DNA of 64,000 nt. Source: Methanococcoides alaskense (GTDB lineage Archaea; Halobacteriota; Methanosarcinia; Methanosarcinales; Methanosarcinaceae). This document shows, one piece after another, positions 1 through 64,000 of this stretch. The stretch spans positions 310,001 to 374,000 of the forward strand of contig NZ_JAQFFK010000003.1 in assembly GCF_027594145.1 (NCBI RefSeq). The letters are read 5' to 3'. The notes beneath the pieces were generated by a model that worked only from the letters and a program-made list of their open reading frames with translations, was not told where the DNA came from and searched no databases. The position numbers and the translations under genes were made by a program. Every line of letters starts with the position of its first letter. The first letter of the stretch is position 1.

Positions 1-675
1 AAGCTCTCCTTCCTCCGGGTTCATACTTCCTACGATAATGAAATTGGCAGGATGACTGACACTTATGCCCTCTCTTTCCACCGTATTCACGTTCATTGCA
101 GCAGCATCGAGCAATGCATCCACTACAAAATCATCCAGCAGGTTGATCTCATCCACATAAAGGATATTTCGGTTCGCATTGGCAAGGATACCCGGCTCAA
201 AGGCCTGGGTACCTTCCTTTACAGCCTTCTCTATATCTAGACTTCCAACTACCCTGTCCTCGGTAGCTCCAACCGGAAGGTCTACGACCTTCATGGGTAC
301 TTTTTCTACCTTTATCTGACCCTTCCTCTGTTTGTCCACACATTCCCAGCAGAACGTGTCGGTGTCCATGGGGTCACAGTTATATTTGCATCCGCTGATC
401 ACTTCGATCTCCGGCAAGATCTCTGCTAATCCTCTCACGGCTGTTGATTTTGCCGTTCCTTTCTGGCCTCGTACCAGAACTCCTCCGATGGATGGATTGA
501 TTGCATTCAGTATCAATGCCCGAAGCATCATTTCCTGTCCCACGATCCCGGAAATAGGGTACATTACCCTTTTCGTCTTGGTAGCCGTTTTTTGGATCTC
601 ATCAAAGGTCGTTCTCTTCTTTTCGACCGGTTTTGGCACTTCTCTTATGGTGCCTGCAATATTGGTAAAGCTCAT
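1..675 (-). CDS. ChlI/BchI-type chelatase AAA+ ATPase, 3' end outside window
   Basis: 225 codons are visible on the minus strand, from an ATG preceded by GAGGGG and running off the left edge, so the C-terminus is missing. Translating by hand shows an AAA+ module of the magnesium/cobalt chelatase I family: Walker [10 protein letters not shown] at residues 70-78, a four-cysteine insert (C96, C100, C109, C112) typical of archaeal and bacterial ChlI proteins, and Walker [11 protein letters not shown] at 171-180. The family powers metal insertion into tetrapyrroles together with a ChlD/CobN-like partner. In a methanogen the target is probably a corrinoid or another tetrapyrrole, but the partner gene is not in view, so the metal and substrate are undetermined. 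Confidence 0.85.
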
Positions 676-713
676 GATATCCCCTCTGTTGGATTATTTG
701 TATGTCTTTCCGA

Positions 714-1118
714 TCATATATATCTCAGGATCAATGCTGAAATGAGTGCTATGAACAGCAATATCATTGCAATTATGAAAAGCAGGAATATTACGTTCAT
801 CCTGATCTTTTTGCTTGGGTCTCTCACCGCATTCAATTGTATCAGTGAGTAGAACATTGTTATCAGGAACATCATTGAAGAAAGCAACATCAATGATCCC
901 GCGACAATAACGAATTCTGCGGTCCATGTAAGTGCTTTTGCATTGATAAGGTCGATAAAGAAGTCCTTTCCATGGCGTTCATACGCAGCTGTGATCCACA
1001 ACATCGTGTAAGCGATCTCAGCAGCTCCCATTATGGCAGAACATGTTGCAGTTGCCAGCAGTGTGGCCATTGCAGATATATCCGGCAATTTCAGGTCTAT
1101 CTCCCATTCATTATCCAC
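714..1118 (-). CDS. Hypothetical four-helix membrane protein
   Basis: 134 residues, not recognised as a named family. An acidic N-terminus (MDNEWEIDLKLPD) precedes about four hydrophobic stretches, near residues 17-45, 65-90, 106-120 and 120-133. A basic loop (DPSKKIR) lies before the last two. The start has AAGGGTG upstream. It lies 38 bp upstream of the chelatase ATPase on the same strand, so the two are probably co-transcribed, and it is divergent from larE. A role as a membrane partner of the chelatase is only a guess from position. Confidence 0.6.
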   Translation of the reverse strand: MDNEWEIDLKLPDISAMATLLATATCSAIMGAAEIAYTMLWITAAYERHGKDFFIDLINAKALTWTAEFVIVAGSLMLLSSMMFLITMFYSLIQLNAVRDPSKKIRMNVIFLLFIIAMILLFIALISALILRYI

Positions 1119-1237
1119 TTTTTCACCCTTCTCTCTTATTATAATGCACTAATTTGTCCACTAACCAATATAACTATTATCATCATAATAAGATATATAT
1201 TTTATCGATGCAAATAGATAATATAAAATAATCTGTT

Positions 1238-2116
1238 ATGAGCTGTTTTTCCTCATACATCACTTATTTATCTTTTCGGTACTTTGGATTTAGCGTGGAC
1301 CCCTCAATAGAATTGAAAATACTCGATAAAATTAATCTTATAAAAGAGGCCATATCTAAGAAAGAAAAGGTGCTTGTTGCTTTCTCAGGAGGCGTGGATA
1401 GCTCAACTCTTGCTGCTCTGGCTTTTGATGCATTGGGGGACAATGCTCTTGCTGTCACCCTTTATTCACCTGTGATCCCGCAAAGTGAACTTGAATATGC
1501 AAAAAGAACAGCAGAAGTTATTGGAATAAGACACATTGTTGTTGACCATGACATTCTTTCCGATGAGCGTATAAGAATGAACGATCCTCAGAGATGTTAT
1601 TATTGCAAGAAGCAATTTGTCAAGAAGCTAAAAGGCGTAGCTTCAGAGGAAGGGTTGAATGTGATCATGGAGGGGACAAATGCTTCCGAAATAACCGGTC
1701 GCCGACCCGGGCTGGAAGCCCTGAGGGAAGCTGGATCCTCGATCTTTACCCCTTATGTAGAGTTCGATGTAAGTAAAGGGGAAGTTCGCCAGATGGCATC
1801 CTATCTCGGACTTGATGTTGCTAATCGACCTTCAAATTCCTGTCTTCTTTCAAGACTTCCTTATGGCACTGAAGTGACCTCTGATATCCTTGGAAAAATT
1901 GAAACTGCGGAAGATCTCATTCATTCCTTGGGAATTTCTTCTGTAAGGGTGCGGGTACACGATGATATTGCCCGTATCGAGGTATAGCCTGTGGATATTC
2001 CTATTATCATTCAAAATAGAATTCCGATCCTTATCTGCTTGAATAAAATGGGCTATCCGTATGTGACGCTTGATCTGGAAGGTTTCAGAAGTGGCAGCAT
2101 GGATGAGGTTCTCTGA
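1238..2116 (+). CDS. larE: LarE-type ATP-dependent sacrificial sulfur transferase with in-frame amber codon
   Basis: PP-loop ATPase of the LarE/NAD-GMP synthase superfamily, which activates and sulfurates a pyridinium nucleotide for nickel-pincer cofactor synthesis. The pyrophosphate loop SGGVDSS is at residues 50-56. A CYYC motif and the family motif RPSNSCLLSR (Cys202) follow. The frame meets TAG at 1985-1987 (codon 250) but continues to TGA at 2114-2116. The 42 residues after the TAG contain YVTLDLEGFRSGSMDEVL, the hallmark LarE C-terminus. Read through, the protein has 292 residues, the usual family length, and its stop lies 2 bp before the next gene. The host encodes pyrrolysine proteins (mttB, mtbB here), so UAG is probably read as pyrrolysine. 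A nonsense mutation is the alternative. The start is uncertain: GTG at 1295 fits the family N-terminus better than ATG 1238. Confidence 0.88.
1985..1987 (+). other. In-frame UAG (candidate pyrrolysine codon) in larE
   Basis: The TAG sits between ARIEV and PVDIP, at a position that is not strictly conserved in LarE proteins. One base change from TTG or TGG would create it. Conserved family sequence resumes directly downstream in the same frame. Confidence 0.75.
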
Positions 2117-2118
2117 AC

Positions 2119-2553
2119 ATGAATGAAAATGTCGATGTGGCGATAAGGGGTGCAGAAGCATCTGATCGTAGGTCAATTGAAGGTATTATGGGAACATATT
2201 TCCTTGATATCGATGATGTTCCCATGGAGGATTTCATAGTTGCTGAAATGGATGGTAAGATCGTTGGAGTGGCAGCAATTTCGGAAAAGGAATGTTGTGA
2301 AGTTCATTCCATTGCAGTCCATCCTACCTATCGTGGACTGGGGATCGGATCAAAAATGATCTCCAGGCTCCTGGGGGATGTTTCCCATGACCGGCTTTAT
2401 GTGAGGACCACATCTCCTGTCTTTTTCAAAAAAATGGGCTTTGTGGAACTTCCCATGTCTGAAAAAGCGAGCTTATGGCAGGATTGTCGTGAATGTGACC
2501 GATACGATAACTGTAAACAATATGTTCTATGTATGGTACTGAAAGAGGTTTAA
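2119..2553 (+). CDS. GNAT family N-acetyltransferase
   Basis: 144 residues with a single GNAT fold. The acetyl-CoA-binding motif A is SIAVHPTYRGLGIGSKM around residues 57-73 (R/QxxGxG/A type). The C-terminus has a cysteine cluster (DCRECDRYDNC) seen in ArgA-like acetyltransferases related to N-acetylglutamate synthase. The substrate cannot be read from sequence. It begins 2 bp after the extended larE stop and ends 3 bp before the DUF531 gene, so the three genes probably form one transcript. Confidence 0.85.
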   Translation: MNENVDVAIRGAEASDRRSIEGIMGTYFLDIDDVPMEDFIVAEMDGKIVGVAAISEKECCEVHSIAVHPTYRGLGIGSKMISRLLGDVSHDRLYVRTTSPVFFKKMGFVELPMSEKASLWQDCRECDRYDNCKQYVLCMVLKEV

Positions 2554-2556
2554 ATT

Positions 2557-3111
2557 GTGTTAACACTTGGTCTTATAAATACTTATGACAAAATAAAGGT
2601 GCTTGATGCTCATTATCGTGCGATTGCAAGAGCTGCGCCTATCTGTTATGCTTACGGTCTAACCCTCTGTCTTTTTGATTTTCCTTTTAAGATGACCCCG
2701 GAGGAACTTGTGGAATATGTTATGGACAAGACAACCATTGGCGGGTCTGGTAAATATCTAAAGGCATTGCATGAGAATAACCGTCTGTTCATTTTCGATC
2801 TTCCAAAAAAAGGCTTCCAATCCCAGTTCGGAACTGCTGTGGTAACCACCTCAATGCCTGAGGAAAAGTTCACCGTCACTCCGGAAGATATCGCTGAAGG
2901 CATGATGCGCAACCGGTCCTATCTTCTGCTCATTGGTCTTGGCAGGAAAGGTCTTCCGAAGAAATTGTATTCCCTTACAGATCATCACCTCGACATTACC
3001 TGTGATGGTATCTCCCTTGAGACGTGTACTGCCATGGGAATTATTCCAGCTTACATTATGGGTATAGTCAATACCAGAAGGAAACTGGAAGATAAACGGA
3101 ACAGGAGATAA
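2557..3111 (+). CDS. DUF531 family archaeal protein
   Basis: 184 residues starting with GTG, 3 bp after the acetyltransferase stop. The sequence (TLGLINTYDKIKVLDAHYRA at the start, TTIGGSGKYL in the middle, LLIGLGRKGLPKK later) matches my memory of the conserved DUF531 family found across methanogens, whose function is unknown. The glycine-rich LIGLGRKGLP segment and the alternating beta/alpha pattern suggest a Rossmann-like or SPOUT-like fold; that is inference. Confidence 0.75.
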   Translation: MLTLGLINTYDKIKVLDAHYRAIARAAPICYAYGLTLCLFDFPFKMTPEELVEYVMDKTTIGGSGKYLKALHENNRLFIFDLPKKGFQSQFGTAVVTTSMPEEKFTVTPEDIAEGMMRNRSYLLLIGLGRKGLPKKLYSLTDHHLDITCDGISLETCTAMGIIPAYIMGIVNTRRKLEDKRNRR

Positions 3112-3275
3112 CTACTATAATTGGCTTTTTTTATGATTTAAAGGCAGTATTACCTTTTTATCATAAAAAGCATTTTGCGGAACATGATCATATAATTTAA
3201 GATTTCCATAGGCAGCAAAGATGAGGGATGATGTAAAGGCTTTGGATTCATTTTTAAGAAAATGATTTATCACCT

Positions 3276-4727
3276 TCATCTTATCATCCTCCTTGTAAAG
3301 ACGAAGATAAACAGTGCTGTCACAAATATGCCAATAGCAGACTCAATTGAAGCAAATAAACGGCTCCATCCGATCGGATGGACATCACCATAACCTAGTG
3401 TTGTGAATGTTATTAAACTTGTATAAATGCACAATATGAAGTCATTATAAACTAAGTGAATGTTTGCTTTTAACCATTGAAGGCCAAAATAATTCAGACT
3501 TAAATCGTAATTAATATATGATGGCTGAATTTGTAATAATTTACTCCCAGTAAATTCAATTCCACAAAATAAATATGATATTGCAAACATAATGATAGTA
3601 ATAAATGAAACTAAAATTACATTATATGGTCTCTCTCCATATAAGCAGAATCTTCTATAGAATATATTCCAAAATTTCCTACCTAAAAACCCTAATTGTT
3701 TTCTCTTACATTCCATTTCTTGAATATAGAACTCACCAGAAATTTCATAATTGCCCGATTTCTGATAACTTTGTTTTAAGCGCCTGTATATCCCTTCGAG
3801 TGTTTTCCATTCAAAAGCAGTTTCTTCTTGAGATGCTTCCCTGATTGTTATCGATGAATTAAAGAAATAATTATAAATTCTGGATTGTAGCCTGGAATCC
3901 TTTATTTCATCATTGTTCCATGTAGAATCAGTTAAATCTACTACTTCGATATTAGAACGATTAAAATTGCATTGACTCAGATTTGCTAGAATTCTCGCAT
4001 TTTCTGAAAAAAATGTATTCTTAAAATTTATTAATTTTGAATTATTTGGAATGAAATTAAATCTTCCATATAACTCCGCCATGAAAAAATTGGCATCTCC
4101 ATATAACTCCGCCATGAAAAAATTGGCATTTCCTAAAAACTTAGTCCAGAAAAATTGTACATCTCCTAAAAACTTCGTCCCTGTAAATTCCGTATCTCCT
4201 GAAAACTTAGCTCTGATAAATTCTGTATCTCCTAAAAACTTCGCCATGGAAAAATTGGCATCTCCTAAAAACTTCGCCCCTAGAAATTTTACATTTCTAT
4301 ATAAGTCCGCCCCTGTAAATTCTGTATCTCCTAAAAACTTCGTCCCTGTAAATTCTGTATCTCCTAGAAACTCCGCCCCGAAAAAATTGGCATTTCCTGA
4401 AAACTCCGCCCCTAGAAATTTTGCATTTCTTGAAAACTTAGCCATGATAAAATTGACATCTCCTGAAAACTCAGCATAGCTAAAGTCCACATCTATTAGG
4501 AAAACGTGGTTATGTTCATGAGATGTCTTTGAAAAATCTGAAGTTTTTGGTGGAAAAAAGAATCCATTGAAATTAATAATCTTTTTCTCTGATTTTAATA
4601 TTTCATCAATTCCCTTGTTAAATTCCTTTATATCTTTGCCCACATCTTTAAGATGAAATATGCAATATTCTAAATCGGGTAAGGCTTCATATGGGCATTT
4701 CCATTGGTCATCAGAATATTTGCACAT
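3276..4727 (-). CDS. Pentapeptide-repeat protein fused to a two-TM potassium channel
   Basis: 483 residues. The N-terminal 30 residues contain C2, C11, C22 and H25, possibly a small metal site. Residues about 75-235 are tandem pentapeptide repeats (A[N/K]F consensus, as in AKFLGDTEFTG) that should form a right-handed beta-helix. A helical linker around 265-355 leads to a channel module: TM1 near 372-393, the selectivity filter TLGYGD preceded by TFT near 437-446, and TM2 near 456-475. The filter indicates a K+-conducting pore of the Ion_trans_2 class. Such fusions are known, but the ligand of the repeat domain is not. No clear operon partner is adjacent. Confidence 0.87.
   Translation of the reverse strand: MCKYSDDQWKCPYEALPDLEYCIFHLKDVGKDIKEFNKGIDEILKSEKKIINFNGFFFPPKTSDFSKTSHEHNHVFLIDVDFSYAEFSGDVNFIMAKFSRNAKFLGAEFSGNANFFGAEFLGDTEFTGTKFLGDTEFTGADLYRNVKFLGAKFLGDANFSMAKFLGDTEFIRAKFSGDTEFTGTKFLGDVQFFWTKFLGNANFFMAELYGDANFFMAELYGRFNFIPNNSKLINFKNTFFSENARILANLSQCNFNRSNIEVVDLTDSTWNNDEIKDSRLQSRIYNYFFNSSITIREASQEETAFEWKTLEGIYRRLKQSYQKSGNYEISGEFYIQEMECKRKQLGFLGRKFWNIFYRRFCLYGERPYNVILVSFITIIMFAISYLFCGIEFTGSKLLQIQPSYINYDLSLNYFGLQWLKANIHLVYNDFILCIYTSLITFTTLGYGDVHPIGWSRLFASIESAIGIFVTALFIFVFTRRMIR
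4080..4480 (-). repeat. Degenerate ~30-bp tandem repeats coding pentapeptide pairs
   Basis: Units such as cctaaaaacttcgcc and cctgaaaactccgcc recur about every 30 bp. They are the DNA counterpart of the protein repeat and have probably expanded by slippage or recombination. Several neighbouring units are nearly identical. Confidence 0.8.
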
Positions 4728-5144
4728 GGACTACCATCATATTCTTATGTATTATAATATTTTTTATTTAAATGATATAAGAGGCGCATGCTATATTTCT
4801 GTCAATTTGATATAGCAGGAAAACGAGATTGACATGTTCACCAACTGTTAGCTTCAGGATTGTTTTCTGTTGCAATCTACGTTAGGTATTTTGTATTGCC
4901 AAAGCACAATTCATTTCATACAAAATTGATAATGTTTTTAATTTAATTTGATCATGTTCAACCAATCCGTCATTCTTGTTGTAGGAATGAATAGTTGTTC
5001 GTCCAATGCGGACAACAATGTATGAATGGAGGAAAAAGCATAATGCTCAGGCGGGTCTATGTCTAATAATAATGCAGTGGTAACTGCTGTAAGAATTACA
5101 GTGATTGTGACTATCGGGATAAAAAGAACAGGGGATATTGAAAA
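4728..5144. other. Intergenic region between divergent genes
   Basis: 417 bp with no convincing gene. AT-rich stretches at 4740-4775 can serve the minus-strand channel gene. An imperfect inverted repeat, TGTTCGTCC-AATGC-GGACAACA, at about 4996-5017 could be an operator or hairpin. A 38-codon frame from ATG 5058 overlaps the start of the DUF362 gene and has no recognisable features. Confidence 0.5.
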
Positions 5145-6284
5145 ATGGGATATGTGCCTCAGGTATCCATTGTAAGATGTGCTGACTATTCGGATGCAAA
5201 GGATGCGGTCAGAGAAGCTATAAGCCTTATAGGTGGTCTGGAATCTATTATTTTTCCGGGCGCGAAGGTCCTTTTAAAACCAAATATCCTTGCTGCAGTT
5301 CCTCCTGAGAAAGCTGTAACCACGCACCCGGTCATTGTTGAGGCCATGTGTGAACTTGTCATTGAGGCAGGAGGTGTCCCCATTGTAGGGGATGGTGCCG
5401 GTATAAGTCATCCGGGTGTTACTGATGAAGCTCTTGATATATCCGGCATAAGGGAAGCTGCACAAAGGGGAGGTGCAGAGGTCTTGAGCTTTGAGACCTC
5501 CGGTCATGTTCCTGTGGACGTTGAGAACTCGGTACAGCTTTCACATATCTATTATGCAAAACCGGTCCTGGAGGCAGATGTTGTCATCTCTCTTCCAAAG
5601 CTCAAGACCCATGAGCTGACAAAGTATACCGGTGCTGTAAAAAATATGTTTGGGGCTCTTCCCTTAAAGTTCAGGAAACAGGCACATGTGCTTGGAAAGA
5701 TGGACATGTTCGCTGATGCGCTTGTTGATGTCTATTCTGTGAAGGTGCCTCATCTTGCTGTCATGGATGGGGTGGTGGGAATGGAAGGCAACGGTCCTGC
5801 ACTTGGTCATCCTGTTAGTTCTGATCTTGTGATGGCAAGCTTTGATTCTGTTTCTCTTGATATCGTGGCTTCAAAGGTTATTGGTCTTGATCCTTTGACG
5901 GTTCCTACGAATGTTGCTGCCCTCAATAGAGGATTCGGTCATCCTGAGCCTGATGTAGTGGGTTTGTCCCTTGATGAGGCGAGGGTCGAGTTTGCAATGC
6001 CGGGGGTGACACTTGTTGGAAGTATGCCTTCTTTCATCGTGAGCCGTTTTGGGAACCTGTTCACTATAAGACCATTCATTAATCCTTTTTCATGTACCCT
6101 TTGTGGTACTTGTGTTCTGAACTGCTCTGCAAAAGCTATAGAACAGGAAGGCGGGGAACTGTGCATAAATAAGGACAAGTGTATCCTATGCTATTGTTGC
6201 CGCGAACTGTGCCCTTCAGGCGCAGTTGAAATGAAGAGATCTCTTCTTGCAAAGGTATTGTTAAAAATAAGAAATAGGAGTTAA
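5145..6284 (+). CDS. DUF362 protein with C-terminal 2[4Fe-4S] ferredoxin domain
   Basis: 379 residues. Residues 1-300 are the DUF362 domain (LLKPNILAAVPPEKAVTTHP near 42-61, SLPKLKTHELT near 149-159). A bacterial-type ferredoxin domain follows at about 315-365 with two cluster motifs, CTLCGTCVLNC and CILCYCCRELCP. The start has AGGGGAT upstream. DUF362-ferredoxin proteins are probably redox enzymes or Fe-S carriers of unknown substrate. Convergent with pheS. Confidence 0.85.
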   Translation: MGYVPQVSIVRCADYSDAKDAVREAISLIGGLESIIFPGAKVLLKPNILAAVPPEKAVTTHPVIVEAMCELVIEAGGVPIVGDGAGISHPGVTDEALDISGIREAAQRGGAEVLSFETSGHVPVDVENSVQLSHIYYAKPVLEADVVISLPKLKTHELTKYTGAVKNMFGALPLKFRKQAHVLGKMDMFADALVDVYSVKVPHLAVMDGVVGMEGNGPALGHPVSSDLVMASFDSVSLDIVASKVIGLDPLTVPTNVAALNRGFGHPEPDVVGLSLDEARVEFAMPGVTLVGSMPSFIVSRFGNLFTIRPFINPFSCTLCGTCVLNCSAKAIEQEGGELCINKDKCILCYCCRELCPSGAVEMKRSLLAKVLLKIRNRS

Positions 6285-6301
6285 GCGGAAATGCCCGCTT
6301 A
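6282..6301. terminator. Hairpin between convergent genes
   Basis: Perfect 7-bp stem TAAGCGG / CCGCTTA with a 6-nt loop, starting at the stop of the DUF362 gene and ending just before the pheS stop. It may end transcription from both sides. Confidence 0.5.
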
Positions 6302-6306
6302 TCTTA

Positions 6307-7788
6307 TCAATCCTTTAACTGGCATACCTGACTTTTGCGTAACCAGTCGATGTCAGCCTGGTAGAGCTCACGTAGGTCTTTAAGTCCCAGTTTTAACATT
6401 GCCACACGGCTTACGCCAAGACCCCATGCCAGTACTGGCTGTTTGATGCCCAGAGGTTCGGTAACTTCTTTACGGAACACTCCGGCTCCTCCAAGTTCTA
6501 CCCAGCCAAGTCCGTCGATGTATACTTCAGGCTCGACACTGGGTTCGGTGTATGGGAAGTATCCAGGTCTGAACCTAACATCATCGAATCCCATCCTGTG
6601 GTAGAATTCTTCAAGACATCCAAGAAGGTTCGCAAAGGACATATTCTCGTCCATGATAACACCTTCGAGCTGCTCGAACTCCGGGGTATGTGTCGGGTCG
6701 ATGGTCTCACGGCGGTATGCCCTGTCGATACAGAACGCTTTTACAGGCGGGTTTGGATTGTCTGTAAGATACTTGATGGTTACAGCGGTGGTGTGGGTTC
6801 TCAGAACATCGCGTTTTGCTATATCTTCACTCCATTTACCGCCCCATCCGGTGGATTGCAGGTCTCCTCCATGCTCATGCATGTCGCGTATCCCTTCTTT
6901 GTATTCTTCCGGCAGTTCTGATGTTGTGTCCAGATGGAACGTGTCCTGCATTTCACGGGCAGGATGGTCCTGTGGCTGGAACAGTGCATCGAAATTCCAA
7001 AATGAACTTTGCACGACATCGCCCTTTATCTCCGTGAATCCCATTTCCAGGAAGATCTGGCGCATCTGGTCTATAAGACGCTGGTACGGGTGGATCTTTG
7101 CACCGTACACTGGTTTTGGCGGGGTCTGTATGTTGTAAGGTCTGAACTTCTTTCCTTTCCAGTCTCCGCTCTTCAATAATTGGGATGTTATCTGTGTGAT
7201 CTCTTCTTCAATGGTGATGCCGGCTTTGACCAGCTGGCGCCCCTCATCGGTGATGGACACTGTGCGGGCCTTGTCTTCGGTCTTTGATACCAGTTTTCGT
7301 TTGACGAGGTCCTTTATGGTGTTCTGGTCAGTGCCTGTCTCTTCGAGGGTCTGGTTCTCTTCTTTGAAGTTTGCAATAGCTTTCTCGTCTTCGCCAATAT
7401 CGGAATTTCCGGTGGGGACCACCATTCCTTTCTCGATGTTCGCCCAATTTTTCCTGCGGAGCCATCCTGTTGCGATACCGACCATCTTTGGAGATAGCTT
7501 ATCTTTAAGTTCGTCCATGGATGTCGGCTCAGAGAGACAGTTCATTATCTGTCTTTCAGGCAGTCCTTCTTCCGCATAGGTAAGGCCTTCTGACGTGAGG
7601 GAATATCTCTCGGTGACAACATCGGTCACTTCGGTCAGTCCGTTCTCTGAGAGTAAAAATGCGGATTGCATTGCAGTTTCTACTTTCATGGACGTTTTTT
7701 CTGCAAGCTCTTCCGGAGTCGTGGATGTTAGTTCATCCATTACGATAAGCACATTCTTGTCATTGGTTGTAAGATTATAATCGGTCAT
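6307..7788 (-). CDS. pheS: Phenylalanyl-tRNA synthetase alpha subunit
   Basis: 493 residues, the length expected for archaeal PheS. The N-terminal ~220 residues hold winged-helix tRNA-contacting domains. The class II catalytic core follows: [41 protein letters not shown] (motif 2 region), and motif 3 [13 protein letters not shown] near the C-terminus. With the beta subunit (not in this window) it charges tRNA-Phe. It lies directly downstream of trpS on the same strand, 18 bp apart. Confidence 0.97.
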
Positions 7789-7806
7789 AGGGATAATTTC
7801 CTTTCT

Positions 7807-9105
7807 TTATAATCCGTAATCGTCCAGTCTGTCTTTTGCAAGCTCACGTTTTTCCTGATGGTCTGTCAGGAATTCTTCCATAAGCTCTGATGCAAGGGCT
7901 TTACATGTACCGCACATACGCTTGCCGCCTACACATTCATCGTATATCTCTGCCAGCTCGTTATCATCTTCCACAAGGTGGAACATCAATAGTTCGTACA
8001 CAGAGCATTTGTCCGCTTCACCGCCGAGCTTTTTCTGCTCTTCCAGGCTCACCCTTCCGCCGGTCTTGGCACGTTTTACTTTCTTTGCAGCCAGCTTCGG
8101 GTCTTCTTTTAGTGAAATGAGGCTATCCGGAATACTGCTGGACATTTTACCGCCCTGCAAGCCTGACATGAACCTATGGTAGGTGGAGGAAGGTGGTACA
8201 AAAGCATAACCTCCGTTCTCGATCTCGACCTCTCTTACCGTCTCAAGGAGCTTATTGTAGTCATCTGCTCCGTAGACATCGATGTGTCCTTCGAAAAGTT
8301 TGGTGTCCCAGGGCAATCGTTCTGCTATCTCTGCAAGGGATCCTTCAGGTGCGGCTTTGCTGCGTACACTGAAGAACTTGTTCTTGTCCTTGTCTTCGCG
8401 TCCTTCTATCCTGAACATGTTCATTTTATGTGCAAGTCCACGGGTGAGACGCATATGTGGGTCCTGGTCAGCTCCCACTGGGATCACCGTAGGTTTAGGT
8501 CCGCCGTACTCAGAAAGTTGCGGCTGGAGGATATCAGCACTTTGGGTGATCGCACTTACCATGTGTGCTACATTGGTCTCTCCGCTGAATCCATATATGG
8601 CACTGAGTTCTGAGAAGTTTGCCTTGGCACTGAGCTCGAATGCAAGGTCCTTCACATTTTCGGATCCGGACTGGAAGTAAATATGTCCGTCCGGCTCGAA
8701 TCCAAGGGCAATGAGGCTTACTATGTAATCTTCTATGCCGATCTGGCGACACTTTTCCCATGAAATGCCTCTTACTGAATATGCTTCCCTGTCAGCAATG
8801 CCTACAAAGGCATCTCCTCCCATCTTCTGATGCCAGATTATCTCTTCCATGACCATCTTATGTCCGAGATGTCCTCCTCCTGTTGGCATGAAACCGCTCA
8901 TGACCGAGAAAGGTTCTTTGTTCTTCATTGCATCTTTGATCAGATCATAACTTCGGTGTCCGAAGATTATTTTTCTGCGCATGTATCGGTGGGGGTCGGG
9001 GAGTTCTGAGCAGATGTCCTCAAAGGGCATTATGCCGAATTCATCGAATAGTTTGGAATAGTCATCGATGTTCACAGAACCCCATGGGTCAAGTTTCATA
9101 TTCAT
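7807..9105 (-). CDS. trpS: Tryptophanyl-tRNA synthetase
   Basis: 432 residues, class I synthetase of the archaeal/eukaryotic type. The HIGH-equivalent is [10 protein letters not shown] (residues ~75-84) and the signature lysine loop is GGKMSSS near residue 318. A cysteine pair in the C-terminal helix region (CGTCK) may bind metal. Cytoplasmic; charges tRNA-Trp. It lies upstream of pheS and probably shares its transcript. Confidence 0.97.
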
Positions 9106-9171
9106 GTGCTGCCTCTGTAATTTTTTGCCGCTTATAGTATCGGTATTCTTGAATTTGAACGTATATATCGC

Positions 9172-10410
9172 TTACCTGATGAGCTTGAAATCATAAGGTT
9201 TGCTGGCTTCCTCAGGGATCTTTGATACAAGTTTCAAATATTCCTTTTCCTGCATAAGGCAGGTGTGTCTTTCTCCCTTGAAATCACTGACCTTACGTAT
9301 CTTGCTCCATATTGATCTCAGGGAATCGGTCTGTATATTGCCAAAGCTGAATGGGATGTATGGGCATGGTTTTACAGAACCTTCCACGCACACGTGTAAC
9401 CAGCGTTGACCTGCCATACAGCCAAGCATTTCGCCTTCAAAATAGGTATTTGCAAATATCCGGGGTCCGTCCTTGGAGGCATTGATCCTGCGGTACATTT
9501 CCATTATGCGATCCCTATCCTTATCTGTGATGATGGGGTCTTCAGGTCTTTTAGGAACTGATTCCCATAGGGAGAATTCATGTACTCCCAATTCCGTTGC
9601 AAACTGGTACATAGATTCCAGTTTTTCCATGTTCTTAGGGGATACATGGGTGCACATGGTAACAAGAAGTCCGGCATCCAATCCATATTTTATTGCACCG
9701 GTCGCTTTTTCAAAAGCACCTTCCAGTTTTCTTACGGAATCGTGCTCTTCCGGTACAGTAGAGTATATGCTGATCAGGAGGTTGTGAAGTCCTATCTCTT
9801 TAAGTTTTTGTGCAACCTCAGCCGTCATTTCTGTGCCTGGGGTGTAGATATTGACGATTGCTTTGTCCTTGTCCACATATTCGATGAGTTCGAATATATC
9901 CTCTCGAAGAAGCGGGTCCCCTTCTGTAAAAGTGATGACTACTGCACCCATATCCAGGGCTTCATCAATGGCTTTTTTGATGGTGGCAGTATCGAGGTCT
10001 CCTTCTTCTTCTCCTTCACTCATGATGCAGTGGTCACAGTTGCAGTTGCAGTTCCTTGTGATCTCAAAAGAAACTGTCTCTGGAACGTATTTTCCAAGAG
10101 CTATCTGGGTCTCTGCGAACAACAGGCGTTTGAACACATTACTGGGGATCGGGGGCAACCATGTGGAAGCAATGACCCTGTCCTTCTCTACAAGTGCCGG
10201 TTTTTCAGCTTCAAGGGTTGCGTTCATTTTTTTAAGGAAAGGGGAGCAAATGCCGCGTAAATGTCCTTTTGCTTCAAGTTTTATAAATCCGTTCTGATGT
10301 TTCAGATCGATGGTAAGTCCCGGGATGGAGAGCACTGTTATCTCTTCTTTATCCGGTGATGTATCTGTATTCTCATCCACATTTCCCATTTTAGAGTCCT
10401 CGTATATCAT
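9172..10410 (-). CDS. Radical SAM protein, function unknown
   Basis: 412 residues. The 4Fe-4S/SAM motif CNCNCDHC (CxxxCxxC) lies near residue 117, in the context SFEITRNCN. ITFTEGDPLLRED replaces the usual GGEP loop of radical SAM enzymes. The C-terminus has extra cysteines (CMAGQRWLHVCVEGSVKPC) like a SPASM-type auxiliary cluster region. Start is either ATG 10410 or ATG 10389. The substrate is unknown; related methanogen proteins are only annotated as radical SAM. Confidence 0.88.
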   Translation of the reverse strand: MIYEDSKMGNVDENTDTSPDKEEITVLSIPGLTIDLKHQNGFIKLEAKGHLRGICSPFLKKMNATLEAEKPALVEKDRVIASTWLPPIPSNVFKRLLFAETQIALGKYVPETVSFEITRNCNCNCDHCIMSEGEEEGDLDTATIKKAIDEALDMGAVVITFTEGDPLLREDIFELIEYVDKDKAIVNIYTPGTEMTAEVAQKLKEIGLHNLLISIYSTVPEEHDSVRKLEGAFEKATGAIKYGLDAGLLVTMCTHVSPKNMEKLESMYQFATELGVHEFSLWESVPKRPEDPIITDKDRDRIMEMYRRINASKDGPRIFANTYFEGEMLGCMAGQRWLHVCVEGSVKPCPYIPFSFGNIQTDSLRSIWSKIRKVSDFKGERHTCLMQEKEYLKLVSKIPEEASKPYDFKLIR

Positions 10411-10443
10411 TATAGGTTTGTTGCATCCTCTCCGGGAGTCTGC

Positions 10444-10656
10444 TTATCTGGGCTGAAAATGATGCGCTTCTTTATCTTCCATGGTCATGTAAGCCTTTAG
10501 CTCCCCATTTCCGATAACGCCTTCGTATAAAAATTGAACCTCGAAAGTGGCAAGTCCACTTTCAAGTCCTCCCTTAAGGAGAATTACATCATTGTCGAGA
10601 GCTTCGTTACCAATAAGTTCATGGAACTCTGGTATTGAAGTCGAATCTCGATACAT
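10444..10656 (-). CDS. Small hypothetical protein (70 aa)
   Basis: 70 residues, acidic, no cysteines and no membrane segment. It lies between aIF2-beta (upstream) and the radical SAM gene on the same strand. No family recognised. The repeated GxGELxAYMTMED-like hydrophilic pattern and gene spacing make it a plausible but unproven gene. Confidence 0.5.
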   Translation of the reverse strand: MYRDSTSIPEFHELIGNEALDNDVILLKGGLESGLATFEVQFLYEGVIGNGELKAYMTMEDKEAHHFQPR

Positions 10657-10705
10657 CTAGACCCTCTCAAGGGAATAGTTCAATGATGATGTGGGATGAA
10701 CGCGT

Positions 10706-11317
10706 TTAAACAACGCGTTCTGCAAATGCGAGGTTCCCACTAATCCTCTTGATCTTGATCTTCAGGACATCACCTTTTGTGGTGCCAGGTACGAATATGG
10801 TAAATTTAGCAAGTTTAGCAATACCGTCGCCCTTTGAACCGACAGCATCTATTCTTACTTCATATTCCTCACCCTCTTCAACTGCGTCACGTGGTGTGGC
10901 AATTGTAGTTCGCCTCTTCTTGACAGGGCGATGTGCTCCACAGGCAGAACACTTTAAAATAATTATTCTGTCGGATTTGACAAGCTGGGTATCAGGACGG
11001 TTACATTCGGAGCACATTACGTACTCTTCCACATATGCCTCGATGTTCGACTTTATGTTCTCCTTGGGGAATTTTCCCTGGAAGATAGCACGATTGCCTT
11101 CGAGTTTACCTGCAGTACCCATTTCCCTTGTGAGGAATTTCATAAGATGGTCTGGGTCCCTGTTCAGAACGTCTGCGATGTTCGCAAAGTTCTCCAGAAT
11201 GGTGGTCTTACCTTCTATGAATATCCTGGGTTCTGGAATTACGAAACGAACGTCCGTAGTTTCCACATCAGGGAGATTTTCAATAGCCCTATTCAACATC
11301 GTTTCGTAATCATCCAT
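10706..11317 (-). CDS. Translation initiation factor aIF2 subunit beta with TRAM domain
   Basis: 203 residues. Residues 1-140 are the aIF2-beta/aIF5 fold with a C4 zinc ribbon ([13 protein letters not shown] ... CSACGAHRP). Residues ~145-203 form a TRAM domain ([20 protein letters not shown] ... [15 protein letters not shown]), a beta-barrel RNA-binding module. aIF2-beta is part of the trimer delivering initiator tRNA. The TRAM extension is, to my knowledge, a lineage feature of Methanosarcinales-type proteins. Upstream neighbour is L10e. Confidence 0.93.
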
Positions 11318-11347
11318 TTTGATACCCTCTTGTTATATTAAAATTAA

Positions 11348-11866
11348 TTATCTTACCAGTTCCTGGCCTTGATCTACTACGATCGTGACAGGAGTTGGTA
11401 ATTTCTGACCAGCCCTTCTCAGAGCATCTTTTGCAATGACGAAGTGCTCTTTGTTGACTGAGATCGTAAAGATCTTCTGTCTTGCGGATACCCTTGCAGC
11501 AGTACTGACATTCTTTCCGTATGCAGCTCTCATTCCACTTGATACACGGTCCGCACCTGCGCCGGTTGCCTGCTTATTCTCTCTCAGAACCTCGTGTGGG
11601 TAAACCCTGAGCTTCATATGGAAGCCGGAACGTCCTGCTGCTGTTGTCATTGCTCTGTTAGCAGTGATACGTGCAGCTTCAAGAGCTGTGTGTCTGATCT
11701 GGCATCTTTCATCTGCTAGAAGTGTTATCTTTACTGGGAATTCAGCGGTCTTGTTTCCCATATCGAAGTGAATGACCTGACTACCCGGTACACCGCCCAT
11801 ATATTTCCTTCTGGTGAATGAGCGTGACTTCACATTTCTATACATACTTGCTGGTTTTCTTACCAT
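11348..11866 (-). CDS. rpl10e: Ribosomal protein L10e (uL16 family)
   Basis: 172 residues, matching archaeal L10e. Recognisable segments are [20 protein letters not shown] at the start, [15 protein letters not shown], and [20 protein letters not shown] in the middle. Large-subunit protein near the peptidyl-transferase region. Upstream of aIF2-beta on the same strand. Confidence 0.96.
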
Positions 11867-12179
11867 GAGTTTAAGCCTCCTTGAAATATATTATTGTGAT
11901 TTAAGAACACACTGTCAAATTCTTATCTTTTTCAGACAGGTTATCCTGACTTGGAGTAGTGCGTCTTGAAATTCTTTAAATTGTTAATGTGTCAATGGTG
12001 CATCCCCCTATTACTTAGGGGTTTATAAGTCTTATCAATAGAATCATAATCTATCGTTTTTGATGAATTTTTCATTATGGTGCATCAAGTATAATTAGCT
12101 TTTGAAAAGACCGGTTCTATTTATATATGGAATAACGCTCCTGGAAATCCATATATAGCACATTATACATACTTTTATT
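11867..12179. promoter_or_regulatory. Divergent promoter region of L10e and moaB with long inverted repeat
   Basis: 313 bp, no gene. A perfect 10-bp inverted repeat TATATATGGA (12122-12131) / TCCATATATA (12148-12157) with a 16-nt spacer contains TATA-like sequence and sits just before the moaB start. ATTATACATAC at about 12163 is another TATA candidate. The repeat could be an operator controlling moaB. Confidence 0.5.
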
Positions 12180-12713
12180 ATGAACACTGTCTCCAGTCAA
12201 CACAAGGAAGATGCAGCTAAAACCTTTAAATTTGCTATCATTTCCATTTCGACCTCAAGGTATGGAAAGTATGGTTCAGGCACATCTCCTGTGGGTGCTG
12301 AGGATATTTCCGGCAAAATAATGATGGACCTGGTCGAAGCAAATGGGCATCATCTAGTTGATTATTGTCTTGTTTCAGATGAAATGTCTGCTATAAAAGA
12401 AGCTGTCACTGAAGCGATACTAAAAGGTGCAGATATTGTAATTACTACTGGTGGGACTGGTCTAACTCCTTCCGATGTGACCATTGAGTCCGTGGTGCCC
12501 ATGTTCGACAGGCAAATGCCTGGGTTTGGTGAACTTTTCAGATACAAAAGCATTGAACAGATCGGATCGGCTGTCATACTGACGCGTGCGGATGCAGGCA
12601 TTATTGGCGGGTCTGCGGTCTTTTGTCTGCCAGGGTCTCCCGGTGCTGTTGAGCTGGCAATGTCTGAGATCATTCTCCCGGAAGCCGGTCATATCGTTAA
12701 ACATATCAGATAA
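12180..12713 (+). CDS. moaB: MoaB/MogA-type molybdenum cofactor protein
   Basis: 177 residues of the MoCF/MogA fold. The conserved TTGGTGLTPSDVTIE motif (residues ~88-102) is the family's nucleotide/molybdopterin-binding signature, and SAVFCLPGSPGAVELA matches the second family motif. Adenylates molybdopterin or assists metal insertion; formylmethanofuran dehydrogenase is the main client in methanogens. Starts only a few bases after a TATA-like element, so it may have a very short leader. Confidence 0.92.
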   Translation: MNTVSSQHKEDAAKTFKFAIISISTSRYGKYGSGTSPVGAEDISGKIMMDLVEANGHHLVDYCLVSDEMSAIKEAVTEAILKGADIVITTGGTGLTPSDVTIESVVPMFDRQMPGFGELFRYKSIEQIGSAVILTRADAGIIGGSAVFCLPGSPGAVELAMSEIILPEAGHIVKHIR

Positions 12714-12727
12714 GGAATTTATAAAAT

Positions 12728-12781
12728 ATGTCTATATGGCATGGTCTATATAGTATGGTCTATATAGTATGGTCTCTAAAG
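12728..12781. repeat. Short 14-bp tandem repeat
   Basis: The unit atggtctatatagt occurs at 12741-12754 and 12755-12768. Partial copies flank it (12728-12740 and 12769-12781). It lies 15 bp after the moaB stop, in a 295-bp intergenic stretch with no gene. Confidence 0.75.
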
Positions 12782-13008
12782 AATAATATGTTCTTATTAT
12801 GTAGTGCCATGCCTGCAATATATTTGTAGTCGCAAGCGAAAGAACATGTCAACATGATATCTCTTTATCATGTAATGCTTGTACGCATAAGCAAATATCT
12901 ACTATCTCAACGTCATTGTTAAATAGTTATAATAAAATGCACATGCTATTCGTGTGCAGAGTTTGCGCATATTGTTGACAGGGAAGAATTTATCGTAGGA
13001 ATATACAC

Positions 13009-13710
13009 ATGGTTGAGTATTTATTAGGTATAAAGGAACTTGATGACCTGATCGGAGGGGTTAGAGAGGGTACCAACCTTATGTTGATAGGTCCTCCTAT
13101 GTGTGGAAAGGATGATCTTCTCAATAAGATCGTTCATACTGGCCTGAAGAACAACGAAGCTGCTATTATTGTTTCTACTCGTGAGACCGGAGAGCGCGTC
13201 CTCGAATGGTTCTCTCTTAATGATCTTGATGTTGAGAATGCCAATATCGGCATTGTGGACTGTGTTACCAAAACACTTGGTATTCTTACGCAGGATGTGG
13301 ATACGATCAAGAGGGCGGCAAGCCCGGTGGATCTTACTGGCATCGGTGTGAGGCTGGGTCAGTATCTTGAGGAATTCCTTGTGCAGAGGAAGTCCATTGG
13401 CCTGAGGTTATGCATGAACTCATTGTCTACTATTTTGATGTATTCCAATCTGCAGACCGTTTTCAGATTCTTACATGTTTACACAGGGCGTGTCAAGGCC
13501 GCAAAAGCACTTGGTATCTTTGTGGTAGAGGATGAGATGCACGATCCTCAGACGGTGGCTACTCTGAAACAACTGTTCGATGGTATGATCGAGATAAAGG
13601 AAACTGATTCTGGGTATGCTATAAGGGTACTGGGTATCACTCAAAAACCAACCAAATGGTATGATTTTGAGATAGATGGTACTGATGTTAACATTCTTTC
13701 CACTGAATGA
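13009..13710 (+). CDS. RecA/KaiC-like ATPase-fold protein with degenerate Walker A
   Basis: 233 residues resembling archaeal RadA/KaiC-like single-domain proteins: GIKELDDLIGGVREGTNLMLIG at the start, then GPPMCGKDD at residues 24-32 where GxxxxGK[T/S] is expected. The hydroxyl residue after Lys is Asp here, so ATP hydrolysis may be impaired. Later strands (IVSTRETGERVLEWF, IGLRLCMNSLSTILMYS, VAAKALGIFVVEDEM-like) fit the RecA core. Role unknown; it stands alone between moaB and yhbY. Confidence 0.75.
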   Translation: MVEYLLGIKELDDLIGGVREGTNLMLIGPPMCGKDDLLNKIVHTGLKNNEAAIIVSTRETGERVLEWFSLNDLDVENANIGIVDCVTKTLGILTQDVDTIKRAASPVDLTGIGVRLGQYLEEFLVQRKSIGLRLCMNSLSTILMYSNLQTVFRFLHVYTGRVKAAKALGIFVVEDEMHDPQTVATLKQLFDGMIEIKETDSGYAIRVLGITQKPTKWYDFEIDGTDVNILSTE

Positions 13711-13799
13711 CAGTTCCCTTGAAAATATCTGTCTTTCAAAGCACTATTCTCATGTACTGCCGAAAGGTATAACTCAAATAAATTTTCTGTAGGTTCATT

Positions 13800-14060
13800 A
13801 TGGATAAAGAAAAACTATACAAACTTAGGTCTGAAGCCACTCATGTCAAGCCTATTGTCAATGTTGGCAAAAGCGGTGTCACTGACCAGCTTATCGTTGA
13901 ATTGAGAAAACACATCAAGGAAAGGCATCTCGTAAAGGTAAAAGTTCTTAAAAGTGCCTCTTATGAAGATGGAATTGATGCGATCGCTGAATCCCTCGTT
14001 GAGGGCACAAAGGCAACACTCATTGATGTAAGAGGGACTTCAGTGGTACTTTACCGCTGA
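13800..14060 (+). CDS. YhbY/CRM-domain RNA-binding protein
   Basis: 86 residues, a complete stand-alone CRM (CRS1-YhbY) domain. The GKSGVTDQ motif (residues 23-30, equivalent to the GxxG RNA-binding loop) and HIKERHLVKVKV match the family. Likely associates with pre-ribosomal RNA. Confidence 0.9.
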   Translation: MDKEKLYKLRSEATHVKPIVNVGKSGVTDQLIVELRKHIKERHLVKVKVLKSASYEDGIDAIAESLVEGTKATLIDVRGTSVVLYR

Positions 14061-14063
14061 TAT

Positions 14064-14372
14064 TCAATATATTATCTCAACTTCCTGAAGAGTAACAAGT
14101 CCTTCAGGAACCATTTTCCTTATGTTTGGGAGTATCTCCCTGATCTTCTCTTCTGAATCAACAGCTTCTATTATTAGTGGGAGCTGGGTTCCAAGCCTGA
14201 GTATGCTTGCAGTATGTATCTCGTTATGCACACCATATCCTTCGATACCATGAAGCACGGTTACTCCTGATATGCCCGCTCCCCTGAGCAGTTCCAATAT
14301 AGCCTCATGTGCAACCTTTCCCTCGAATTTGCTGTTCTCATTAAGGTATATCTTGAGAATTTTTGATACCAT
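14064..14372 (-). CDS. DUF190 family protein
   Basis: 102 residues with a PII/ferredoxin-like beta-alpha-beta fold. The motif LRGAGISGVTVLHGIEGYG (residues ~29-47) is characteristic of DUF190. The gene sits next to two fluoride-channel genes, a common archaeal and bacterial arrangement, so a sensory or regulatory role in fluoride export is plausible. Confidence 0.87.
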   Translation of the reverse strand: MVSKILKIYLNENSKFEGKVAHEAILELLRGAGISGVTVLHGIEGYGVHNEIHTASILRLGTQLPLIIEAVDSEEKIREILPNIRKMVPEGLVTLQEVEIIY

Positions 14373-14393
14373 ACTAACTCATTTTCTTTCAAA

Positions 14394-14759
14394 TTAGATT
14401 AAACTTGCTAATTGATGTCCTAGCAACACTCCTAAGATACACAGGGATAGATTCAAGATTATATTTAATATCAAATCTATTGTTCTTCCTTCTTCAAGCA
14501 TTCTGGAAGTTTCGTATGCAAACGTAGAATATGTGGTGAAAGAGCCAAGCACTCCTATATTTACAAGGTGCAGGCTAATATTTTTTGATGATGCAAATGT
14601 AAGGGTCGAGAGCACAATGCTTCCAATGATGTTGACAAGCAGTGTTCCTGTGGGGATGTTCCTGGCCTTTGGCACTATGCCGGATACTATGTACCTCAAA
14701 GGAGCGCCTATGGCTCCACCAAGCCCGACCAGCAGGATCTCTTCAAGTCCTCCTGTCAT
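14394..14759 (-). CDS. crcB: Fluoride channel FluC/CrcB, subunit 1
   Basis: 121 residues, four transmembrane helices. FluC signatures are present: GGAIGAPLRYIVSG (residues 14-27), NIIGS (44-48) and GVLGSFTTYSTFAYE, whose Phe/Thr/Ser residues line the F- pore. Its start codon overlaps the stop of the neighbouring crcB by one base, so the two are translationally coupled. They probably form a heterodimer, exporting fluoride across the cell membrane. Confidence 0.95.
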   Translation of the reverse strand: MTGGLEEILLVGLGGAIGAPLRYIVSGIVPKARNIPTGTLLVNIIGSIVLSTLTFASSKNISLHLVNIGVLGSFTTYSTFAYETSRMLEEGRTIDLILNIILNLSLCILGVLLGHQLASLI

Positions 14760-15163
14760 CAGCTCCTCCTCCTTGATATTTGTATGATAATGCCTCTGCC
14801 TGCAAACACTGCAAGAATTGTCAGGATCATGTTCGCTAAGATATTCGCTATTGCAGGATTTCCTCCGAGGGAATATGTCTGCACTGCAAAAGTGGAAAAA
14901 GTGGTGAAAGAGCCTAAAAAACCTGTGCCAATGATCAAACGTGTTCTTTGGTCAACATATCCGATGTATTCGTTGTCGTACATCAACATTCCTAAGAACA
15001 GACTCCCCAATACATTAACGAAGAGCGTTCCTGTGGGTGATACTGTGGTCGAGGTTATAAGATACCTTGAGATAGCACCCAAAAAACCTCCTGAGGCAAT
15101 GCCTGATAGCTCAATGAGCTGCTTGGGGGCTTTCATTACCGGGGACGGTTCTGCTCTGTTCAT
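14759..15163 (-). CDS. crcB: Fluoride channel FluC/CrcB, subunit 2
   Basis: 134 residues, four transmembrane helices after a ~18-residue hydrophilic N-terminus. Motifs are GGFLGAISRYLITS, NVLGS and GFLGSFTTFSTFAVQ. This is the upstream member of the crcB pair, followed by DUF190. moaD-like gene 12 bp upstream. No fluoride riboswitch motif was recognised ahead of the cluster. Confidence 0.95.
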   Translation of the reverse strand: MNRAEPSPVMKAPKQLIELSGIASGGFLGAISRYLITSTTVSPTGTLFVNVLGSLFLGMLMYDNEYIGYVDQRTRLIIGTGFLGSFTTFSTFAVQTYSLGGNPAIANILANMILTILAVFAGRGIIIQISRRRS

Positions 15164-15175
15164 CAGAAAATGGCC

Positions 15176-15460
15176 TTAACCGCCGGAGACTGGTGGGAAT
15201 ATGGCGATCTCATCATCCTCGTTCAATACAGTGTTAAATCCTTCCAGGTGCTGTATATTGTTACCGTTGACCAGGACATTGATATAGGTCCGAAGCTCCT
15301 TTTTATCGCCAACGTCATTAAAAATAAGGTCCTGCATCTGTGGATATTTGTTCAGAAGGGACTCAAGTATCTCCTGAATGTCCTCTCCCTTAAGCTCAAT
15401 TTCGGAAACTCCTGCAGTCTCCCTGAGATTTGCGAACAGTTTTATTTTTACGCTGGCCAT
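15176..15460 (-). CDS. MoaD/ThiS-family ubiquitin-like sulfur carrier
   Basis: 94 residues from ATG 15460 (an ATG seven codons upstream is also possible). Beta-grasp fold ending in the diagnostic diglycine FPPVSGG, needed for thiocarboxylation or for SAMP-type protein conjugation. VKIKLFANLRETAG at the start matches MoaD. In archaea such proteins serve molybdopterin synthesis, tRNA thiolation or protein modification. It lies first in a transcript with the crcB pair. Confidence 0.9.
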   Translation of the reverse strand: MASVKIKLFANLRETAGVSEIELKGEDIQEILESLLNKYPQMQDLIFNDVGDKKELRTYINVLVNGNNIQHLEGFNTVLNEDDEIAIFPPVSGG

Positions 15461-15740
15461 GACAATTTGTGTGTACTGCATATTTAATAAAACTATCCAA
15501 GATGTTCTGCTGAATCTCTAAGACTCATAAAATTCAAATAGGTAAATGTTTGGGGGTCAACTGTGATCTTAATGGTGCATGGTTGATCGTATGGTGATGT
15601 GGCTAAAATGAGGTTTTAATGACACTGTAGCTCTTAATACGGTCGTAATGTGGATGCAAAATAAGCATGTATGCTATGTTGTGGGTAAATTATGGATAAT
15701 TATATCGGCATAATTATAAACTGTATCTCAAAAAAGATTC

Positions 15741-15818
15741 TGGTGGGATAGCGCGGATTTGAACCGCAGTCCAAGCGTCCCAAACGCTCGAGGATGACCA
15801 GGCTACCCTACTATCCCA
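15741..15818 (-). tRNA. tRNA-Pro (anticodon TGG)
   Basis: Cloverleaf read on the minus strand: acceptor TGGGATA pairs with TATCCCA. The anticodon arm is GAGCG-TTTGGGA-CGCTT, giving TGG at 34-36 and the G37 typical of proline tRNAs. The T-arm contains GGTTCAAATCC. CCA is encoded at 15741-15743. The flanking non-coding stretch 15461-15740 shows no other gene. Confidence 0.93.
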
Positions 15819-15976
15819 TCGTGTAAATCACATGCAAAAAACCTCGCACGCGGCGTCTTTCATGACACGATTTCCTAAATAGGACTTATAGTAGATATAC
15901 TTATCTATTAAATCCCTGTTTTTGGCATCAAATTTTATGGAAATTGAATGTGAAACATGCTTATACTGCCAGTTTT

Positions 15977-16528
15977 TTATTTCCATCTACGATATATGCT
16001 ATTCTCTATCTTCATCAGATCAAGTGCTCTCCCTGCCATGAAATCGATAAGTTCTTCCATTGTGGTTGGTCGATTATAGAATCCCGGGCATGCAGGTAAC
16101 AAAATTGCGCCTGCATTATGTGCTCTTAGCATGTTCTCTATATGTATTCCGCTAAGGGGGGTTTCACGTGTCATCAGTACCAGTTTACGCCTTTCCTTAA
16201 GGCAAACATCTGCAGTACGTGCTATCAGGTTATCAGATGTTCCATTTGCCACGGATGCCAGTGTTTTCATGCTGCAGGGGGCAATTATCATTCCTTCGAA
16301 AGGGTGGGATCCACTTGCTATGGGTGCTGTAAAATCCTTCTCATCGTAAACTGCGGTGGCCATGTCCTCGATATCTTCCGGGGTGTAGTCGGTTTCCACT
16401 GCGAGTATCTTCTTTGCTGCTTCTGTAAGGACCAGGTGGGTATCAATATCCATTTCAGAAAGGACTTCCAGAAGACGAATGCCATACTGTGCACCGGATG
16501 CTCCACTTATGCCGATAACTATCTCCAT
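15977..16528 (-). CDS. ubiX: UbiX-family flavin prenyltransferase
   Basis: 183 residues. GISGASGAQYGIRLLE at the start and a central IIAPCSMKTLASVANGTSDNLIARTADVCLKE segment are UbiX signatures for FMN and dimethylallyl phosphate binding, as is the downstream REPTPLS-like RETPLSGIH. Makes prenylated FMN, the cofactor of UbiD-type (de)carboxylases. It lies 2 bp downstream of an LpdD-like gene; no ubiD is in view. Confidence 0.95.
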   Translation of the reverse strand: MEIVIGISGASGAQYGIRLLEVLSEMDIDTHLVLTEAAKKILAVETDYTPEDIEDMATAVYDEKDFTAPIASGSHPFEGMIIAPCSMKTLASVANGTSDNLIARTADVCLKERRKLVLMTRETPLSGIHIENMLRAHNAGAILLPACPGFYNRPTTMEELIDFMAGRALDLMKIENSIYRRWK

Positions 16529-16530
16529 TG

Positions 16531-16887
16531 TTATATCTCCTTCAGTGATATTATGAGGTCATTAATGAGCTCATCAGCCTTTGAAAGCACTTCTCTTATC
16601 TCCTCATCTGTTATGTCTGGAAAATGTACCCCTGCAGTAAGGATGGTTGTGTTATGGGTGGCAGAAGTTATCTTCCTTGCTGCATCAAGTGCAATAGCAT
16701 CATCTCTGTGGGATGGCAATGTGATAACTGAAGAGGATGCATGTCCGTGTGTATTGTCATAGTACCCAACAGCAACTGCACCCACATGTCCATCTCCTCC
16801 TGTGAGTGTCACAATGATCTCGTCCCCGATATTCCTATGCTCCAGTACAAGTTCTCCTCTACTTGTTATCTTTGTTATTGTTGGCAA
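16531..16887 (-). CDS. LpdD-like protein (UbiD/UbiX-associated)
   Basis: 118 residues. GGDGHVGAVAVGYY and HASSSVITLPSHRDD resemble the small D-type subunit (LpdD-like) that accompanies prenyl-FMN decarboxylases. Its tight coupling to ubiX (2 bp) supports that link. Exact role, chaperone or FMN-handling subunit, is not established here. Confidence 0.75.
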   Translation of the reverse strand: MPTITKITSRGELVLEHRNIGDEIIVTLTGGDGHVGAVAVGYYDNTHGHASSSVITLPSHRDDAIALDAARKITSATHNTTILTAGVHFPDITDEEIREVLSKADELINDLIISLKEI

Positions 16888-16890
16888 ATT

Positions 16891-18093
16891 TTATCCCTCA
16901 ATGTCACTAAAACGATATTGTGTGGTTTCTTTTTTAGCACCGAAGAATTCACGGGCAGCTTTACCCACAGCATCTCTGTGCTCTTTTAAAGTGTAAACTC
17001 CCATCTTCCAATTGTCAAAATGTGCTTTTTCAAGGGTTGCAACGATATTGGATGCCTCATCAAGACGCATCATCTTCCCGTTCATCTTGATCAATGCTTT
17101 CATTTCTGCAATTTCCGGCTTTTTCGGAATGTCTATCAGTATCTCACGACTGTCTATGCCGACCATGTCCGCTATCTCGGCTTCTGCCCTTTCCACCTTT
17201 CCTCGATAGCGCATAACTCCTTCTTCCACTTCATCGTGACCTACATGCAGGGCCCGTTTGTAGAGCCTTCTTTCGTCAAGCCTTTTGGCTATCTCTCCTG
17301 CGTAATCGTCATCTGCTCTCATCAATTCAAATAAGGTGTCATCTTCCATCATTCTTAATTTGAAAGGATCAAGTGTGCCTTTGTCAATAAGGTGCTTAAC
17401 TGCCCTTGTGAACATCGTCTCGGCTATCCTCGATACGTGATGGTAATAAACAGTGGGGTGCATCAGAAATCGTGATACTAAAAGGGATTCAGCAGCTTTC
17501 AGGCCGCCTGAGTTGACAACCAGTTTGTTCTCGTAGAACTTCATCTCATGTATGAGGCGAACATAGTCCACAAGCCCGAAGGCCACACCAGTATAATGTG
17601 CATCCCTCACGAGGTAGTCCATGCGGTCAACATCTATCTCACTATTGACTATTTTACCAAGGTCGGTCTCACCTTTTATGTGGGCTGCGATGGTCATTGG
17701 ATCTAAGCCGTTATCCTCCAATATCTCGGCAATCTCTCCTTTCCTGAGGATATGTTTGACATCTTCATGTTGTTCTCTGGTATACTGTTTGATCAGGCTC
17801 TCAGTTACGTGTGAAAGGGGGCCATGTCCGATGTCGTGAAGGAATGCTGCTGCACGAAGTTCCTCTTTTTCTTCATTTTCAATGGAATCGATCTGTGAGG
17901 TTAGCATGGTGGCAAGGTGCATTACCCCCAGGGAATGTTCAAAACGCGTATGGTTCGCTCCGGGGTACACTAGATTCGAGAGTCCTAGTTGCTTTATTCT
18001 TCTTAATCGCTGCACTTGAGGGGTGTCTATCAGCGGCAAGATCAGTTCGTCCAGTTCTATATAGCCGTGTACCGGATCCCGGATAACCTTCAT
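16891..18093 (-). CDS. HD-domain phosphohydrolase
   Basis: 400 residues of the archaeal/bacterial dGTPase-like HD family. DPVHGYIEL at the start, RFEHSLGVMHLA (first His), then AAAFLHDIGHGPLSHVTE with the HD pair and the conserved downstream GEIDVDRMDYLVRDAHYTG-like segment. Metal-dependent hydrolysis of a nucleotide is expected; substrate unknown. It is upstream of lpdD/ubiX with 3-bp spacing. Confidence 0.9.
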   Translation of the reverse strand: MKVIRDPVHGYIELDELILPLIDTPQVQRLRRIKQLGLSNLVYPGANHTRFEHSLGVMHLATMLTSQIDSIENEEKEELRAAAFLHDIGHGPLSHVTESLIKQYTREQHEDVKHILRKGEIAEILEDNGLDPMTIAAHIKGETDLGKIVNSEIDVDRMDYLVRDAHYTGVAFGLVDYVRLIHEMKFYENKLVVNSGGLKAAESLLVSRFLMHPTVYYHHVSRIAETMFTRAVKHLIDKGTLDPFKLRMMEDDTLFELMRADDDYAGEIAKRLDERRLYKRALHVGHDEVEEGVMRYRGKVERAEAEIADMVGIDSREILIDIPKKPEIAEMKALIKMNGKMMRLDEASNIVATLEKAHFDNWKMGVYTLKEHRDAVGKAAREFFGAKKETTQYRFSDIEG

Positions 18094-18158
18094 ACCCTTT
18101 AAATAGACCTCATTATATAATCATGTTCCGTTAATGCATAATATTGAGGTTATATTAT

Positions 18159-19079
18159 ATGATCATATTTTCAGGTGGAACCGGTACTCCTAAGTTGCTC
18201 GATGGTCTGAGGCACATTGTTCCGGAAGATGAATTGACCGTTGTTGTGAACACTGCTGAAGACGTATGGGTGTCGGGAAACCTGATAACTCCTGACATCG
18301 ATACTATACTCTATCTCTTGTCTGGTCGGATCGATCGGGATAAATGGTGGGGTGTGAAAGATGATACTTTCCAAACCCATGGGGCTATGAAAGAACTTGG
18401 TCATGATGAAGGTATGATGATAGGTGATCTTGATCGTGCCACTCATATCATGAGGTCGGACCTATTGAGGCAGGGAATGGCTCTGTCAGGATCTATACAA
18501 GAACTCCTTTCTGTATATGGGATAAATGTAAATGTACTTCCAATGTCTGATGATCCTGTGCATACCATGGTGGAAACACCTTCTGGTAATATCCATTTCC
18601 AGGAATTTTGGGTGAAACGGCACGGTGAGCCGGAAGTTCTGTCCGTTGAACAGGAAGGTATTGAAGAGGCTTCCATATGTCCGCTGGTGCTTGAAGCGCT
18701 TGAGGGAGATGATGAGGTTCTCATAGGCCCAAGCAACCCTATTACAAGCATAGGTCCAATCATTTCCCTTCCGGGTATGGCCAAGATCCTCCGTAAGAAA
18801 AAAGTTGTTGCTGTAAGTCCTATCATTGGGGATGAAGCAGTTAGCGGTCCGGCTGGTAAGTTTATGAATGCTCGTGGGTTTGATGTATCCTCAAGGGGTG
18901 TTGCCGAGTGTTATGGTAAATTTCTTGATGTCCTTGTACTCGATAATCGTGATACTGCTTCCCCTGATCAATTTCAAAATCTAGGGGTGGATGTAGTTTT
19001 TACAAATACGCTCATGAGATCTCCTGAAATAAGTAAAGAACTATCAAAAGAGATCCTGTCCATTTTTGCAAACATGTAA
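18159..19079 (+). CDS. cofD: 2-phospho-L-lactate transferase (F420 biosynthesis)
   Basis: 306 residues from ATG 18159. MIIFSGGTGTPKLLDGL is the CofD N-terminus binding the guanosine moiety. NTAEDVWVSGNLITPDIDT and IGPSNPITSIGPIISLPG are other family blocks. Transfers the phospholactyl moiety to Fo, forming F420-0. A TATA-like sequence (ttatattatat) overlaps the start, suggesting a very short leader. Part of this gene has been duplicated downstream and decayed (see 19780-20169). Confidence 0.95.
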   Translation: MIIFSGGTGTPKLLDGLRHIVPEDELTVVVNTAEDVWVSGNLITPDIDTILYLLSGRIDRDKWWGVKDDTFQTHGAMKELGHDEGMMIGDLDRATHIMRSDLLRQGMALSGSIQELLSVYGINVNVLPMSDDPVHTMVETPSGNIHFQEFWVKRHGEPEVLSVEQEGIEEASICPLVLEALEGDDEVLIGPSNPITSIGPIISLPGMAKILRKKKVVAVSPIIGDEAVSGPAGKFMNARGFDVSSRGVAECYGKFLDVLVLDNRDTASPDQFQNLGVDVVFTNTLMRSPEISKELSKEILSIFANM

Positions 19080-19155
19080 GTTGAAAATATGTTATTTTCA
19101 ATTTAAATAATTGTTAAAAAAAGTATCAATAAGATGTTTGTTAGATGAAAATGAT

Positions 19156-19250
19156 ATGAGCGGGTTGGGGAGTGGGGGGTACTTGAAAAGAATTAGTTTC
19201 CCGCTCATCTAATTGCAAGAACTCCTTACTTGTATATACACATTACGCCC
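19156..19250. ncRNA. Conserved hairpin element, copy A (candidate RNA)
   Basis: Inverted repeat ATGAGCGGG (19156-19164) / CCCGCTCAT (19200-19208) enclosing a G-rich 5' arm (ggggagtgggggg) and an A-rich loop. It is followed by attgcaagaact and a tgtatataca palindrome. The ~95 bp are almost identical to copy B, though neighbouring sequence has diverged strongly. RNA gene, regulatory terminator or recombination site are all possible. Confidence 0.4.
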
Positions 19251-19329
19251 TAAATCCTGAAATCTCGATGAATTTTCATCATATCAATAAATTTAGTTAA
19301 GAAGTTACGTCCTTATTTTTCTCAATAAT

Positions 19330-19500
19330 GACCTTGTCCTCAATTCGATCAGATTCATTCGAACTGATGTAATACTGGTGCATGCTGGATGGTGTGTGTT
19401 CCTGGGATCAGTTTGAATAAAATGACTCTTGCAATACTTATAAAGATATCCATACTGTTGATGATCCTGAATGTCCTCTCTGTTCCCTAAGGTTATATGG
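19330..19500 (-). pseudogene. Decayed ABC-permease 3' remnant, copy A
   Basis: DNA similar to the 3' part of the permease fragment at 20430-20820 (shared stretch ataaagatatccatactgtt), but with stops and indels in all frames. No product is expected. Confidence 0.6.
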
Positions 19501-19779
19501 GGAATTTATGGTGTCTCAAGTATGAATGTCCTATGTATTGTGGGTGTCATGGTAACCATTGACATCGATATGCCTATTTTCCTATCTTTTCCATAATTAA
19601 TATGTTCAATGTTTACAACATCAAAAGAAGTTATATGATGTGTGTGTTCCAGCATTGTGTCATTGGATATTGTTTCAATGGTTACGGTCTGTGCTATTTC
19701 CGGATTTGTTTTGCGCCCTTATCCATCATGTCTCACGTCCCTGATCTCATCTGCGATTTCCTGGGTCGTAAAATTGTTG

Positions 19780-20169
19780 TGCTGTCCTAGTGGATGGGTG
19801 TGGGTGCCGGCATGGTCGGTGGGATGTGATAGACGATATTTTCCAGATGCTGGGGCTATGGCGTAATCTGGTCATAATGAATGTATAATGATGTTTGATT
19901 CTGTTCGTCCCAATCTTGTCATGAGGTTGGATCTGCTGAAACAGGGCAGATTCCTGTCAGTTCTATACAAGAACAGCATTATGTATATGAAATAATTGTA
20001 ACTGTGCTGTTCGTTGTTTTGATGCATTTTCAAGATACAATTTTACTCTATGGTATTGATACTGCCTCCTCTGTGCAGTTTCAATCCTATTGGTATCGTC
20101 TTTAAAAATGTGCTTATGGGATCTTCCAAGACCTATCAAAAGATATCTATCTATTTTTGAGAACATGTA
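19780..20169 (+). pseudogene. Decayed partial copy of cofD
   Basis: Blocks align with cofD in order. 19790-19880 resembles 18262-18420 with gaps (tggtgggatgtgatagacga against tggtggggtgtgaaagatga). 19916-20000 matches 18450-18535 (shared tctatacaagaac). 20050-20169 matches 18950-19079, including the shared end aacatgtaag. The middle is deleted and frameshifts are numerous. Non-functional. Confidence 0.8.
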
Positions 20170-20600
20170 AGTTAAAAATATGCTATTTTCAATTTAATCA
20201 ATTGTTAAAAAAAAGCATCAATAAGATGTTTTTTGAATGAAGGTGGTATGAGCGGGTTGGGGAGTGGGGGGTACTTGAAAAGAATTAGTTTCCCGCTCAT
20301 CTAATTGCAAGAACTACTTACCTGTATATACAGGTTACGCCTTAAAACCCGAAATTTTACTAAATTTTCAGCAAAATTATAAATTTAATAACAATGTTAC
20401 GCCATATTTTGCAAAAGATAACTTCGTTCTCAATTTGATGAAATCGCTTCAACCGGATCTAATCCTGCTGCACGTTGAGCAGGGTAGACTCCTGCGATCA
20501 GGTTAAGTAAAAAAACTCCTGCAATAGTTATAAAGATATCCATACTGTTGATTATCACGGGGATCCTCTCTATTCCATATAAATCCGCAGGGACGCTATA
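20158..20600. repeat. Segmental duplication, copy B
   Basis: Second copy of the cofD-end / hairpin / permease-end unit described at 19068-19500, in direct orientation. Confidence 0.8.
20248..20342. ncRNA. Conserved hairpin element, copy B (candidate RNA)
   Basis: Inverted repeat 20248-20256 / 20292-20300. The 53-bp hairpin is identical to copy A. In the following 40 bp only a few positions differ. One of these turns tatatacaca into tatatacagg, making a small palindrome cctgtatatacagg in this copy. Confidence 0.4.
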
Positions 20601-20820
20601 ACTTCCTATCATCAGGGCTATTTGTAAAAGCTGGACCTCCAGTGTAAGATCCTCGATCGTTATTGAAGAAGCTACTGTTATATCACAGGACTCAATGTCA
20701 TAAATATTGTTAGTAAATATAGGATCGTTATGGTCCTTCCACACTTCATGGCATTTCCTCTTCGTACTCAATAAAAATGTGCTCTTAATCATATTTATAA
20801 AGTATCCATGTAATTTTTTA
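20430..20820 (-). pseudogene. ABC transporter permease (FtsX/MacB-like) C-terminal fragment
   Basis: A 120-codon open frame ends with GVYPAQRAAGLDPVEAISSN, the classic C-terminus of MacB/FtsX-type permeases. It is preceded by one recognisable hydrophobic helix (ITIAGVFLLNLIAG). The rest of the ~400-residue protein is missing and the N-terminal part does not look native. Probably a remnant. Confidence 0.75.
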
Positions 20821-20995
20821 TACTATTTTGGGATGGGCATGGCGGTCTCAAAAAAACTGTAAATTTTAATCACCTCATTTTCAATTATATTAGGTTTGCA
20901 GAAAAATCAATATCGGATAGCTTCAAATGAATTCGTAGTTTAAGGTATGGCTATATAGGAACGGATCATTTCTGTTATATAGGAGATATATTACA

Positions 20996-21805
20996 ATGAC
21001 ACGATATACAAGAATGGGTATTCTCGTACTGATAACAATTGTTGCAGTCACGGTGGCAGCATTTTCTATGGGTTGCACGGATACCGGCACCATCGATGAA
21101 ACTCTGAATGTTGATGATACGGTTGCTTCAGGAACTGTCTTTTCTGAAGAAGCGAACAGCAGTGAGATCTCTCTTAAGGTGGGTGACAGTATAGTTCTGA
21201 AGCTCAATGAGAATCCTTCAACAGGCTATTCGTGGGACCTTTCTCTTCCCGAAGGTATTGTTCTGGTAAAAGATGAGTTCGTAGGTCCGGATGAACCTAT
21301 GCCAGGTGCTGGCGGTGTGCACGAATGGACACTTGAAGCTGTATCTGAGGGAAATTATCAGATAAATGCTATTTACAAGAGATCCTGGGAAAATGTGACC
21401 GGTGAAGAGGATACGTTCAGTATGGATGTGGTCGTTCTGGCTGATATGCTTGCATCCGATGACAATGATATGGAATATGTCGTTGGTACTGCTATTGTGG
21501 ATGATGTTCAAATAATGGTCATGGAGTCATTCCCTCTTCAGATCAGTGTAACAGTAATTGGGAATCTGCCCGATGGCTGTACTACCATTGATGAGGAGAA
21601 CATTGAGGTTGTTAATACTGGAAATGGTTTTGATATTGCATTGAAGACCAAAAGACCAAAGGACTTAGCATGTACTCAGGCACTTGTTCCTTTTGAAGTG
21701 AACATTCCACTGGATGTATATGGGCTTGAAAAGGGAGTTTATACAGTAGATGTGAACGGTGTTACTGATACATTCGAGTTCACCGTTGACAATGTGATGG
21801 AATGA
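20996..21805 (+). CDS. Lipoprotein with chagasin-type (I42) protease-inhibitor domain
   Basis: 269 residues. A signal peptide (ILVLITIVAVTVAAFSMGC) carries a lipobox-like Cys27, so it is probably membrane anchored outside the cell. Residues ~55-150 match the chagasin/I42 inhibitor family. NPSTGYSWDL is the NPTTGY loop, and GAGGVHEWTLEA and YKRSWEN correspond to the other two loops inserted in the cysteine-protease cleft. The C-terminal ~110 residues form an uncharacterised beta-rich domain. It stands alone after the decayed zone. Confidence 0.88.
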   Translation: MTRYTRMGILVLITIVAVTVAAFSMGCTDTGTIDETLNVDDTVASGTVFSEEANSSEISLKVGDSIVLKLNENPSTGYSWDLSLPEGIVLVKDEFVGPDEPMPGAGGVHEWTLEAVSEGNYQINAIYKRSWENVTGEEDTFSMDVVVLADMLASDDNDMEYVVGTAIVDDVQIMVMESFPLQISVTVIGNLPDGCTTIDEENIEVVNTGNGFDIALKTKRPKDLACTQALVPFEVNIPLDVYGLEKGVYTVDVNGVTDTFEFTVDNVME

Positions 21806-21828
21806 GGTTCTTAAGAACCTCTTTTAAT
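21803..21828 (+). terminator. Palindromic terminator after chagasin gene
   Basis: GAGGTTCTTAAGAACCTC is a perfect 18-bp palindrome starting at the stop codon and followed by TTTT, then an AT-rich stretch. Confidence 0.65.
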
Positions 21829-22260
21829 TCATATTTTCTTTATTCCCTTCTTCCTCTTCCGGGAACATTCCAAGACGCACTCTTATGAAGTTGTACCTTT
21901 CCTGTACGATGTCTATGCCACAACAGCTTTCCACGCCTTCGAATCCTGGTGAGGAATTCGCTTCACATACCTTGAAGTGTTCTCCATCGAAAAGCAGGTC
22001 AATTCCTGCAATTTCAAGACCGAAAACACTTGCAGTTTCGGTAGCCAGCCATTCTATCTCAGGTGTCATTTCAAAGGACCTAGCCAATCCTCCTCTTGAG
22101 AAATTAGTTTTGAAATCTCCTTCCTTTGCTACCCTTTCCATGCAGGCTACGGACTACACGTAATGCATCATCATGATTTGTTGTTGTGTATCCTATTGTA
22201 TGACCTGCCGTGAGTTCAGGAAAAAGAGCTGTCGTGAATCCGGTTGAGCTATCTCAAAAT
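21824..22260 (-). pseudogene. RimK-like ATP-grasp ligase, C-terminal remnant
   Basis: The frame 21824-22141 encodes 105 residues of the C-terminal ATP-grasp domain of a RimK/MptN-type ligase: RVAKEGDFKTNFSRGG, EIAGIDLLFDG, CEANSSPGFEGVE (metal and ATP sites). The N-terminal ~190 residues are absent. Reading upstream in the same frame hits TAG after seven codons, with no similarity beyond. In another frame 22140-22250 encodes a coding-like stretch (TTALFPELTAGHTIGYTTTN) I could not assign. Probably a truncated gene joined to unrelated debris. Confidence 0.7.
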
Positions 22261-22320
22261 ATAAAAATTTTAAAAAAATATTAAGAAGTCAATGGTACAT
22301 TCCGGATATGGAATGAACAC

Positions 22321-22515
22321 TTATTCTTCTTCAGAAGGTGTCTCGATCTCAACTATCTCGGCATCCATTGCATTGTTCTTGACAGACTTTATGCCATTCA
22401 TACAGCCTGCTTTGGTCGCATAGCCCTGACCTGTTGCTACGATCTCTCCATTCTTTGCTTTGAGTCTGAACCTGTATTTTCCACCCTTGTCAGTATATAC
22501 TTCAAATTTTGGCAT
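22321..22515 (-). CDS. DUF1508/YegP-like small protein
   Basis: 64 residues, a single DUF1508 module: FEVYTDKGGKYRFRLKAKNG then GYATKAGCMNGIKSVKNNA. This short beta-beta-alpha domain is found in bacteria and methanogens and its role is unclear. Well-placed start with GGGGGAG upstream. Confidence 0.88.
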   Translation of the reverse strand: MPKFEVYTDKGGKYRFRLKAKNGEIVATGQGYATKAGCMNGIKSVKNNAMDAEIVEIETPSEEE

Positions 22516-22735
22516 ATTCTCCCCCTTTTCATTAAAACGATCTATACAATGTGTTACACATCAGCAAAACGCTGATACATTACTCCCATTAAATTCTTGT
22601 GCGGTTTGACTTATATACTTTTCGTCCAGAAAAGTTGTGGGCCAAAAATAAGTAAAAACATCGTTTCTTCTTTTTCTTAAACCCGAAAATGAACGTTATC
22701 AGAAACTAATTGTAGCTATAAGTTCAATACCTCTT

Positions 22736-23566
22736 ATGGGAAAACTCAGGGATGTGGCTGTACAAACCATTAGAAGATGGAACGCTGACGATGGTACCTC
22801 TTTCAGTGCAGCACTCTCATTTTATTTAATACTCAGTCTTCCTTCCTTACTTTTATTTTCATTATCCCTGGGGGGAATGTTCTTGAAAGTGGAACGACTT
22901 CAGGCAACAATTATCGATTACGTTTCACCTTTTGCAGATGAAGAAATTATAAATTCATTAAACCTGCTCTTCCATCAATTACCGGAAACGAGTTCCCTGA
23001 CCTTTGGATTGATAATCAGTTTTTTACTTTTCCTTTGGAGTGCTGGCAACATCTTCTTACAGTTCCAGAAAACGATCGATCATATGTGGGGAGTTTTGGA
23101 TTCTAAAAAAGGATGGGGTCACAGACTGTTCAAGAAACGTATCTCTTCATTCGTTGCGGTTTTTATCTTTAGTTTGTTGCTGATAATAAGCATTCTTGCA
23201 GAGATATTTTTAGTAGTGATCTCAAACATGCTCACTATCATTCATCCGTTGCCTTTGGAGCTGATGCAATATGTTTCTTCTATCGCAACCTTCTTCTTAC
23301 TTATATTCTTTTTTATTTATCTTTATATGGCCCTTCCTGATAAGAAGGTCAAAATTAAGTATGTTGGCATAGGTTCATTTTTGACTGTCCTTTTCATCAC
23401 CCTTGGCAAACATCTCTTTAGCTTATATATTTCATATAGTAATTTTACAACTGTTTATACAAAAATTGGTGCTTTTCTCGCGATCTTTTTGTGGCTGTAT
23501 TACTCTTCCATTATCGTAACCCTAATGGCCGAATTTATCAAAATTTACTCAGATAGTGAACAATAA
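22736..23566 (+). CDS. YihY/BrkB family membrane protein
   Basis: 276 residues with six hydrophobic helices. Early motif DDGTSFSAALSFYLILSLPSLL, a central WSAGNIFLQFQKTIDHMWGV block and a late GAFLAIFLWLYYSSIIVTLMAEF match the YihY/BrkB (virulence-factor BrkB) family, whose transported substrate is not established. No partner genes. Confidence 0.9.
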   Translation: MGKLRDVAVQTIRRWNADDGTSFSAALSFYLILSLPSLLLFSLSLGGMFLKVERLQATIIDYVSPFADEEIINSLNLLFHQLPETSSLTFGLIISFLLFLWSAGNIFLQFQKTIDHMWGVLDSKKGWGHRLFKKRISSFVAVFIFSLLLIISILAEIFLVVISNMLTIIHPLPLELMQYVSSIATFFLLIFFFIYLYMALPDKKVKIKYVGIGSFLTVLFITLGKHLFSLYISYSNFTTVYTKIGAFLAIFLWLYYSSIIVTLMAEFIKIYSDSEQ

Positions 23567-23714
23567 ATTGTGTAGCCTACAAATCTCACCAAGCTCTTAA
23601 CCTTCCTTTTAATTGGTCAAACTTAGATTAAATACTAAATTCAAAAAAACGTCGTTTCTTCTCTTTCTGAACTTAAGAAAAATGAAAATGATCATATACA
23701 TACTTAAAGTAGAA

Positions 23715-23832
23715 CGCCGAGGTTGGGATTCGAACCCAAGCACTCCGTTAGGAGAAACAGGTCTCGAGCCTGCCGCGTTTAGACTCCGCGGCATAAATAC
23801 ACCGTTGGATTAGTCCGCTCTGCCACCTCGGC
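23715..23832 (-). tRNA. tRNA-Ser (anticodon CGA) with apparent 32-nt non-canonical intron
   Basis: Class II tRNA on the minus strand. Acceptor GCCGAGG/CCTCGGC with G73 (serine discriminator), T-arm TTGGG-TTCGAAT-CCCAA, variable arm CTCC...GGAG, anticodon arm GCAGG-CTCGAGA-CCTGT (anticodon CGA). The D-arm and anticodon stem are separated by extra sequence. Removing 32 nt (777-808 of the 23,xxx range) restores a D-stem (GCA...TGC) and a normal serine tRNA. That puts the intron between positions 23 and 24 rather than at 37/38. No CCA is encoded. Confidence 0.85.
23777..23808 (-). other. Candidate intron in tRNA-Ser(CGA)
   Basis: 32 nt. The intron's AGTC can pair with GACT of the D-loop exon. 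A GCCGCG / CGCGGC helix spans intron and 3' exon. These are features compatible with a relaxed bulge-helix-bulge splice site. Confidence 0.65.
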
Positions 23833-23882
23833 ACTGTTCTGTTTGATAGTTTTAATTGAATATATAAGTGTCGAAAAAGATA

Positions 23883-25112
23883 TCAAAAATCGAAAAGGGA
23901 ACTCTGGGCTTTTGTTTGATTTTGTTGTTGTGGTTCCGCTTCCTCGTCCTTTGAAACTGGCAGTTCTATGTGGCCGTATTCTCCGCCGCCGCCAGGGCGA
24001 ATTATCACTTCACCGTTCCTGAATGCCATTATGGCATCGACTATTCTTTGGTCTACTATGCCAAGCTGCTCGGGATTGCTATCAAGAAGGACTCCGACCT
24101 CGTTGCCGAATCTTTCGATAAGGGCTGTCCATGCCGAAGTCACACCTTTTGTGGTGATGCTGGCATGTCCGAGTGCCATCATTATTATCTCGGCAAGGGG
24201 AGCAAGGTGTATGTAATCAGGGCGATGGTCGGGGTGTTGTGGCTGTTCCAGGTCTGCAAGTTCGTTCACTCTGTCCTTAACTCCCTTCTTGATCTGTCCT
24301 CTGCATTCAGGACATCTCCAGTTCTGCCTTATGCATTCCTCATTGGTATAATGGGTGTAACACTTGATGCACGCGGATTCGTTATATTTTCCTTCTCCCG
24401 GGAAGAATCCCACGTTCAGGGTTGCTTTGTAGCCTTCCTTGCGTAGTATTGCTTTTTCAAGTCCTTCAAAATCGATGCTCGGGACATTGAATCTTGTGAA
24501 TTCGCGTGCGAGCTTGTTGGACCAGGGGGAATGTGCATCGGAGTTCGTGAGGAAGGTAAGTCTGTGCAGCTCACTTATGCGGTCTGCATAATCGCTGTCT
24601 GCACTTAATCCGAGCTCGAGGAAAGATATGTAGTCAGTCATGTCCCCATAGCAGCTCTCAAGGGAATCATGATATGCATAAAGAGCTGTCCAGGGTGTGA
24701 ATGCATGGCAGGGGCCAATAAGGGCACCCACGTCCTTTGCTATCTGTGCTATCTCACAGCCGTCAAGGCGCACCGTGGGACGGCCATCAACTGCGAGGTT
24801 TCCATATTTCGACATGGCCTCTGCCAGTTCCTCAGCTTTGGATATCGATGGCAGGATCAAAAGGTGATGTACTCGGTCCTTATCCTCGATCTCAGTCGTG
24901 GGGATGAAATGAGTATCATTGATAATAATAGTCTCATTATCCGTAGCGGCTAGTTTAATTTCCTCAAGCCATTTTGGATGAATGCAGTCTCCGGTAGCAA
25001 CAAGGTCAATTCCTTTTTTCCTTGCTTCAATAGAAATTGTTGACAGCTCCATATTCTTGGAGCATGCCATGGAATATTTTGAATGAAGGTGAAGATCAGC
25101 ATTGATCTGCAT
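23883..25112 (-). CDS. Endonuclease Q (PHP-domain DNA repair nuclease) with PIP box
   Basis: 409 residues. Starts with the PHP motif ADLHLHSKYSMACSKN; further metal ligands in GDCIHPKW, GPCHAFTPW and TNSDAHSP. A zinc-binding region follows (CIKCYTHY...CPECRG near 245-270), then a helix-hairpin-like C-terminal domain. EndoQ enzymes nick DNA 5' of deaminated bases. The last residues QSSLFDF fit a PCNA-interacting (PIP) box QxxLxxF. Immediately downstream of the PAC2 gene. Confidence 0.9.
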   Translation of the reverse strand: MQINADLHLHSKYSMACSKNMELSTISIEARKKGIDLVATGDCIHPKWLEEIKLAATDNETIIINDTHFIPTTEIEDKDRVHHLLILPSISKAEELAEAMSKYGNLAVDGRPTVRLDGCEIAQIAKDVGALIGPCHAFTPWTALYAYHDSLESCYGDMTDYISFLELGLSADSDYADRISELHRLTFLTNSDAHSPWSNKLAREFTRFNVPSIDFEGLEKAILRKEGYKATLNVGFFPGEGKYNESACIKCYTHYTNEECIRQNWRCPECRGQIKKGVKDRVNELADLEQPQHPDHRPDYIHLAPLAEIIMMALGHASITTKGVTSAWTALIERFGNEVGVLLDSNPEQLGIVDQRIVDAIMAFRNGEVIIRPGGGGEYGHIELPVSKDEEAEPQQQNQTKAQSSLFDF

Positions 25113-25121
25113 CAGATCATC

Positions 25122-25907
25122 TTACCCTATGTACCTTAGATCTTCATCTGTGGCAGTGTCTCTCAACATTTCCGGTTGCTGCTGCTGTTGCTGTTGTTTT
25201 GCTTCCATCAGGTTTGCAACGATTTTTTCCATATCCTTAGCTCTTTCTTCGAGTTCGCTGACATCTACTTCGATGTTCAGTATCTTACTAAGTAATGCGA
25301 GGAGTGCCTGTGCACTCTTAGGATCTACAAGGTATCCTGAAGTAAGTCCCATCAAGCATGCTGCCTTGATGTTCTTGAACATGCTGAGTCCGAGCAAAAG
25401 TCCGGAAGCGCCAACGATACCTCCTCCGGGTTCGTTTGGTTTGAATGTGACCTCATACTCTTTGAGTTCTGTCACCATATCAAGATCATTGGAAGCGCCC
25501 ATGACCTCATCAGTATGTGTCAATTGACCTGTGGGGTAGCCGCCAAGGGTGAATATCCTCTTCACTCCGAGTTCTTCAGCAATGTCAATGTAAATTGTAC
25601 CTAGCTCGTAATGTCCTTCTGTGCTAGTGCTTTGATGATCGCCTGCAAGAAGTACTATGTCATTTCCGTTAGCTTTGCAAACGTATATCTCGTTATTGAC
25701 GAGTTTGACAGTACTCTCTTCGTTCACCATTACCTGTGGTGGAAAATGGGGGGAATATATCTCAAATACCTTTTCAGCATCGAGCTTTTCAATAAGGTGG
25801 TCAACAACAAGTTTACCTACATGCCCGACTCCGGGGAGTCCTACAAGAAGTGTGGCATTCTCCAGTTGGATGTCTTCCTTAAGGCGAATTACGGTTGTTT
25901 CACGCAT
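25122..25907 (-). CDS. PAC2-family proteasome-assembly chaperone homologue
   Basis: 261 residues from ATG 25907. LVGLPGVGHVGKLVVDHL (residues ~17-34), LAGDHQSTSTEGHYE and FTLGGYPTGQ are PAC2 family motifs; archaeal members include the PbaA/PbaB proteasome assembly chaperones. The C-terminus carries a glutamine tract (seven Gln near residue 242) encoded by cag/caa repeats. Its start overlaps the nop10 stop by 8 bp. Conserved neighbourhood with translation genes. Confidence 0.88.
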   Translation of the reverse strand: MRETTVIRLKEDIQLENATLLVGLPGVGHVGKLVVDHLIEKLDAEKVFEIYSPHFPPQVMVNEESTVKLVNNEIYVCKANGNDIVLLAGDHQSTSTEGHYELGTIYIDIAEELGVKRIFTLGGYPTGQLTHTDEVMGASNDLDMVTELKEYEVTFKPNEPGGGIVGASGLLLGLSMFKNIKAACLMGLTSGYLVDPKSAQALLALLSKILNIEVDVSELEERAKDMEKIVANLMEAKQQQQQQQPEMLRDTATDEDLRYIG

Positions 25908-26070
25908 GTTCCATCTCCTTCTTTTTAGAGATTCGTCTATATTTCCCATAAGGATCAAGTGGAGAAAATCGTGCCGGAAGGGGATTGCCTGAGCTCTCAC
26001 CACATTCCGGACAGTTGTCTTTCAGCGTATAAATATTGCATTGGGGGCATCTTCGAAGCTTATTTCCCAA
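25900..26070 (-). CDS. nop10: Nop10, H/ACA ribonucleoprotein subunit
   Basis: 56 residues, found by hand translation. The TTG start (26068-26070) gives GNKLRRCPQCNIYTL, then DNCPECGESSGNP, LPARFSPLDPYGKYRR. The four cysteines of the zinc ribbon (C8, C11, C20, C23) and the PxRFSPxDxYGKYR tail are Nop10 hallmarks. Acts with Cbf5, Gar1 and L7Ae in rRNA pseudouridylation. No in-frame ATG exists near the start. It sits 6 bp after the aIF2-alpha stop and overlaps the PAC2 start. Confidence 0.93.
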   Translation of the reverse strand: MGNKLRRCPQCNIYTLKDNCPECGESSGNPLPARFSPLDPYGKYRRISKKKEMEHA

Positions 26071-26076
26071 TGAAAA

Positions 26077-26874
26077 TCACGCCTTTGCTGTTTCTATATG
26101 CCTGTGGAAAATACCTTTTCCGCCCTTCTTCTCAATGGTTTCGATAGCTTCTTCAGAAGCCTTCTTCAAAGCAGCTTCAGCGGTCTTGTACTCTGGTGCG
26201 ATTACCTTTATCCTGTATCTTGGTGCACCGGTGTAAGTGACATCTATCCTTACATCGTCTATTTTGACCTTTGCTGCTGCTTTCAATGCTTTCTTTATTA
26301 GCTCGATCCCGTCAGGAAGGTTGCTTGTAAGGTCCACATATCCTGCGATATCTACGAATGGAAGTTTAATATTCTCTTGGGCGATACTGACTATCTTTTC
26401 AGCAAGTTCCTTGCCGATGGCAATGCCTTCGAAAGCCTCTTCGCCATTGATGGTAGCTTCTTCAAAAGCTATGTAGCAACTTCCGAACTCATCCGAAAGA
26501 ATCTTCTTTACCCCTTCCATCTCTTCCTGACTGGTGCCCATGTCCTCTGCTACGAACTGAAGCCATTTTGTAGCTTTTTGTTCGTTCTTCCAGTCCTGTA
26601 TCTTTGCACGCTTCTGGTGTTCGTTCACATCTTTCAATGAAAGATCGATGTGACGTCGGTTTGGATCTACGTTCAGCACTTTGCAGACGATCTTTTGTCC
26701 TTCCCTTACGTAGTCACGAACATATTTTACCCAGCCGGCTTTGACCTCGGAGATATGGATGAATCCTTCCTTGCCTCCATATTCTTCAAGAGTGGTATAG
26801 GCCCCAAAGTCGACTACGTTCTTTACAGTACAAACTACAAAGTCGCCGCTTTCTGGCCAATTATTATTTTCCAT
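26077..26874 (-). CDS. Translation initiation factor aIF2 subunit alpha
   Basis: 265 residues from ATG 26874 (AGGGTG upstream). N-terminal S1 OB fold (FVVCTVKNVVDFGAYTTLEEYGGKEGFIHISEV, ends with DPNRRHIDLSLKDVN), helical middle, C-terminal alpha/beta domain that contacts aIF2-gamma. Binds mRNA/tRNA in the initiator-tRNA complex. In the operon L44e-S27e-aIF2alpha-nop10-PAC2. Confidence 0.96.
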   Translation of the reverse strand: MENNNWPESGDFVVCTVKNVVDFGAYTTLEEYGGKEGFIHISEVKAGWVKYVRDYVREGQKIVCKVLNVDPNRRHIDLSLKDVNEHQKRAKIQDWKNEQKATKWLQFVAEDMGTSQEEMEGVKKILSDEFGSCYIAFEEATINGEEAFEGIAIGKELAEKIVSIAQENIKLPFVDIAGYVDLTSNLPDGIELIKKALKAAAKVKIDDVRIDVTYTGAPRYRIKVIAPEYKTAEAALKKASEEAIETIEKKGGKGIFHRHIETAKA

Positions 26875-26884
26875 TCTACACCCT

Positions 26885-27345
<461 letters not shown>

Positions 27346-27360
27346 TATTTACACCTTCTA

Positions 27361-28080
27361 TCAATTTGAATTTGTTATCTTTGTAATAAGATGAGCTGCG
27401 CCTCGTTTTACCAGAACGTTTGCGTTCATTGCGGGTAAAACAACAACATCTTCTGCATGAGTAGTATAATTTCGTTTATCTACGGCATTGAATGTCGGTA
27501 GGTCTTTCAATATTCGGACAACAAAGTATTCTTCATTTATATTCCTTTTGGCTATCTCTGACTTTCCATTGTCTTCAATACCAGCAGGAATTTCTGCGAC
27601 TGCTACTTTCTCTCTCTCTTTGACAGTATCTGTAGCAGCATTGTTCGCTTCCTGGACCCTTGTTTCCGCAGGTTCGACCTTCTCTACATTAAAACTTGCT
27701 GTAGGATCCAGTATGGGTTCCAGTAATTCTCCTCTTGCGATCTGTATTGCAAAAAGGGTTGCTTCATATACTTTCTTCTCCTCAGGAAGGAGCTTGTCAA
27801 GGTCCTGTTTTGGTGAACTGCTGGAGAACGCATTCGAAGTTGCCCTCGATGTTATTTTGCGTATGCGCCTGATGAATATGGTCTCCACATCGTTGATGGC
27901 ACTTTGAAGCTCATCTTCAAGGATCTTCGATTCGGGAGAACGCTGGTTACTTATCTGCCTTATCTCGCCTTCCAGTTCATGGATATATTTGTCCACAAGG
28001 ACATAGAACCCATGGGGTAATCCTCTTAATGCGGAACTGTTCTCTTCACGGAGTATGCTCTTAAGCTCATTACGGTCCAT
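27361..28080 (-). CDS. GINS complex protein (Gins51-type)
   Basis: 239 residues from ATG 28080 (ATG 28092 also possible). N-terminal helical A domain (RNELKSILREEN, LPHGFYVLVDKYIHELEGEI) and a C-terminal beta B domain after a variable acidic linker (YFVVRILKDLPTFNAVD ... DVVVLPAMNANVLVKRGAAH). GINS joins MCM and Cdc45/GAN in the archaeal replicative helicase. Overlaps the priS stop by 11 bp, coupling primase and GINS expression. Confidence 0.9.
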   Translation of the reverse strand: MDRNELKSILREENSSALRGLPHGFYVLVDKYIHELEGEIRQISNQRSPESKILEDELQSAINDVETIFIRRIRKITSRATSNAFSSSSPKQDLDKLLPEEKKVYEATLFAIQIARGELLEPILDPTASFNVEKVEPAETRVQEANNAATDTVKEREKVAVAEIPAGIEDNGKSEIAKRNINEEYFVVRILKDLPTFNAVDKRNYTTHAEDVVVLPAMNANVLVKRGAAHLITKITNSN

Positions 28081-29293
28081 ATTCTGCTGCACCTCTGCAC
28101 ATTAGGTAGATAGCTGCATATTCCGGTAGTTCCTGCACACCTTCTTCAACATAGAGGTCCTTACCTTTCATCTGTACGGCAAAAGGTCTTATCACTTTTA
28201 ATTTTACCGGCTTGTCCGAAAACACAACGGCATCGTTCAACGGGTCAAACTCCTCAAGCTGTGCGATGGACAACGATGTGACACACATCCCCGATTTCCC
28301 ATGCAATGATCCCGGAAGGCGAATAAGGCGTTTTATATCTCCTGTGACCGGCTCATCCACACTTGCAGAAAGCTCTGTGACCGATCTTTCGGCAAGGGTC
28401 TGTATAATATCCTTGTTCACACGTGACAAAGCTTCCATATTTCCTTTTTTGAGCAGATCTACCTGGGTATCGTCCCTTAATATCTCCACTATCTGCTTTG
28501 ATGTTTTCTTCCCGATCCCCTTAAATCCGGTGAAAAGTTTTTCCGCATCCTCTTTTGCTGCCAGATCTCTCAGGTATGCTATCATATGACGGTTTATCCT
28601 TTCACCCCAACCTCCGTCATCTTCGGAAGGGAATACGTTCATTGTTGCCTTCTCACTTCCGGCATCTCCACTAATACCTTTTTTTACAAATATTTTATCA
28701 AGGTTCAGTCCTCTTCCGCTGATATAATCAACTATCTCCCTTCTTTCTGCACTTTCAAGGGAGAGCACACGCGGATCGCTTATGTGGAAGTGATAGCCTC
28801 TTCCTCCTGAAAAGACCGCCCCGATGTCCTCTTCCTTGAACCCGAAATCGTTTGTCAGGAGGTCATAGAGCTTCAATGTCTCCTTTTTGACATGTTCGAG
28901 CATATCAGAATATGAATTGGGTGCTCCCGGGATATGGTCTGCATCAAGGTCAAATATAAGGTCTGCAGCCAGCCACTGCTTTTCTTTCATGGTCGGCGCG
29001 TTCGGATACGTATAATATGCAACGGAATAATATACATGAGCAGGTGCCATTCCTGTAAGATAGTCCTCAACCTCTCCTGCAGAACCAAATGCCTTATGCC
29101 TTCTCATCACGGTTTCCGGCATCTCGTCAAAAGAAATAACTCCCCATTCTCTCTCTGGCAGCCTTGCAGGTAGATGAATTTCAGCGGTCCTGTAATATTC
29201 CTGGAATTTCGATTTGAGATAATGTTTGGTTTTGAGATCCATGTATAATTTTCCAATAATTCGGTGATCGTTGGTTTCAACCAATTGATGCAT
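28070..29293 (-). CDS. priS: DNA primase small (catalytic) subunit
   Basis: 407 residues. Catalytic carboxylates in LAADLIFDLDADH (DxD near residue 112) and GRGYHFH downstream; SGDAGSEKATMNVFPSEDDG region; late IRLPGSLHGKSGM motif typical of archaeo-eukaryotic primases. Makes RNA/DNA primers with PriL (not in window). First gene of the priS-GINS-L44e-S27e-aIF2alpha-nop10-PAC2 run. Confidence 0.96.
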   Translation of the reverse strand: MHQLVETNDHRIIGKLYMDLKTKHYLKSKFQEYYRTAEIHLPARLPEREWGVISFDEMPETVMRRHKAFGSAGEVEDYLTGMAPAHVYYSVAYYTYPNAPTMKEKQWLAADLIFDLDADHIPGAPNSYSDMLEHVKKETLKLYDLLTNDFGFKEEDIGAVFSGGRGYHFHISDPRVLSLESAERREIVDYISGRGLNLDKIFVKKGISGDAGSEKATMNVFPSEDDGGWGERINRHMIAYLRDLAAKEDAEKLFTGFKGIGKKTSKQIVEILRDDTQVDLLKKGNMEALSRVNKDIIQTLAERSVTELSASVDEPVTGDIKRLIRLPGSLHGKSGMCVTSLSIAQLEEFDPLNDAVVFSDKPVKLKVIRPFAVQMKGKDLYVEEGVQELPEYAAIYLMCRGAAEYGP

Positions 29294-29392
29294 TAATACT
29301 ATTTCTTTATTGCTTAATCTAGAGCATCTCTGATAATTTCAGATGAGCTAAGATGGATAAACCTTAAGTCCGGTCGGAAGGTATAAGCACGT

Positions 29393-31384
29393 ATGAAACA
29401 GGAGATGACGAGTGCAGATGTAGCTGCTCTTGTATCTGAACTTGGCGAGGGGGAAGGTTCCCTTATCGATTCCAAGATCGGAAAGATATATCAGCCGGCA
29501 CCGGATGAGATCAGGATAAATCTCTTTATATTTGGGAAAGGTCGGGACAACCTGGTGATACAGGCAGGCAAAAGGGCACACATGAGCAATTATGTGCGTG
29601 AAAGCCCTAAAACCCCGCAGGCTTTTCCAATGCTGCTTAGAAAACATATCCTCGGTGGAAGGATCACTTCTATAAAGCAATATGATTTTGACAGGATAAT
29701 CGAGATCGGGGCAATACGTGGAGGTATCGAGACCATCCTCGTCTGCGAACTGTTCTCGCGTGGTAATATTGTTCTTTTGAACAGTGACAGGAAGATCATC
29801 CTGCCTATGAAACCCGTCACCTTCAAGGGCAGGCGTATTCGCAGTGGCGAAATATATGAATATCCTGAAGCGCAACTAAGTCCTCTTGATGTCGATGCTA
29901 ATGTAATGTCCGAGCGCTTCCTTTCTTCGGATTCAAATGTTGTCAGGACGATAGCGACAAGTTATAATCTTGGGGGGGTCCTTGCAGAAGAGGTCTGTTT
30001 AAGGGCAGGTGTGGATAAGAATACCTCTGCAAAGGTTGCAAGTCCTGAGGAAGTGGCTGCACTCAGCAAAGCTATTACAAACGTTTTTGCTCCGATCGTC
30101 AACCATGAACTAAAGCCCTGTATCATAAAGAAGACTGTGAAAGACGAGTTACAGGCAGTGGATGTACTTCCTCTGGAGCTTATGCAATACTCCGATGCTG
30201 AAAAGGAATTTTACCCTTCGTTCAATAAGGCTCTCGATGAGTTCTTTGGTAAAAAGGCATCTGAAGAGGTCATAGAACAGGTAGTTGCTAAAAAGAAGGA
30301 AAAAGAGGACGTATTTGAAAGACGTCTGAGGAAACAGCAGGAAGCCATACTGAAATTTGAAAAGGATGTGACTAAGTACACACTGATCGCCGAAAGCATC
30401 TATGGAAATTATCAGACAGTAGAAGAGGTTCTCTCTGTTCTCGAAGATGCCCGGGATAAGGGCTATTCCTGGAAAGATATCTGGGATACTCTTAAGAAAG
30501 CAAAAGATACCCTTCCAGCAGCGAAGGCTATAGTAAGCATCGATCAGGCGGAAGGGAGTGTGTTAGTAGATCTTGATGTCGTAAATGCGAATATCAATAT
30601 TCGTAAGACCATTCCTCAAAATGCTCAGATGTATTATAATAAGGCCAAGAAGATCAGCAAAAAGCGAGACGGGGCCTTGATTGCTATCGAAGATACGAAA
30701 AGAGCAATGAAAAAGCGGGAACAGAAAGTTTCTAAAAGGCGAAAGGCCGTCTTCAAGAAGCACTGGTATGACCGGTTCAGGTGGTTCTTCTCATCCGATG
30801 GTTTCCTTGTTATCGGCGGAAGGGATTCTGATACGAACGAGGAGATCGTGAAGAAGTATATGGAAAAACGTGACATCGTTTTCCATACTCAGGTTCCCGG
30901 AGCTCCTATAACTGTAATTAAGACCGAAGGAAAGGATATCCCTGAAACTACCCTCGAAGAAGCGGCAAGGTTTGTCGTATCTTATTCAAGTGTCTGGAAA
31001 GCCGGGCAGTTCAGTGGGGATTGCTACTGGATAAAGCCTGAACAGGTATCAAAGACGCCTGAATCCGGTGAGTATCTTAAAAAAGGTGCTTTCATCATTC
31101 GGGGTGAACGTAATTATTACAAGGATGTTCCTGTTGGTGTTGCCATAGGTCTTGATCTGGGTGCTGAAACGCGTGTTATCGGTGGACCTTTGTCTGCGGT
31201 ACAGGCCAATGGGAAGTATGTGATAGAGGTCATGCCCGGCAAGTTCAATCAGAACGATATTTCCAAGAAGTTATATCGTATGTATGTCGATGAGCTGAAA
31301 GACCCTTCCTTTGTCAAACAGATCGCATCACCTGACAGAATTGCAAGAATGCTTCCTCCGGGTGAATCGGATATCAGGAAATAA
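29393..31384 (+). CDS. rqcH: RqcH/NFACT-family ribosome quality-control protein
   Basis: 663 residues, full length for the archaeal Rqc2/NEMF family. NFACT-N domain (MTSADVAALVSEL ... RINLF), HhH region near 180-235, long basic coiled coil ~280-470 (KKKEKEDVFERRLRKQQE, KKRDGALIAIEDTKRAMKKREQK), and NFACT-R domain (FFSSDGFLVIGGRDSDTNE). Homologues bind stalled large subunits and direct C-terminal tailing of nascent chains. Next gene is pelota, another rescue factor; divergent from priS. Confidence 0.95.
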   Translation: MKQEMTSADVAALVSELGEGEGSLIDSKIGKIYQPAPDEIRINLFIFGKGRDNLVIQAGKRAHMSNYVRESPKTPQAFPMLLRKHILGGRITSIKQYDFDRIIEIGAIRGGIETILVCELFSRGNIVLLNSDRKIILPMKPVTFKGRRIRSGEIYEYPEAQLSPLDVDANVMSERFLSSDSNVVRTIATSYNLGGVLAEEVCLRAGVDKNTSAKVASPEEVAALSKAITNVFAPIVNHELKPCIIKKTVKDELQAVDVLPLELMQYSDAEKEFYPSFNKALDEFFGKKASEEVIEQVVAKKKEKEDVFERRLRKQQEAILKFEKDVTKYTLIAESIYGNYQTVEEVLSVLEDARDKGYSWKDIWDTLKKAKDTLPAAKAIVSIDQAEGSVLVDLDVVNANINIRKTIPQNAQMYYNKAKKISKKRDGALIAIEDTKRAMKKREQKVSKRRKAVFKKHWYDRFRWFFSSDGFLVIGGRDSDTNEEIVKKYMEKRDIVFHTQVPGAPITVIKTEGKDIPETTLEEAARFVVSYSSVWKAGQFSGDCYWIKPEQVSKTPESGEYLKKGAFIIRGERNYYKDVPVGVAIGLDLGAETRVIGGPLSAVQANGKYVIEVMPGKFNQNDISKKLYRMYVDELKDPSFVKQIASPDRIARMLPPGESDIRK

Positions 31385-31432
31385 CGGTTTCCGTTATGGA
31401 TATATGGGCTGGAAACAATATCGGGTATTATC

Positions 31433-32476
31433 ATGAGGGTAACAAAAAGAGACCTGAAACACAACAGGGAAGGGGAGATCTCCCTGACCCCGGAAACGCT
31501 TGATGATCTGTGGCACCTGAAATATATCATCGAGAAGGGCGACCTGGTCTTTTCTCTCACTAAAAGGAAAGCGGATTCTGCAGCCGATAAGCTCAGACCC
31601 GAAAAGGCCGAAAAGAAGACCGTACGCCTCGGCGTGAGGGTCGAGGATGTTGAGTTCCATAAGTTCTCTAACCGTCTGCGGGTCCATGGTCTTATTGAAC
31701 ATGGAATGGATGCGGGTTTTTATCATACGTTGAACATTGAAGATGGTACGAACCTTTCCATCACTAAATACTGGAAAAAGGACCAGTTAGAACGTGTTAA
31801 TGAAGCGGAAGCAGCTTCCAAAAGACCCAAGGTCATTCTCGTGGCAATCGAAGAAGGGGATGCGGACATTGGTTTTGTACGTCATTATGGAATTGAGATA
31901 TACTCTCATATAACTCAGTCTTCCGGTAAAGGGGAAGGCACGCTTCGAGAAGTGTTCTTCAGTACCATTTTTGACCAACTGACCCATGCAATGAGTGGAA
32001 CTGAGTCGGTGGTAGTTTCAGGTCCTGGTTTTACTAAAGATGATTTCATGAAGTATGCATCGTCTAAGAACTCGGATCTTGTGGCAGGTATCCTTGTTGA
32101 GGATACTTCTTCCATAGGCATGTCCGGCTTCCAGGAAGTTCTTCGAAGGGGTGCTGTCGACCGTATCATGGAAGAGTCAAGGATCGCAAGGGAAGCCTCT
32201 CTCATGGAAAGCCTCTTAAAAGAGATAGCACTTGATGGCAAGGTTGCCTATGGTATGGATGAAGTGAAGCAGGCGATCGATTTCGGTGCTGTGAAAACCC
32301 TTCTGGTTGCTGATGAGATGCTTCGTCTTGAGAGGGAATCCGGCAACATTGACGGTCTTATACAGAACGTTGAACGTTCACAGGGGAAAATGGTCGTTTT
32401 CAGCACAGAATTCGAACCTGGTCAAAGATTACATTCACTTGGTGGAATTGCAGCGATCTTGCGATTTAAGATATGA
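31433..32476 (+). CDS. pelA: Pelota (Dom34) ribosome-rescue factor
   Basis: 347 residues. N-terminal Sm-like domain (MRVTKRDLKHNREGEISLTPE ... DDLWHLKYII), central domain with VVVSGPGFTKDDFMKYA, and C-terminal eRF1-like domain (YGMDEVKQAIDFGAVKTLLV). eRF1's GGQ loop is absent, as expected. Works with aEF1-alpha and ABCE1 to split stalled ribosomes. 49 bp after rqcH, likely one transcript. Confidence 0.96.
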   Translation: MRVTKRDLKHNREGEISLTPETLDDLWHLKYIIEKGDLVFSLTKRKADSAADKLRPEKAEKKTVRLGVRVEDVEFHKFSNRLRVHGLIEHGMDAGFYHTLNIEDGTNLSITKYWKKDQLERVNEAEAASKRPKVILVAIEEGDADIGFVRHYGIEIYSHITQSSGKGEGTLREVFFSTIFDQLTHAMSGTESVVVSGPGFTKDDFMKYASSKNSDLVAGILVEDTSSIGMSGFQEVLRRGAVDRIMEESRIAREASLMESLLKEIALDGKVAYGMDEVKQAIDFGAVKTLLVADEMLRLERESGNIDGLIQNVERSQGKMVVFSTEFEPGQRLHSLGGIAAILRFKI

Positions 32477-32498
32477 GGGGTTCGCAAGCATCGCACAT

Positions 32499-33380
32499 TT
32501 ATTTTTGTAAGGATGGTCTTTCCATATAGTCAAGGCATAGCAGTTCCTTTCCGTCCATATATATGCGTACGGTTCCGCCGGATTCTGATATCGTTACTGC
32601 TATGGCGAAGGTGTCTCTTGTAATGGCTGCAGCTGAGACATGTCGTCCTCCCAATCCTTTTTCTATGTCTATTTCCTTCGCATCGACATCGAGGTATCTG
32701 CCGGCAGCCTGAACAATACCTTCTTTTGAAATCACGAACACACCATCTAGAAGTGCGAACTCCTTTACTGATTCCCAGTTCTTCTTATCCAGTAGGTTGC
32801 GATGTTCGTCCTTGTGTCCTGCGTAAGGGTTGAGTATCATCTGGTGGGAACGCTGCAATACTTCTTCGATATCTCCCAAAATGAATGCCGTTCCTATCTT
32901 ATGGCCCTCTCTTCCAGAGGCTGCAATGTCAAATGCAATTGCTAAAGCTGCACGCATGACCTCGGGATCGATCCTTTCTTCACATTCCTGGAGGGTTCTA
33001 ATGAGCGGGCTTTGTGATACTTCGTGGGTTACAATGGCACCGGATTCTCTGGTCTGTATGAGGCCTACGATAGTTCCCGTTCGAAGCTCACCTATGATAT
33101 GTTCGATTGCAGCAGCCTGTTCTATATGTTGGGTATTGCTGCTGGCCTCTCTTGACATTGGTTCCAGAATGTTCTTCAGTCTTTTTTCGTCTTCCTGGCT
33201 GTCAGATATAAGGTTGTCGATGATGCTCTTTTGGCGGCGTGGTACATAATATATGGGTATATTTGTCTCAATACCCTCAAGGTCAAAATCTCCGGACACT
33301 ATTATGGCAGGTGAGCAGAGCTCTTCTGCGATCTTGATCGCATGTTTTGCTAGAATTCCTGTTGTGTCCATGGTACCCAT
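32499..33380 (-). CDS. dacZ: DacZ-type diadenylate cyclase
   Basis: 293 residues. The C-terminal DAC domain shows ALLDGVFVISKEGIVQAAGRYL and the catalytic GLGGRHVSAAAITRDT, giving DGA-like and RHxxA motifs. The N-terminal ~130 residues (AEELCSPAIIVSG ...) form the archaeal DacZ sensor-like domain. Makes c-di-AMP from ATP; in archaea it is linked to osmotic and potassium control. Convergent with pelota, 22 bp apart. Confidence 0.9.
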   Translation of the reverse strand: MGTMDTTGILAKHAIKIAEELCSPAIIVSGDFDLEGIETNIPIYYVPRRQKSIIDNLISDSQEDEKRLKNILEPMSREASSNTQHIEQAAAIEHIIGELRTGTIVGLIQTRESGAIVTHEVSQSPLIRTLQECEERIDPEVMRAALAIAFDIAASGREGHKIGTAFILGDIEEVLQRSHQMILNPYAGHKDEHRNLLDKKNWESVKEFALLDGVFVISKEGIVQAAGRYLDVDAKEIDIEKGLGGRHVSAAAITRDTFAIAVTISESGGTVRIYMDGKELLCLDYMERPSLQK

Positions 33381-33516
33381 ATCATTCCTCTAAATTACGA
33401 AATCATTGCTTGTTATTTATTATGTACATTCCTGATATATTATATTATAGTCAAAACAATTACTTAAATTAATTTGACAGTAATGCTTAACAGGCATACA
33501 TGTTTTAATTCTTATT

Positions 33517-34068
33517 ATGTCACGAATATTTATTGCGGTGGACCTTCCGTCTTCTGTACGTGGGGAACTTATTGATGTCCTTTCTTCATTCGAGGGTTTT
33601 AAGCTAAAGCTTGTTTCTCCTGAACTTATACATATTACATTGAAGTTTCTCGGTGAGGTTTCAGATGATATGGTGTCGGATATTGCATCTTCATTAGATG
33701 GTATTGAATGCATGCCATTTAATGCGAATATCAAAGGTGTTGGTGTTTTCCCCAACTTAAGCTCTCCCAGGGTTGTCTGGCTTGGGGCTAAAGGGAATTT
33801 CAAGCAACTCCATGATGATGTGGAAGCAAGTCTTTCAAGGCTCGATTTCGAGAAAGATAAAAGGGAATTTACCGCACATGCAACTCTGGGTCGTATCAAG
33901 TTCATGCCTAAAGGACAGATGGAAGGGTTCTTAGCTGTACTTGATAAGCTCAAAGAGGTAGACCTTGGGGAAATAAAGGTCGATAAGGTCCTTTTGATGA
34001 AAAGTACTCTTACTCCTTATGGTCCTGTTTATGAGACAATGCATGAGGTTCTTTTAGGACGAAAATAA
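33517..34068 (+). CDS. thpR: RNA 2',3'-cyclic phosphodiesterase (2'-5' RNA ligase family)
   Basis: 183 residues. Both HxTx motifs are present: HITLKFLGEV (residues ~44-53) and HATLGRIKF (~123-131). Two-lobed 2H phosphoesterase fold of the LigT/ThpR family. Opens 2',3'-cyclic RNA termini; physiological RNA unknown. Confidence 0.93.
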   Translation: MSRIFIAVDLPSSVRGELIDVLSSFEGFKLKLVSPELIHITLKFLGEVSDDMVSDIASSLDGIECMPFNANIKGVGVFPNLSSPRVVWLGAKGNFKQLHDDVEASLSRLDFEKDKREFTAHATLGRIKFMPKGQMEGFLAVLDKLKEVDLGEIKVDKVLLMKSTLTPYGPVYETMHEVLLGRK

Positions 34069-34085
34069 ACTATATGCAAAAAAGT

Positions 34086-34107
34086 GGGGTATGGTATCTC
34101 ATACCCC
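34086..34107. terminator. Hairpin between convergent thpR and apbE
   Basis: GGGGTATG / CATACCCC, 8-bp stem with 6-nt loop, in the 45-bp gap between the two stop codons. Could serve both strands. Confidence 0.6.
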
Positions 34108-34113
34108 TTCATG

Positions 34114-35142
34114 TCAGATATTTGTATCTTCGTATGTTGTGAATCCACTGGACCGAAGTATCCTTTTATCGGATGTGATGATCAGGCATTCGATACCTTC
34201 AAGGCTTTCAATAAGCTCCAATCCTTCCTTTTCACCGAGTACGAACACTGTGGTTGCGAGTGCATCTGCATCCATTGTGGTCTCTGCGATAACTGTTGCA
34301 CTTATGAGTTCCTGGGATGAATATCCTGTTCTTGGGTCGGATATGTGGGATACCTTTGCAGCATCACTGAAATATCGTTCGTAGTTCCCACTTGTGGCAA
34401 CAGCCATGTTCTCCAGTTGCATGACCGCTATGAAATCGCCTTGTTTTTCAGGGTTCTGTAACCCTACGGTCCATTTGCTTCCATCTGGTTTTGTGCCGAT
34501 GTAACGCCCGTCTCCGCCGGCATCCACAAAGCAGCTCTCTATTCCGTCATCGATAAGGGACTCTATTGCCTGGTCAACAGCATATCCTTTTGCTATGCCT
34601 CCAAGAACTATCTTCATTCCGGGTTCCGTATAGATGGTATTTCCTTCAATGACTATCTTTTTGTAGTCAACAAGTTCCAGAGTGGTGTCTATCTCTTCCT
34701 GGGTTGGTGGCTGGTAAGTTCCACCGGGGCTGAACTTAGCTGACCACAGGTCGAGTATCGGTTTTATTGTTATGTCAAATGCACCGTTGCTTATACTGGA
34801 GTAATATGTGGACCGGCCAATAACGAAAAATAGTTCCTCTGAAGCGTTTTCGAGTCTGTTGTTCTCATTCAGCAGATTGAGCTGGCTGTCATTCTTATAG
34901 CTGCTCATCAGTTCGTCAGTTTGGGCTACTCTTCCAAAAGCTTTATCCACAGTTTGTACCGCATGGTCTGTGTCATAATCATATATTGCAGCTGTAACCG
35001 TGGTATCCATTATACTGCGACTGTCTGTGTAGAAGATTGGGTCATTTTGTAACAAATCACTCTCTTGATAGTCATATAACTGTGTAAATGATATTGAAAC
35101 TATAACGATTAATACAAACAATAAAACCGCTCTCATGTCCAT
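34114..35142 (-). CDS. apbE: FAD:protein FMN transferase
   Basis: 342 residues from ATG 35142 (the open frame extends 25 codons further upstream without a better start). A single N-terminal membrane anchor (MRAVLLFVLIVIVSISF) places the enzyme on the outside. ApbE motifs: GAFDITIKPILDLWSAKF, LGGIAKGYAVDQAIESL, FVDAGGDGRYIG and the metal site VIAETTMDADALATTVFVLG. Attaches FMN to Thr of RnfG and RnfD. Divergent from the rnf operon, fitting that role. Confidence 0.93.
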   Translation of the reverse strand: MDMRAVLLFVLIVIVSISFTQLYDYQESDLLQNDPIFYTDSRSIMDTTVTAAIYDYDTDHAVQTVDKAFGRVAQTDELMSSYKNDSQLNLLNENNRLENASEELFFVIGRSTYYSSISNGAFDITIKPILDLWSAKFSPGGTYQPPTQEEIDTTLELVDYKKIVIEGNTIYTEPGMKIVLGGIAKGYAVDQAIESLIDDGIESCFVDAGGDGRYIGTKPDGSKWTVGLQNPEKQGDFIAVMQLENMAVATSGNYERYFSDAAKVSHISDPRTGYSSQELISATVIAETTMDADALATTVFVLGEKEGLELIESLEGIECLIITSDKRILRSSGFTTYEDTNI

Positions 35143-35267
35143 GGCGTAGGGATAGATGCGCTTGATATTAAGCTTATTTAGAAACATATAAATATTGGTA
35201 ATCAATGATTCTGGCAATTATATTAATCCGTTAAATGTTAATTATTATTCATTTAGGAAGTGTCAGT
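35143..35267. promoter_or_regulatory. Divergent promoter region apbE / rnf operon
   Basis: 125 bp, AT-rich. On the plus strand an AATTATATTAATC element near 35216 is a TATA candidate, with AGGAAG at 35255-35260 seven bases before the first ATG. The minus strand has AAGCTTAATATCAAGCG just before apbE. Confidence 0.45.
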
Positions 35268-35672
35268 ATGAGTGATTCTAATGCAGGATTAGCTTCTGGA
35301 GGTATTGCTGGGAAGGACAAATACCTTGCAGTTGCTATCCATCAGATCATTGAAGAGTATGGCTGGAAAGGGATTGAGAAGAATTTTGGTGCTGATCATA
35401 AGATGATCTATGTCAAGTCCGGTTCTTTATTGGACAAGATAGAAGTGAAAGCACATAAGGTTGGAAATCGCCTGGATGTTAATTTTTTGGGTATAACTCC
35501 AAAGAAAGGACTTTTAGACAAAATTTTCGATTTTAATGTACGTGAGATTCCCAAAACCTTTGAGCTGCACAAGTATGTTTCCGATGACATGAACGTTCTG
35601 GAGAAACAGCACTTATCGACCATCATTGAGGTCGTGCTCAAAGAGTTGGAGGACGTGGCGCAGGATAAATGA
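35268..35672 (+). CDS. Conserved hypothetical protein preceding mmcA/rnf
   Basis: 134 residues from ATG 35268 with AGGAAG upstream. Soluble, no cysteines. A Gly/Ala-rich start is followed by AIHQIIEEYGWKGIEKNFG and a basic middle with GLLDKIFDFNVREIPKTFELH. Family not recognised. It ends 9 bp before mmcA, so it is the first gene of the rnf operon and may act in complex assembly or regulation; this is inference from position. Confidence 0.75.
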   Translation: MSDSNAGLASGGIAGKDKYLAVAIHQIIEEYGWKGIEKNFGADHKMIYVKSGSLLDKIEVKAHKVGNRLDVNFLGITPKKGLLDKIFDFNVREIPKTFELHKYVSDDMNVLEKQHLSTIIEVVLKELEDVAQDK

Positions 35673-35681
35673 GGGGTTTTT

Positions 35682-37154
35682 ATGGCAAGGTTAGAAATAA
35701 TTCTATTAGGAGCTGCTATTTTCATCTTTGCTTTTGCAGGTGTTTTTGCCGGCATGGGGTATAGTGGGAATGAAGCTATTGCTACTCACTATATGACCGA
35801 GGGAGAATGGTCCGATTCAAGCTGTGGTGGTTGTCACTTTACAGCACCTGACCATGTGGCTACCAATACCCATATCCAGAGGGATATTGGGGAATGGGAA
35901 CCACTGACCAATTTTGATATCGAGGTCGAAGGTGAAGCTGAATGGGTGAAGAACTTTGGTGCTTATCATCCAGGTGGCGGAGTGCTTGATGAGTATGGTG
36001 TGGATGCAGATTGTATGATCTGTCATGAGCAGTATGGCGAATATGATTTTGATGCTCGTGCTGAGTCGTTTGCTGCAGGCGATTTTGAAAACGCGAATGC
36101 TGCAGCAATGGAAGCTGCAAATGTTAAAGTGCAACAGGATACTATTCGTAAGATCACTTACGTGGGAAATGCTGTGACCCCGCTTCCATTGTTGTTATTA
36201 TTCCACGATTCTGTTAATGGTGCACCTGTTAAGGAATCCTGTTCTGATAACTGTCATGTTACAAATGTGGAGACCACTGCTGTTACATGGGCATCAGAGG
36301 ATTACCATAAGTTCGATGCACATGCAGATGTAAATTGTGTGGAATGTCATGAGATATCCCAGTCCAGTATGTTCGTTAAGCAGGACCTTGAAAATATACA
36401 TGAGATCGAGGCAGAAACGAAGAGCTGTGCTGATCCTGGTTGCCATGAAGGTATTTCACATGGACCTATAGTCGATGCACACGAGACTGTTGCATGCGAG
36501 TCCTGTCATATTCCAGCCCTTCCAGGCGGAGATCTTGGTGGTGTGACCCCACTTGCTTCATTTGACTGGTCTAATGGGGAAAGGGTAGATTCCTACAAGG
36601 ATGATAGCTTCGAACCGGTTCTTGCATGGTCCAATGGACTTGAAGGGCATGATTTGCCTGCCACTGATGGTAGGGGTGAAGCTGGTGTTCTTCTTGAACC
36701 GTTCAATGTTGTGACTGGTATCTGGTGGGATGCTGGCATTAACAGTGATATCGTCAATTCACCAAATACCAGTATGGGGCTAGGTGATGCGATACCTGTG
36801 TCAGATGTTAAGGCTGCAGATTCCAATGATGATGGTGTTGTAACCGTTGATGAAATGAGAAGCTTTGATGGGGGTATCGATGGTAATGCAGATTATCCGA
36901 ATGCGGTTCTTAGGACAGTTGAGCTTTACTACAAGCTGAGCCATAATATCGCAAGCTCGGAAGTAGGTCTTGCAGATCCTCTTGCTTGTGCGGATTGTCA
37001 TGGATCAACTGCGGATGCTATCGATTGGGAGTCCATTGGGTTCATTTCGGATCCTGCAGAGACCGACCCTCCAACTGATTTCACATTAAAGGATATTGGC
37101 GTGACCATTCCTGGAGCAAAGCCTCCTGAGGTTGAAAGGGAGCCTGCATTCTAA
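35682..37154 (+). CDS. mmcA: Multiheme c-type cytochrome MmcA
   Basis: 490 residues. N-terminal signal/anchor (LEIILLGAAIFIFAFAGVFAG). Heme sites: five CxxCH (CGGCH, CMICH, CVECH, CESCH, CADCH) plus two wider ones, CSDNCH (CX3CH) and CADPGCH (CX4CH), so up to seven hemes. This matches the heptaheme MmcA of Methanosarcina, which accepts or donates electrons at the Rnf complex on the outer membrane face and can reduce external acceptors. Directly upstream of rnfC. Confidence 0.95.
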   Translation: MARLEIILLGAAIFIFAFAGVFAGMGYSGNEAIATHYMTEGEWSDSSCGGCHFTAPDHVATNTHIQRDIGEWEPLTNFDIEVEGEAEWVKNFGAYHPGGGVLDEYGVDADCMICHEQYGEYDFDARAESFAAGDFENANAAAMEAANVKVQQDTIRKITYVGNAVTPLPLLLLFHDSVNGAPVKESCSDNCHVTNVETTAVTWASEDYHKFDAHADVNCVECHEISQSSMFVKQDLENIHEIEAETKSCADPGCHEGISHGPIVDAHETVACESCHIPALPGGDLGGVTPLASFDWSNGERVDSYKDDSFEPVLAWSNGLEGHDLPATDGRGEAGVLLEPFNVVTGIWWDAGINSDIVNSPNTSMGLGDAIPVSDVKAADSNDDGVVTVDEMRSFDGGIDGNADYPNAVLRTVELYYKLSHNIASSEVGLADPLACADCHGSTADAIDWESIGFISDPAETDPPTDFTLKDIGVTIPGAKPPEVEREPAF

Positions 37155-37167
37155 GGAGTTGATTGTC

Positions 37168-38529
37168 GTGACGAATGTATATGTTATGGAAAAGATCCCT
37201 GAAAAGATCATAATTCCCTTGAAACAGCACGATGGGTGTCTTTGTACACCTCTTGTGAGCAAAGGGGATATGGTGGCAATGGGACAGAAGATCGGGGAGT
37301 GCGAATGTTATGATTCGGCTTCCATCCATTCAAGTGTTTGCGGAGAGGTTATCTCTATCGAAGAGGCTGCTAATCCGAATGGAACAAAAGTGAACAGTGT
37401 TATCATACAGCCGACTGAAGATGTCGAATGTGTTGATTTTACACCGGTAAAGGATGTTTCTGCATCTAAACTCGTGGATGTTATCAAGGATGCTGGTATC
37501 GTAGAACACTATGGCACTCCTACTCATAAGGTCCTGAAACCGGAAGGGAAGCAGATCGATACAGTTCTGATAAACGCAACTTCTTCGGAATGGATTGGCG
37601 GGCACTATGATACATCTGCACAGTATGCCTTCCAGATGATCGGTGCTTTGAAGTTGCTGATGAAGGCTGCAGGTGCTTCAAAAGGTGCGGTCGTGCTAAG
37701 AAATGATGACCTTGAGTCAATTAGTGCTTTTGACCACCTGAGAGTCGATGGTAAGTTGTTGACAGTTGCTCCTTTGATGGGTAAGCGAAAACTCAGCTAT
37801 TACTTCAAGGACCAGGGCTCAGACATCATAGTGGTTTCCCAGGAACGCATTTATGGTCAGAAGATCCTTGACCTTTTGACCTATAATCTGACCGGAAGAA
37901 GAGTTTCGTTCTGTTGTGATCCTACTGATGTAGGTGTTGCTATTTGTGGTGTGAAGTCTGCAAAGGCATTGTATGATGCAGTGCATGAAGGCAGACCGTA
38001 CATAGAAACAGTAGTTTCCGTTTCCGGTAAGGTCAATAGCCCAAAGAAGATCCTGGTCAAGATCGGTACTCCTTTCAAGGATGTTATCGATGCATGTGGT
38101 GGTTACATGGGTGATACGGGCAAACTCATTGCAAATGGTGCTGTCACAGGTGTGGCACAGTACACCGATGATGTCCCGGTTACCAAGATGACAACTTCTA
38201 TTACGGTTTTGTCCGCAGATGAGGTCATAAGGGATGTGTCAATTGACTGTACTCACTGTGCAAGATGTGTGGATGTTTGTCCTGTGGACCTTATTCCAAG
38301 CAGGATAACTGCTTTTGCAGACCAGGGTCGTTTCGATGAGTGTCGCCAGATGAATATTTTGAATTGTGTGGAATGTGGCAGATGCTCAGCTGTCTGTCCT
38401 TCCAAGATACATTTGTTACAGCTTATCAGATATGCAAAGAATTCCATTGAGAATGCATATGAAGACCTTTCTTCAAAGGAATCTCCTGCGAATCTGAAAT
38501 TAGGCTGCGGCTGTAGCGGAGGTAACTAA
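37168..38529 (+). CDS. rnfC: Rnf complex subunit RnfC
   Basis: 453 residues from GTG 37168, which has AAGGAG nine bases upstream; the open frame extends into mmcA, and ATG 37186 is an alternative. NADH-dehydrogenase-like flavin/SLBB domains, then two 4Fe-4S motifs: CTHCARCVDVCP and CVECGRCSAVCP. The C-terminus is Cys-rich (GCGCSGGN). Peripheral electron-entry subunit; in methanogens without NADH use the donor is probably ferredoxin via RnfB. Confidence 0.95.
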   Translation: MTNVYVMEKIPEKIIIPLKQHDGCLCTPLVSKGDMVAMGQKIGECECYDSASIHSSVCGEVISIEEAANPNGTKVNSVIIQPTEDVECVDFTPVKDVSASKLVDVIKDAGIVEHYGTPTHKVLKPEGKQIDTVLINATSSEWIGGHYDTSAQYAFQMIGALKLLMKAAGASKGAVVLRNDDLESISAFDHLRVDGKLLTVAPLMGKRKLSYYFKDQGSDIIVVSQERIYGQKILDLLTYNLTGRRVSFCCDPTDVGVAICGVKSAKALYDAVHEGRPYIETVVSVSGKVNSPKKILVKIGTPFKDVIDACGGYMGDTGKLIANGAVTGVAQYTDDVPVTKMTTSITVLSADEVIRDVSIDCTHCARCVDVCPVDLIPSRITAFADQGRFDECRQMNILNCVECGRCSAVCPSKIHLLQLIRYAKNSIENAYEDLSSKESPANLKLGCGCSGGN

Positions 38530-38530
38530 T

Positions 38531-39460
38531 ATGACCTTTACGATCTCAGCTCCACCTCATAAGAAAGAAAATATCACTTTTAAGAAGATAATGTGGGCAA
38601 AGGTCCTTGCTCTTATGCCTGTAGTCCTTTTGTCCGTATATTTGTTCGGTCTTCCTGCCATAGGGCTGGTGGCTGCAAGTATCTTTGCAGCGATAGCGAC
38701 CGAAGCAGCTATACAGAAAGCATTTGGCCAGAAGATAACTATCGCCGACGGACATGCAGTGTTGATCGGTCTGATGGTAGCTATGATAATTCCACCGGAA
38801 GTTCCCCTCTGGATACCTATGATAGGAACTGTTTTTGCTGTTGGTATTGGAAAGCATGCTTTTGGGGGCATTGGTTCCTATATTTTCAATCCAGTCCTCG
38901 CTGCATGGATTTTCCTGTCGTTGGCATGGGGTTCAATAATGGCTCCTGCATCCTATCCTCAGACAAGTGTCTTATTTGAGCTGGTTCTTGAGAATGGGGC
39001 AGGGGTAATGGCTGGAGTGTCACCTTTCTTCATTTTACTTGCAGGTGCAGTCCTTATATTTCGCAGGTACATCGAATGGAGAATTCCTGTGGCTTTCTTT
39101 GTGACAACGGTACTGCTCGCATTCTTACTGGGTGACAGTCTGTCCTATGTTGTTCTTGGGGTTGTAGTGTTTGGTGTTCTTTTCATAGCGACCGATACTT
39201 CAACTTCACCCACGACAAAGAACGGTCGTGTGATCTATGGTATCGTTTGTGGTGTTCTTGTAGTTGTATATGGGCACTTTGCAAATTATGTAGATGGGAC
39301 TTTCTATGGTCTGTTCCTTGCAAACTGTGTTGCTTCACTGATCGATAACAATACCCTTCCGGCATCATACGGTACTGAGACATTCTTACAACGTAAGTAC
39401 AGGAGCATTGTTTCAAAGATGCCTTTCAAGGACCGTCTGGAGGTGTTCTTAGATGACTGA
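38531..39460 (+). CDS. rnfD: Rnf complex subunit RnfD
   Basis: 309 residues, about ten membrane helices. The conserved ATDTSTSPTTKNGR segment (residues ~219-232) matches the covalent-FMN site region of RnfD/NqrB. Overlaps rnfG by 8 bp. Confidence 0.94.
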   Translation: MTFTISAPPHKKENITFKKIMWAKVLALMPVVLLSVYLFGLPAIGLVAASIFAAIATEAAIQKAFGQKITIADGHAVLIGLMVAMIIPPEVPLWIPMIGTVFAVGIGKHAFGGIGSYIFNPVLAAWIFLSLAWGSIMAPASYPQTSVLFELVLENGAGVMAGVSPFFILLAGAVLIFRRYIEWRIPVAFFVTTVLLAFLLGDSLSYVVLGVVVFGVLFIATDTSTSPTTKNGRVIYGIVCGVLVVVYGHFANYVDGTFYGLFLANCVASLIDNNTLPASYGTETFLQRKYRSIVSKMPFKDRLEVFLDD

Positions 39461-40025
39461 TTCCAATAAAGATATTGTAATAATTATAGGTAAATTGGTA
39501 TTGATCTCGGTCATTGCTTCAGCCCTTCTGGCTGTGACCTTTGTGCCTACGAATGAACAATTGAAGAAGAACTATGCAGAAGCAAGGACATCTACTCTTG
39601 CAGAGGTCATGCCCTCCGCAGCAGAGTTCGAGGCAATATATGGTGACACTGTCATAAATGACGAGGGTGACAAGGAGATCCTCTATTATCGTGCAAAGGA
39701 TGGTTCCGGTAATCTCGTAGGATATGCTTTCTTCAGAAAACAAGTAGGCGCTCAGGGACTTATCGAAGTGGCAGGCGGTGTTGACTCTTCGTTCAATGCA
39801 ATTACCGGTATAGGCATCATGGCTCATACTGAGACTCCCGGACTTGGTTCTAAGATCGCTGATGATCCCTTCAAGAGCCAGTTCACCAATGTGAAGGTTG
39901 CAGATCTCAGCCTTTCAAAGTCAGGTGGGGCTATTGATTCTATCACAGGTGCTACGATATCCTCGCAGGCAGTAATAGATGCCCTGAATGAACAGGTTGG
40001 AGACATTAAAGTGGCAGAGGCCTAA
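39453..40025 (+). CDS. rnfG: Rnf complex subunit RnfG (FMN-binding)
   Basis: 190 residues. One N-terminal membrane helix (IIIGKLVLISVIASALLAVTF) and an extracytoplasmic FMN-binding domain. The flavinylation motif is SITGATISS (Thr for covalent FMN, residues ~167-175). Substrate of the ApbE encoded upstream. Confidence 0.95.
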   Translation: MTDSNKDIVIIIGKLVLISVIASALLAVTFVPTNEQLKKNYAEARTSTLAEVMPSAAEFEAIYGDTVINDEGDKEILYYRAKDGSGNLVGYAFFRKQVGAQGLIEVAGGVDSSFNAITGIGIMAHTETPGLGSKIADDPFKSQFTNVKVADLSLSKSGGAIDSITGATISSQAVIDALNEQVGDIKVAEA

Positions 40026-40039
40026 ACGGAGGTGTAGAT

Positions 40040-40651
40040 ATGGATCCCTTAAGTGAATTTATTCGTGGAATTACAAAAGATAATCCTATATTTGGTCTGG
40101 TATTGGGTCTCTGTCCTACACTGGCAGTTACCACATCCATTGACAATGCGATCGGTATGTCAGCAGGGACAGCATTTGTTCTGATCTGTTCCAACCTCAT
40201 GGTATCAGGTTTGAGGAAGCAGATCCCTGCTGCTGTAAGATTGCCGATATTCATTTTGATAATCGCAACATTCGTTTCCATTGTAAAGATGGTCATGGAA
40301 GCTTATTTCCCGTCGATGTTTGCGGCATTAGGTGTGTTCATTCCCCTGATAGTCGTGAACTGTATCATCATCGGTCGTGCGGAAGCTTATGCTAATAAGA
40401 ACAATATGTTCTATTCATTGATCGATGCTTTAGGAAGTTCTGCAGGTTTCCTTCTTGTGCTGGTACTGATCGGTGGGATAAGGGAGCTTCTCGGAACCGG
40501 TGGGATCGCGATCTTTGGAACTCAGCTTTTAAGCATTCCTATCAATCCGATAACCTTCATGATACTGTCACCAGGAGCATTTTTGACAATAGGTATTCTC
40601 ATGGCAATAGTAAATCACATAAGAGCAAAGAAGCTTGCAAGGGGTGGCTAA
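40040..40651 (+). CDS. rnfE: Rnf complex subunit RnfE
   Basis: 203 residues, six membrane helices; LGLCPTLAVTTSIDNAIGM and IPLIVVNCIIIGRAEAYA are RnfE signatures, the Cys residues matching the intramembrane 2Fe-2S cluster shared with RnfA. GGAGGTG precedes the start. Confidence 0.95.
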   Translation: MDPLSEFIRGITKDNPIFGLVLGLCPTLAVTTSIDNAIGMSAGTAFVLICSNLMVSGLRKQIPAAVRLPIFILIIATFVSIVKMVMEAYFPSMFAALGVFIPLIVVNCIIIGRAEAYANKNNMFYSLIDALGSSAGFLLVLVLIGGIRELLGTGGIAIFGTQLLSIPINPITFMILSPGAFLTIGILMAIVNHIRAKKLARGG

Positions 40652-40652
40652 T

Positions 40653-41243
40653 ATGGTCGCTGACGCAAGTCTTTTCCAGATATTCATGGATGGTGTGTTC
40701 ATCAAGAACTTCCTTATCATCCAGTTCCTTGGTCTGTGTTCCTTTGTAGGTGTGACCAAGGATACAAAGAGTGCTGCGGGCATGTCCGGAGCTGTCATTT
40801 TCGTAATGACGCTGGCAGCGACAGTGTCTTTCCTTATCTATAACTTTGTGCTCGTTCCACTAAAGCTAGAGTTCCTTGATCTTATTAGCTTCATTGTGGT
40901 AATTGCAGCACTTGTACAGCTTGTAGAGTTCGTTGTAAGGAAGAATGTACCTTCACTTTATCGTTCACTAGGTATCTACCTGCCTCTTATTACGACAAAT
41001 TGTGCAGTTCTCGGTGTAGTATTGCTCAATGTTCTGAATGAATACTCTTTCATACAGAGTGTCGTTTTCGGCGCTTCGGCAGGTCTTGGTTATGCACTGG
41101 TAATGTTGATGATGTCCGGCATCAGAGAAAGGACTACTCTTGTGAACGTCCCGTCATCAATGCGTGGTTTACCCCATGCGTTCCTTATTGCGACAATGCT
41201 GTCTATGGCATTTGTTAACTACTTTGGAGTGATCCCCTTATGA
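40653..41243 (+). CDS. rnfA: Rnf complex subunit RnfA
   Basis: 196 residues from ATG 40653. Six membrane helices, inverted-topology paralogue of RnfE; LGLCSFVGVTKDTKSAAGM and LPLITTNCAVLGVVLLN carry the conserved cysteines. Overlaps the rnfB start by four bases. Confidence 0.95.
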   Translation: MVADASLFQIFMDGVFIKNFLIIQFLGLCSFVGVTKDTKSAAGMSGAVIFVMTLAATVSFLIYNFVLVPLKLEFLDLISFIVVIAALVQLVEFVVRKNVPSLYRSLGIYLPLITTNCAVLGVVLLNVLNEYSFIQSVVFGASAGLGYALVMLMMSGIRERTTLVNVPSSMRGLPHAFLIATMLSMAFVNYFGVIPL

Positions 41244-42037
41244 GTCTGACTACATTGATAATTCAGGCAATGGCCACCCTTGGTGGTCTTGGCCTTGTTA
41301 TAGGCATCATGCTGATCGCAGCATCAAGGATGTTCAAGGTCGAGACAAATCCTCTTGTTGAGGAGGTCGTTGAGATCCTGCCAGGTGCAAATTGCGGTGC
41401 TTGTGGTTATGCGGGATGTGCAGACTTTGCGGAGAAGGTAGTTGCTGAAGATGCACCTCTTGATGGCTGTCCTGTTGGAGGTTTTGATACTGCTAAGGCG
41501 ATCGGTGCTATCATTGGTCAGGAAGTTTCAGAATCCGAGAAGGAATATCCATATGTCAGATGTGGTGGTGGTATCCGCTGTGTCGACAGGTTCGATTATG
41601 TAGGTATTGAAGATTGTACTGCTGTCATCATGCTTTCAGATGGTGAAAAGGGCTGTAATTACGGCTGTATGGGCCGCGGTACCTGTGTTCGTGCATGTCC
41701 ATTCGGTGCTATTTCCATTGACGAGAACCGCCTTCCATCTGTGAATAAGAACCTCTGTACGAGCTGTGGTCTTTGTCTCGCAGCATGTCCAAACGATATT
41801 CTGATGTTTGCAAAGGACTCTGAGCGAGTTCATGTCCAGTGCAATTCACATGACAAAGGAAAGGCCGTAAAGGCTGTCTGTGAAGTTGGATGTATTGGCT
41901 GTAAGATATGTGAGAAGAACTGTCCTGAAGATGCTATCAAGGTTACGAATTTCCTTGCAGAGATCGATCAGGATAAATGTACTGCTTGTGGTATATGTGT
42001 CGAGAAATGTCCGCAGAACTGTATTGAAATGAGATAA
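41240..42037 (+). CDS. rnfB: Rnf complex subunit RnfB (polyferredoxin)
   Basis: 265 residues. N-terminal membrane helix, then a 4Fe-4S motif CGACGYAGCADF, then four further cluster motifs: CMGRGTCVRACP, CTSCGLCLAACP, CIGCKICEKNCP and CTACGICVEKCP. Takes electrons from ferredoxin into the complex. Last of the six rnf genes. Confidence 0.96.
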   Translation: MSLTTLIIQAMATLGGLGLVIGIMLIAASRMFKVETNPLVEEVVEILPGANCGACGYAGCADFAEKVVAEDAPLDGCPVGGFDTAKAIGAIIGQEVSESEKEYPYVRCGGGIRCVDRFDYVGIEDCTAVIMLSDGEKGCNYGCMGRGTCVRACPFGAISIDENRLPSVNKNLCTSCGLCLAACPNDILMFAKDSERVHVQCNSHDKGKAVKAVCEVGCIGCKICEKNCPEDAIKVTNFLAEIDQDKCTACGICVEKCPQNCIEMR

Positions 42038-42049
42038 GGAGTGAGTTGA

Positions 42050-42382
42050 ATGACATATAAGACTTCTATAGGATTCAACGAGAACATTGTGGCAGTATTG
42101 TGTTATCTTGGATTCTGGATGACTGGTGTTTTGTTCCTTTTCGTTGAAAAGGAGAATAAGTTCGTTCGTTTCCATGCAATTCAGTCAGCAATGGTCTTCA
42201 TGATCCTTACTGCGATCGTCTTCCTCATTGGATGGGTTCCATACGTTGGCTGGTTACTTGCAGATTTTGTAGGTTTCTTTTCCCTTTTCCTTTGGGCATT
42301 GTTCATGTTCATGGCATGGAGAGGTTCAAGGCTCAAAGTACCTGTCATTGGAAAGATCGCATACAACTATGTTTACCAGTGA
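42050..42382 (+). CDS. DUF4870-like membrane protein of the rnf operon
   Basis: 110 residues, about four hydrophobic segments. GFNENIVAVLCYLGFWMTGVL and ENKFVRFHAIQSAMVF match DUF4870/Tic20-like proteins. It starts 12 bp after rnfB, and a similar gene follows rnfB in Methanosarcina (from memory), so it is likely an accessory subunit. Confidence 0.85.
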   Translation: MTYKTSIGFNENIVAVLCYLGFWMTGVLFLFVEKENKFVRFHAIQSAMVFMILTAIVFLIGWVPYVGWLLADFVGFFSLFLWALFMFMAWRGSRLKVPVIGKIAYNYVYQ

Positions 42383-42544
42383 GTCCGGATCTTTCCGGTC
42401 TCAATTCCAATTTTCATGTGCATCTTGCACATGACCTTTGTTTATTTTTTATGAACTATGGTCTTTCTCACGAAAGATTAAAAAGTATTATCAACCTTAT
42501 TCCTGCATCGTTAATCCAATTCGCAATTGAATGGAGGGTTCTAA

Positions 42545-43501
42545 ATAAAAGAAGAGATATGGATCGAAAAATACAGGCCTTTTAAGCTTGAAGATGTCGT
42601 AGGTCAAAAAGAGACAACTGAAAGGCTGATATCCTATGTAAGGTCTGGAAATCTTCCTCACTTATTGTTCTCAGGTCCTCCGGGAGTAGGCAAGACCGCC
42701 ACTGCAGTCTCAATTGCAAGGGAACTTTTTAAAGATGACTGGCGTGAGAACTTCACAGAGCTTAATGCATCGGACGAGCGTGGTATCGATGTGGTCAGGA
42801 CCAAGATCAAGAATTTTGCAAAAACCTCTCCTATCGGTGGTGCGAATTTCAAGATCATCTTCCTTGATGAAGCCGATGCATTGACCTCTGATGCACAATC
42901 CGCTTTGCGCCGTACAATGGAAAAATATACAAGTAACTGTCGTTTCATTCTTTCCTGCAATTACTCTTCAAAGATAATCGAACCAATTCAGTCAAGATGT
43001 GCAGTTTACAGGTTCCGCCACCTTGCAGATGATTCCGTTGGTGAACGATGTCGCCATGTGGCTGAAAAAGAGGGTCTTACCATCGCCGATGATGGGATGG
43101 ATGCTTTGAAGTATGTTGCACAGGGTGACATGAGGAAAGCAATAAATGCACTTCAGGCTGCAGCATTGTTCGATACCACCATTCACAAGGATGCGATCTA
43201 TAGAATAACTGCGACCGCTCATCCGGAAGAGATAGCCGAACTTTTGAAAATAGCTCTTTCAGGAAACTTCATATCTGCACGCAAGAAACTTGATTCTCTA
43301 ATGCTCGAAAAAGGTCTTTCAGGGGAAGATGTTGTAGTGCAGATATATCGTGCCATCTTTGATATGGATGTTTCCGGTAAGAAACTGGTGGCCTTGATGG
43401 ATATGATCGGTGAGGTAGATTTCAGGCTCACTGAAGGTGCCAATGAAAGGATACAGCTCGATGCTCTACTGGCCCATTTTGCACTGGCAGAGGAGCAATA
43501 A
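42545..43501 (+). CDS. rfcS: Replication factor C small subunit, apparent ATA start
   Basis: 318 residues. [19 protein letters not shown] at the N-terminus, Walker [11 protein letters not shown], Walker [14 protein letters not shown] motif (QSRCAV), sensor 1 (FILSCNYSS): AAA+ clamp loader for PCNA. The reading frame is closed by TAA at 42542-42544, and no ATG, GTG or TTG lies between it and the conserved EKYRP block. ATA 42545-42547 follows GGAGGG (42533-42538) at ideal spacing and occupies the place of Met. First conventional start codons are downstream of conserved residues. Sequencing error or a small frameshift (an out-of-frame ATG at 42531) are alternatives. Confidence 0.9.
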
Positions 43502-43504
43502 GGA

Positions 43505-44011
43505 ATGCCTTTCGAGGAGCAATTAATTGAACTTCTTGTTAGCATCCCTTCCTGGTTTGCAACCATCATCCTGAGTGCTCTGCCTATTTCTGAGCTACGT
43601 GGTTCAATTCCGATAGCTATTGGTGTCTATGGGCTAGGTCCCATAGAGGCATACTTTTTAGCTGTGTTGGGAAATCTCATCCCTGTGATCCCGCTTTTAC
43701 TTTTTCTGGAGCCGGTTTCGACCTTTCTGAGACGTTTCAAGGTAGGGGATGTGTTCTTCACATGGCTTTTCACAAGGACACGTCAAAAGCATTCTGAACG
43801 TATGGAAAAGTATGGGCCACTTGCTCTGACGCTGTTCGTTGCCATCCCTTTACCGATCACGGGTGCCTGGACCGGTTGTGCAGCAGCGTTCGTATTTGGA
43901 ATAAAGTTCAGGCAAGCTTTACTGTCTATATTTGCAGGATTGTTGATCGCCGGAATTGTGGTCACTCTTGTAACTCTGGCTGGAATGGGTGCCCTTGAGA
44001 TATTGAATTAA
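43505..44011 (+). CDS. COG2426-type small membrane export protein
   Basis: 168 residues with about five membrane helices. ILSALPISELRGSIPIAIGVYGL and LALTLFVAIPLPITGAWTGC match the family annotated as small multidrug export protein; real substrate unknown. Starts 3 bp after the rfcS stop, so co-transcribed. Confidence 0.87.
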   Translation: MPFEEQLIELLVSIPSWFATIILSALPISELRGSIPIAIGVYGLGPIEAYFLAVLGNLIPVIPLLLFLEPVSTFLRRFKVGDVFFTWLFTRTRQKHSERMEKYGPLALTLFVAIPLPITGAWTGCAAAFVFGIKFRQALLSIFAGLLIAGIVVTLVTLAGMGALEILN

Positions 44012-44028
44012 AAAATAGTGGGGAAGGT

Positions 44029-44250
44029 TCAATAGCGTGGCTTTGTGATCATTTCGTAAGCCAGTTTTATATCTTCCTCTTTTACTGTTTTTCTTCCTGC
44101 ATGATTGGCGTATATTATTGCTTCCTTTGATATTTTTATCCCGTATGCTTCTATTATTTCCAAAAGGGCGGTTGCTGCAGGTTCGCTAACTCTTTCTGCA
44201 TCTGCACTGCGTATCAACCTTTCTACGGAAGCCAATGGTAGTATTGTCAT
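44029..44250 (-). CDS. Archaeal histone (HMf type)
   Basis: 73 residues, a single histone fold: LPLASVERLIRSADAERVSE (helix 1), AATALLEIIEAYGIKISKEAIIYANHAGRKTV (long helix 2 and loop), EEDIKLAYEMI (helix 3). Wraps DNA as dimers/tetramers. Convergent with the membrane protein gene, divergent from RPA. Confidence 0.94.
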   Translation of the reverse strand: MTILPLASVERLIRSADAERVSEPAATALLEIIEAYGIKISKEAIIYANHAGRKTVKEEDIKLAYEMITKPRY

Positions 44251-44460
44251 TCTTTAATCCCCTTATTTCTTTCTTATCGCTTTTTAATTGAATATATGCT
44301 CTTGATTTGGATAATTATATATATATACTTTTGTATTATAAAAAAAGCTGCGTATGCTTGTTCTTTCTAATATTATGGTCCTTAATATTTGTGGGTGTAT
44401 CTTATTTATGGAAGAAATGCTTAGATTATGTGTACTGTCTCACTAAAAAGGGAGAATATT

Positions 44461-45762
44461 ATGGATGAGAAATATGCGCCTCACATTGAGGAACTAACAA
44501 AGGCGCTTGCTAATGTCGATAGGTCCAAGGTCGAAGATGAATTTAATTTGCTGATCAATTATCGTGTTCCTATCAGTGAAGCAAAACGTACGATACTGAA
44601 AAAATTCCGATCATTAGATCCTGTGACGACTGATGTCAAAGACCTTTCTATAGGTGACAAAGGAGTGTTTCTGGAGGTTCGCATCCTTGATATTGGTGAA
44701 AGGACCGTTGATCTGAAAGGTGAAAGAACTACCATATTTTCTGGTGTTCTTGCAGACAGGTCTGGCTTATGTCCTTTTACGTCATGGAAACAACTCGCAT
44801 TGAATGCCGGGGATGCGGTGCGGATAAGTAATGCAAGTGGCAAGAACTGGCATAATCGTGTAGAAGTGAGTATCAGTGCTTATTCCGAGGTCATATTGCT
44901 GGATGATAGTTCTCTTCCGGACATTTCTGAATTGTCTGTTACTCCTGTAAAGAAGCTCATCGATGTAGGTCCTTCTGATCTTTTTCTTAGTTCGGTGGCT
45001 GCGATCATTGACCTGTATCATCGAAATGTGGAAGTAAAGGGTGAAGATCTTACCATCATTGAAGGTGTTCTGGCCGATGAGACCGGTAGGTTGCCGTTTG
45101 TCTCGTGGTCTCCTCTGGATGGTATGGATATCGGTTCGATGATCCGTTTTAAAGATGCATCTGTGCGTATGTATCGTGGGGTTCCATCTATACATCTTGA
45201 TAGTTCTATCCAAGTTGAATCGGTTGGTGCTGATGAAGATCTATCGTTCGATCCGTTGGCAGTGAACAAACCTCCTGAGCCAGTGCCCATCTCTAATGTC
45301 TTGCAGGCTGAAGGTATGTTCGATGTTGCTGTGGAGGGCAATATTGTTTCTGTCAGGCCGGGGTCAGGTTTGATCACACGTTGTCCTGTGTGCAATCGGG
45401 TGATCATAAAGAACGTTTGCCGTTCCCATGGGGCTGTTGATGGTTTGCAGGATATGAGGGTCAAACTTATACTCGATGATGGGACTGGTTCTGTCCTCGT
45501 GATGCTGAACAGGGAACTCTCGGAGCTCGTTTATGGAAAATCCCTTCATGAATCTTTCTCTCTTTTGGGTAAGACCATGTCAATGAATGCGATCTTTGAG
45601 GATATGAAACGTGTTCTTACGGGGCGTTATCTTGGAGTTCGCGGGAATACATCTCGAATCGAGTTCGGGGTTACTTTTGTTACAAAGGCCGTATGGGTAC
45701 CGGGGTCGGATATTGAAGAAAGGGTCCCTCTTCTTCTAAATAAGTTGGATGGGGTGGAGTAA
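44461..45762 (+). CDS. Replication protein A (single-strand DNA binding), copy 1
   Basis: 433 residues from ATG 44461. N-terminal helical region, two recognisable OB folds (about 60-160 and 175-270), a less clear third, and a C-terminal zinc finger CPVCNRVIIKNVCRSHG near residue 300. Covers ssDNA in replication and repair. A TATA run (44310-44330) lies upstream. Followed 2 bp later by its partner. A second, different RPA pair lies at 58724-60571. Confidence 0.9.
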   Translation: MDEKYAPHIEELTKALANVDRSKVEDEFNLLINYRVPISEAKRTILKKFRSLDPVTTDVKDLSIGDKGVFLEVRILDIGERTVDLKGERTTIFSGVLADRSGLCPFTSWKQLALNAGDAVRISNASGKNWHNRVEVSISAYSEVILLDDSSLPDISELSVTPVKKLIDVGPSDLFLSSVAAIIDLYHRNVEVKGEDLTIIEGVLADETGRLPFVSWSPLDGMDIGSMIRFKDASVRMYRGVPSIHLDSSIQVESVGADEDLSFDPLAVNKPPEPVPISNVLQAEGMFDVAVEGNIVSVRPGSGLITRCPVCNRVIIKNVCRSHGAVDGLQDMRVKLILDDGTGSVLVMLNRELSELVYGKSLHESFSLLGKTMSMNAIFEDMKRVLTGRYLGVRGNTSRIEFGVTFVTKAVWVPGSDIEERVPLLLNKLDGVE

Positions 45763-45764
45763 TC

Positions 45765-46628
45765 ATGGTAGATCGTGAAATAGCATATAGGATGTTTGCA
45801 AAAGAGCTTAATGATTCCAGTTCTACGATCCATTCTACTGTGGATGAGGCGATAACATCTGATGGGCACACGCCAAACTATCTGTTGACTCCAGGTGGTG
45901 TTATGGTCAACCGCGTTTTTGTCACAGGTGTTCTGACAGAGGTGGATAATGTCGGCTCTGATGTTGGTACCTGGAGGGCTCGTGTTGTTGATCCTTCCGG
46001 GGCCTTTACTGTATATGCAGGACAGTACCAGTCCGATGCAGCGACATTTCTATCATCTGTGGAGCCTCCTGAGTATGTTTCTATTGTTGGCAAGGTCCGA
46101 TCCTATAAGCCGGATGATGGTCCTGCGGTCATATCTCTAAGGCCTGAAGAGATCAATCTTACAGATGAGGATGCGCGCAACAGGTGGATATTGGATACTG
46201 CAGAATTGACGCTTGACAGGCTGGATGCATTTTCTAAGATATTGCTGGCATGTGGCAATATTGATTCCATGGATGAATGCATGGAAGGTCTGGGGGTAGC
46301 TCCTGTGCTTTCAGAGGGAATTGGAATGGCTATAAGGCATTATGGCATTGATGAAAATTATCTTAATGAAATTCGATCTGTCGTAAAAAAATGTATAGTT
46401 TCCCTGGATCTGCTTTCTGACGAATCTGATGAAAAGGATATTGACACCCTCGTTCTGGAAATAATGAACGAATTTGATAAGGGTAAAGGTGTTGATTATG
46501 CTGAACTTTTATCTGTTGCAGTTTCCAGACAGCTTAATGAAAGGACAGTGGATTCAGCAGTAAGGTCATTACTTGCAAAAGGGCAATGTTATGAGCCAAA
46601 GGCAGGTATCTTGAAGCTCATATCATAA
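45765..46628 (+). CDS. RPA-associated protein, copy 1
   Basis: 287 residues. Residues 1-150 are an OB-fold (REIAYRMFAKELNDSS ... FVTGVLTEVDNVGSD ... FTVYAGQYQSDAATFL). The C-terminal ~130 residues, absent in copy 2, look like a helical or winged-helix extension (MNEFDKGKGVDYAELLSVA, DSAVRSLLAKGQCYEPK) similar to the end of RPA32-type proteins. Probably forms a heteromer with the RPA upstream. Confidence 0.88.
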   Translation: MVDREIAYRMFAKELNDSSSTIHSTVDEAITSDGHTPNYLLTPGGVMVNRVFVTGVLTEVDNVGSDVGTWRARVVDPSGAFTVYAGQYQSDAATFLSSVEPPEYVSIVGKVRSYKPDDGPAVISLRPEEINLTDEDARNRWILDTAELTLDRLDAFSKILLACGNIDSMDECMEGLGVAPVLSEGIGMAIRHYGIDENYLNEIRSVVKKCIVSLDLLSDESDEKDIDTLVLEIMNEFDKGKGVDYAELLSVAVSRQLNERTVDSAVRSLLAKGQCYEPKAGILKLIS

Positions 46629-46719
46629 GATCTCATTCTGATATACTGTATTGATACGCTGATCTAATTGTATCAACTGTATCAATTATAATGTATCATT
46701 CTTTTTTGATATTATTAAT

Positions 46720-47034
46720 TCACTTAAAATCGATACTTATATCTTTGACCTTTTTTGCAAGGGTCTGTGATATTAGTCCGAGCTCAAGGTTGCATGCATG
46801 AAGTATTGCACTAGGTACGATACAGGTGGCACAACAATTTCCTTCCTGTGCTTTACCGATGACATAATTGTCTTTAATGCCAAACATTTGCATCATTGAT
46901 ACTTCAAGATCGGAAATGTTCTTTACTTTTGGGCAATCTGTCTCAATTTTGATCGTAACATTTTTACCGTCTTTTGTTCCATGGATCTTGTGTGTGAATC
47001 CACATATCCTTGAGTTTACAGTGATATCTGTCAT
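46720..47034 (-). CDS. Small cysteine-containing conserved protein near ramA
   Basis: 104 residues from ATG 47034. MTDITVNSRICGFTHKIH, a CPKVKNISDLEV segment and NCCATCIVPSAILHACNLELG; the five or more cysteines suggest a metal or redox site. I recall this type as a DUF (possibly DUF6951) in methanogens, not confirmed. Position between RPA and the ramA region hints at methylotrophy but gives no function. Confidence 0.7.
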   Translation of the reverse strand: MTDITVNSRICGFTHKIHGTKDGKNVTIKIETDCPKVKNISDLEVSMMQMFGIKDNYVIGKAQEGNCCATCIVPSAILHACNLELGLISQTLAKKVKDISIDFK

Positions 47035-47355
47035 GGTATACCTCTTGTAGATCTTTAATAAAATATATGCCTTGATAAATTTCATTTGCTGATCTGTCCA
47101 ATAAACGTATCGTGAACTTTCTATATAAGGTCTTGTAAAAATGTCACAAAACCATATGGTTCAGCACTTGTGTCATATTCTACCTTCTCAATATTTGTTT
47201 TATCAGTTATTTTCATTACAAAAAGGTTAAATATTGATAGGGATTGTTCGATATGCTTAAATAAAGAAAACAAAAATAGATTCACAGCGATTGTGTCTCT
47301 CAAAAAACATTTACGATCACAATTTTTTGATATTGAAGGCAGGGAAGGGATTGGC
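47035..47355. promoter_or_regulatory. Intergenic region with TATA element
   Basis: 321 bp between divergent genes. TTTCTATATAAGG at 47118-47130 is a clear plus-strand TATA box, implying a ~200-nt leader for the 47356 gene. The open frame upstream of ATG 47356 does not look coding. Confidence 0.45.
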
Positions 47356-47946
47356 ATGGAAAAAGATGAGATTATCAAAATGGTACGGGAAGGATTGGAG
47401 GGTATGACCGGAGTTGGCAAAACAATTGTCCTTAGTGATGAAGACAGGAAGGTCATAGCAAAACTGGAAGAAAAAGCAGATCAAATGACTCTTATGGGAC
47501 TTGGCAGGGGTGACAACAAAGGCGTGAAGGCAGTTCTGCAGAGTGATGTTATTATTCCTTTCCAGACGACCATGGAATATAAGTGGCCTTGTGGACCTAA
47601 TGTTCTTCTTATGCATGAGGATACGGTCGTTGGTGAGGATATTAATGATCCTGAGAAATTACAGTCCTTTGAAAATGATGCTGAGTCTCTTGTCATCGGC
47701 AATATTGTGGTTTATGATAAAGGTTTCCTAACAGCGCTCAATTCTAAATCTGATCCTCTCGTGGTCGTTATGCCACCAAAGCCATGTGATGAGGTCGAAT
47801 GTTTGTCCCATGTCTGTAATGCTATTCTTGCTTCCCCCTCTCCTCCTACGGATGAGTATCTGAAAGAAAAGATGGGGCTTCAGAGCGTACATGGTACTGG
47901 TTCATTCCTCCTTGGATTCAATTTTGAATGTTGTCAGTGTGACTGA
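47356..47946 (+). CDS. Conserved methanogen protein upstream of ramA, unknown function
   Basis: 196 residues from ATG 47356. Not recognised as a named family. Blocks: LSDEDRKVIAKLEEKADQM, GLGRGDNKGVKAVLQSDVI, PCGPNVLLMHEDTVVGEDIN; VVMPPKPCDEVECLSHVC; and a Cys-rich C-terminus FECCQCD. The cysteines suggest metal or corrinoid-related chemistry. It precedes ramA on the same strand, with a T-rich terminator-like tract (47960-47992) between. Confidence 0.75.
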   Translation: MEKDEIIKMVREGLEGMTGVGKTIVLSDEDRKVIAKLEEKADQMTLMGLGRGDNKGVKAVLQSDVIIPFQTTMEYKWPCGPNVLLMHEDTVVGEDINDPEKLQSFENDAESLVIGNIVVYDKGFLTALNSKSDPLVVVMPPKPCDEVECLSHVCNAILASPSPPTDEYLKEKMGLQSVHGTGSFLLGFNFECCQCD

Positions 47947-48032
47947 AACTTATTTTGTCACTTTCTCTTTTTTATTTCTTTTTTTGTTGCTTAAGGTATC
48001 GATCGACCGGTTTTGTATGGTTTGTACAAAGC

Positions 48033-48043
48033 CCTTATATAGC
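48033..48043 (+). promoter_or_regulatory. TATA box of ramA
   Basis: CCTTATATAGC, about 72 bp before the ramA start; transcription should begin near 48065, giving a ~50-nt leader. Confidence 0.5.
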
Positions 48044-48114
48044 ATTGAATCTTTTGTTTTAATGCATTATTATTATATTGAAATGAAAGTATTATTATGT
48101 CAGAGGTAATCAAA

Positions 48115-49737
48115 ATGTATGGTATTGCATTGGATTTGGGAACTAGTGGGTTTCGTGCCCAGTTGATCGATCTGGAATCTAAAAAGGTTCTAAAGACGGC
48201 TATTACCATGAAACATCCGCTACCTGGTGGAAATGTCATGGATCATCTGGATTTCGCTATCCAGATTGGAGAAGATGTGGCCAATGAGATAATGTTGGAT
48301 ACGATCAAAAGGATCTTTGAAGAGTTCGGTGTTGATCCTTCTCTCATTAAAAGACTTGCTGTTTGTGGAAATCCTATACAGCTCTCCCTGTTCCAGAACA
48401 TGGAGATGAGGGACCTTGCTTATGCGGGTGAGAACAAGCAGAAAAAGTTGGGTGTTGAGAATGTGGTCAGGGATGCAAGGGTCTTCCCTGCAAACGAATT
48501 GTTTGAAGGCATCATGGACCTTCCAAATTGTACCGTTATAGTTCCTCCTGCGATAAAACATGAGATCGGTGCAGATGCTCTTGCTATGATGATCAAGACC
48601 GATTTTATGGACATGGACACTCCTTCGATGGTGACTGATTATGGTACCAATGCAGAGATGGCTATCAAGGTGGGCGATAAGATCATAACCGCTAGTGCGG
48701 CAGCAGGTCCTGCTATTGAAGGTCAGGGCATCAAATGTGGAATGCTGGCAAGTCCGGGTGCTATATCAGATGTAACGGTTGAAGATGGTCTGTGGAGGGT
48801 CACTATACTCGATGAGTCCATGACCGAGCGAAAAGGACATTTGATAGATCCTGTTACAGGTGAGATAAAAGAGTCTTCTGATGTTGTTGCAAAAGGTGTG
48901 ACGGGTACTGGTGTCATTTCTGCTCTGGCTCTTGCATTGGAATGTGGTATCATGAAGAAAATACCTGAGCTTCCTAATGGTAAGCTTTTCCTTGATGAGG
49001 GTATCGAGATATTTGAAAAGGATATCGAAGAAGCTGGTAAAGCTATTGGTGCTATCAGGGCTGCACAACTTACCCTTATGATCGAATCAGGTACTGCTTA
49101 TAGTGACCTTGATAACATGTATATGGCTGGTGCAACGGGCGCTTATGTCGATGCTGACAAGGCGAGAAAATTGGGTTCATGTCCTAATTTTGCACATAAT
49201 ATAGTACAATTCGGGAACACTTCAGTTGCACTTGCAAGAGACCTTGTTCTTGATGAGTCCAAGCTCGATGAGGTTATTGGGATGGCCCATAAGATCACCG
49301 CGGATCACTTGATGATGGCAACAAGTACGGTTTTCTCTAATATCTATATGTGTGAGCTTTCTTACTGGACCCAGGGAATGCCTATTGAGATGTACAACCA
49401 GATGCTTGAGATGTACGAGTTGCCTCCTCTGCCGGAAACTTTCATAAATCCTCGTATAGAGAAGAGGGTTGCAAGGGATATCGATGAAGTTGGCGAAGGT
49501 GGGCTTCAGATAGTCGGAGACCTTGGCATCATCATCGAAGAACATGCTCCTACGTGTATTCGCTGCGGTCAATGTGAGACCGAATGTCCGGAGGATGCTA
49601 TTGAGATAATTGAGCGCGATGGTGAGCTCTATGCAAATTATAATAGTGAAAGATGTCTTGGCACCAGTTGTAGAAGGTGTGTGGCGATTTGTCCGGTGGA
49701 TGCAATTCACTATAAGGAGATCTCTGTTAAACATTGA
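48115..49737 (+). CDS. ramA: Corrinoid protein reductive activase RamA
   Basis: 540 residues from ATG 48115, chosen because GAGGT lies six bases upstream; ATG 48097 is alternative. ASKHA-like ATPase/RACo domain: MYGIALDLGTSGFRAQLID, DYGTNAEMAIKVGDKI, ASAAAGPAIEGQGIKCGM. The C-terminal ferredoxin domain has CIRCGQCETECP and CLGTSCRRCVAICP, two 4Fe-4S clusters. ATP-driven reduction of Co(II) to Co(I) in methylamine corrinoid proteins such as MttC and MtbC. A T-rich stretch at 49765-49780 may terminate the transcript. Confidence 0.95.
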   Translation: MYGIALDLGTSGFRAQLIDLESKKVLKTAITMKHPLPGGNVMDHLDFAIQIGEDVANEIMLDTIKRIFEEFGVDPSLIKRLAVCGNPIQLSLFQNMEMRDLAYAGENKQKKLGVENVVRDARVFPANELFEGIMDLPNCTVIVPPAIKHEIGADALAMMIKTDFMDMDTPSMVTDYGTNAEMAIKVGDKIITASAAAGPAIEGQGIKCGMLASPGAISDVTVEDGLWRVTILDESMTERKGHLIDPVTGEIKESSDVVAKGVTGTGVISALALALECGIMKKIPELPNGKLFLDEGIEIFEKDIEEAGKAIGAIRAAQLTLMIESGTAYSDLDNMYMAGATGAYVDADKARKLGSCPNFAHNIVQFGNTSVALARDLVLDESKLDEVIGMAHKITADHLMMATSTVFSNIYMCELSYWTQGMPIEMYNQMLEMYELPPLPETFINPRIEKRVARDIDEVGEGGLQIVGDLGIIIEEHAPTCIRCGQCETECPEDAIEIIERDGELYANYNSERCLGTSCRRCVAICPVDAIHYKEISVKH

Positions 49738-50548
49738 ATGCGCTTGTAAAGGCGTGCTCAATTCTCTTTTTTATTTTTTTATCGGGTAGTTGCGGCGGCA
49801 TCTCTTCTTTGTATTTAAATCTTATGTAATTCAGTGTTTTGCTTTTAAACACATCATCATTTAAAACATATTTTGATACATTATTATAAAATTCATATAC
49901 TACATTTGCCTGTGTATTATCACATGTGTAGATACAACAAATAGGAGCAATTTTTCTTGTGTTATTTTGTCATAATTTTCACATTTTATCTTTTTAGCTT
50001 CTATTGATCGTGTTTTTTTCTCTAAATCTGCTCTATGTCCTTTTTTTATGATCCGAGCAAATATGCTTGATTTAGACAAGCATCTAAAAATATGGCTGTT
50101 GTGATTCTTTTGAAATTGTCCGTTTAAGGCAAATGTGGCTTATATATTTTTGGAGTTGCTAACCAATAAATATATAAGCGAGTATTGAAAAGCAGGTATT
50201 ACAGTAAAAAGCAGAAGTGCGCCTTACAACTGATGGTGGATGATCAAATTAACAATTGCTTATAGGATCCATGCGGATCTTGGCATGTTAATGATGTTTT
50301 CCATTATAGATGTTTTAAGACGCTATATGAAACGCTGTTCGTAATAGGTCATTGACCTGTCTTACGGGGTTTCATACCGAAGCAATATAATGTTGGCATT
50401 TCCGCCACATTCGGACACCCTTTTGGGGGCTGTGGTCCTTGTGACCTTGTCCGAATAAAAAAGACTTGCCGATATTATGATCGGGGACGTTCGTTCCAGA
50501 ATTGATCCGATCTTACTAAAAAAGACAAATAAAGGAGTTGTAAAGAAA
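49738..50548 (+). promoter_or_regulatory. mttB promoter and long structured 5' leader
   Basis: 811 bp without a gene. Two TATA candidates (CTTATATATTTTTGG near 50141-50155 and AATAAATATATAAGC near 50164-50178) would give a leader of about 350 nt. At 50409-50456 a 9-bp stem ATTCGGACA / TGTCCGAAT encloses smaller helices (CCC-TTTT-GGG and GGTC...GACC). AAAGGAG at 50531-50537 is the mttB ribosome-binding site. Confidence 0.6.
50409..50456 (+). ncRNA. Structured leader element upstream of mttB
   Basis: 48-nt element closed by a perfect 9-bp stem with internal hairpins, ~92 bp before the start codon. There is no U-run directly after it, so it looks more like an RNA regulatory or stability element than a terminator. 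Confidence 0.4.
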
Positions 50549-52039
50549 ATGGTAGAAGCTTATTATCCAGGTAGATCCCCTCTCCAGGGTGTACAGTTAG
50601 AGTTGTTCTCCGAAGATGATCTCAGAGCTATTCATTATGCTTCAATGGAAGTTTTCCTTAACCCTGGTGTTCAGGTATCTGACGCAGAAGCAAGGGCTAT
50701 CTTCAAGGAAGCAGGCTGTGAAGTTGATGAGAAGACCCAGATCGTAAAGATCCCTGAGTACCTTGTAAACAGAGCACTTATTGACGCTCCATCAAGGTTC
50801 GTTCTCGCTGGCCGTGACAAGAAGAAGGATGTCGCAATGGAGCACAAGGGTAAGGTCCACTGGGTTAACTTCGGTACCGGTGTCAAGATGTGCAACTATG
50901 TCGCACCAGGCAAGTACGAGACAGTCGACTCCGTTGAGCAGGACATTGCAGATTCCGCAAAGGTCGTTGACTACCTCGAGGAGATCAGCTACTTTACACT
51001 TTCCGTTTCCGCAAGGGACTGGGCAGGTAAGGGTGCACAGGATGTTCACGAGACATTCACACCTATCGCTAGCACCTCAAAACACTTCCACCACATCGAC
51101 CCTGTCGGTGAGAACGTTGAGTACTACAAAGGTATTGTTGACGCATACTACGGTGGCGACTCTGAAGCAGCACGTAAGAGGCCAATCTTCTCTATGCTTC
51201 TGTGCCCAACCAGCCCACTCGAGCTCAGTGACAATGCATGCCAGGTAATCATAAAAGGTGCACGCTTCGGTATGCCTGTAAACGTTCTGAGCATGGCAAT
51301 GTCCGGTGGATCCTCCCCAGTATTCAGGGCAGGTACACTCGTTACACACAACGCAGAAGTTCTCGCAGGTATTGTACTCGCACAGCTCGTACAGCCAGGC
51401 GCAGCAGTATTCTACGGTAGCTCAACCACAACCTTCGATCTGAAGAGAGGAACAGCTCCGGTCGGTGCACCAGAACTCGGTCTTATCAGCGCTGCAGTAG
51501 GTAAGCTCGGTCAGTACTATGGCCTCCCAACCTATGTTGCAGGTACCTAGGCAGATGCAAAGGTCCCTGATATACAGGCAGGCCACGAAAAGACAATGAC
51601 CACCCTCCTTCCAGCATTCGCAGGATGTAACACCATCTACGGTGCAGGTATGCTTGAGCTCGGTATGACCCTCTCCATGGAGCAGTTGGTTATTGACAAC
51701 GACATCATCAGGATGACAAAGTCCGCAATGAAAGGTGTCCCAGTAACAGACGAGACCCTTGGTGTAGCATCCATCCAGAAGGTAGGAATCGGTAACAACT
51801 TCCTTGCACACAAGGAAACCAGGAACAACATCAGCATCGTATCTGATCCAGAACTTATCGACAGAGACATGTTCGGTGACTGGGAAGCTGCAGGTTCAAA
51901 AGACCTCGCAACAGTTGCACACGAAAAAGTTCTTGACATCATGAAGAACCATGTAGTCAAGGCAATCGACAGCGACCTCTTAGCAGACATGCAGGCTGTA
52001 GTGGACAAGGCAGATGCTGCATTTAGATCCAATATGTAA
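50549..52039 (+). CDS. mttB: Trimethylamine methyltransferase MttB, contains pyrrolysine
   Basis: 496 residues with in-frame TAG at 51548-51550 = codon 334, the known pyrrolysine position of MttB, in the context YVAGT-Pyl-ADAKVPD. Start ATG 50549 (AAAGGAG upstream) gives the family length; an upstream ATG at 50477 lies in leader sequence. Moves a methyl group from trimethylamine to the corrinoid of MttC; the Pyl ring activates the amine. Codon use here is strongly biased, as for highly expressed genes. mttC follows 41 bp later. Confidence 0.97.
51548..51550 (+). other. UAG pyrrolysine codon of mttB
   Basis: Codon 334; the downstream frame continues to TAA 52037-52039 with full MttB homology. 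Confidence 0.95.
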
Positions 52040-52080
52040 ATTGGACTATAATTATATACATAAATAAAGGAGTTTTAAAA

Positions 52081-52731
52081 ATGGTTACACAGGATGAAAT
52101 TAACGCGAAAGCAAAAGCTGCAGTCATGGATTTCGATGACGAGCTTGTTGAAGAGATTTGTGAAGAAGCAATCGAAGCAAAGGTCGATATGGTCTCCCTT
52201 ATTCAGGAAGGTCTTACTGCAGGTATGAACGAAGTAGGCGACCAGTTCGAACAGGGTACCCTTTTCCTTCCTCATGTCATTGCAGCATCCGAAGCAATGA
52301 GCGCTGGTGTTGCAATACTCACCCCTATGCTTGAGGCACAGGGCGGAGCTGTAAAATCAAAGGGAACAATCGTTCTCGGTACCATCGAGGGTGACATCCA
52401 CTCCATCGGTAAGGACATTGTCTTAACAATGCTCAAGATCGCTGGATTCAAGGTAGTTGACCTCGGCAGGGACGTTGCAATCGCAACATACATAGATGCA
52501 GTCAAGGAACACAAGCCAATAATCGTTGGTTCTTCCGCACTCATGACCACAACAATGGTCCTTCAGATGCAGATCGAAGAACAGCTTAAGGAAGCTGGAA
52601 TCCGTGACACTGTCATGACCATGGTCGGTGGCGCACCTGTCACACAGGACTGGGCAGACAAGATCGGCTCAGACATCTATGCTGAGAACGCAACTGACGC
52701 AGTCGTCAAATGTAACGCAGCAGCTGAGTAA
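52081..52731 (+). CDS. mttC: Trimethylamine corrinoid protein MttC
   Basis: 216 residues. N-terminal helical cap (residues ~1-90), then a B12-binding Rossmann domain with the DxHxxG motif in GDIHSIGKDIV (His ligates cobalt), SALMTTTM and VGGAPVT. Methyl carrier between MttB and the methylcobamide:CoM methyltransferase. AAAGGAG precedes the start. Confidence 0.96.
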   Translation: MVTQDEINAKAKAAVMDFDDELVEEICEEAIEAKVDMVSLIQEGLTAGMNEVGDQFEQGTLFLPHVIAASEAMSAGVAILTPMLEAQGGAVKSKGTIVLGTIEGDIHSIGKDIVLTMLKIAGFKVVDLGRDVAIATYIDAVKEHKPIIVGSSALMTTTMVLQMQIEEQLKEAGIRDTVMTMVGGAPVTQDWADKIGSDIYAENATDAVVKCNAAAE

Positions 52732-52748
52732 ATTGACTCTCTGAGAAG

Positions 52749-52780
52749 ATGAGGGGTTCGCTCGGGCCCCTTTTTCTTTT
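52749..52780 (+). terminator. Hairpin terminator between mttC and mttP
   Basis: GAGGGG-loop-CCCC followed by TTTTTCTTTTC. Likely partial terminator setting the mttBC to mttP expression ratio. Confidence 0.6.
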
Positions 52781-52856
52781 CGTTAGAATTCATTATTTAT
52801 TATTATATATTTATATTTATTATTATTCTTATAATAGAGTTGGAGGAGGAGTCACT

Positions 52857-53903
52857 TTGGATATAAGAGAATTGAAGAAATTGGAAAATAAACGTAAAAT
52901 GAACAAGGGCTACATGTGGGCTTTGTTCTGTGCAATCTTATGGGGTATATGGTATATTCCTGGTACAATTATCTGGGCAGTGCCTCCATTTGATGCAATG
53001 TGGGTAGATATTGATGCAACACATGGTGGTTCAATGGCAACCATTGTCGTCGCTCTTTTGATATCTGCGTTCAATGCGTTAACTGTCATTGTTGCACTTC
53101 TTATATGGAATGGATATCTTGGTAAGCTCGGTGAGATGAAGAGAACATTGAAAGAATTCCATCCATGCAGTAAATGGTTCTTCCTTGCGTCTATCTTTGG
53201 TGGACCAATTGCAATTCTTGGTTCATTTATCGCTATAGGATTTATCGGTGCAGGATTCGCAGCAGTTGCTGCTTTGACGTACCCTGTGATCGGTTCCATC
53301 CTTGCAAGACAATGGTATGGTGAACAGATCTCCAAGAGGGCCTGGATGGGTATCCTTGTCATCATTGTTGGTGGTCTGACCATCTTCGTCGGTGGAGCAA
53401 TCGCTGAGATATCAGCTGGAAATCTCAGCTACATCGGATATATTGGTGGTCTGATGGCTGCATTAGGCTGGGGTATTGAAGGCGCTATTGCCGGTAAAGG
53501 TCTTGACATCGCAGAACCTGATGTAGGAATTACAATCAGATTCCTCGGTGAGAATCTTCTGTACTGGGTAATTCTCATACCTATTGCTGCACTTGCTGGT
53601 TATCCAATCCTCGAGTATGCACTTCAGGCATTCACCCCACTGGCAATGCTAGTACTTGGATTCGCAGGTATCACATTTGGTTTCTGCTATGTCTGCTGGT
53701 ATAAATCATTCCCACTTATCGGTGTTGGAAGAGGGCAGGGTATAGGAAACCTTTACGGTCTTTGTGCTGTGATCTTCATGTACCTATTCATGGCTCAGGT
53801 GCCAGCATGGACAGTACTTATCGGTGGTGCACTTTGTGTCCTCGGTAGCTTTGTAATGATCTCCGAAGAAACAGGTGAAATGGAATCTCTGAGAGGTGAA
53901 TAA
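52857..53903 (+). CDS. mttP: MttP-type trimethylamine permease
   Basis: 348 residues from TTG 52857, chosen because GGAGGAGG lies just upstream; ATG 52899 (MNKGYMW) is the alternative. About ten membrane helices in two five-helix halves, DMT/EamA-like fold: GYMWALFCAILWGIWYIPG, ALTYPVIGSILARQWYG, AALGWGIEGAIAGKGLDIA, VGRGQGIGNLYGLCAV. By position between mttC and mtbC it matches MttP, the presumed methylamine importer. Confidence 0.88.
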   Translation: MDIRELKKLENKRKMNKGYMWALFCAILWGIWYIPGTIIWAVPPFDAMWVDIDATHGGSMATIVVALLISAFNALTVIVALLIWNGYLGKLGEMKRTLKEFHPCSKWFFLASIFGGPIAILGSFIAIGFIGAGFAAVAALTYPVIGSILARQWYGEQISKRAWMGILVIIVGGLTIFVGGAIAEISAGNLSYIGYIGGLMAALGWGIEGAIAGKGLDIAEPDVGITIRFLGENLLYWVILIPIAALAGYPILEYALQAFTPLAMLVLGFAGITFGFCYVCWYKSFPLIGVGRGQGIGNLYGLCAVIFMYLFMAQVPAWTVLIGGALCVLGSFVMISEETGEMESLRGE

Positions 53904-53904
53904 T

Positions 53905-54201
53905 ATGGCTGGACTACGCCCAATAAAATTCAGGTTGCTTGAGCTATTCTCTGATGAGAAAGAGCACTGGAACTATGAGATTGTTGTAAAGATGCAGAAA
54001 GAATACAACATGAACAGCAACTTTGGTAGGGATTCGATCAATTTCGATATCCTTGAGTTGGCTTCAGGTGGTATGCTTAAGTCTGTTGAATCAAAAATAG
54101 ATGAAGATGGTGTGTATAAGAAAGGTTTCCTTTTACACAAATATGTCATCACAGATTTCGGAAAGACTCGTGCATCAGATGCATGTCTAATGTACGTATA
54201 A
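53905..54201 (+). CDS. Small winged-helix-like protein of the methylamine cluster
   Basis: 98 residues from ATG 53905, one base after the mttP stop. FRLLELFSDEKEHWNYEIVVKMQKEY then FDILELASGGMLKSVESKIDEDG and KYVITDFGKTRA read like a winged helix-turn-helix module. It could be a local regulator, but the DNA-binding role is inference. Confidence 0.75.
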   Translation: MAGLRPIKFRLLELFSDEKEHWNYEIVVKMQKEYNMNSNFGRDSINFDILELASGGMLKSVESKIDEDGVYKKGFLLHKYVITDFGKTRASDACLMYV

Positions 54202-54213
54202 GGAGGTTTTGTT

Positions 54214-54372
54214 ATGGGTATAATGAATGATTTAACAGTTGCTTACTATGGCCCTGGTTTTGATATGACCACTGCCCCTATGCCAGCAGCAGAGTACACT
54301 TGGATGGTTGCAGTCATTATTATTGCATTGATTGCACTGTGGCAGGCAAGGACATTCGTGTCCCAATTCTAA
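54214..54372 (+). CDS. 52-aa single-helix membrane protein of the methylamine cluster
   Basis: 52 residues, translated by hand. MGIMNDLTVAYYGPGFDMT, then a membrane helix (WMVAVIIIALIALWQARTF). AAGGAGG precedes the ATG with proper spacing. Ends 150 bp before mtbC. Probably an accessory subunit of the permease. Confidence 0.8.
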   Translation: MGIMNDLTVAYYGPGFDMTTAPMPAAEYTWMVAVIIIALIALWQARTFVSQF

Positions 54373-54396
54373 GGACCTGAATCACAAAATATATAT

Positions 54397-54459
54397 GTGT
54401 AGTTGGACTTTTGGGTAAACGATGGGGTATATGCCTCAGCGCATCCGCCCCAACTACAC
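54397..54459 (+). ncRNA. Structured leader element upstream of mtbC
   Basis: Perfect 10-bp stem GTGTAGTTGG (54397-54406) / CCAACTACAC (54450-54459) closing a 43-nt loop that can fold further (GATG...CATC). It lies 62 bp before the mtbC start, as a similar-scale element lies before mttB. Overlaps a TATA-like run (aaatatatatgtg). Confidence 0.4.
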
Positions 54460-54521
54460 TTTCAATTTTCTATAAGTCCCTTTGGGATTGTCATAGAATT
54501 GTTTTCAAAGGAGGTTTTAAA

Positions 54522-55166
54522 ACGACAAACGAAGAATTATTTAAAACACTATCCGATGCGGTAGTAAGTTGCAAGAAAGATAATGTGATCGCTGCAGTAG
54601 AGAAGGCAAAGGGCCAGGCTCCAGCAGTAGAACTTATCGACAATGGTCTCGCAGCAGGCATGAACGAAGTTGGTGTACTCTTCGAGAGAGGAAAGCTTTT
54701 CCTTCCACACGTAATGATGGCAGCAGACGCAATGTCCGCTGGTGTTGAAATGCTCCAGGACGAGCTTGCAACCGGCGAAGGCGCATCCACTAAGCTCGGT
54801 GTTATCGTAAACGGTACCGTCGAGGGTGACGTTCACGACATCGGTAAGGCAATCGTATCAACAATGCTTCAGGCAGCAGGCTTTGAAGTCCACGACATTG
54901 GCAGAGATGTTCCTGTACAGAACTTCATTGACAAGATCAAGGAAACCAACGCTGACATGGTCGGTCTTTCCGCACTTATGACAACAACCCTTCAGGGCCA
55001 GAAAGAAGTCATCGAGCTTCTCAAAGAGAACGGCATGAGGGACAGCATCAAGGTCATGGTCGGTGGCGCACCAGCAACAGACGCATGGGCAAAGAAATGT
55101 GGCGCAGACTGCTATGCAGAAAATGCAAGTGAAGCTGTAGCAAAAGCAAAAGAGCTTCTTTTATAA
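54522..55166 (+). CDS. mtbC: Dimethylamine corrinoid protein MtbC, apparent ACG start
   Basis: 214 residues. Helical cap then B12 domain with GDVHDIGKAIV (DxHxxG), SALMTTTLQ and VGGAPATDAW. The conserved N-terminus TNEELFKTLSDAVVSC begins directly after ACG 54522-54524, where the family has ATG. AAAGGAGGT (54508-54516) lies at ideal distance, and no in-frame ATG/GTG/TTG exists between the 54411 TTG (in the leader hairpin) and conserved sequence. So ACG appears to initiate. Methyl carrier for MtbB; shares ~50% of residues with MttC by eye. Confidence 0.92.
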   Translation, partial: TTNEELFKTLSDAVVSCKKDNVIAAVEKAKGQAPAVELIDNGLAAGMNEVGVLFERGKLFLPHVMMAADAMSAGVEMLQDELATGEGASTKLGVIVNGTVEGDVHDIGKAIVSTMLQAAGFEVHDIGRDVPVQNFIDKIKETNADMVGLSALMTTTLQGQKEVIELLKENGMRDSIKVMVGGAPATDAWAKKCGADCYAENASEAVAKAKELLL

Positions 55167-55188
55167 TCACAAATTTTAAGGTGTAAAC

Positions 55189-56592
55189 ATGGCAACAGAA
55201 TATTTCTTAAGAATGGGTGACGGTCAGAAGATCTTCATGACCAAGGAAGACATACTGGCTGATATCGAATCAGGTTGTGCTGACGCAGCAGACCTCGGTG
55301 ACATCCCAACACTTTCCGAAGATGAAATGGACCATATGCTTGACATCATCACTGCTCCTGGCAGGATCGTCGGTGTAGAGCCAGGACTTGAAGTTCCGGT
55401 AACACACGACATCGGTGCTATCAGGATCGATGGTGACCAGGGTAACAGTGGTGTAGGTATTCCTGCAAGCAGACTCGTTGGTTCAATGGTCCACGAGCGT
55501 GCATTTGGCGCAGACACAATGGAGCTCGGTCACATCGACTACAGCTTCAAGCCAGTCAAGCCAGTCATCTCCCAGGAATGCCAGACAATGGAGTCCTGCC
55601 AGCAGAACATGGTAATTCCTATGCTCTACGGTGCAATGCCAAACATGGGTCTGTACTACACTCCTGATGGTCCTTTCGAGAACCCAGGCGACCTTATGAA
55701 AGCTTTCAAGATATCTGAAGCTCAGGATTCTATCCAGCACGCTGGTGACCACGGAATCCGTGACATGGTCTGGATCATGCAGAAACTTCAGAAGGTTGGT
55801 TCTGATGGTGTCAACTTCGATACCATCGGTGCAGCTGGTGACGGTGACGTGTATGCATCACTTAATGCTATTGAGCAACTCCGAAAAGAGTTCCCTAACA
55901 TGTACATCAACGCAGGTATGGCAGGAGAACTCGTTCTCGGTATGCACGGTGACCTTGAGTACGATGGTACAAGACTTGCAGGTCTCTGGCCACACGAGCA
56001 GGTATTACTTGCTGAGAAGGCAGGAGCTAACACTTTCGGTCCTGTATGTAACACCAACACCAGCAAGACCACCGCATGGAATCTGGGTCGCTCAGTAACA
56101 TTCACAAAGGCAGCTGTCAAAGCATCAAACATCCCATGTCATGCAGATATGGGTATGGGTGTCGGCGGTATCCCAATGCTTGAGACCCCTCCAATAGATG
56201 CAGTAACAAGGGCAAGCAAGGCAATTGTTGAGATCGCAGGCGTAGATGGAATATAGATCGGTGTTGGCGACCCACTCGGTATGCCAATCTCACACATCAT
56301 GGCTTCCGGTATGACCGGTATGAGAGCAGCTGGTGACCTTGTTGCAAGGATGCAGTTCTCAAAGAACATGAGGCTCGGAGAAGCAAAGGACTTCGTAGCA
56401 AAGAAGCTCGGTGTCTCAAATGCAGACCTTTCCGACGAGTTCGTCATGAGAGAGATCAGAGAAGAGCTCGACATCGGTGTAATCACCTCTGTGCCAGGTT
56501 GCGCAAAGGGTATTGCAGCTAAGATGAACATCGAGAAACTCCTCGGTATCGACATCAACTGCTGTGACACTTTCAGAAACACCATCGCATAA
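55189..56592 (+). CDS. mtbB: Dimethylamine methyltransferase MtbB, contains pyrrolysine
   Basis: 467 residues with in-frame TAG at 56254-56256 = codon 356, the known Pyl position of MtbB, in the context AGVDGI[11 protein letters not shown]. N-terminal [19 protein letters not shown] and TIM-barrel core as in the family. Demethylates dimethylamine to MtbC. 22 bp after mtbC, same transcript. Strong codon bias. Confidence 0.97.
56254..56256 (+). other. UAG pyrrolysine codon of mtbB
   Basis: Codon 356; the frame continues 111 codons to TAA at 56590-56592. Confidence 0.95.
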
Positions 56593-56603
56593 TTTCAATA
56601 AAG

Positions 56604-56650
56604 TAGATGGGGTTCTACCCTATCTTCTTTTTACTTTTTCTTTTTTTAGT
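56604..56650 (+). terminator. Terminator after mtbB
   Basis: GATGGGG-loop-CCCTATC hairpin followed by TTTTTACTTTTTCTTTTTTT. Confidence 0.7.
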
Positions 56651-56781
56651 GATCTTTCAAAATCATTTGGTTTCAACACCATTATATTAGTCGTTTTTGA
56701 AAACAGATTTATATTTTAATTGCATTATCCCTATTGACATCACTCAGGCAGATGCCTTAAAATGCTTTCTGGAGTTATAAA

Positions 56782-58614
56782 GTGGAATCCATATATCTGT
56801 TGCAGATCGGACTTGCTGTATTGATCATGAGCCTTGTGGCACAAAGTCTGAGCAGACTCTTCAAAATGCCCGTCCTTATTTTTCTGCTTGCAGAAGGTAT
56901 CATTGCAGGACCTGAAATTCTTGGACTTCTGGACCCTTCTCTTCTTGGAGAAGGCCTTACAGCAATAGTCTCTCTGTGCGTTGCAGTGATAGTATTCGAT
57001 GGTGGTCTTCATATTGATGTGAAGTCGATAAGGGCCATACAAAAAGGTGTGCTCAGGCTTGTGACCCTTGGGGTCATGATTACATTTGTCTGTGCAACAT
57101 TTCTAAGCTATGCAATAGTTGGTATCCCATTGGAAATAGCTGCTGTTTTCGGAGCATTGGTTACCGCAACCGGTCCTACGGTGATAACTCCTGTTGTGCG
57201 GCAGGTCCGTGTAAGCCATAAGGTCAGCAAAACCCTAGAGCTTGAAGGTGTCCTTAACGATGCCGCCTGTGTTATACTTGCAGCACTTGTTTTTGAGGTC
57301 GTAGTTTCCCAGTTATCAGGTTTTGAAGTTGCCAGCTTTATTCTTTACAGAGCTCTCATTGGTCTGTCAATGGGTTCACTGGGAGGTTTCTTATTATCAA
57401 AGTTCCTCTCAAAAGCCGTTATCTCTGAGCAAATGGTGAGATTTCTGACCTTGACTTCAGTTATTGCCATCTTTGTCATCTCTGAGTCATTGGGTGCAGA
57501 ATCCGGGATTCTTGCAATGGCAGTGTTCGGAATAATTATGGGAACTTCGGATGTACCTTACAAGAATGCTTTAAAAGAGTTCAAAGGGGATCTCGTGATG
57601 ATGATGCTTTCCCTTATCTTTATTCTTCTTGCTGCAATGCTCAGGTTCGAAGATATTTTCAGGATAGGTCTTCTTGGAATTACTGTTGTATTCCTATTGA
57701 TATTCCTTGTCCGCCCTCTTTCCGTTTTTGCCAGTATGGTGGGGACAGCGTTCAATATCAGGGAAAAGCTGTTCATCTCTTTTGTTGGTCCTCGTGGCGT
57801 TGTACCCGCATCCATTGCAACTTACTTTGCGATAAAGCTGAATGGTTTGAACATTGAAGGCGGACAAGAGCTTGTAGGTCTGGTATTTTTAACTGTTATC
57901 ATTACTGTATTAATGACAGGTTCCCTGTCAAAATATGTTGCTAAGTTTTTAGGAGTGATACCCATGGAGATCCTTGTAGTAGGTGGAGGAGAAGTCGGCA
58001 GAATACTTTCGGAGAGATTCGAAAAAAGAGGCGAAAATGTAGTTGTTGTTGAATCATCCGAGGAAAACTGCCAACGCCTTATGAAATCTGGAATTCGTGT
58101 TGTACACGGTGATGCGGAAGATGTGAACGTGCTCAAAAAGGCCGGTATTGAGAATGTAAAATATGTCGTTGCAAGTACCGATCAGGATAATACTAATCTT
58201 CTGGTATGCCAGATCGTAAAGACGAAGTTCGGTTTCAAGCAAGATCAAATAATTGCAAGGGTTAACAATATGGAAAACCTGCATGCTTTCTGGGACCTTG
58301 ATATACGTGCAATGAGCCCTGCCATGAGTACTGCCCTTTTCCTCGATAATATGGTAGGAAGGCCTCACATGTTCTCCATGTGCGAAGTAGGCGAAGGTGG
58401 GGATATACTTGAGGTCAAGGTCACAAATTCAAAGGTTGCAGGAAAAGCCATCAAAGAGTTGTCTCTTCCTGAATCCAGTCTTCTGCTAATGGTGAGAAGG
58501 GGTGATCAATCGTTCATCGCAAACGGAAATCTCGTACTCGAATTCGATGATATGGTAACCGTTATTGGGGAAGGGGATGCAGCAAAGGTGGTTGCAGACC
58601 TTTTAGGAAGGTAA
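56782..58614 (+). CDS. CPA1/CPA2-type Na+(K+)/H+ antiporter with RCK domains
   Basis: 610 residues, GTG start. Residues 1-395 hold about twelve membrane helices (LAEGIIAGPEILGL, FDGGLHIDVKSIR, VTATGPTVITPVVRQ, GVLNDAACVILA). Then a TrkA-N/RCK domain (ILVVGGGEVGRILSERFEKRG, ~395-515) and TrkA-C domain (VKVTNSKVAGKAIKEL, ~535-610). Likely exchanges Na+ or K+ for protons under nucleotide control, matching the ion economy set by Rnf. Confidence 0.9.
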   Translation: MESIYLLQIGLAVLIMSLVAQSLSRLFKMPVLIFLLAEGIIAGPEILGLLDPSLLGEGLTAIVSLCVAVIVFDGGLHIDVKSIRAIQKGVLRLVTLGVMITFVCATFLSYAIVGIPLEIAAVFGALVTATGPTVITPVVRQVRVSHKVSKTLELEGVLNDAACVILAALVFEVVVSQLSGFEVASFILYRALIGLSMGSLGGFLLSKFLSKAVISEQMVRFLTLTSVIAIFVISESLGAESGILAMAVFGIIMGTSDVPYKNALKEFKGDLVMMMLSLIFILLAAMLRFEDIFRIGLLGITVVFLLIFLVRPLSVFASMVGTAFNIREKLFISFVGPRGVVPASIATYFAIKLNGLNIEGGQELVGLVFLTVIITVLMTGSLSKYVAKFLGVIPMEILVVGGGEVGRILSERFEKRGENVVVVESSEENCQRLMKSGIRVVHGDAEDVNVLKKAGIENVKYVVASTDQDNTNLLVCQIVKTKFGFKQDQIIARVNNMENLHAFWDLDIRAMSPAMSTALFLDNMVGRPHMFSMCEVGEGGDILEVKVTNSKVAGKAIKELSLPESSLLLMVRRGDQSFIANGNLVLEFDDMVTVIGEGDAAKVVADLLGR

Positions 58615-58647
58615 TATCAGCTCTGCGATTACTTTCACCCTGCTTCC

Positions 58648-58667
58648 TTTAAGTATTTATACTTAAA
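58648..58667 (+). promoter_or_regulatory. Palindrome over the RPA copy-2 promoter
   Basis: TTTAAGTA-TTTA-TACTTAAA, an 8-bp inverted repeat with a 4-nt spacer, contains a TATA-like core and lies 57 bp before the ATG. Regulator binding there would block TBP access. Confidence 0.5.
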
Positions 58668-58723
58668 TGATGTAGTTAATTTGCCTCTCTATCAGGAACA
58701 AACAAGAGGCTTGAGGAAATAAT

Positions 58724-60004
58724 ATGGATAAAACAGCAGAGAGTATAAAATCAAAATTTTTGGAACTTGGCGTAGATATACCCCTTGAGGACATTGTAGA
58801 ACGTCTTGATAAATTGGTGACAAAATTCAAAGTTCCTCTTGATGAAGCTCGCAGAAGTGTCATTACATATTTCTTAAAGGAAAATAATCTTGACAGAAAT
58901 GCTTTTTTTGGTGGTCAGTCAACAACACCTGATTCGAGGTCCACACCCGATGTTAAGCTCAATGGGATCGATGAAGGCGGAAAATGGGTAAACATCAAGG
59001 CAAAGGTCTTACAATTATGGGATAGTTCCCATGAATCTGTTTCACAGGTAGGGATCATCGGTGATGAAACCGCTACAATAAAGTTCATCAAATGGTCACG
59101 TGACACTATCCCTGATGTTGAAGAGGGAAAAAGCTACTATTTCAAGAACGTTGTTAGCAATGAATGGAATGGAAGATTTGAAATAACTCTTAATAAGAAC
59201 ACTGTGGTAGAAGAAATCGATGAGGACATTGAAGTCATTTCATCTCCGATGGCAGGAGCTGGGGATGGGCAACCTGCACCAATAGTAAATGTTGCTGATA
59301 TTGCAGAAGATGGTAAATGGGTCTCTATTAGAGCAAAGGTATCTCAGTTATGGGACAATTCCCACGAATCCATATCCCAGGTGGGATTGGTCGGAGATAG
59401 TACCGGTACTATCAAATTCATTAAATGGACAAGTGCAGAACTGCCAGATCTCACTGAGGGGAGCAGCTATCTTTTCAATAATGTCGTTGCACAGGAATGG
59501 AATGAAAAGTTTTCGGTAACTCTTAACAAGAACAGTTCTATAGAAGAACTTGATGAAGATATAGAGGTAGCTTCTTCCTCCATAATATTTGCCGGTGCAA
59601 TGGTGGATGTACAGTCAGGTTCAGGATTGATAAAACGTTGTCCTGAGTGTAAAAGAGCACTAACGAAAGGTGCCTGTATGGAACATGGAAAAGTAGATGG
59701 TACTTATGATCTTCGTATCAAGGCAGTTCTTGATGACGGCAACACTGCACAGGAATCTATCCTTAAAAGAGAACTTGCAGAACAAATAAGTGGTATTACT
59801 TTGGATGATGCAATTTCCATGGCTGCTGATGCACTTGATCAGGGTGTTGTCCTTGATCAGATGAGGCTAAAATTACTTGGAAAATATTTCACTGTGACTG
59901 GCTCTAAGGTCGATCGATACATTCTTGTGGATTCAATCGAACCGCAGGATGAGATGGATATGGAAATGCTTGATGAACTAATTGCAGATGCGGAGATGAT
60001 CTAA
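58724..60004 (+). CDS. Replication protein A (single-strand DNA binding), copy 2
   Basis: 426 residues. Helical N-terminus (~1-60), two nearly identical OB folds (~86-170 and ~196-280, both with WD[S/N]SHES[V/I]SQVG and T[A/G]TIKFIKW), and a zinc finger CPECKRALTKGACMEHG near 306, then a third beta-rich part. The OB pair looks like an internal duplication. Followed without gap by its partner gene. Confidence 0.92.
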   Translation: MDKTAESIKSKFLELGVDIPLEDIVERLDKLVTKFKVPLDEARRSVITYFLKENNLDRNAFFGGQSTTPDSRSTPDVKLNGIDEGGKWVNIKAKVLQLWDSSHESVSQVGIIGDETATIKFIKWSRDTIPDVEEGKSYYFKNVVSNEWNGRFEITLNKNTVVEEIDEDIEVISSPMAGAGDGQPAPIVNVADIAEDGKWVSIRAKVSQLWDNSHESISQVGLVGDSTGTIKFIKWTSAELPDLTEGSSYLFNNVVAQEWNEKFSVTLNKNSSIEELDEDIEVASSSIIFAGAMVDVQSGSGLIKRCPECKRALTKGACMEHGKVDGTYDLRIKAVLDDGNTAQESILKRELAEQISGITLDDAISMAADALDQGVVLDQMRLKLLGKYFTVTGSKVDRYILVDSIEPQDEMDMEMLDELIADAEMI

Positions 60005-60571
60005 ATGTCTGGATACGTTAGGGAAGTTTCAAGGCGCGTTTTTGCACAGGAATTCAGGGAATCCAATCTGACCTTCAAGGATGGGGATGATCAGTATTCT
60101 CCACAATATCTGTTGACGCCTACCGGTGCAAAGGTAAATCGCCTTTTCATTGTAGGTACTCTCATAGAAAAAGAGGATATAGGTACGGATTCCGAGTATT
60201 GGAGGGGCCGAGTGTCCGATCCAACTGGTTCTTTCATGATCTATGCAGGTCAGTACCAGCCGGAAGCTGCTCAGGCTCTTGCAGAATGTGAAACTCCAGC
60301 TTTTGTAGCGATCGTAGGTAAGCCAAGCACTTATACAAATGCTGAGGGCACGGTCTTTACATCAGTAAGGCCGGAATCTATCTCAATTGTCGATGTTGCC
60401 ACACGTGATCTTTGGGTTGCAGATGCAGCAAGGCGAACTCTTGAGCGTGTAAAGGACCTTGATAATATGGATTCCAATGTTGTCAAAGCAAAAGAGCACT
60501 ACAATACTGATAAAGATCATTATTCATCAATGATCAGGGAAGCTTTGAGATCATTGAAAGAAGATCTCTGA
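60005..60571 (+). CDS. RPA-associated protein, copy 2
   Basis: 188 residues, OB fold: REVSRRVFAQEFRESN, YLLTPTGAKVNRLFIVGTL, FMIYAGQYQPEAAQAL. Same fold as the copy-1 partner but lacks its C-terminal ~100-residue extension. Start abuts the RPA stop; expected RPA heteromer subunit. Confidence 0.9.
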   Translation: MSGYVREVSRRVFAQEFRESNLTFKDGDDQYSPQYLLTPTGAKVNRLFIVGTLIEKEDIGTDSEYWRGRVSDPTGSFMIYAGQYQPEAAQALAECETPAFVAIVGKPSTYTNAEGTVFTSVRPESISIVDVATRDLWVADAARRTLERVKDLDNMDSNVVKAKEHYNTDKDHYSSMIREALRSLKEDL

Positions 60572-60578
60572 TATTTCA

Positions 60579-60600
60579 ACAACTGCACATTTTCTGCAGT
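60579..60600 (+). terminator. Hairpin after RPA operon 2
   Basis: AACTGCA-loop-TGCAGTT, then ctcctattttt. Weak T-run; plausible terminator. Confidence 0.5.
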
Positions 60601-60755
60601 TCTCCTATTTTTAATATTTATGAGGGTACAATTCGCTAAATGCCAATTATATGCTGAAATTTGGCGATAATGTGACTCAAGTATTCCTAACTGGTAATGT
60701 TCAAAATAGAATATATAAAATGTAAGAAAGAATAAGACTTCGCTAATTCTAATTT

Positions 60756-61286
60756 TTATTTATTTTTCTCCAGACTGCGTGAAAACTCGATGAATCCGCA
60801 TGCATCCCCTTCGATCTCAACTATTCTTGGCAATATTTTACCATCCTTGATATCTATCAATACTACAGATGGGTCTGATTGACGTGGCTTTGTGGGTGAG
60901 CCCGGGCATATGAGTATCACATCACTTTTTTCTATCAATGGTCTGTGTATGTGTCCAAATATAAGGACATCAACACCCATCTCAAGGGCCAGATAGCGTA
61001 AAGCGGTCGTATCCATGATAGATAGTGATCCTTCATGGATTATCCCTATCTTAACTCCCTCTACTTCAAAAACAAGTCTTTCAGGCAATATTTGTTTTAA
61101 TTCAGGACCATCTGAATTACCATATACTGCCTTGAGTTTCCCTGTAGCTGCAAATGCATTATAGCATTCATTTGATGTGAAATCGCCAGCATGAGCAATT
61201 ATATCGCATTCATCAAGTAATCCTTTGAAAGCAGGGGGTAGGTCCCCTCCTTTGATATGTGTGTCAGAAATAGCAAGTATTCTCAT
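60756..61286 (-). CDS. YfcE/MJ0936-type metallophosphoesterase
   Basis: 176 residues. Calcineurin-like motifs: AISDTHIKG (D, H), HAGDFTS, VYGNSDGPE (GNxD), GIIHEGS, FGHIHRP (GHTH). Binuclear metal phosphodiesterase; substrate unknown. Confidence 0.93.
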   Translation of the reverse strand: MRILAISDTHIKGGDLPPAFKGLLDECDIIAHAGDFTSNECYNAFAATGKLKAVYGNSDGPELKQILPERLVFEVEGVKIGIIHEGSLSIMDTTALRYLALEMGVDVLIFGHIHRPLIEKSDVILICPGSPTKPRQSDPSVVLIDIKDGKILPRIVEIEGDACGFIEFSRSLEKNK

Positions 61287-61316
61287 ATTTATTCCTTCAT
61301 AAATATCAGCTTTTCC

Positions 61317-62105
61317 TCACTGAACAGTGAGGTCTACAAGCTCATATTCCAGATTTTCAGTTTCCAGCCTGCTCATGATCTGTGGCACTTCTTCATCAAT
61401 TGCAAGCACGAGAGATGATAATCCGTGGAATGCAGCTTCAACAATTGATTCTTTGGCCCCATACATCACATCTGGTTCCTTGTTTATCTTTTTCAATGCA
61501 ACAAGGGATTCAACACCAATGACTGCAATAAATGATTTTGAGCTGGCAAGTTTTTCCAGTCTTTCAAGATCTACATTTCTTGATCCGCCACGTTCACTTC
61601 GGGGTATCTTGCACACGGTGATGCTTGCCGTCTCAAGTTCGATCATTCCCAAAAGGTTCGTAACCCCAACGTCATCCCCTTTTTCAACAGAAGATATGGT
61701 GATGCCGGTTGCACTCGTTATATTCGTTTTGCTGACGTAAAGTAAACCCTTTCGCATCTGAAGATATACGTCATCTCCTTTTTCAAGATCTTCATCTGCA
61801 ATGGCTGTCCATGTGGAAACATGACTAATGATATCGCTCATGACAAAATTAGCATAGCGTTTCATGTCCGCAGCGCCTTCCAGGACCCATTCAACACCTT
61901 TTTTAGTGATCCTATAGCGTACACGGCCATCAGAAAAGATAAATCCTTCCGCGGTAAGTTCTTTTATATATTCAGAAACTGCCTGGGGAGTAACACCGAT
62001 CTTTTCAGCGATCTCCTTCTGGCGAACATTTGGCTGATGTGCAGCAACTTCTGTAAGTATCTGAAATTTGGTGATACCACTTTTACTTTGAAGAATATCT
62101 ATCAT
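61317..62105 (-). CDS. Archaeal MarR/Lrp-like winged-helix regulator
   Basis: 262 residues. N-terminal wHTH (ILTEVAAHQPNVRQKEIAEKIGVTPQAVSEYIKEL, residues ~18-52) with wing FSDGRVRYRITKKG. The C-terminal ~170 residues form a conserved archaeal effector-like domain, possibly DUF7839. Start overlaps the upstream gene's stop by four bases, so the two regulators are coupled. Confidence 0.85.
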   Translation of the reverse strand: MIDILQSKSGITKFQILTEVAAHQPNVRQKEIAEKIGVTPQAVSEYIKELTAEGFIFSDGRVRYRITKKGVEWVLEGAADMKRYANFVMSDIISHVSTWTAIADEDLEKGDDVYLQMRKGLLYVSKTNITSATGITISSVEKGDDVGVTNLLGMIELETASITVCKIPRSERGGSRNVDLERLEKLASSKSFIAVIGVESLVALKKINKEPDVMYGAKESIVEAAFHGLSSLVLAIDEEVPQIMSRLETENLEYELVDLTVQ

Positions 62106-62611
62106 TCATTTTCCTCATTCATCTTGAGCCTTTGTCCCATGACAGAAAGCTTTGATGACCTTCTGGCCAGAGAACGAATGTATAATGGATTTTTGTTCAT
62201 AGCACGTGTCAGACTGCTCATGGAATGATTTCCTTTCTCCACAAGTTCCTCCAGCTCGGTTATGAGATCACTGATCTCTTCATATTTATTGAAAGTAAGT
62301 ATTATTATATCGCTCAGATCTTCAAAAGAACACTGGAAGTTCGATTGAACTTTAGAATAAGATGAATGATATTCCTTTTCGGGCTTTTTACCGGGTTCCG
62401 GCATGTGCCACTGACTTTCAAGAAGGCCACATTTTTTCAGTATGCTAATGCTTTCGGTTGCATCAAATCCCATTTTATCTTCTATAGCTCCTTTTGTCAA
62501 CCATTCTTCTAAAAGGAGATTGAACACCTGTTTATGTTCTTTTGACTGGAAAGTCTGGAGCAGGGGAACCAGTTCTGAGGGGTCATTTATAATTCGAGTC
62601 CTTTTCGGCAT
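62102..62611 (-). CDS. ArsR-like helix-turn-helix protein
   Basis: 169 residues. LLQTFQSKEHKQVFNLLLEEWLTKGAIEDKMGFDATESISILKKCGLLESQW is a helix-turn-helix pattern in residues ~17-68; the C-terminal half is helical (LITELEELVEKGNHSM). Overlaps the next gene by four bases. Target genes unknown. Confidence 0.75.
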   Translation of the reverse strand: MPKRTRIINDPSELVPLLQTFQSKEHKQVFNLLLEEWLTKGAIEDKMGFDATESISILKKCGLLESQWHMPEPGKKPEKEYHSSYSKVQSNFQCSFEDLSDIIILTFNKYEEISDLITELEELVEKGNHSMSSLTRAMNKNPLYIRSLARRSSKLSVMGQRLKMNEENE

Positions 62612-62854
62612 TATTATAAACCTCTTATAAGGTAAGTTTGGGGGGGTTTCGCAGATCCTTTAAGGGCAAAATCCACTTTTTCATTCACTACGCTTACTTA
62701 CATATACAACTTTTACTTAATAAAGGTGTTGTGGGGTTATGCCCTCATTATGCATATTTTAGTGTCTTATGCTCTTCTTTTTTATGCTGTACAGCATTAT
62801 CTCTAATTGACCGATACATTTATCCAAGTTTGTTATCAATATTGGTTAGGAAGC

Positions 62855-63463
62855 ATGGCTGAATATCTATACAAAAAAATCTACAAGATACTTGCTAAAA
62901 AGCAATTATCCATAAGCGGTATAAGCAGGGAGCTCAAAGCAGAAGGGTTTGAAGAGCACCGTCTTATCATCACAGGCTATCTTCGCGCATTGCGTGATAT
63001 GGATAAATTAACTGAAGTTGAGATCCCTCCCTCCAAGATATATGTATGTGTGGAAAGCGGAGGTGCATCTGAAAGTGAACTGTATTCTGTAATGGCTAAA
63101 CATTTTCAATCCCTTGAACCGGATCTTCGTTTTCCTGTAGCCGTTCATATTGCCACTTCCATCTTTGAGAGACCTGTTTTCAAGGAAGAACTGAAATTAA
63201 TGGGTATAAATGAATCCCACATCAGGAACTATCGTCGTTCTCTCATTACGGTAACGGACCTGGCGGGTAAAGACCTGAAAGAATTGAGAAGGTCCATCAA
63301 CCGTATCGTAATTCCAGATTCGGACCCGGCATATAATATCGCAGTCGATCCCACATCAGCTGAAGTACTGAAAATTGCGAACACTGTTCTTATTGCTTTG
63401 GTCAAAGAGATGTCCGACCTTAGTGGTCTTGTGCCAAAGACAAAACAGGTAACTCTGATCTAA
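62855..63463 (+). CDS. Uncharacterised archaeal protein with N-terminal HTH
   Basis: 202 residues from ATG 62855 (AGGAAG upstream). The first ~65 residues (YKILAKKQLSISGISRELKAEGFEEHRLIITGYLRAL) look like a winged helix; the remainder has no recognised fold. The upstream gap 62612-62854 shows nothing else. Divergent from the ArsR-like gene. Confidence 0.75.
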   Translation: MAEYLYKKIYKILAKKQLSISGISRELKAEGFEEHRLIITGYLRALRDMDKLTEVEIPPSKIYVCVESGGASESELYSVMAKHFQSLEPDLRFPVAVHIATSIFERPVFKEELKLMGINESHIRNYRRSLITVTDLAGKDLKELRRSINRIVIPDSDPAYNIAVDPTSAEVLKIANTVLIALVKEMSDLSGLVPKTKQVTLI

Positions 63464-63511
63464 GACTAAGATCATAAAAAAAAGTGTGGTGAAGGGATAT
63501 TCCCCTCCCCA

Positions 63512-64000
63512 TCATTCAAGATAGATAGCCGGTCTGAGTGGATATGCGAACCTTGCCTTATTTTCGGGGTCATACTCCGCATTATCTGCTGAATATATCT
63601 CCACAGGGCATCCAAGCTCGTTCTTGAAGAATTCCAGATTTTCCTCAAGTGCGATCTTCTCATCAAGATCGAAGTTCGAGAGTGTATCGAACTTTTCCTC
63701 GTTCATGGCCGTTATGTCCGAAACGACCTTCTGTGCAAACTTAGGAACTTCTTTTCCATGGCTCCTCATCTCCGGATCGCTCATAAGGTCCTTTATGAGT
63801 ATGCCGGGATTAAGGTTTCCTTCCTTTTGCATTGAAAGGGCCTTCTTGAACGTCTCCATCTTCCATTCAGGTGAAGTGTACAATATGGCCTTCTTTGGTG
63901 TGAGCTTTGTGACTCTTATAATCTCATCCACATCTGAAAGGGTACCGCTGATAAGCTCCTCTGTAAATTCTGCCTGAGTGTCCACGAGACTCTCATCATA
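63512..64000 (-). CDS. leuS: Leucyl-tRNA synthetase, C-terminal part
   Basis: 163 codons, cut by the right edge. PKKAILYTSPEWKMETFKKAL and NLNPGILIKDLMSDPEMRSHGKEV resemble the C-terminal tRNA-contacting domain of archaeal LeuRS, and KKFDT-like EEKFDTLSNFDLDEKIALEEN with LRPAIYLE closes it. Convergent with the preceding gene; the catalytic part is outside the window. Confidence 0.88.
   Translation of the reverse strand, partial: YDESLVDTQAEFTEELISGTLSDVDEIIRVTKLTPKKAILYTSPEWKMETFKKALSMQKEGNLNPGILIKDLMSDPEMRSHGKEVPKFAQKVVSDITAMNEEKFDTLSNFDLDEKIALEENLEFFKNELGCPVEIYSADNAEYDPENKARFAYPLRPAIYLE

Follow-up and report, generated by a model that had tools for sequence, protein, structure and literature searches.

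The larE gene of this Methanococcoides genome carries an in-frame amber codon that most likely gives pyrrolysine (Pyl) at residue 231 of 273 in a working [4Fe-4S]-type LarE, the codon having arisen by neutral drift, and we assign this reading a probability of roughly 0.85. We infer its three parts, namely Pyl insertion, enzyme activity and neutrality, from sequence. The gene would be a new example of a phenomenon already known from Thg1 in Methanosarcina acetivorans and not one special to larE. The open reading frame at positions 1238-1987 of the window, by which we mean the whole stretch of 64,000 nucleotides that was analyzed, encodes 249 amino acids up to the TAG and then continues for 42 further codons to a TGA. 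The preliminary description had read the frame in the same way, and it had likewise correctly reported a 2-bp gap to the next gene, as larE ends at 2116 and an ATG follows at 2119. The features of the locus are as follows.

1295-2116, plus strand: larE coding region with read-through, 273 amino acids and TGA; matches TIGR00268, with a GTG start common to four sister species.
1985-1987, plus strand: in-frame TAG (amber), predicted pyrrolysine codon; residue 231 from GTG 1295 (250 from ATG 1238).
1238-1294, plus strand: upstream in-frame extension, probably untranslated; the start choice of the preliminary description.
1988-2113, plus strand: tail past the TAG, 42 codons; 13 residues invariant in a 14-sequence alignment (Gly272 to Glu290).
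2114-2116, plus strand: TGA stop of the read-through frame, read from the sequence.
2105-2109, plus strand: GAGGT, Shine-Dalgarno-like by sequence, within the larE tail and before the next gene.
2119-2553, plus strand: GNAT acetyltransferase gene (PF13508), 2 bp past larE.
2557-3111, plus strand: DUF531 gene (PF04407).

The GTG at 1295 is common to our genome and four sister species, the position of ATG 1238 is occupied in the sisters by CTA in two cases and TTG in two (ATG in 0 of 4), and in M. seepicolus (G021) the longer form of larE is interrupted by a TGA as its 17th codon. On these grounds translation probably starts at GTG 1295, which makes the TAG codon 231 of 273. The earlier assignment of the amber codon to position 250 was thus right about an in-frame TAG and needs correction in its count, which ran from ATG 1238. 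Residue numbers for LarE motifs and cysteines are given below as counted from ATG 1238. At the other end of the gene, the GAGGT at 2105-2109 may couple translation of larE to that of the downstream gene.

The read-through product was compared with the NCBIfam model for LarE, TIGR00268, and scored 274.4 bits against a curated cut-off of 150 bits, with residues 34-288 covering profile positions 5-258 of 259. Truncated at the TAG, the protein scored 240.6 bits and its match stopped at profile position 219. Matched end to end, the read-through product has the family length that had been claimed for it, and the full-length score above the cut-off is joined by the PP-loop SGGxDS motif and the CxxC...C pattern that mark LarE: SGGVDS at 50-55 and Cys 120, 123 and 202 are all invariant in 14 LarE sequences. 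The claim of a conserved LarE tail beyond the TAG was also borne out, both by the reach of the profile match and by 13 of the 42 residues being invariant in the same alignment. Each of the four sister species agrees with the tail at 37 to 39 of its 42 residues, and judged by this conservation the tail is no chance open frame; because 13 of the residues are invariant, a LarE without the tail would probably not work.

The best matches among solved structures were 6b2o and 5udq (LarE of the lactate racemization operon) and 8cnz, which is titled NAD_synthase domain-containing protein and which we take to be a LarE. Residue 250 pairs with Pro225 of 5udq (sacrificial LpLarE) and lies two residues past the Glu of ARIE, a Glu that is invariant in 14 sequences. 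An AlphaFold model made with four near-identical sequences as input had a mean pLDDT of 34.7 for LarE, and we draw no structural conclusion from it. The genes of 8cnz and of the LarE of Thermotoga maritima, unlike larE here, are not known to contain an in-frame stop. LarE enzymes with a CxxC...C pattern are described as carrying a [4Fe-4S] cluster and having no need to sacrifice a cysteine (PMC9283937, PMC13329287), and this pattern suggests that the LarE studied here is of the [4Fe-4S] type. It resembles 8cnz and the [4Fe-4S]-dependent LarE that PMC9283937 describes from T. maritima in its CxxC plus distant Cys, its PP-loop SGGxDS and its similar length.

The history of the codon was followed across Methanococcoides and the family, a comparison that the preliminary description had proposed, in 29 genomes besides our own, the best-scoring of 103 others with LarE. 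The codon is CAG (Gln) in all four of the closest species (G016, G021, G022 and G023) and encodes Leu in six other genus members; the 19 further genomes have Met (7), Lys (4), Ile (3), Pro (3), Tyr (1) or Gly (1). As the sisters have CAG where this genome has TAG, one C-to-T change accounts for the amber codon, and the position is variable and appears to be tolerant. A LarE match was found in 104 of 111 family genomes, and a TAG lies inside that match in our genome only (1 of 104). Eight other family genomes, G021 among them, have TAA or TGA inside the LarE match; in every case the stop precedes the gene proper and stands 23 or more residues ahead of the FSGG motif. Private substitutions in our larE number 7 synonymous and 5 nonsynonymous in the 230 codons upstream of the TAG and 0 synonymous and 1 nonsynonymous in the 42 codons downstream, numbers too small to reveal whether the tail has stayed under selection after the mutation arose.

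The machinery for Pyl is encoded in full, as pylT(CUA), pylS, pylB, pylC and pylD are all in the genome. The pylS gene (TIGR02367, 430.6 bits) lies together with a tRNA-Pyl with a CTA anticodon and with pylB, pylC and pylD, whose products score 583.8, 575 and 399.7 bits, respectively, against their NCBIfam models, each above its cut-off. Pyl in methylamine methyltransferases is held to be catalytic, and two such genes lie in the window, each with one in-frame TAG and a PYLIS match, in agreement with the preliminary description, which had UAG encoding Pyl in both.

50477-52039, plus strand: mttB with an in-frame TAG at 51548-51550; PYLIS_3 at 51548-51647; the MTTB family match spans the TAG.
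55189-56592, plus strand: mtbB with an in-frame TAG at 56254-56256; PYLIS_2 at 56254-56353; the Dimeth_Pyl family match spans the TAG.

The Rfam PYLIS matches in both genes start at the TAG. Like these genes, larE has an in-frame UAG in a Pyl-coding methanogen, with homologous protein on either side of the codon, and given the pyl machinery the residue at 231 would be Pyl rather than another amino acid. In other respects larE departs from the methyltransferase type: the placement of the amber codon is described as conserved among isozymes of MttB, MtbB and MtmB (PMC2933860), whereas that of larE is private among the LarE-bearing genomes, sits at a variable site and has no PYLIS match in Rfam. 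At the Rfam gathering threshold, PYLIS matches in the window were confined to mttB and mtbB, with none at larE, and a PYLIS-dependent programme was considered and rejected. A review describes a cis element as unnecessary for Pyl insertion, citing work in E. coli (PMC8211752).

Under the proposed mechanism, a single C-to-T change would have turned a CAG glutamine codon of larE into TAG, and tRNA-Pyl(CUA) would read UAG as Pyl not only in methylamine methyltransferases but also in ordinary genes. The ribosome would insert Pyl at residue 231 and continue to TGA 2114, and the resulting full-length [4Fe-4S]-type LarE would insert sulfur in nickel-pincer nucleotide synthesis. Pyl-231 would have no role of its own and would be tolerated because the position is variable. 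Of the explanations offered beforehand, neutral drift to Pyl is the best supported, by CAG in four sisters, a change of one step, a variable column and a full pyl cluster.

The occurrence of UAG inside ordinary genes was surveyed in a sample of 564 kb of our genome (C3:10001-574000; 29% of the genome) and 580 kb of G016 (M. burtonii-like). Open reading frames of at least 100 amino acids were aligned each way between the two samples, with 379 and 375 of them kept, and a stop counted as interior when it lay 30 or more codons deep in the alignment. There were 20 such stops: 6 in our genome (3 TAG and 3 TAA) and 14 in G016 (7 TAG, 4 TGA and 3 TAA). The unfiltered tally of 10 TAG against 10 TAA or TGA shows little by itself, since many candidates resemble antisense or upstream-extension frames. 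With the filter that one family match above its curated cut-off must span the stop, a criterion picked after the unfiltered list was known and to that extent a weak point, 7 of 10 TAG and 0 of 10 TAA or TGA remained (one-sided Fisher p = 120/77520 = 0.0015), and one-step mutation would lead one to expect TAG in only 37-43% of cases. The spanned TAGs were those of larE and a HerA-like ATPase in our genome and, in G016, those of HerA at another codon, Iso_dh, CrcB, ThiI and a VWA protein; the span in larE comes from an NCBIfam model and not from Pfam, which supplies the other six.

The three TAGs that failed the filter lie in a frame antisense to a dehydrogenase gene (C3:167271 in our genome), in a short frame that no family model matched (sister 1590013) and in a large surface protein (sister 1566191) with families on one or both sides and none across, of which the first 1626 of about 2168 residues were run against Pfam and NCBIfam. 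Among the TAA cases, a PAS histidine kinase (C3:501194) has domains on both sides and no Pfam match across the stop, and several NCBIfam kinase models far under their cut-offs cross the stop by a few to some 34 residues. When matches below the cut-off are admitted, the contrast becomes 7 of 10 TAG against 1 of 10 TAA or TGA (p = 1245/125970 = 0.01).

A second comparison, of the ends of open reading frames, does not depend on homology. TAG stops are described as rare in Methanosarcinales (PMC10471768), and TAG ends 12 of 519 mechanically called frames in our sample and 15 of 528 in that of G016. Reading on to the next TAA or TGA took a median of 59.5 codons past TAG in our sample (12 ORFs), against 14 past TAA (237 ORFs) and 12 past TGA (270 ORFs; p = 1.8e-4), and 66 codons past TAG in G016 against 12-14 after TAA or TGA (p = 8e-4). 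With larE, mttB and mtbB removed, the median past TAG was 30 (9 ORFs; p = 0.0024) in our sample and, in the same reduced test, 57 (13 ORFs; p = 0.0044) in G016. Those TAGs of our genome that lie in plausible genes and have an aligned codon in a relative point to an origin from CAG in larE, HerA, a 499-amino-acid ORF and DP1.

DP1, the small subunit of DNA polymerase D, is encoded on the minus strand at C3:39383-41005 (L106), with TAG at codon 366. Among 11 Methanococcoides genomes this codon is TAG in three (our own, G016 and G023) and CAG in eight. The DNA_pol_E_B family match spans the TAG, and the read-through product matches the full-length DP1 profile with 709 bits. G020, one of the eight genomes with CAG, has an in-frame TAG elsewhere in DP1, within a variable part of the gene near codon 87. 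Further DP1 loci are L109, L110 and L113.

The notion that Pyl is close to unique to methyltransferases, with few proteins outside them, is not supported for this genus, as the two samples have UAG inside genes for a HerA-like ATPase, DP1, ThiI, an isocitrate/isopropylmalate dehydrogenase, CrcB and a VWA protein. The TAG of the HerA-like ATPase is codon 82 in our genome (L081:5616-6899, minus strand) and codon 350 in G016 (L089:12748-14031, plus strand). The TAGs of G016 that fall inside domains include those of ThiI (L062:9526-10710, minus strand), isocitrate/isopropylmalate dehydrogenase (L086:18373-19395, minus strand) and CrcB (L042:5511-5903, plus strand). Other frames of our genome that run across a TAG encode a multi-PAS histidine kinase (L053:3675-7553, minus strand), a protein with an Mrr-like domain past the TAG (L049:5897-6913, minus strand) and a C2H2 zinc-finger protein (L058:15704-16336, minus strand).

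These other TAGs bear on whether the T at 1985 is an error of sequencing, assembly or strain mixture that conceals a true CAG. The codon was read from a single assembly (six contigs, 1.97 Mb, estimated completeness 76.6%), it is TAG in this genome only and all four sisters have CAG, as an error would have it. We consider an error improbable, however, as CAG has also become TAG in the HerA-like ATPase, the 499-amino-acid ORF and DP1 of the same genome, and two other assemblies have the DP1 TAG at the identical codon. Moreover, random error predicts TAA and TGA inside domains too, and in no such case did a match above the cut-off cross the stop.

Termination at UAG, by which larE would be a recent pseudogene or would encode a truncated protein without the conserved tail, is a still slimmer prospect. 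The standard code reads UAG as a stop, and a TAG closes pylB here; the private substitutions of the tail are uninformative on this point. The interior TAGs of the genus, in contrast, sit within domains of otherwise open genes, and one of these genes encodes DP1, the loss of which the cell would not be expected to bear. The need for LarE might itself have been lost, as no member of the LarA family (Lar_N) was found in this incomplete genome, whereas one is present in 10 of 10 other genus members searched. Homologues of larB and larC are nevertheless adjacent on contig C1 with open frames, and most of the neighborhood of larA in G016 was not found in this assembly, such that the absence of larA may be a gap. 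The 16-kb larA region of G016 has one strong counterpart here, of about 900 bases at 90% identity in the middle of a contig, beside weaker and short repeat-like matches. The absence of larA may reflect an assembly gap, a rearrangement or a real loss.

An adaptive role for Pyl in LarE, either in regulation by Pyl supply or in a local function, seems very unlikely. UAG decoding does depend on the pyl gene products, and the preliminary description had offered a tie of LarE synthesis to Pyl supply as its other explanation. Nothing was found in favor of such a tie for LarE in particular: TAG is restricted to 1 of the 104 LarE-bearing family genomes, Rfam at its gathering threshold gives no PYLIS match in the gene, the position is variable and UAG also occurs in unrelated genes such as those for DP1, ThiI and CrcB. 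Least credible of all is a LarE in two pieces, made by a stop at UAG and a restart at GTG 1991, as the GAGGT (1979-1983) found 7 nucleotides ahead of that GTG is present for another reason, its GAG GTA being Glu-Val of the family's ARIEV stretch, the 41-amino-acid piece by itself matches no Pfam family, and G022 has ATG at that codon, downstream of a CAG in an unbroken frame.

Neutral insertion of Pyl into LarE has parallels in the literature. Pyl has been observed in Thg1 (tRNA-His guanylyltransferase) of M. acetivorans and is described as not essential for its activity (PMC2933860). Thg1 as described there shares with larE an amber codon in one species only and an enzyme outside methylamine metabolism; Pyl was physically observed in Thg1, whereas that of LarE is predicted from sequence. 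Candidate drift amber genes of T. potens and M. acetivorans are described as random UAG mutations that were kept, Pyl insertion being no obstacle (PMC3639795). The same logic of a neutral UAG applies to larE, those cases being other genes in other organisms, and LarE, ExsB and PP-loop are absent from the main text of that paper. We regard larE as one more likely neutral Pyl protein.

Kivenson and co-workers reportedly described in Science in 2025, with proteomics, that Pyl archaea, M. burtonii among them, use UAG as a sense codon throughout the genome. The genome studied here is largely consistent with such a reading of all TAG as Pyl, and larE would be an instance of it if that report stands. 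The pylB gene is a point of friction, as it ends in TAG (L038:4706-4708, minus strand) exactly at the end of the profile, and reading past that TAG adds 42 codons overlapping pylC. According to a review, pylB of M. burtonii and others terminates at its TAG (PMC2933860), and taken together with the profile end this suggests that UAG may serve both ways, as sense and as stop. If UAG were wholly sense in this Methanococcoides, DP1 and LarE would carry Pyl, growth on any substrate would depend on Pyl and the supply of the nickel-pincer cofactor would be tied to it. Unless PylB carries a tail overlapping pylC, the terminal TAG of pylB opposes this stronger proposition, and it lowers the proposition in our estimation from a tentative possibility to an unlikely one. 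We note that a match related to aRF1 at 31970-32470 falls in the ORF 31433-32476, which by its features presumably encodes pelota.

Annotating amber codons as stops by default is inadvisable in Pyl archaea, as default stop calling makes larE, DP1, the HerA-like ATPase and other genes of this genome appear truncated or split. The DP1 codon, common to three species, offers a direct test of the need for Pyl during growth without methylamines.

Downstream of larE, no alignment longer than 400 bases was obtained for the segment at 3111-5117 of the window in three sister regions, and as its flanks are adjacent there, the segment looks inserted here. Within it, 3276-4727 on the minus strand encodes a protein with pentapeptide-like repeats and membrane segments, and its TTLGYGD stretch, which we take to be pore-like, may mark it as an ion channel.
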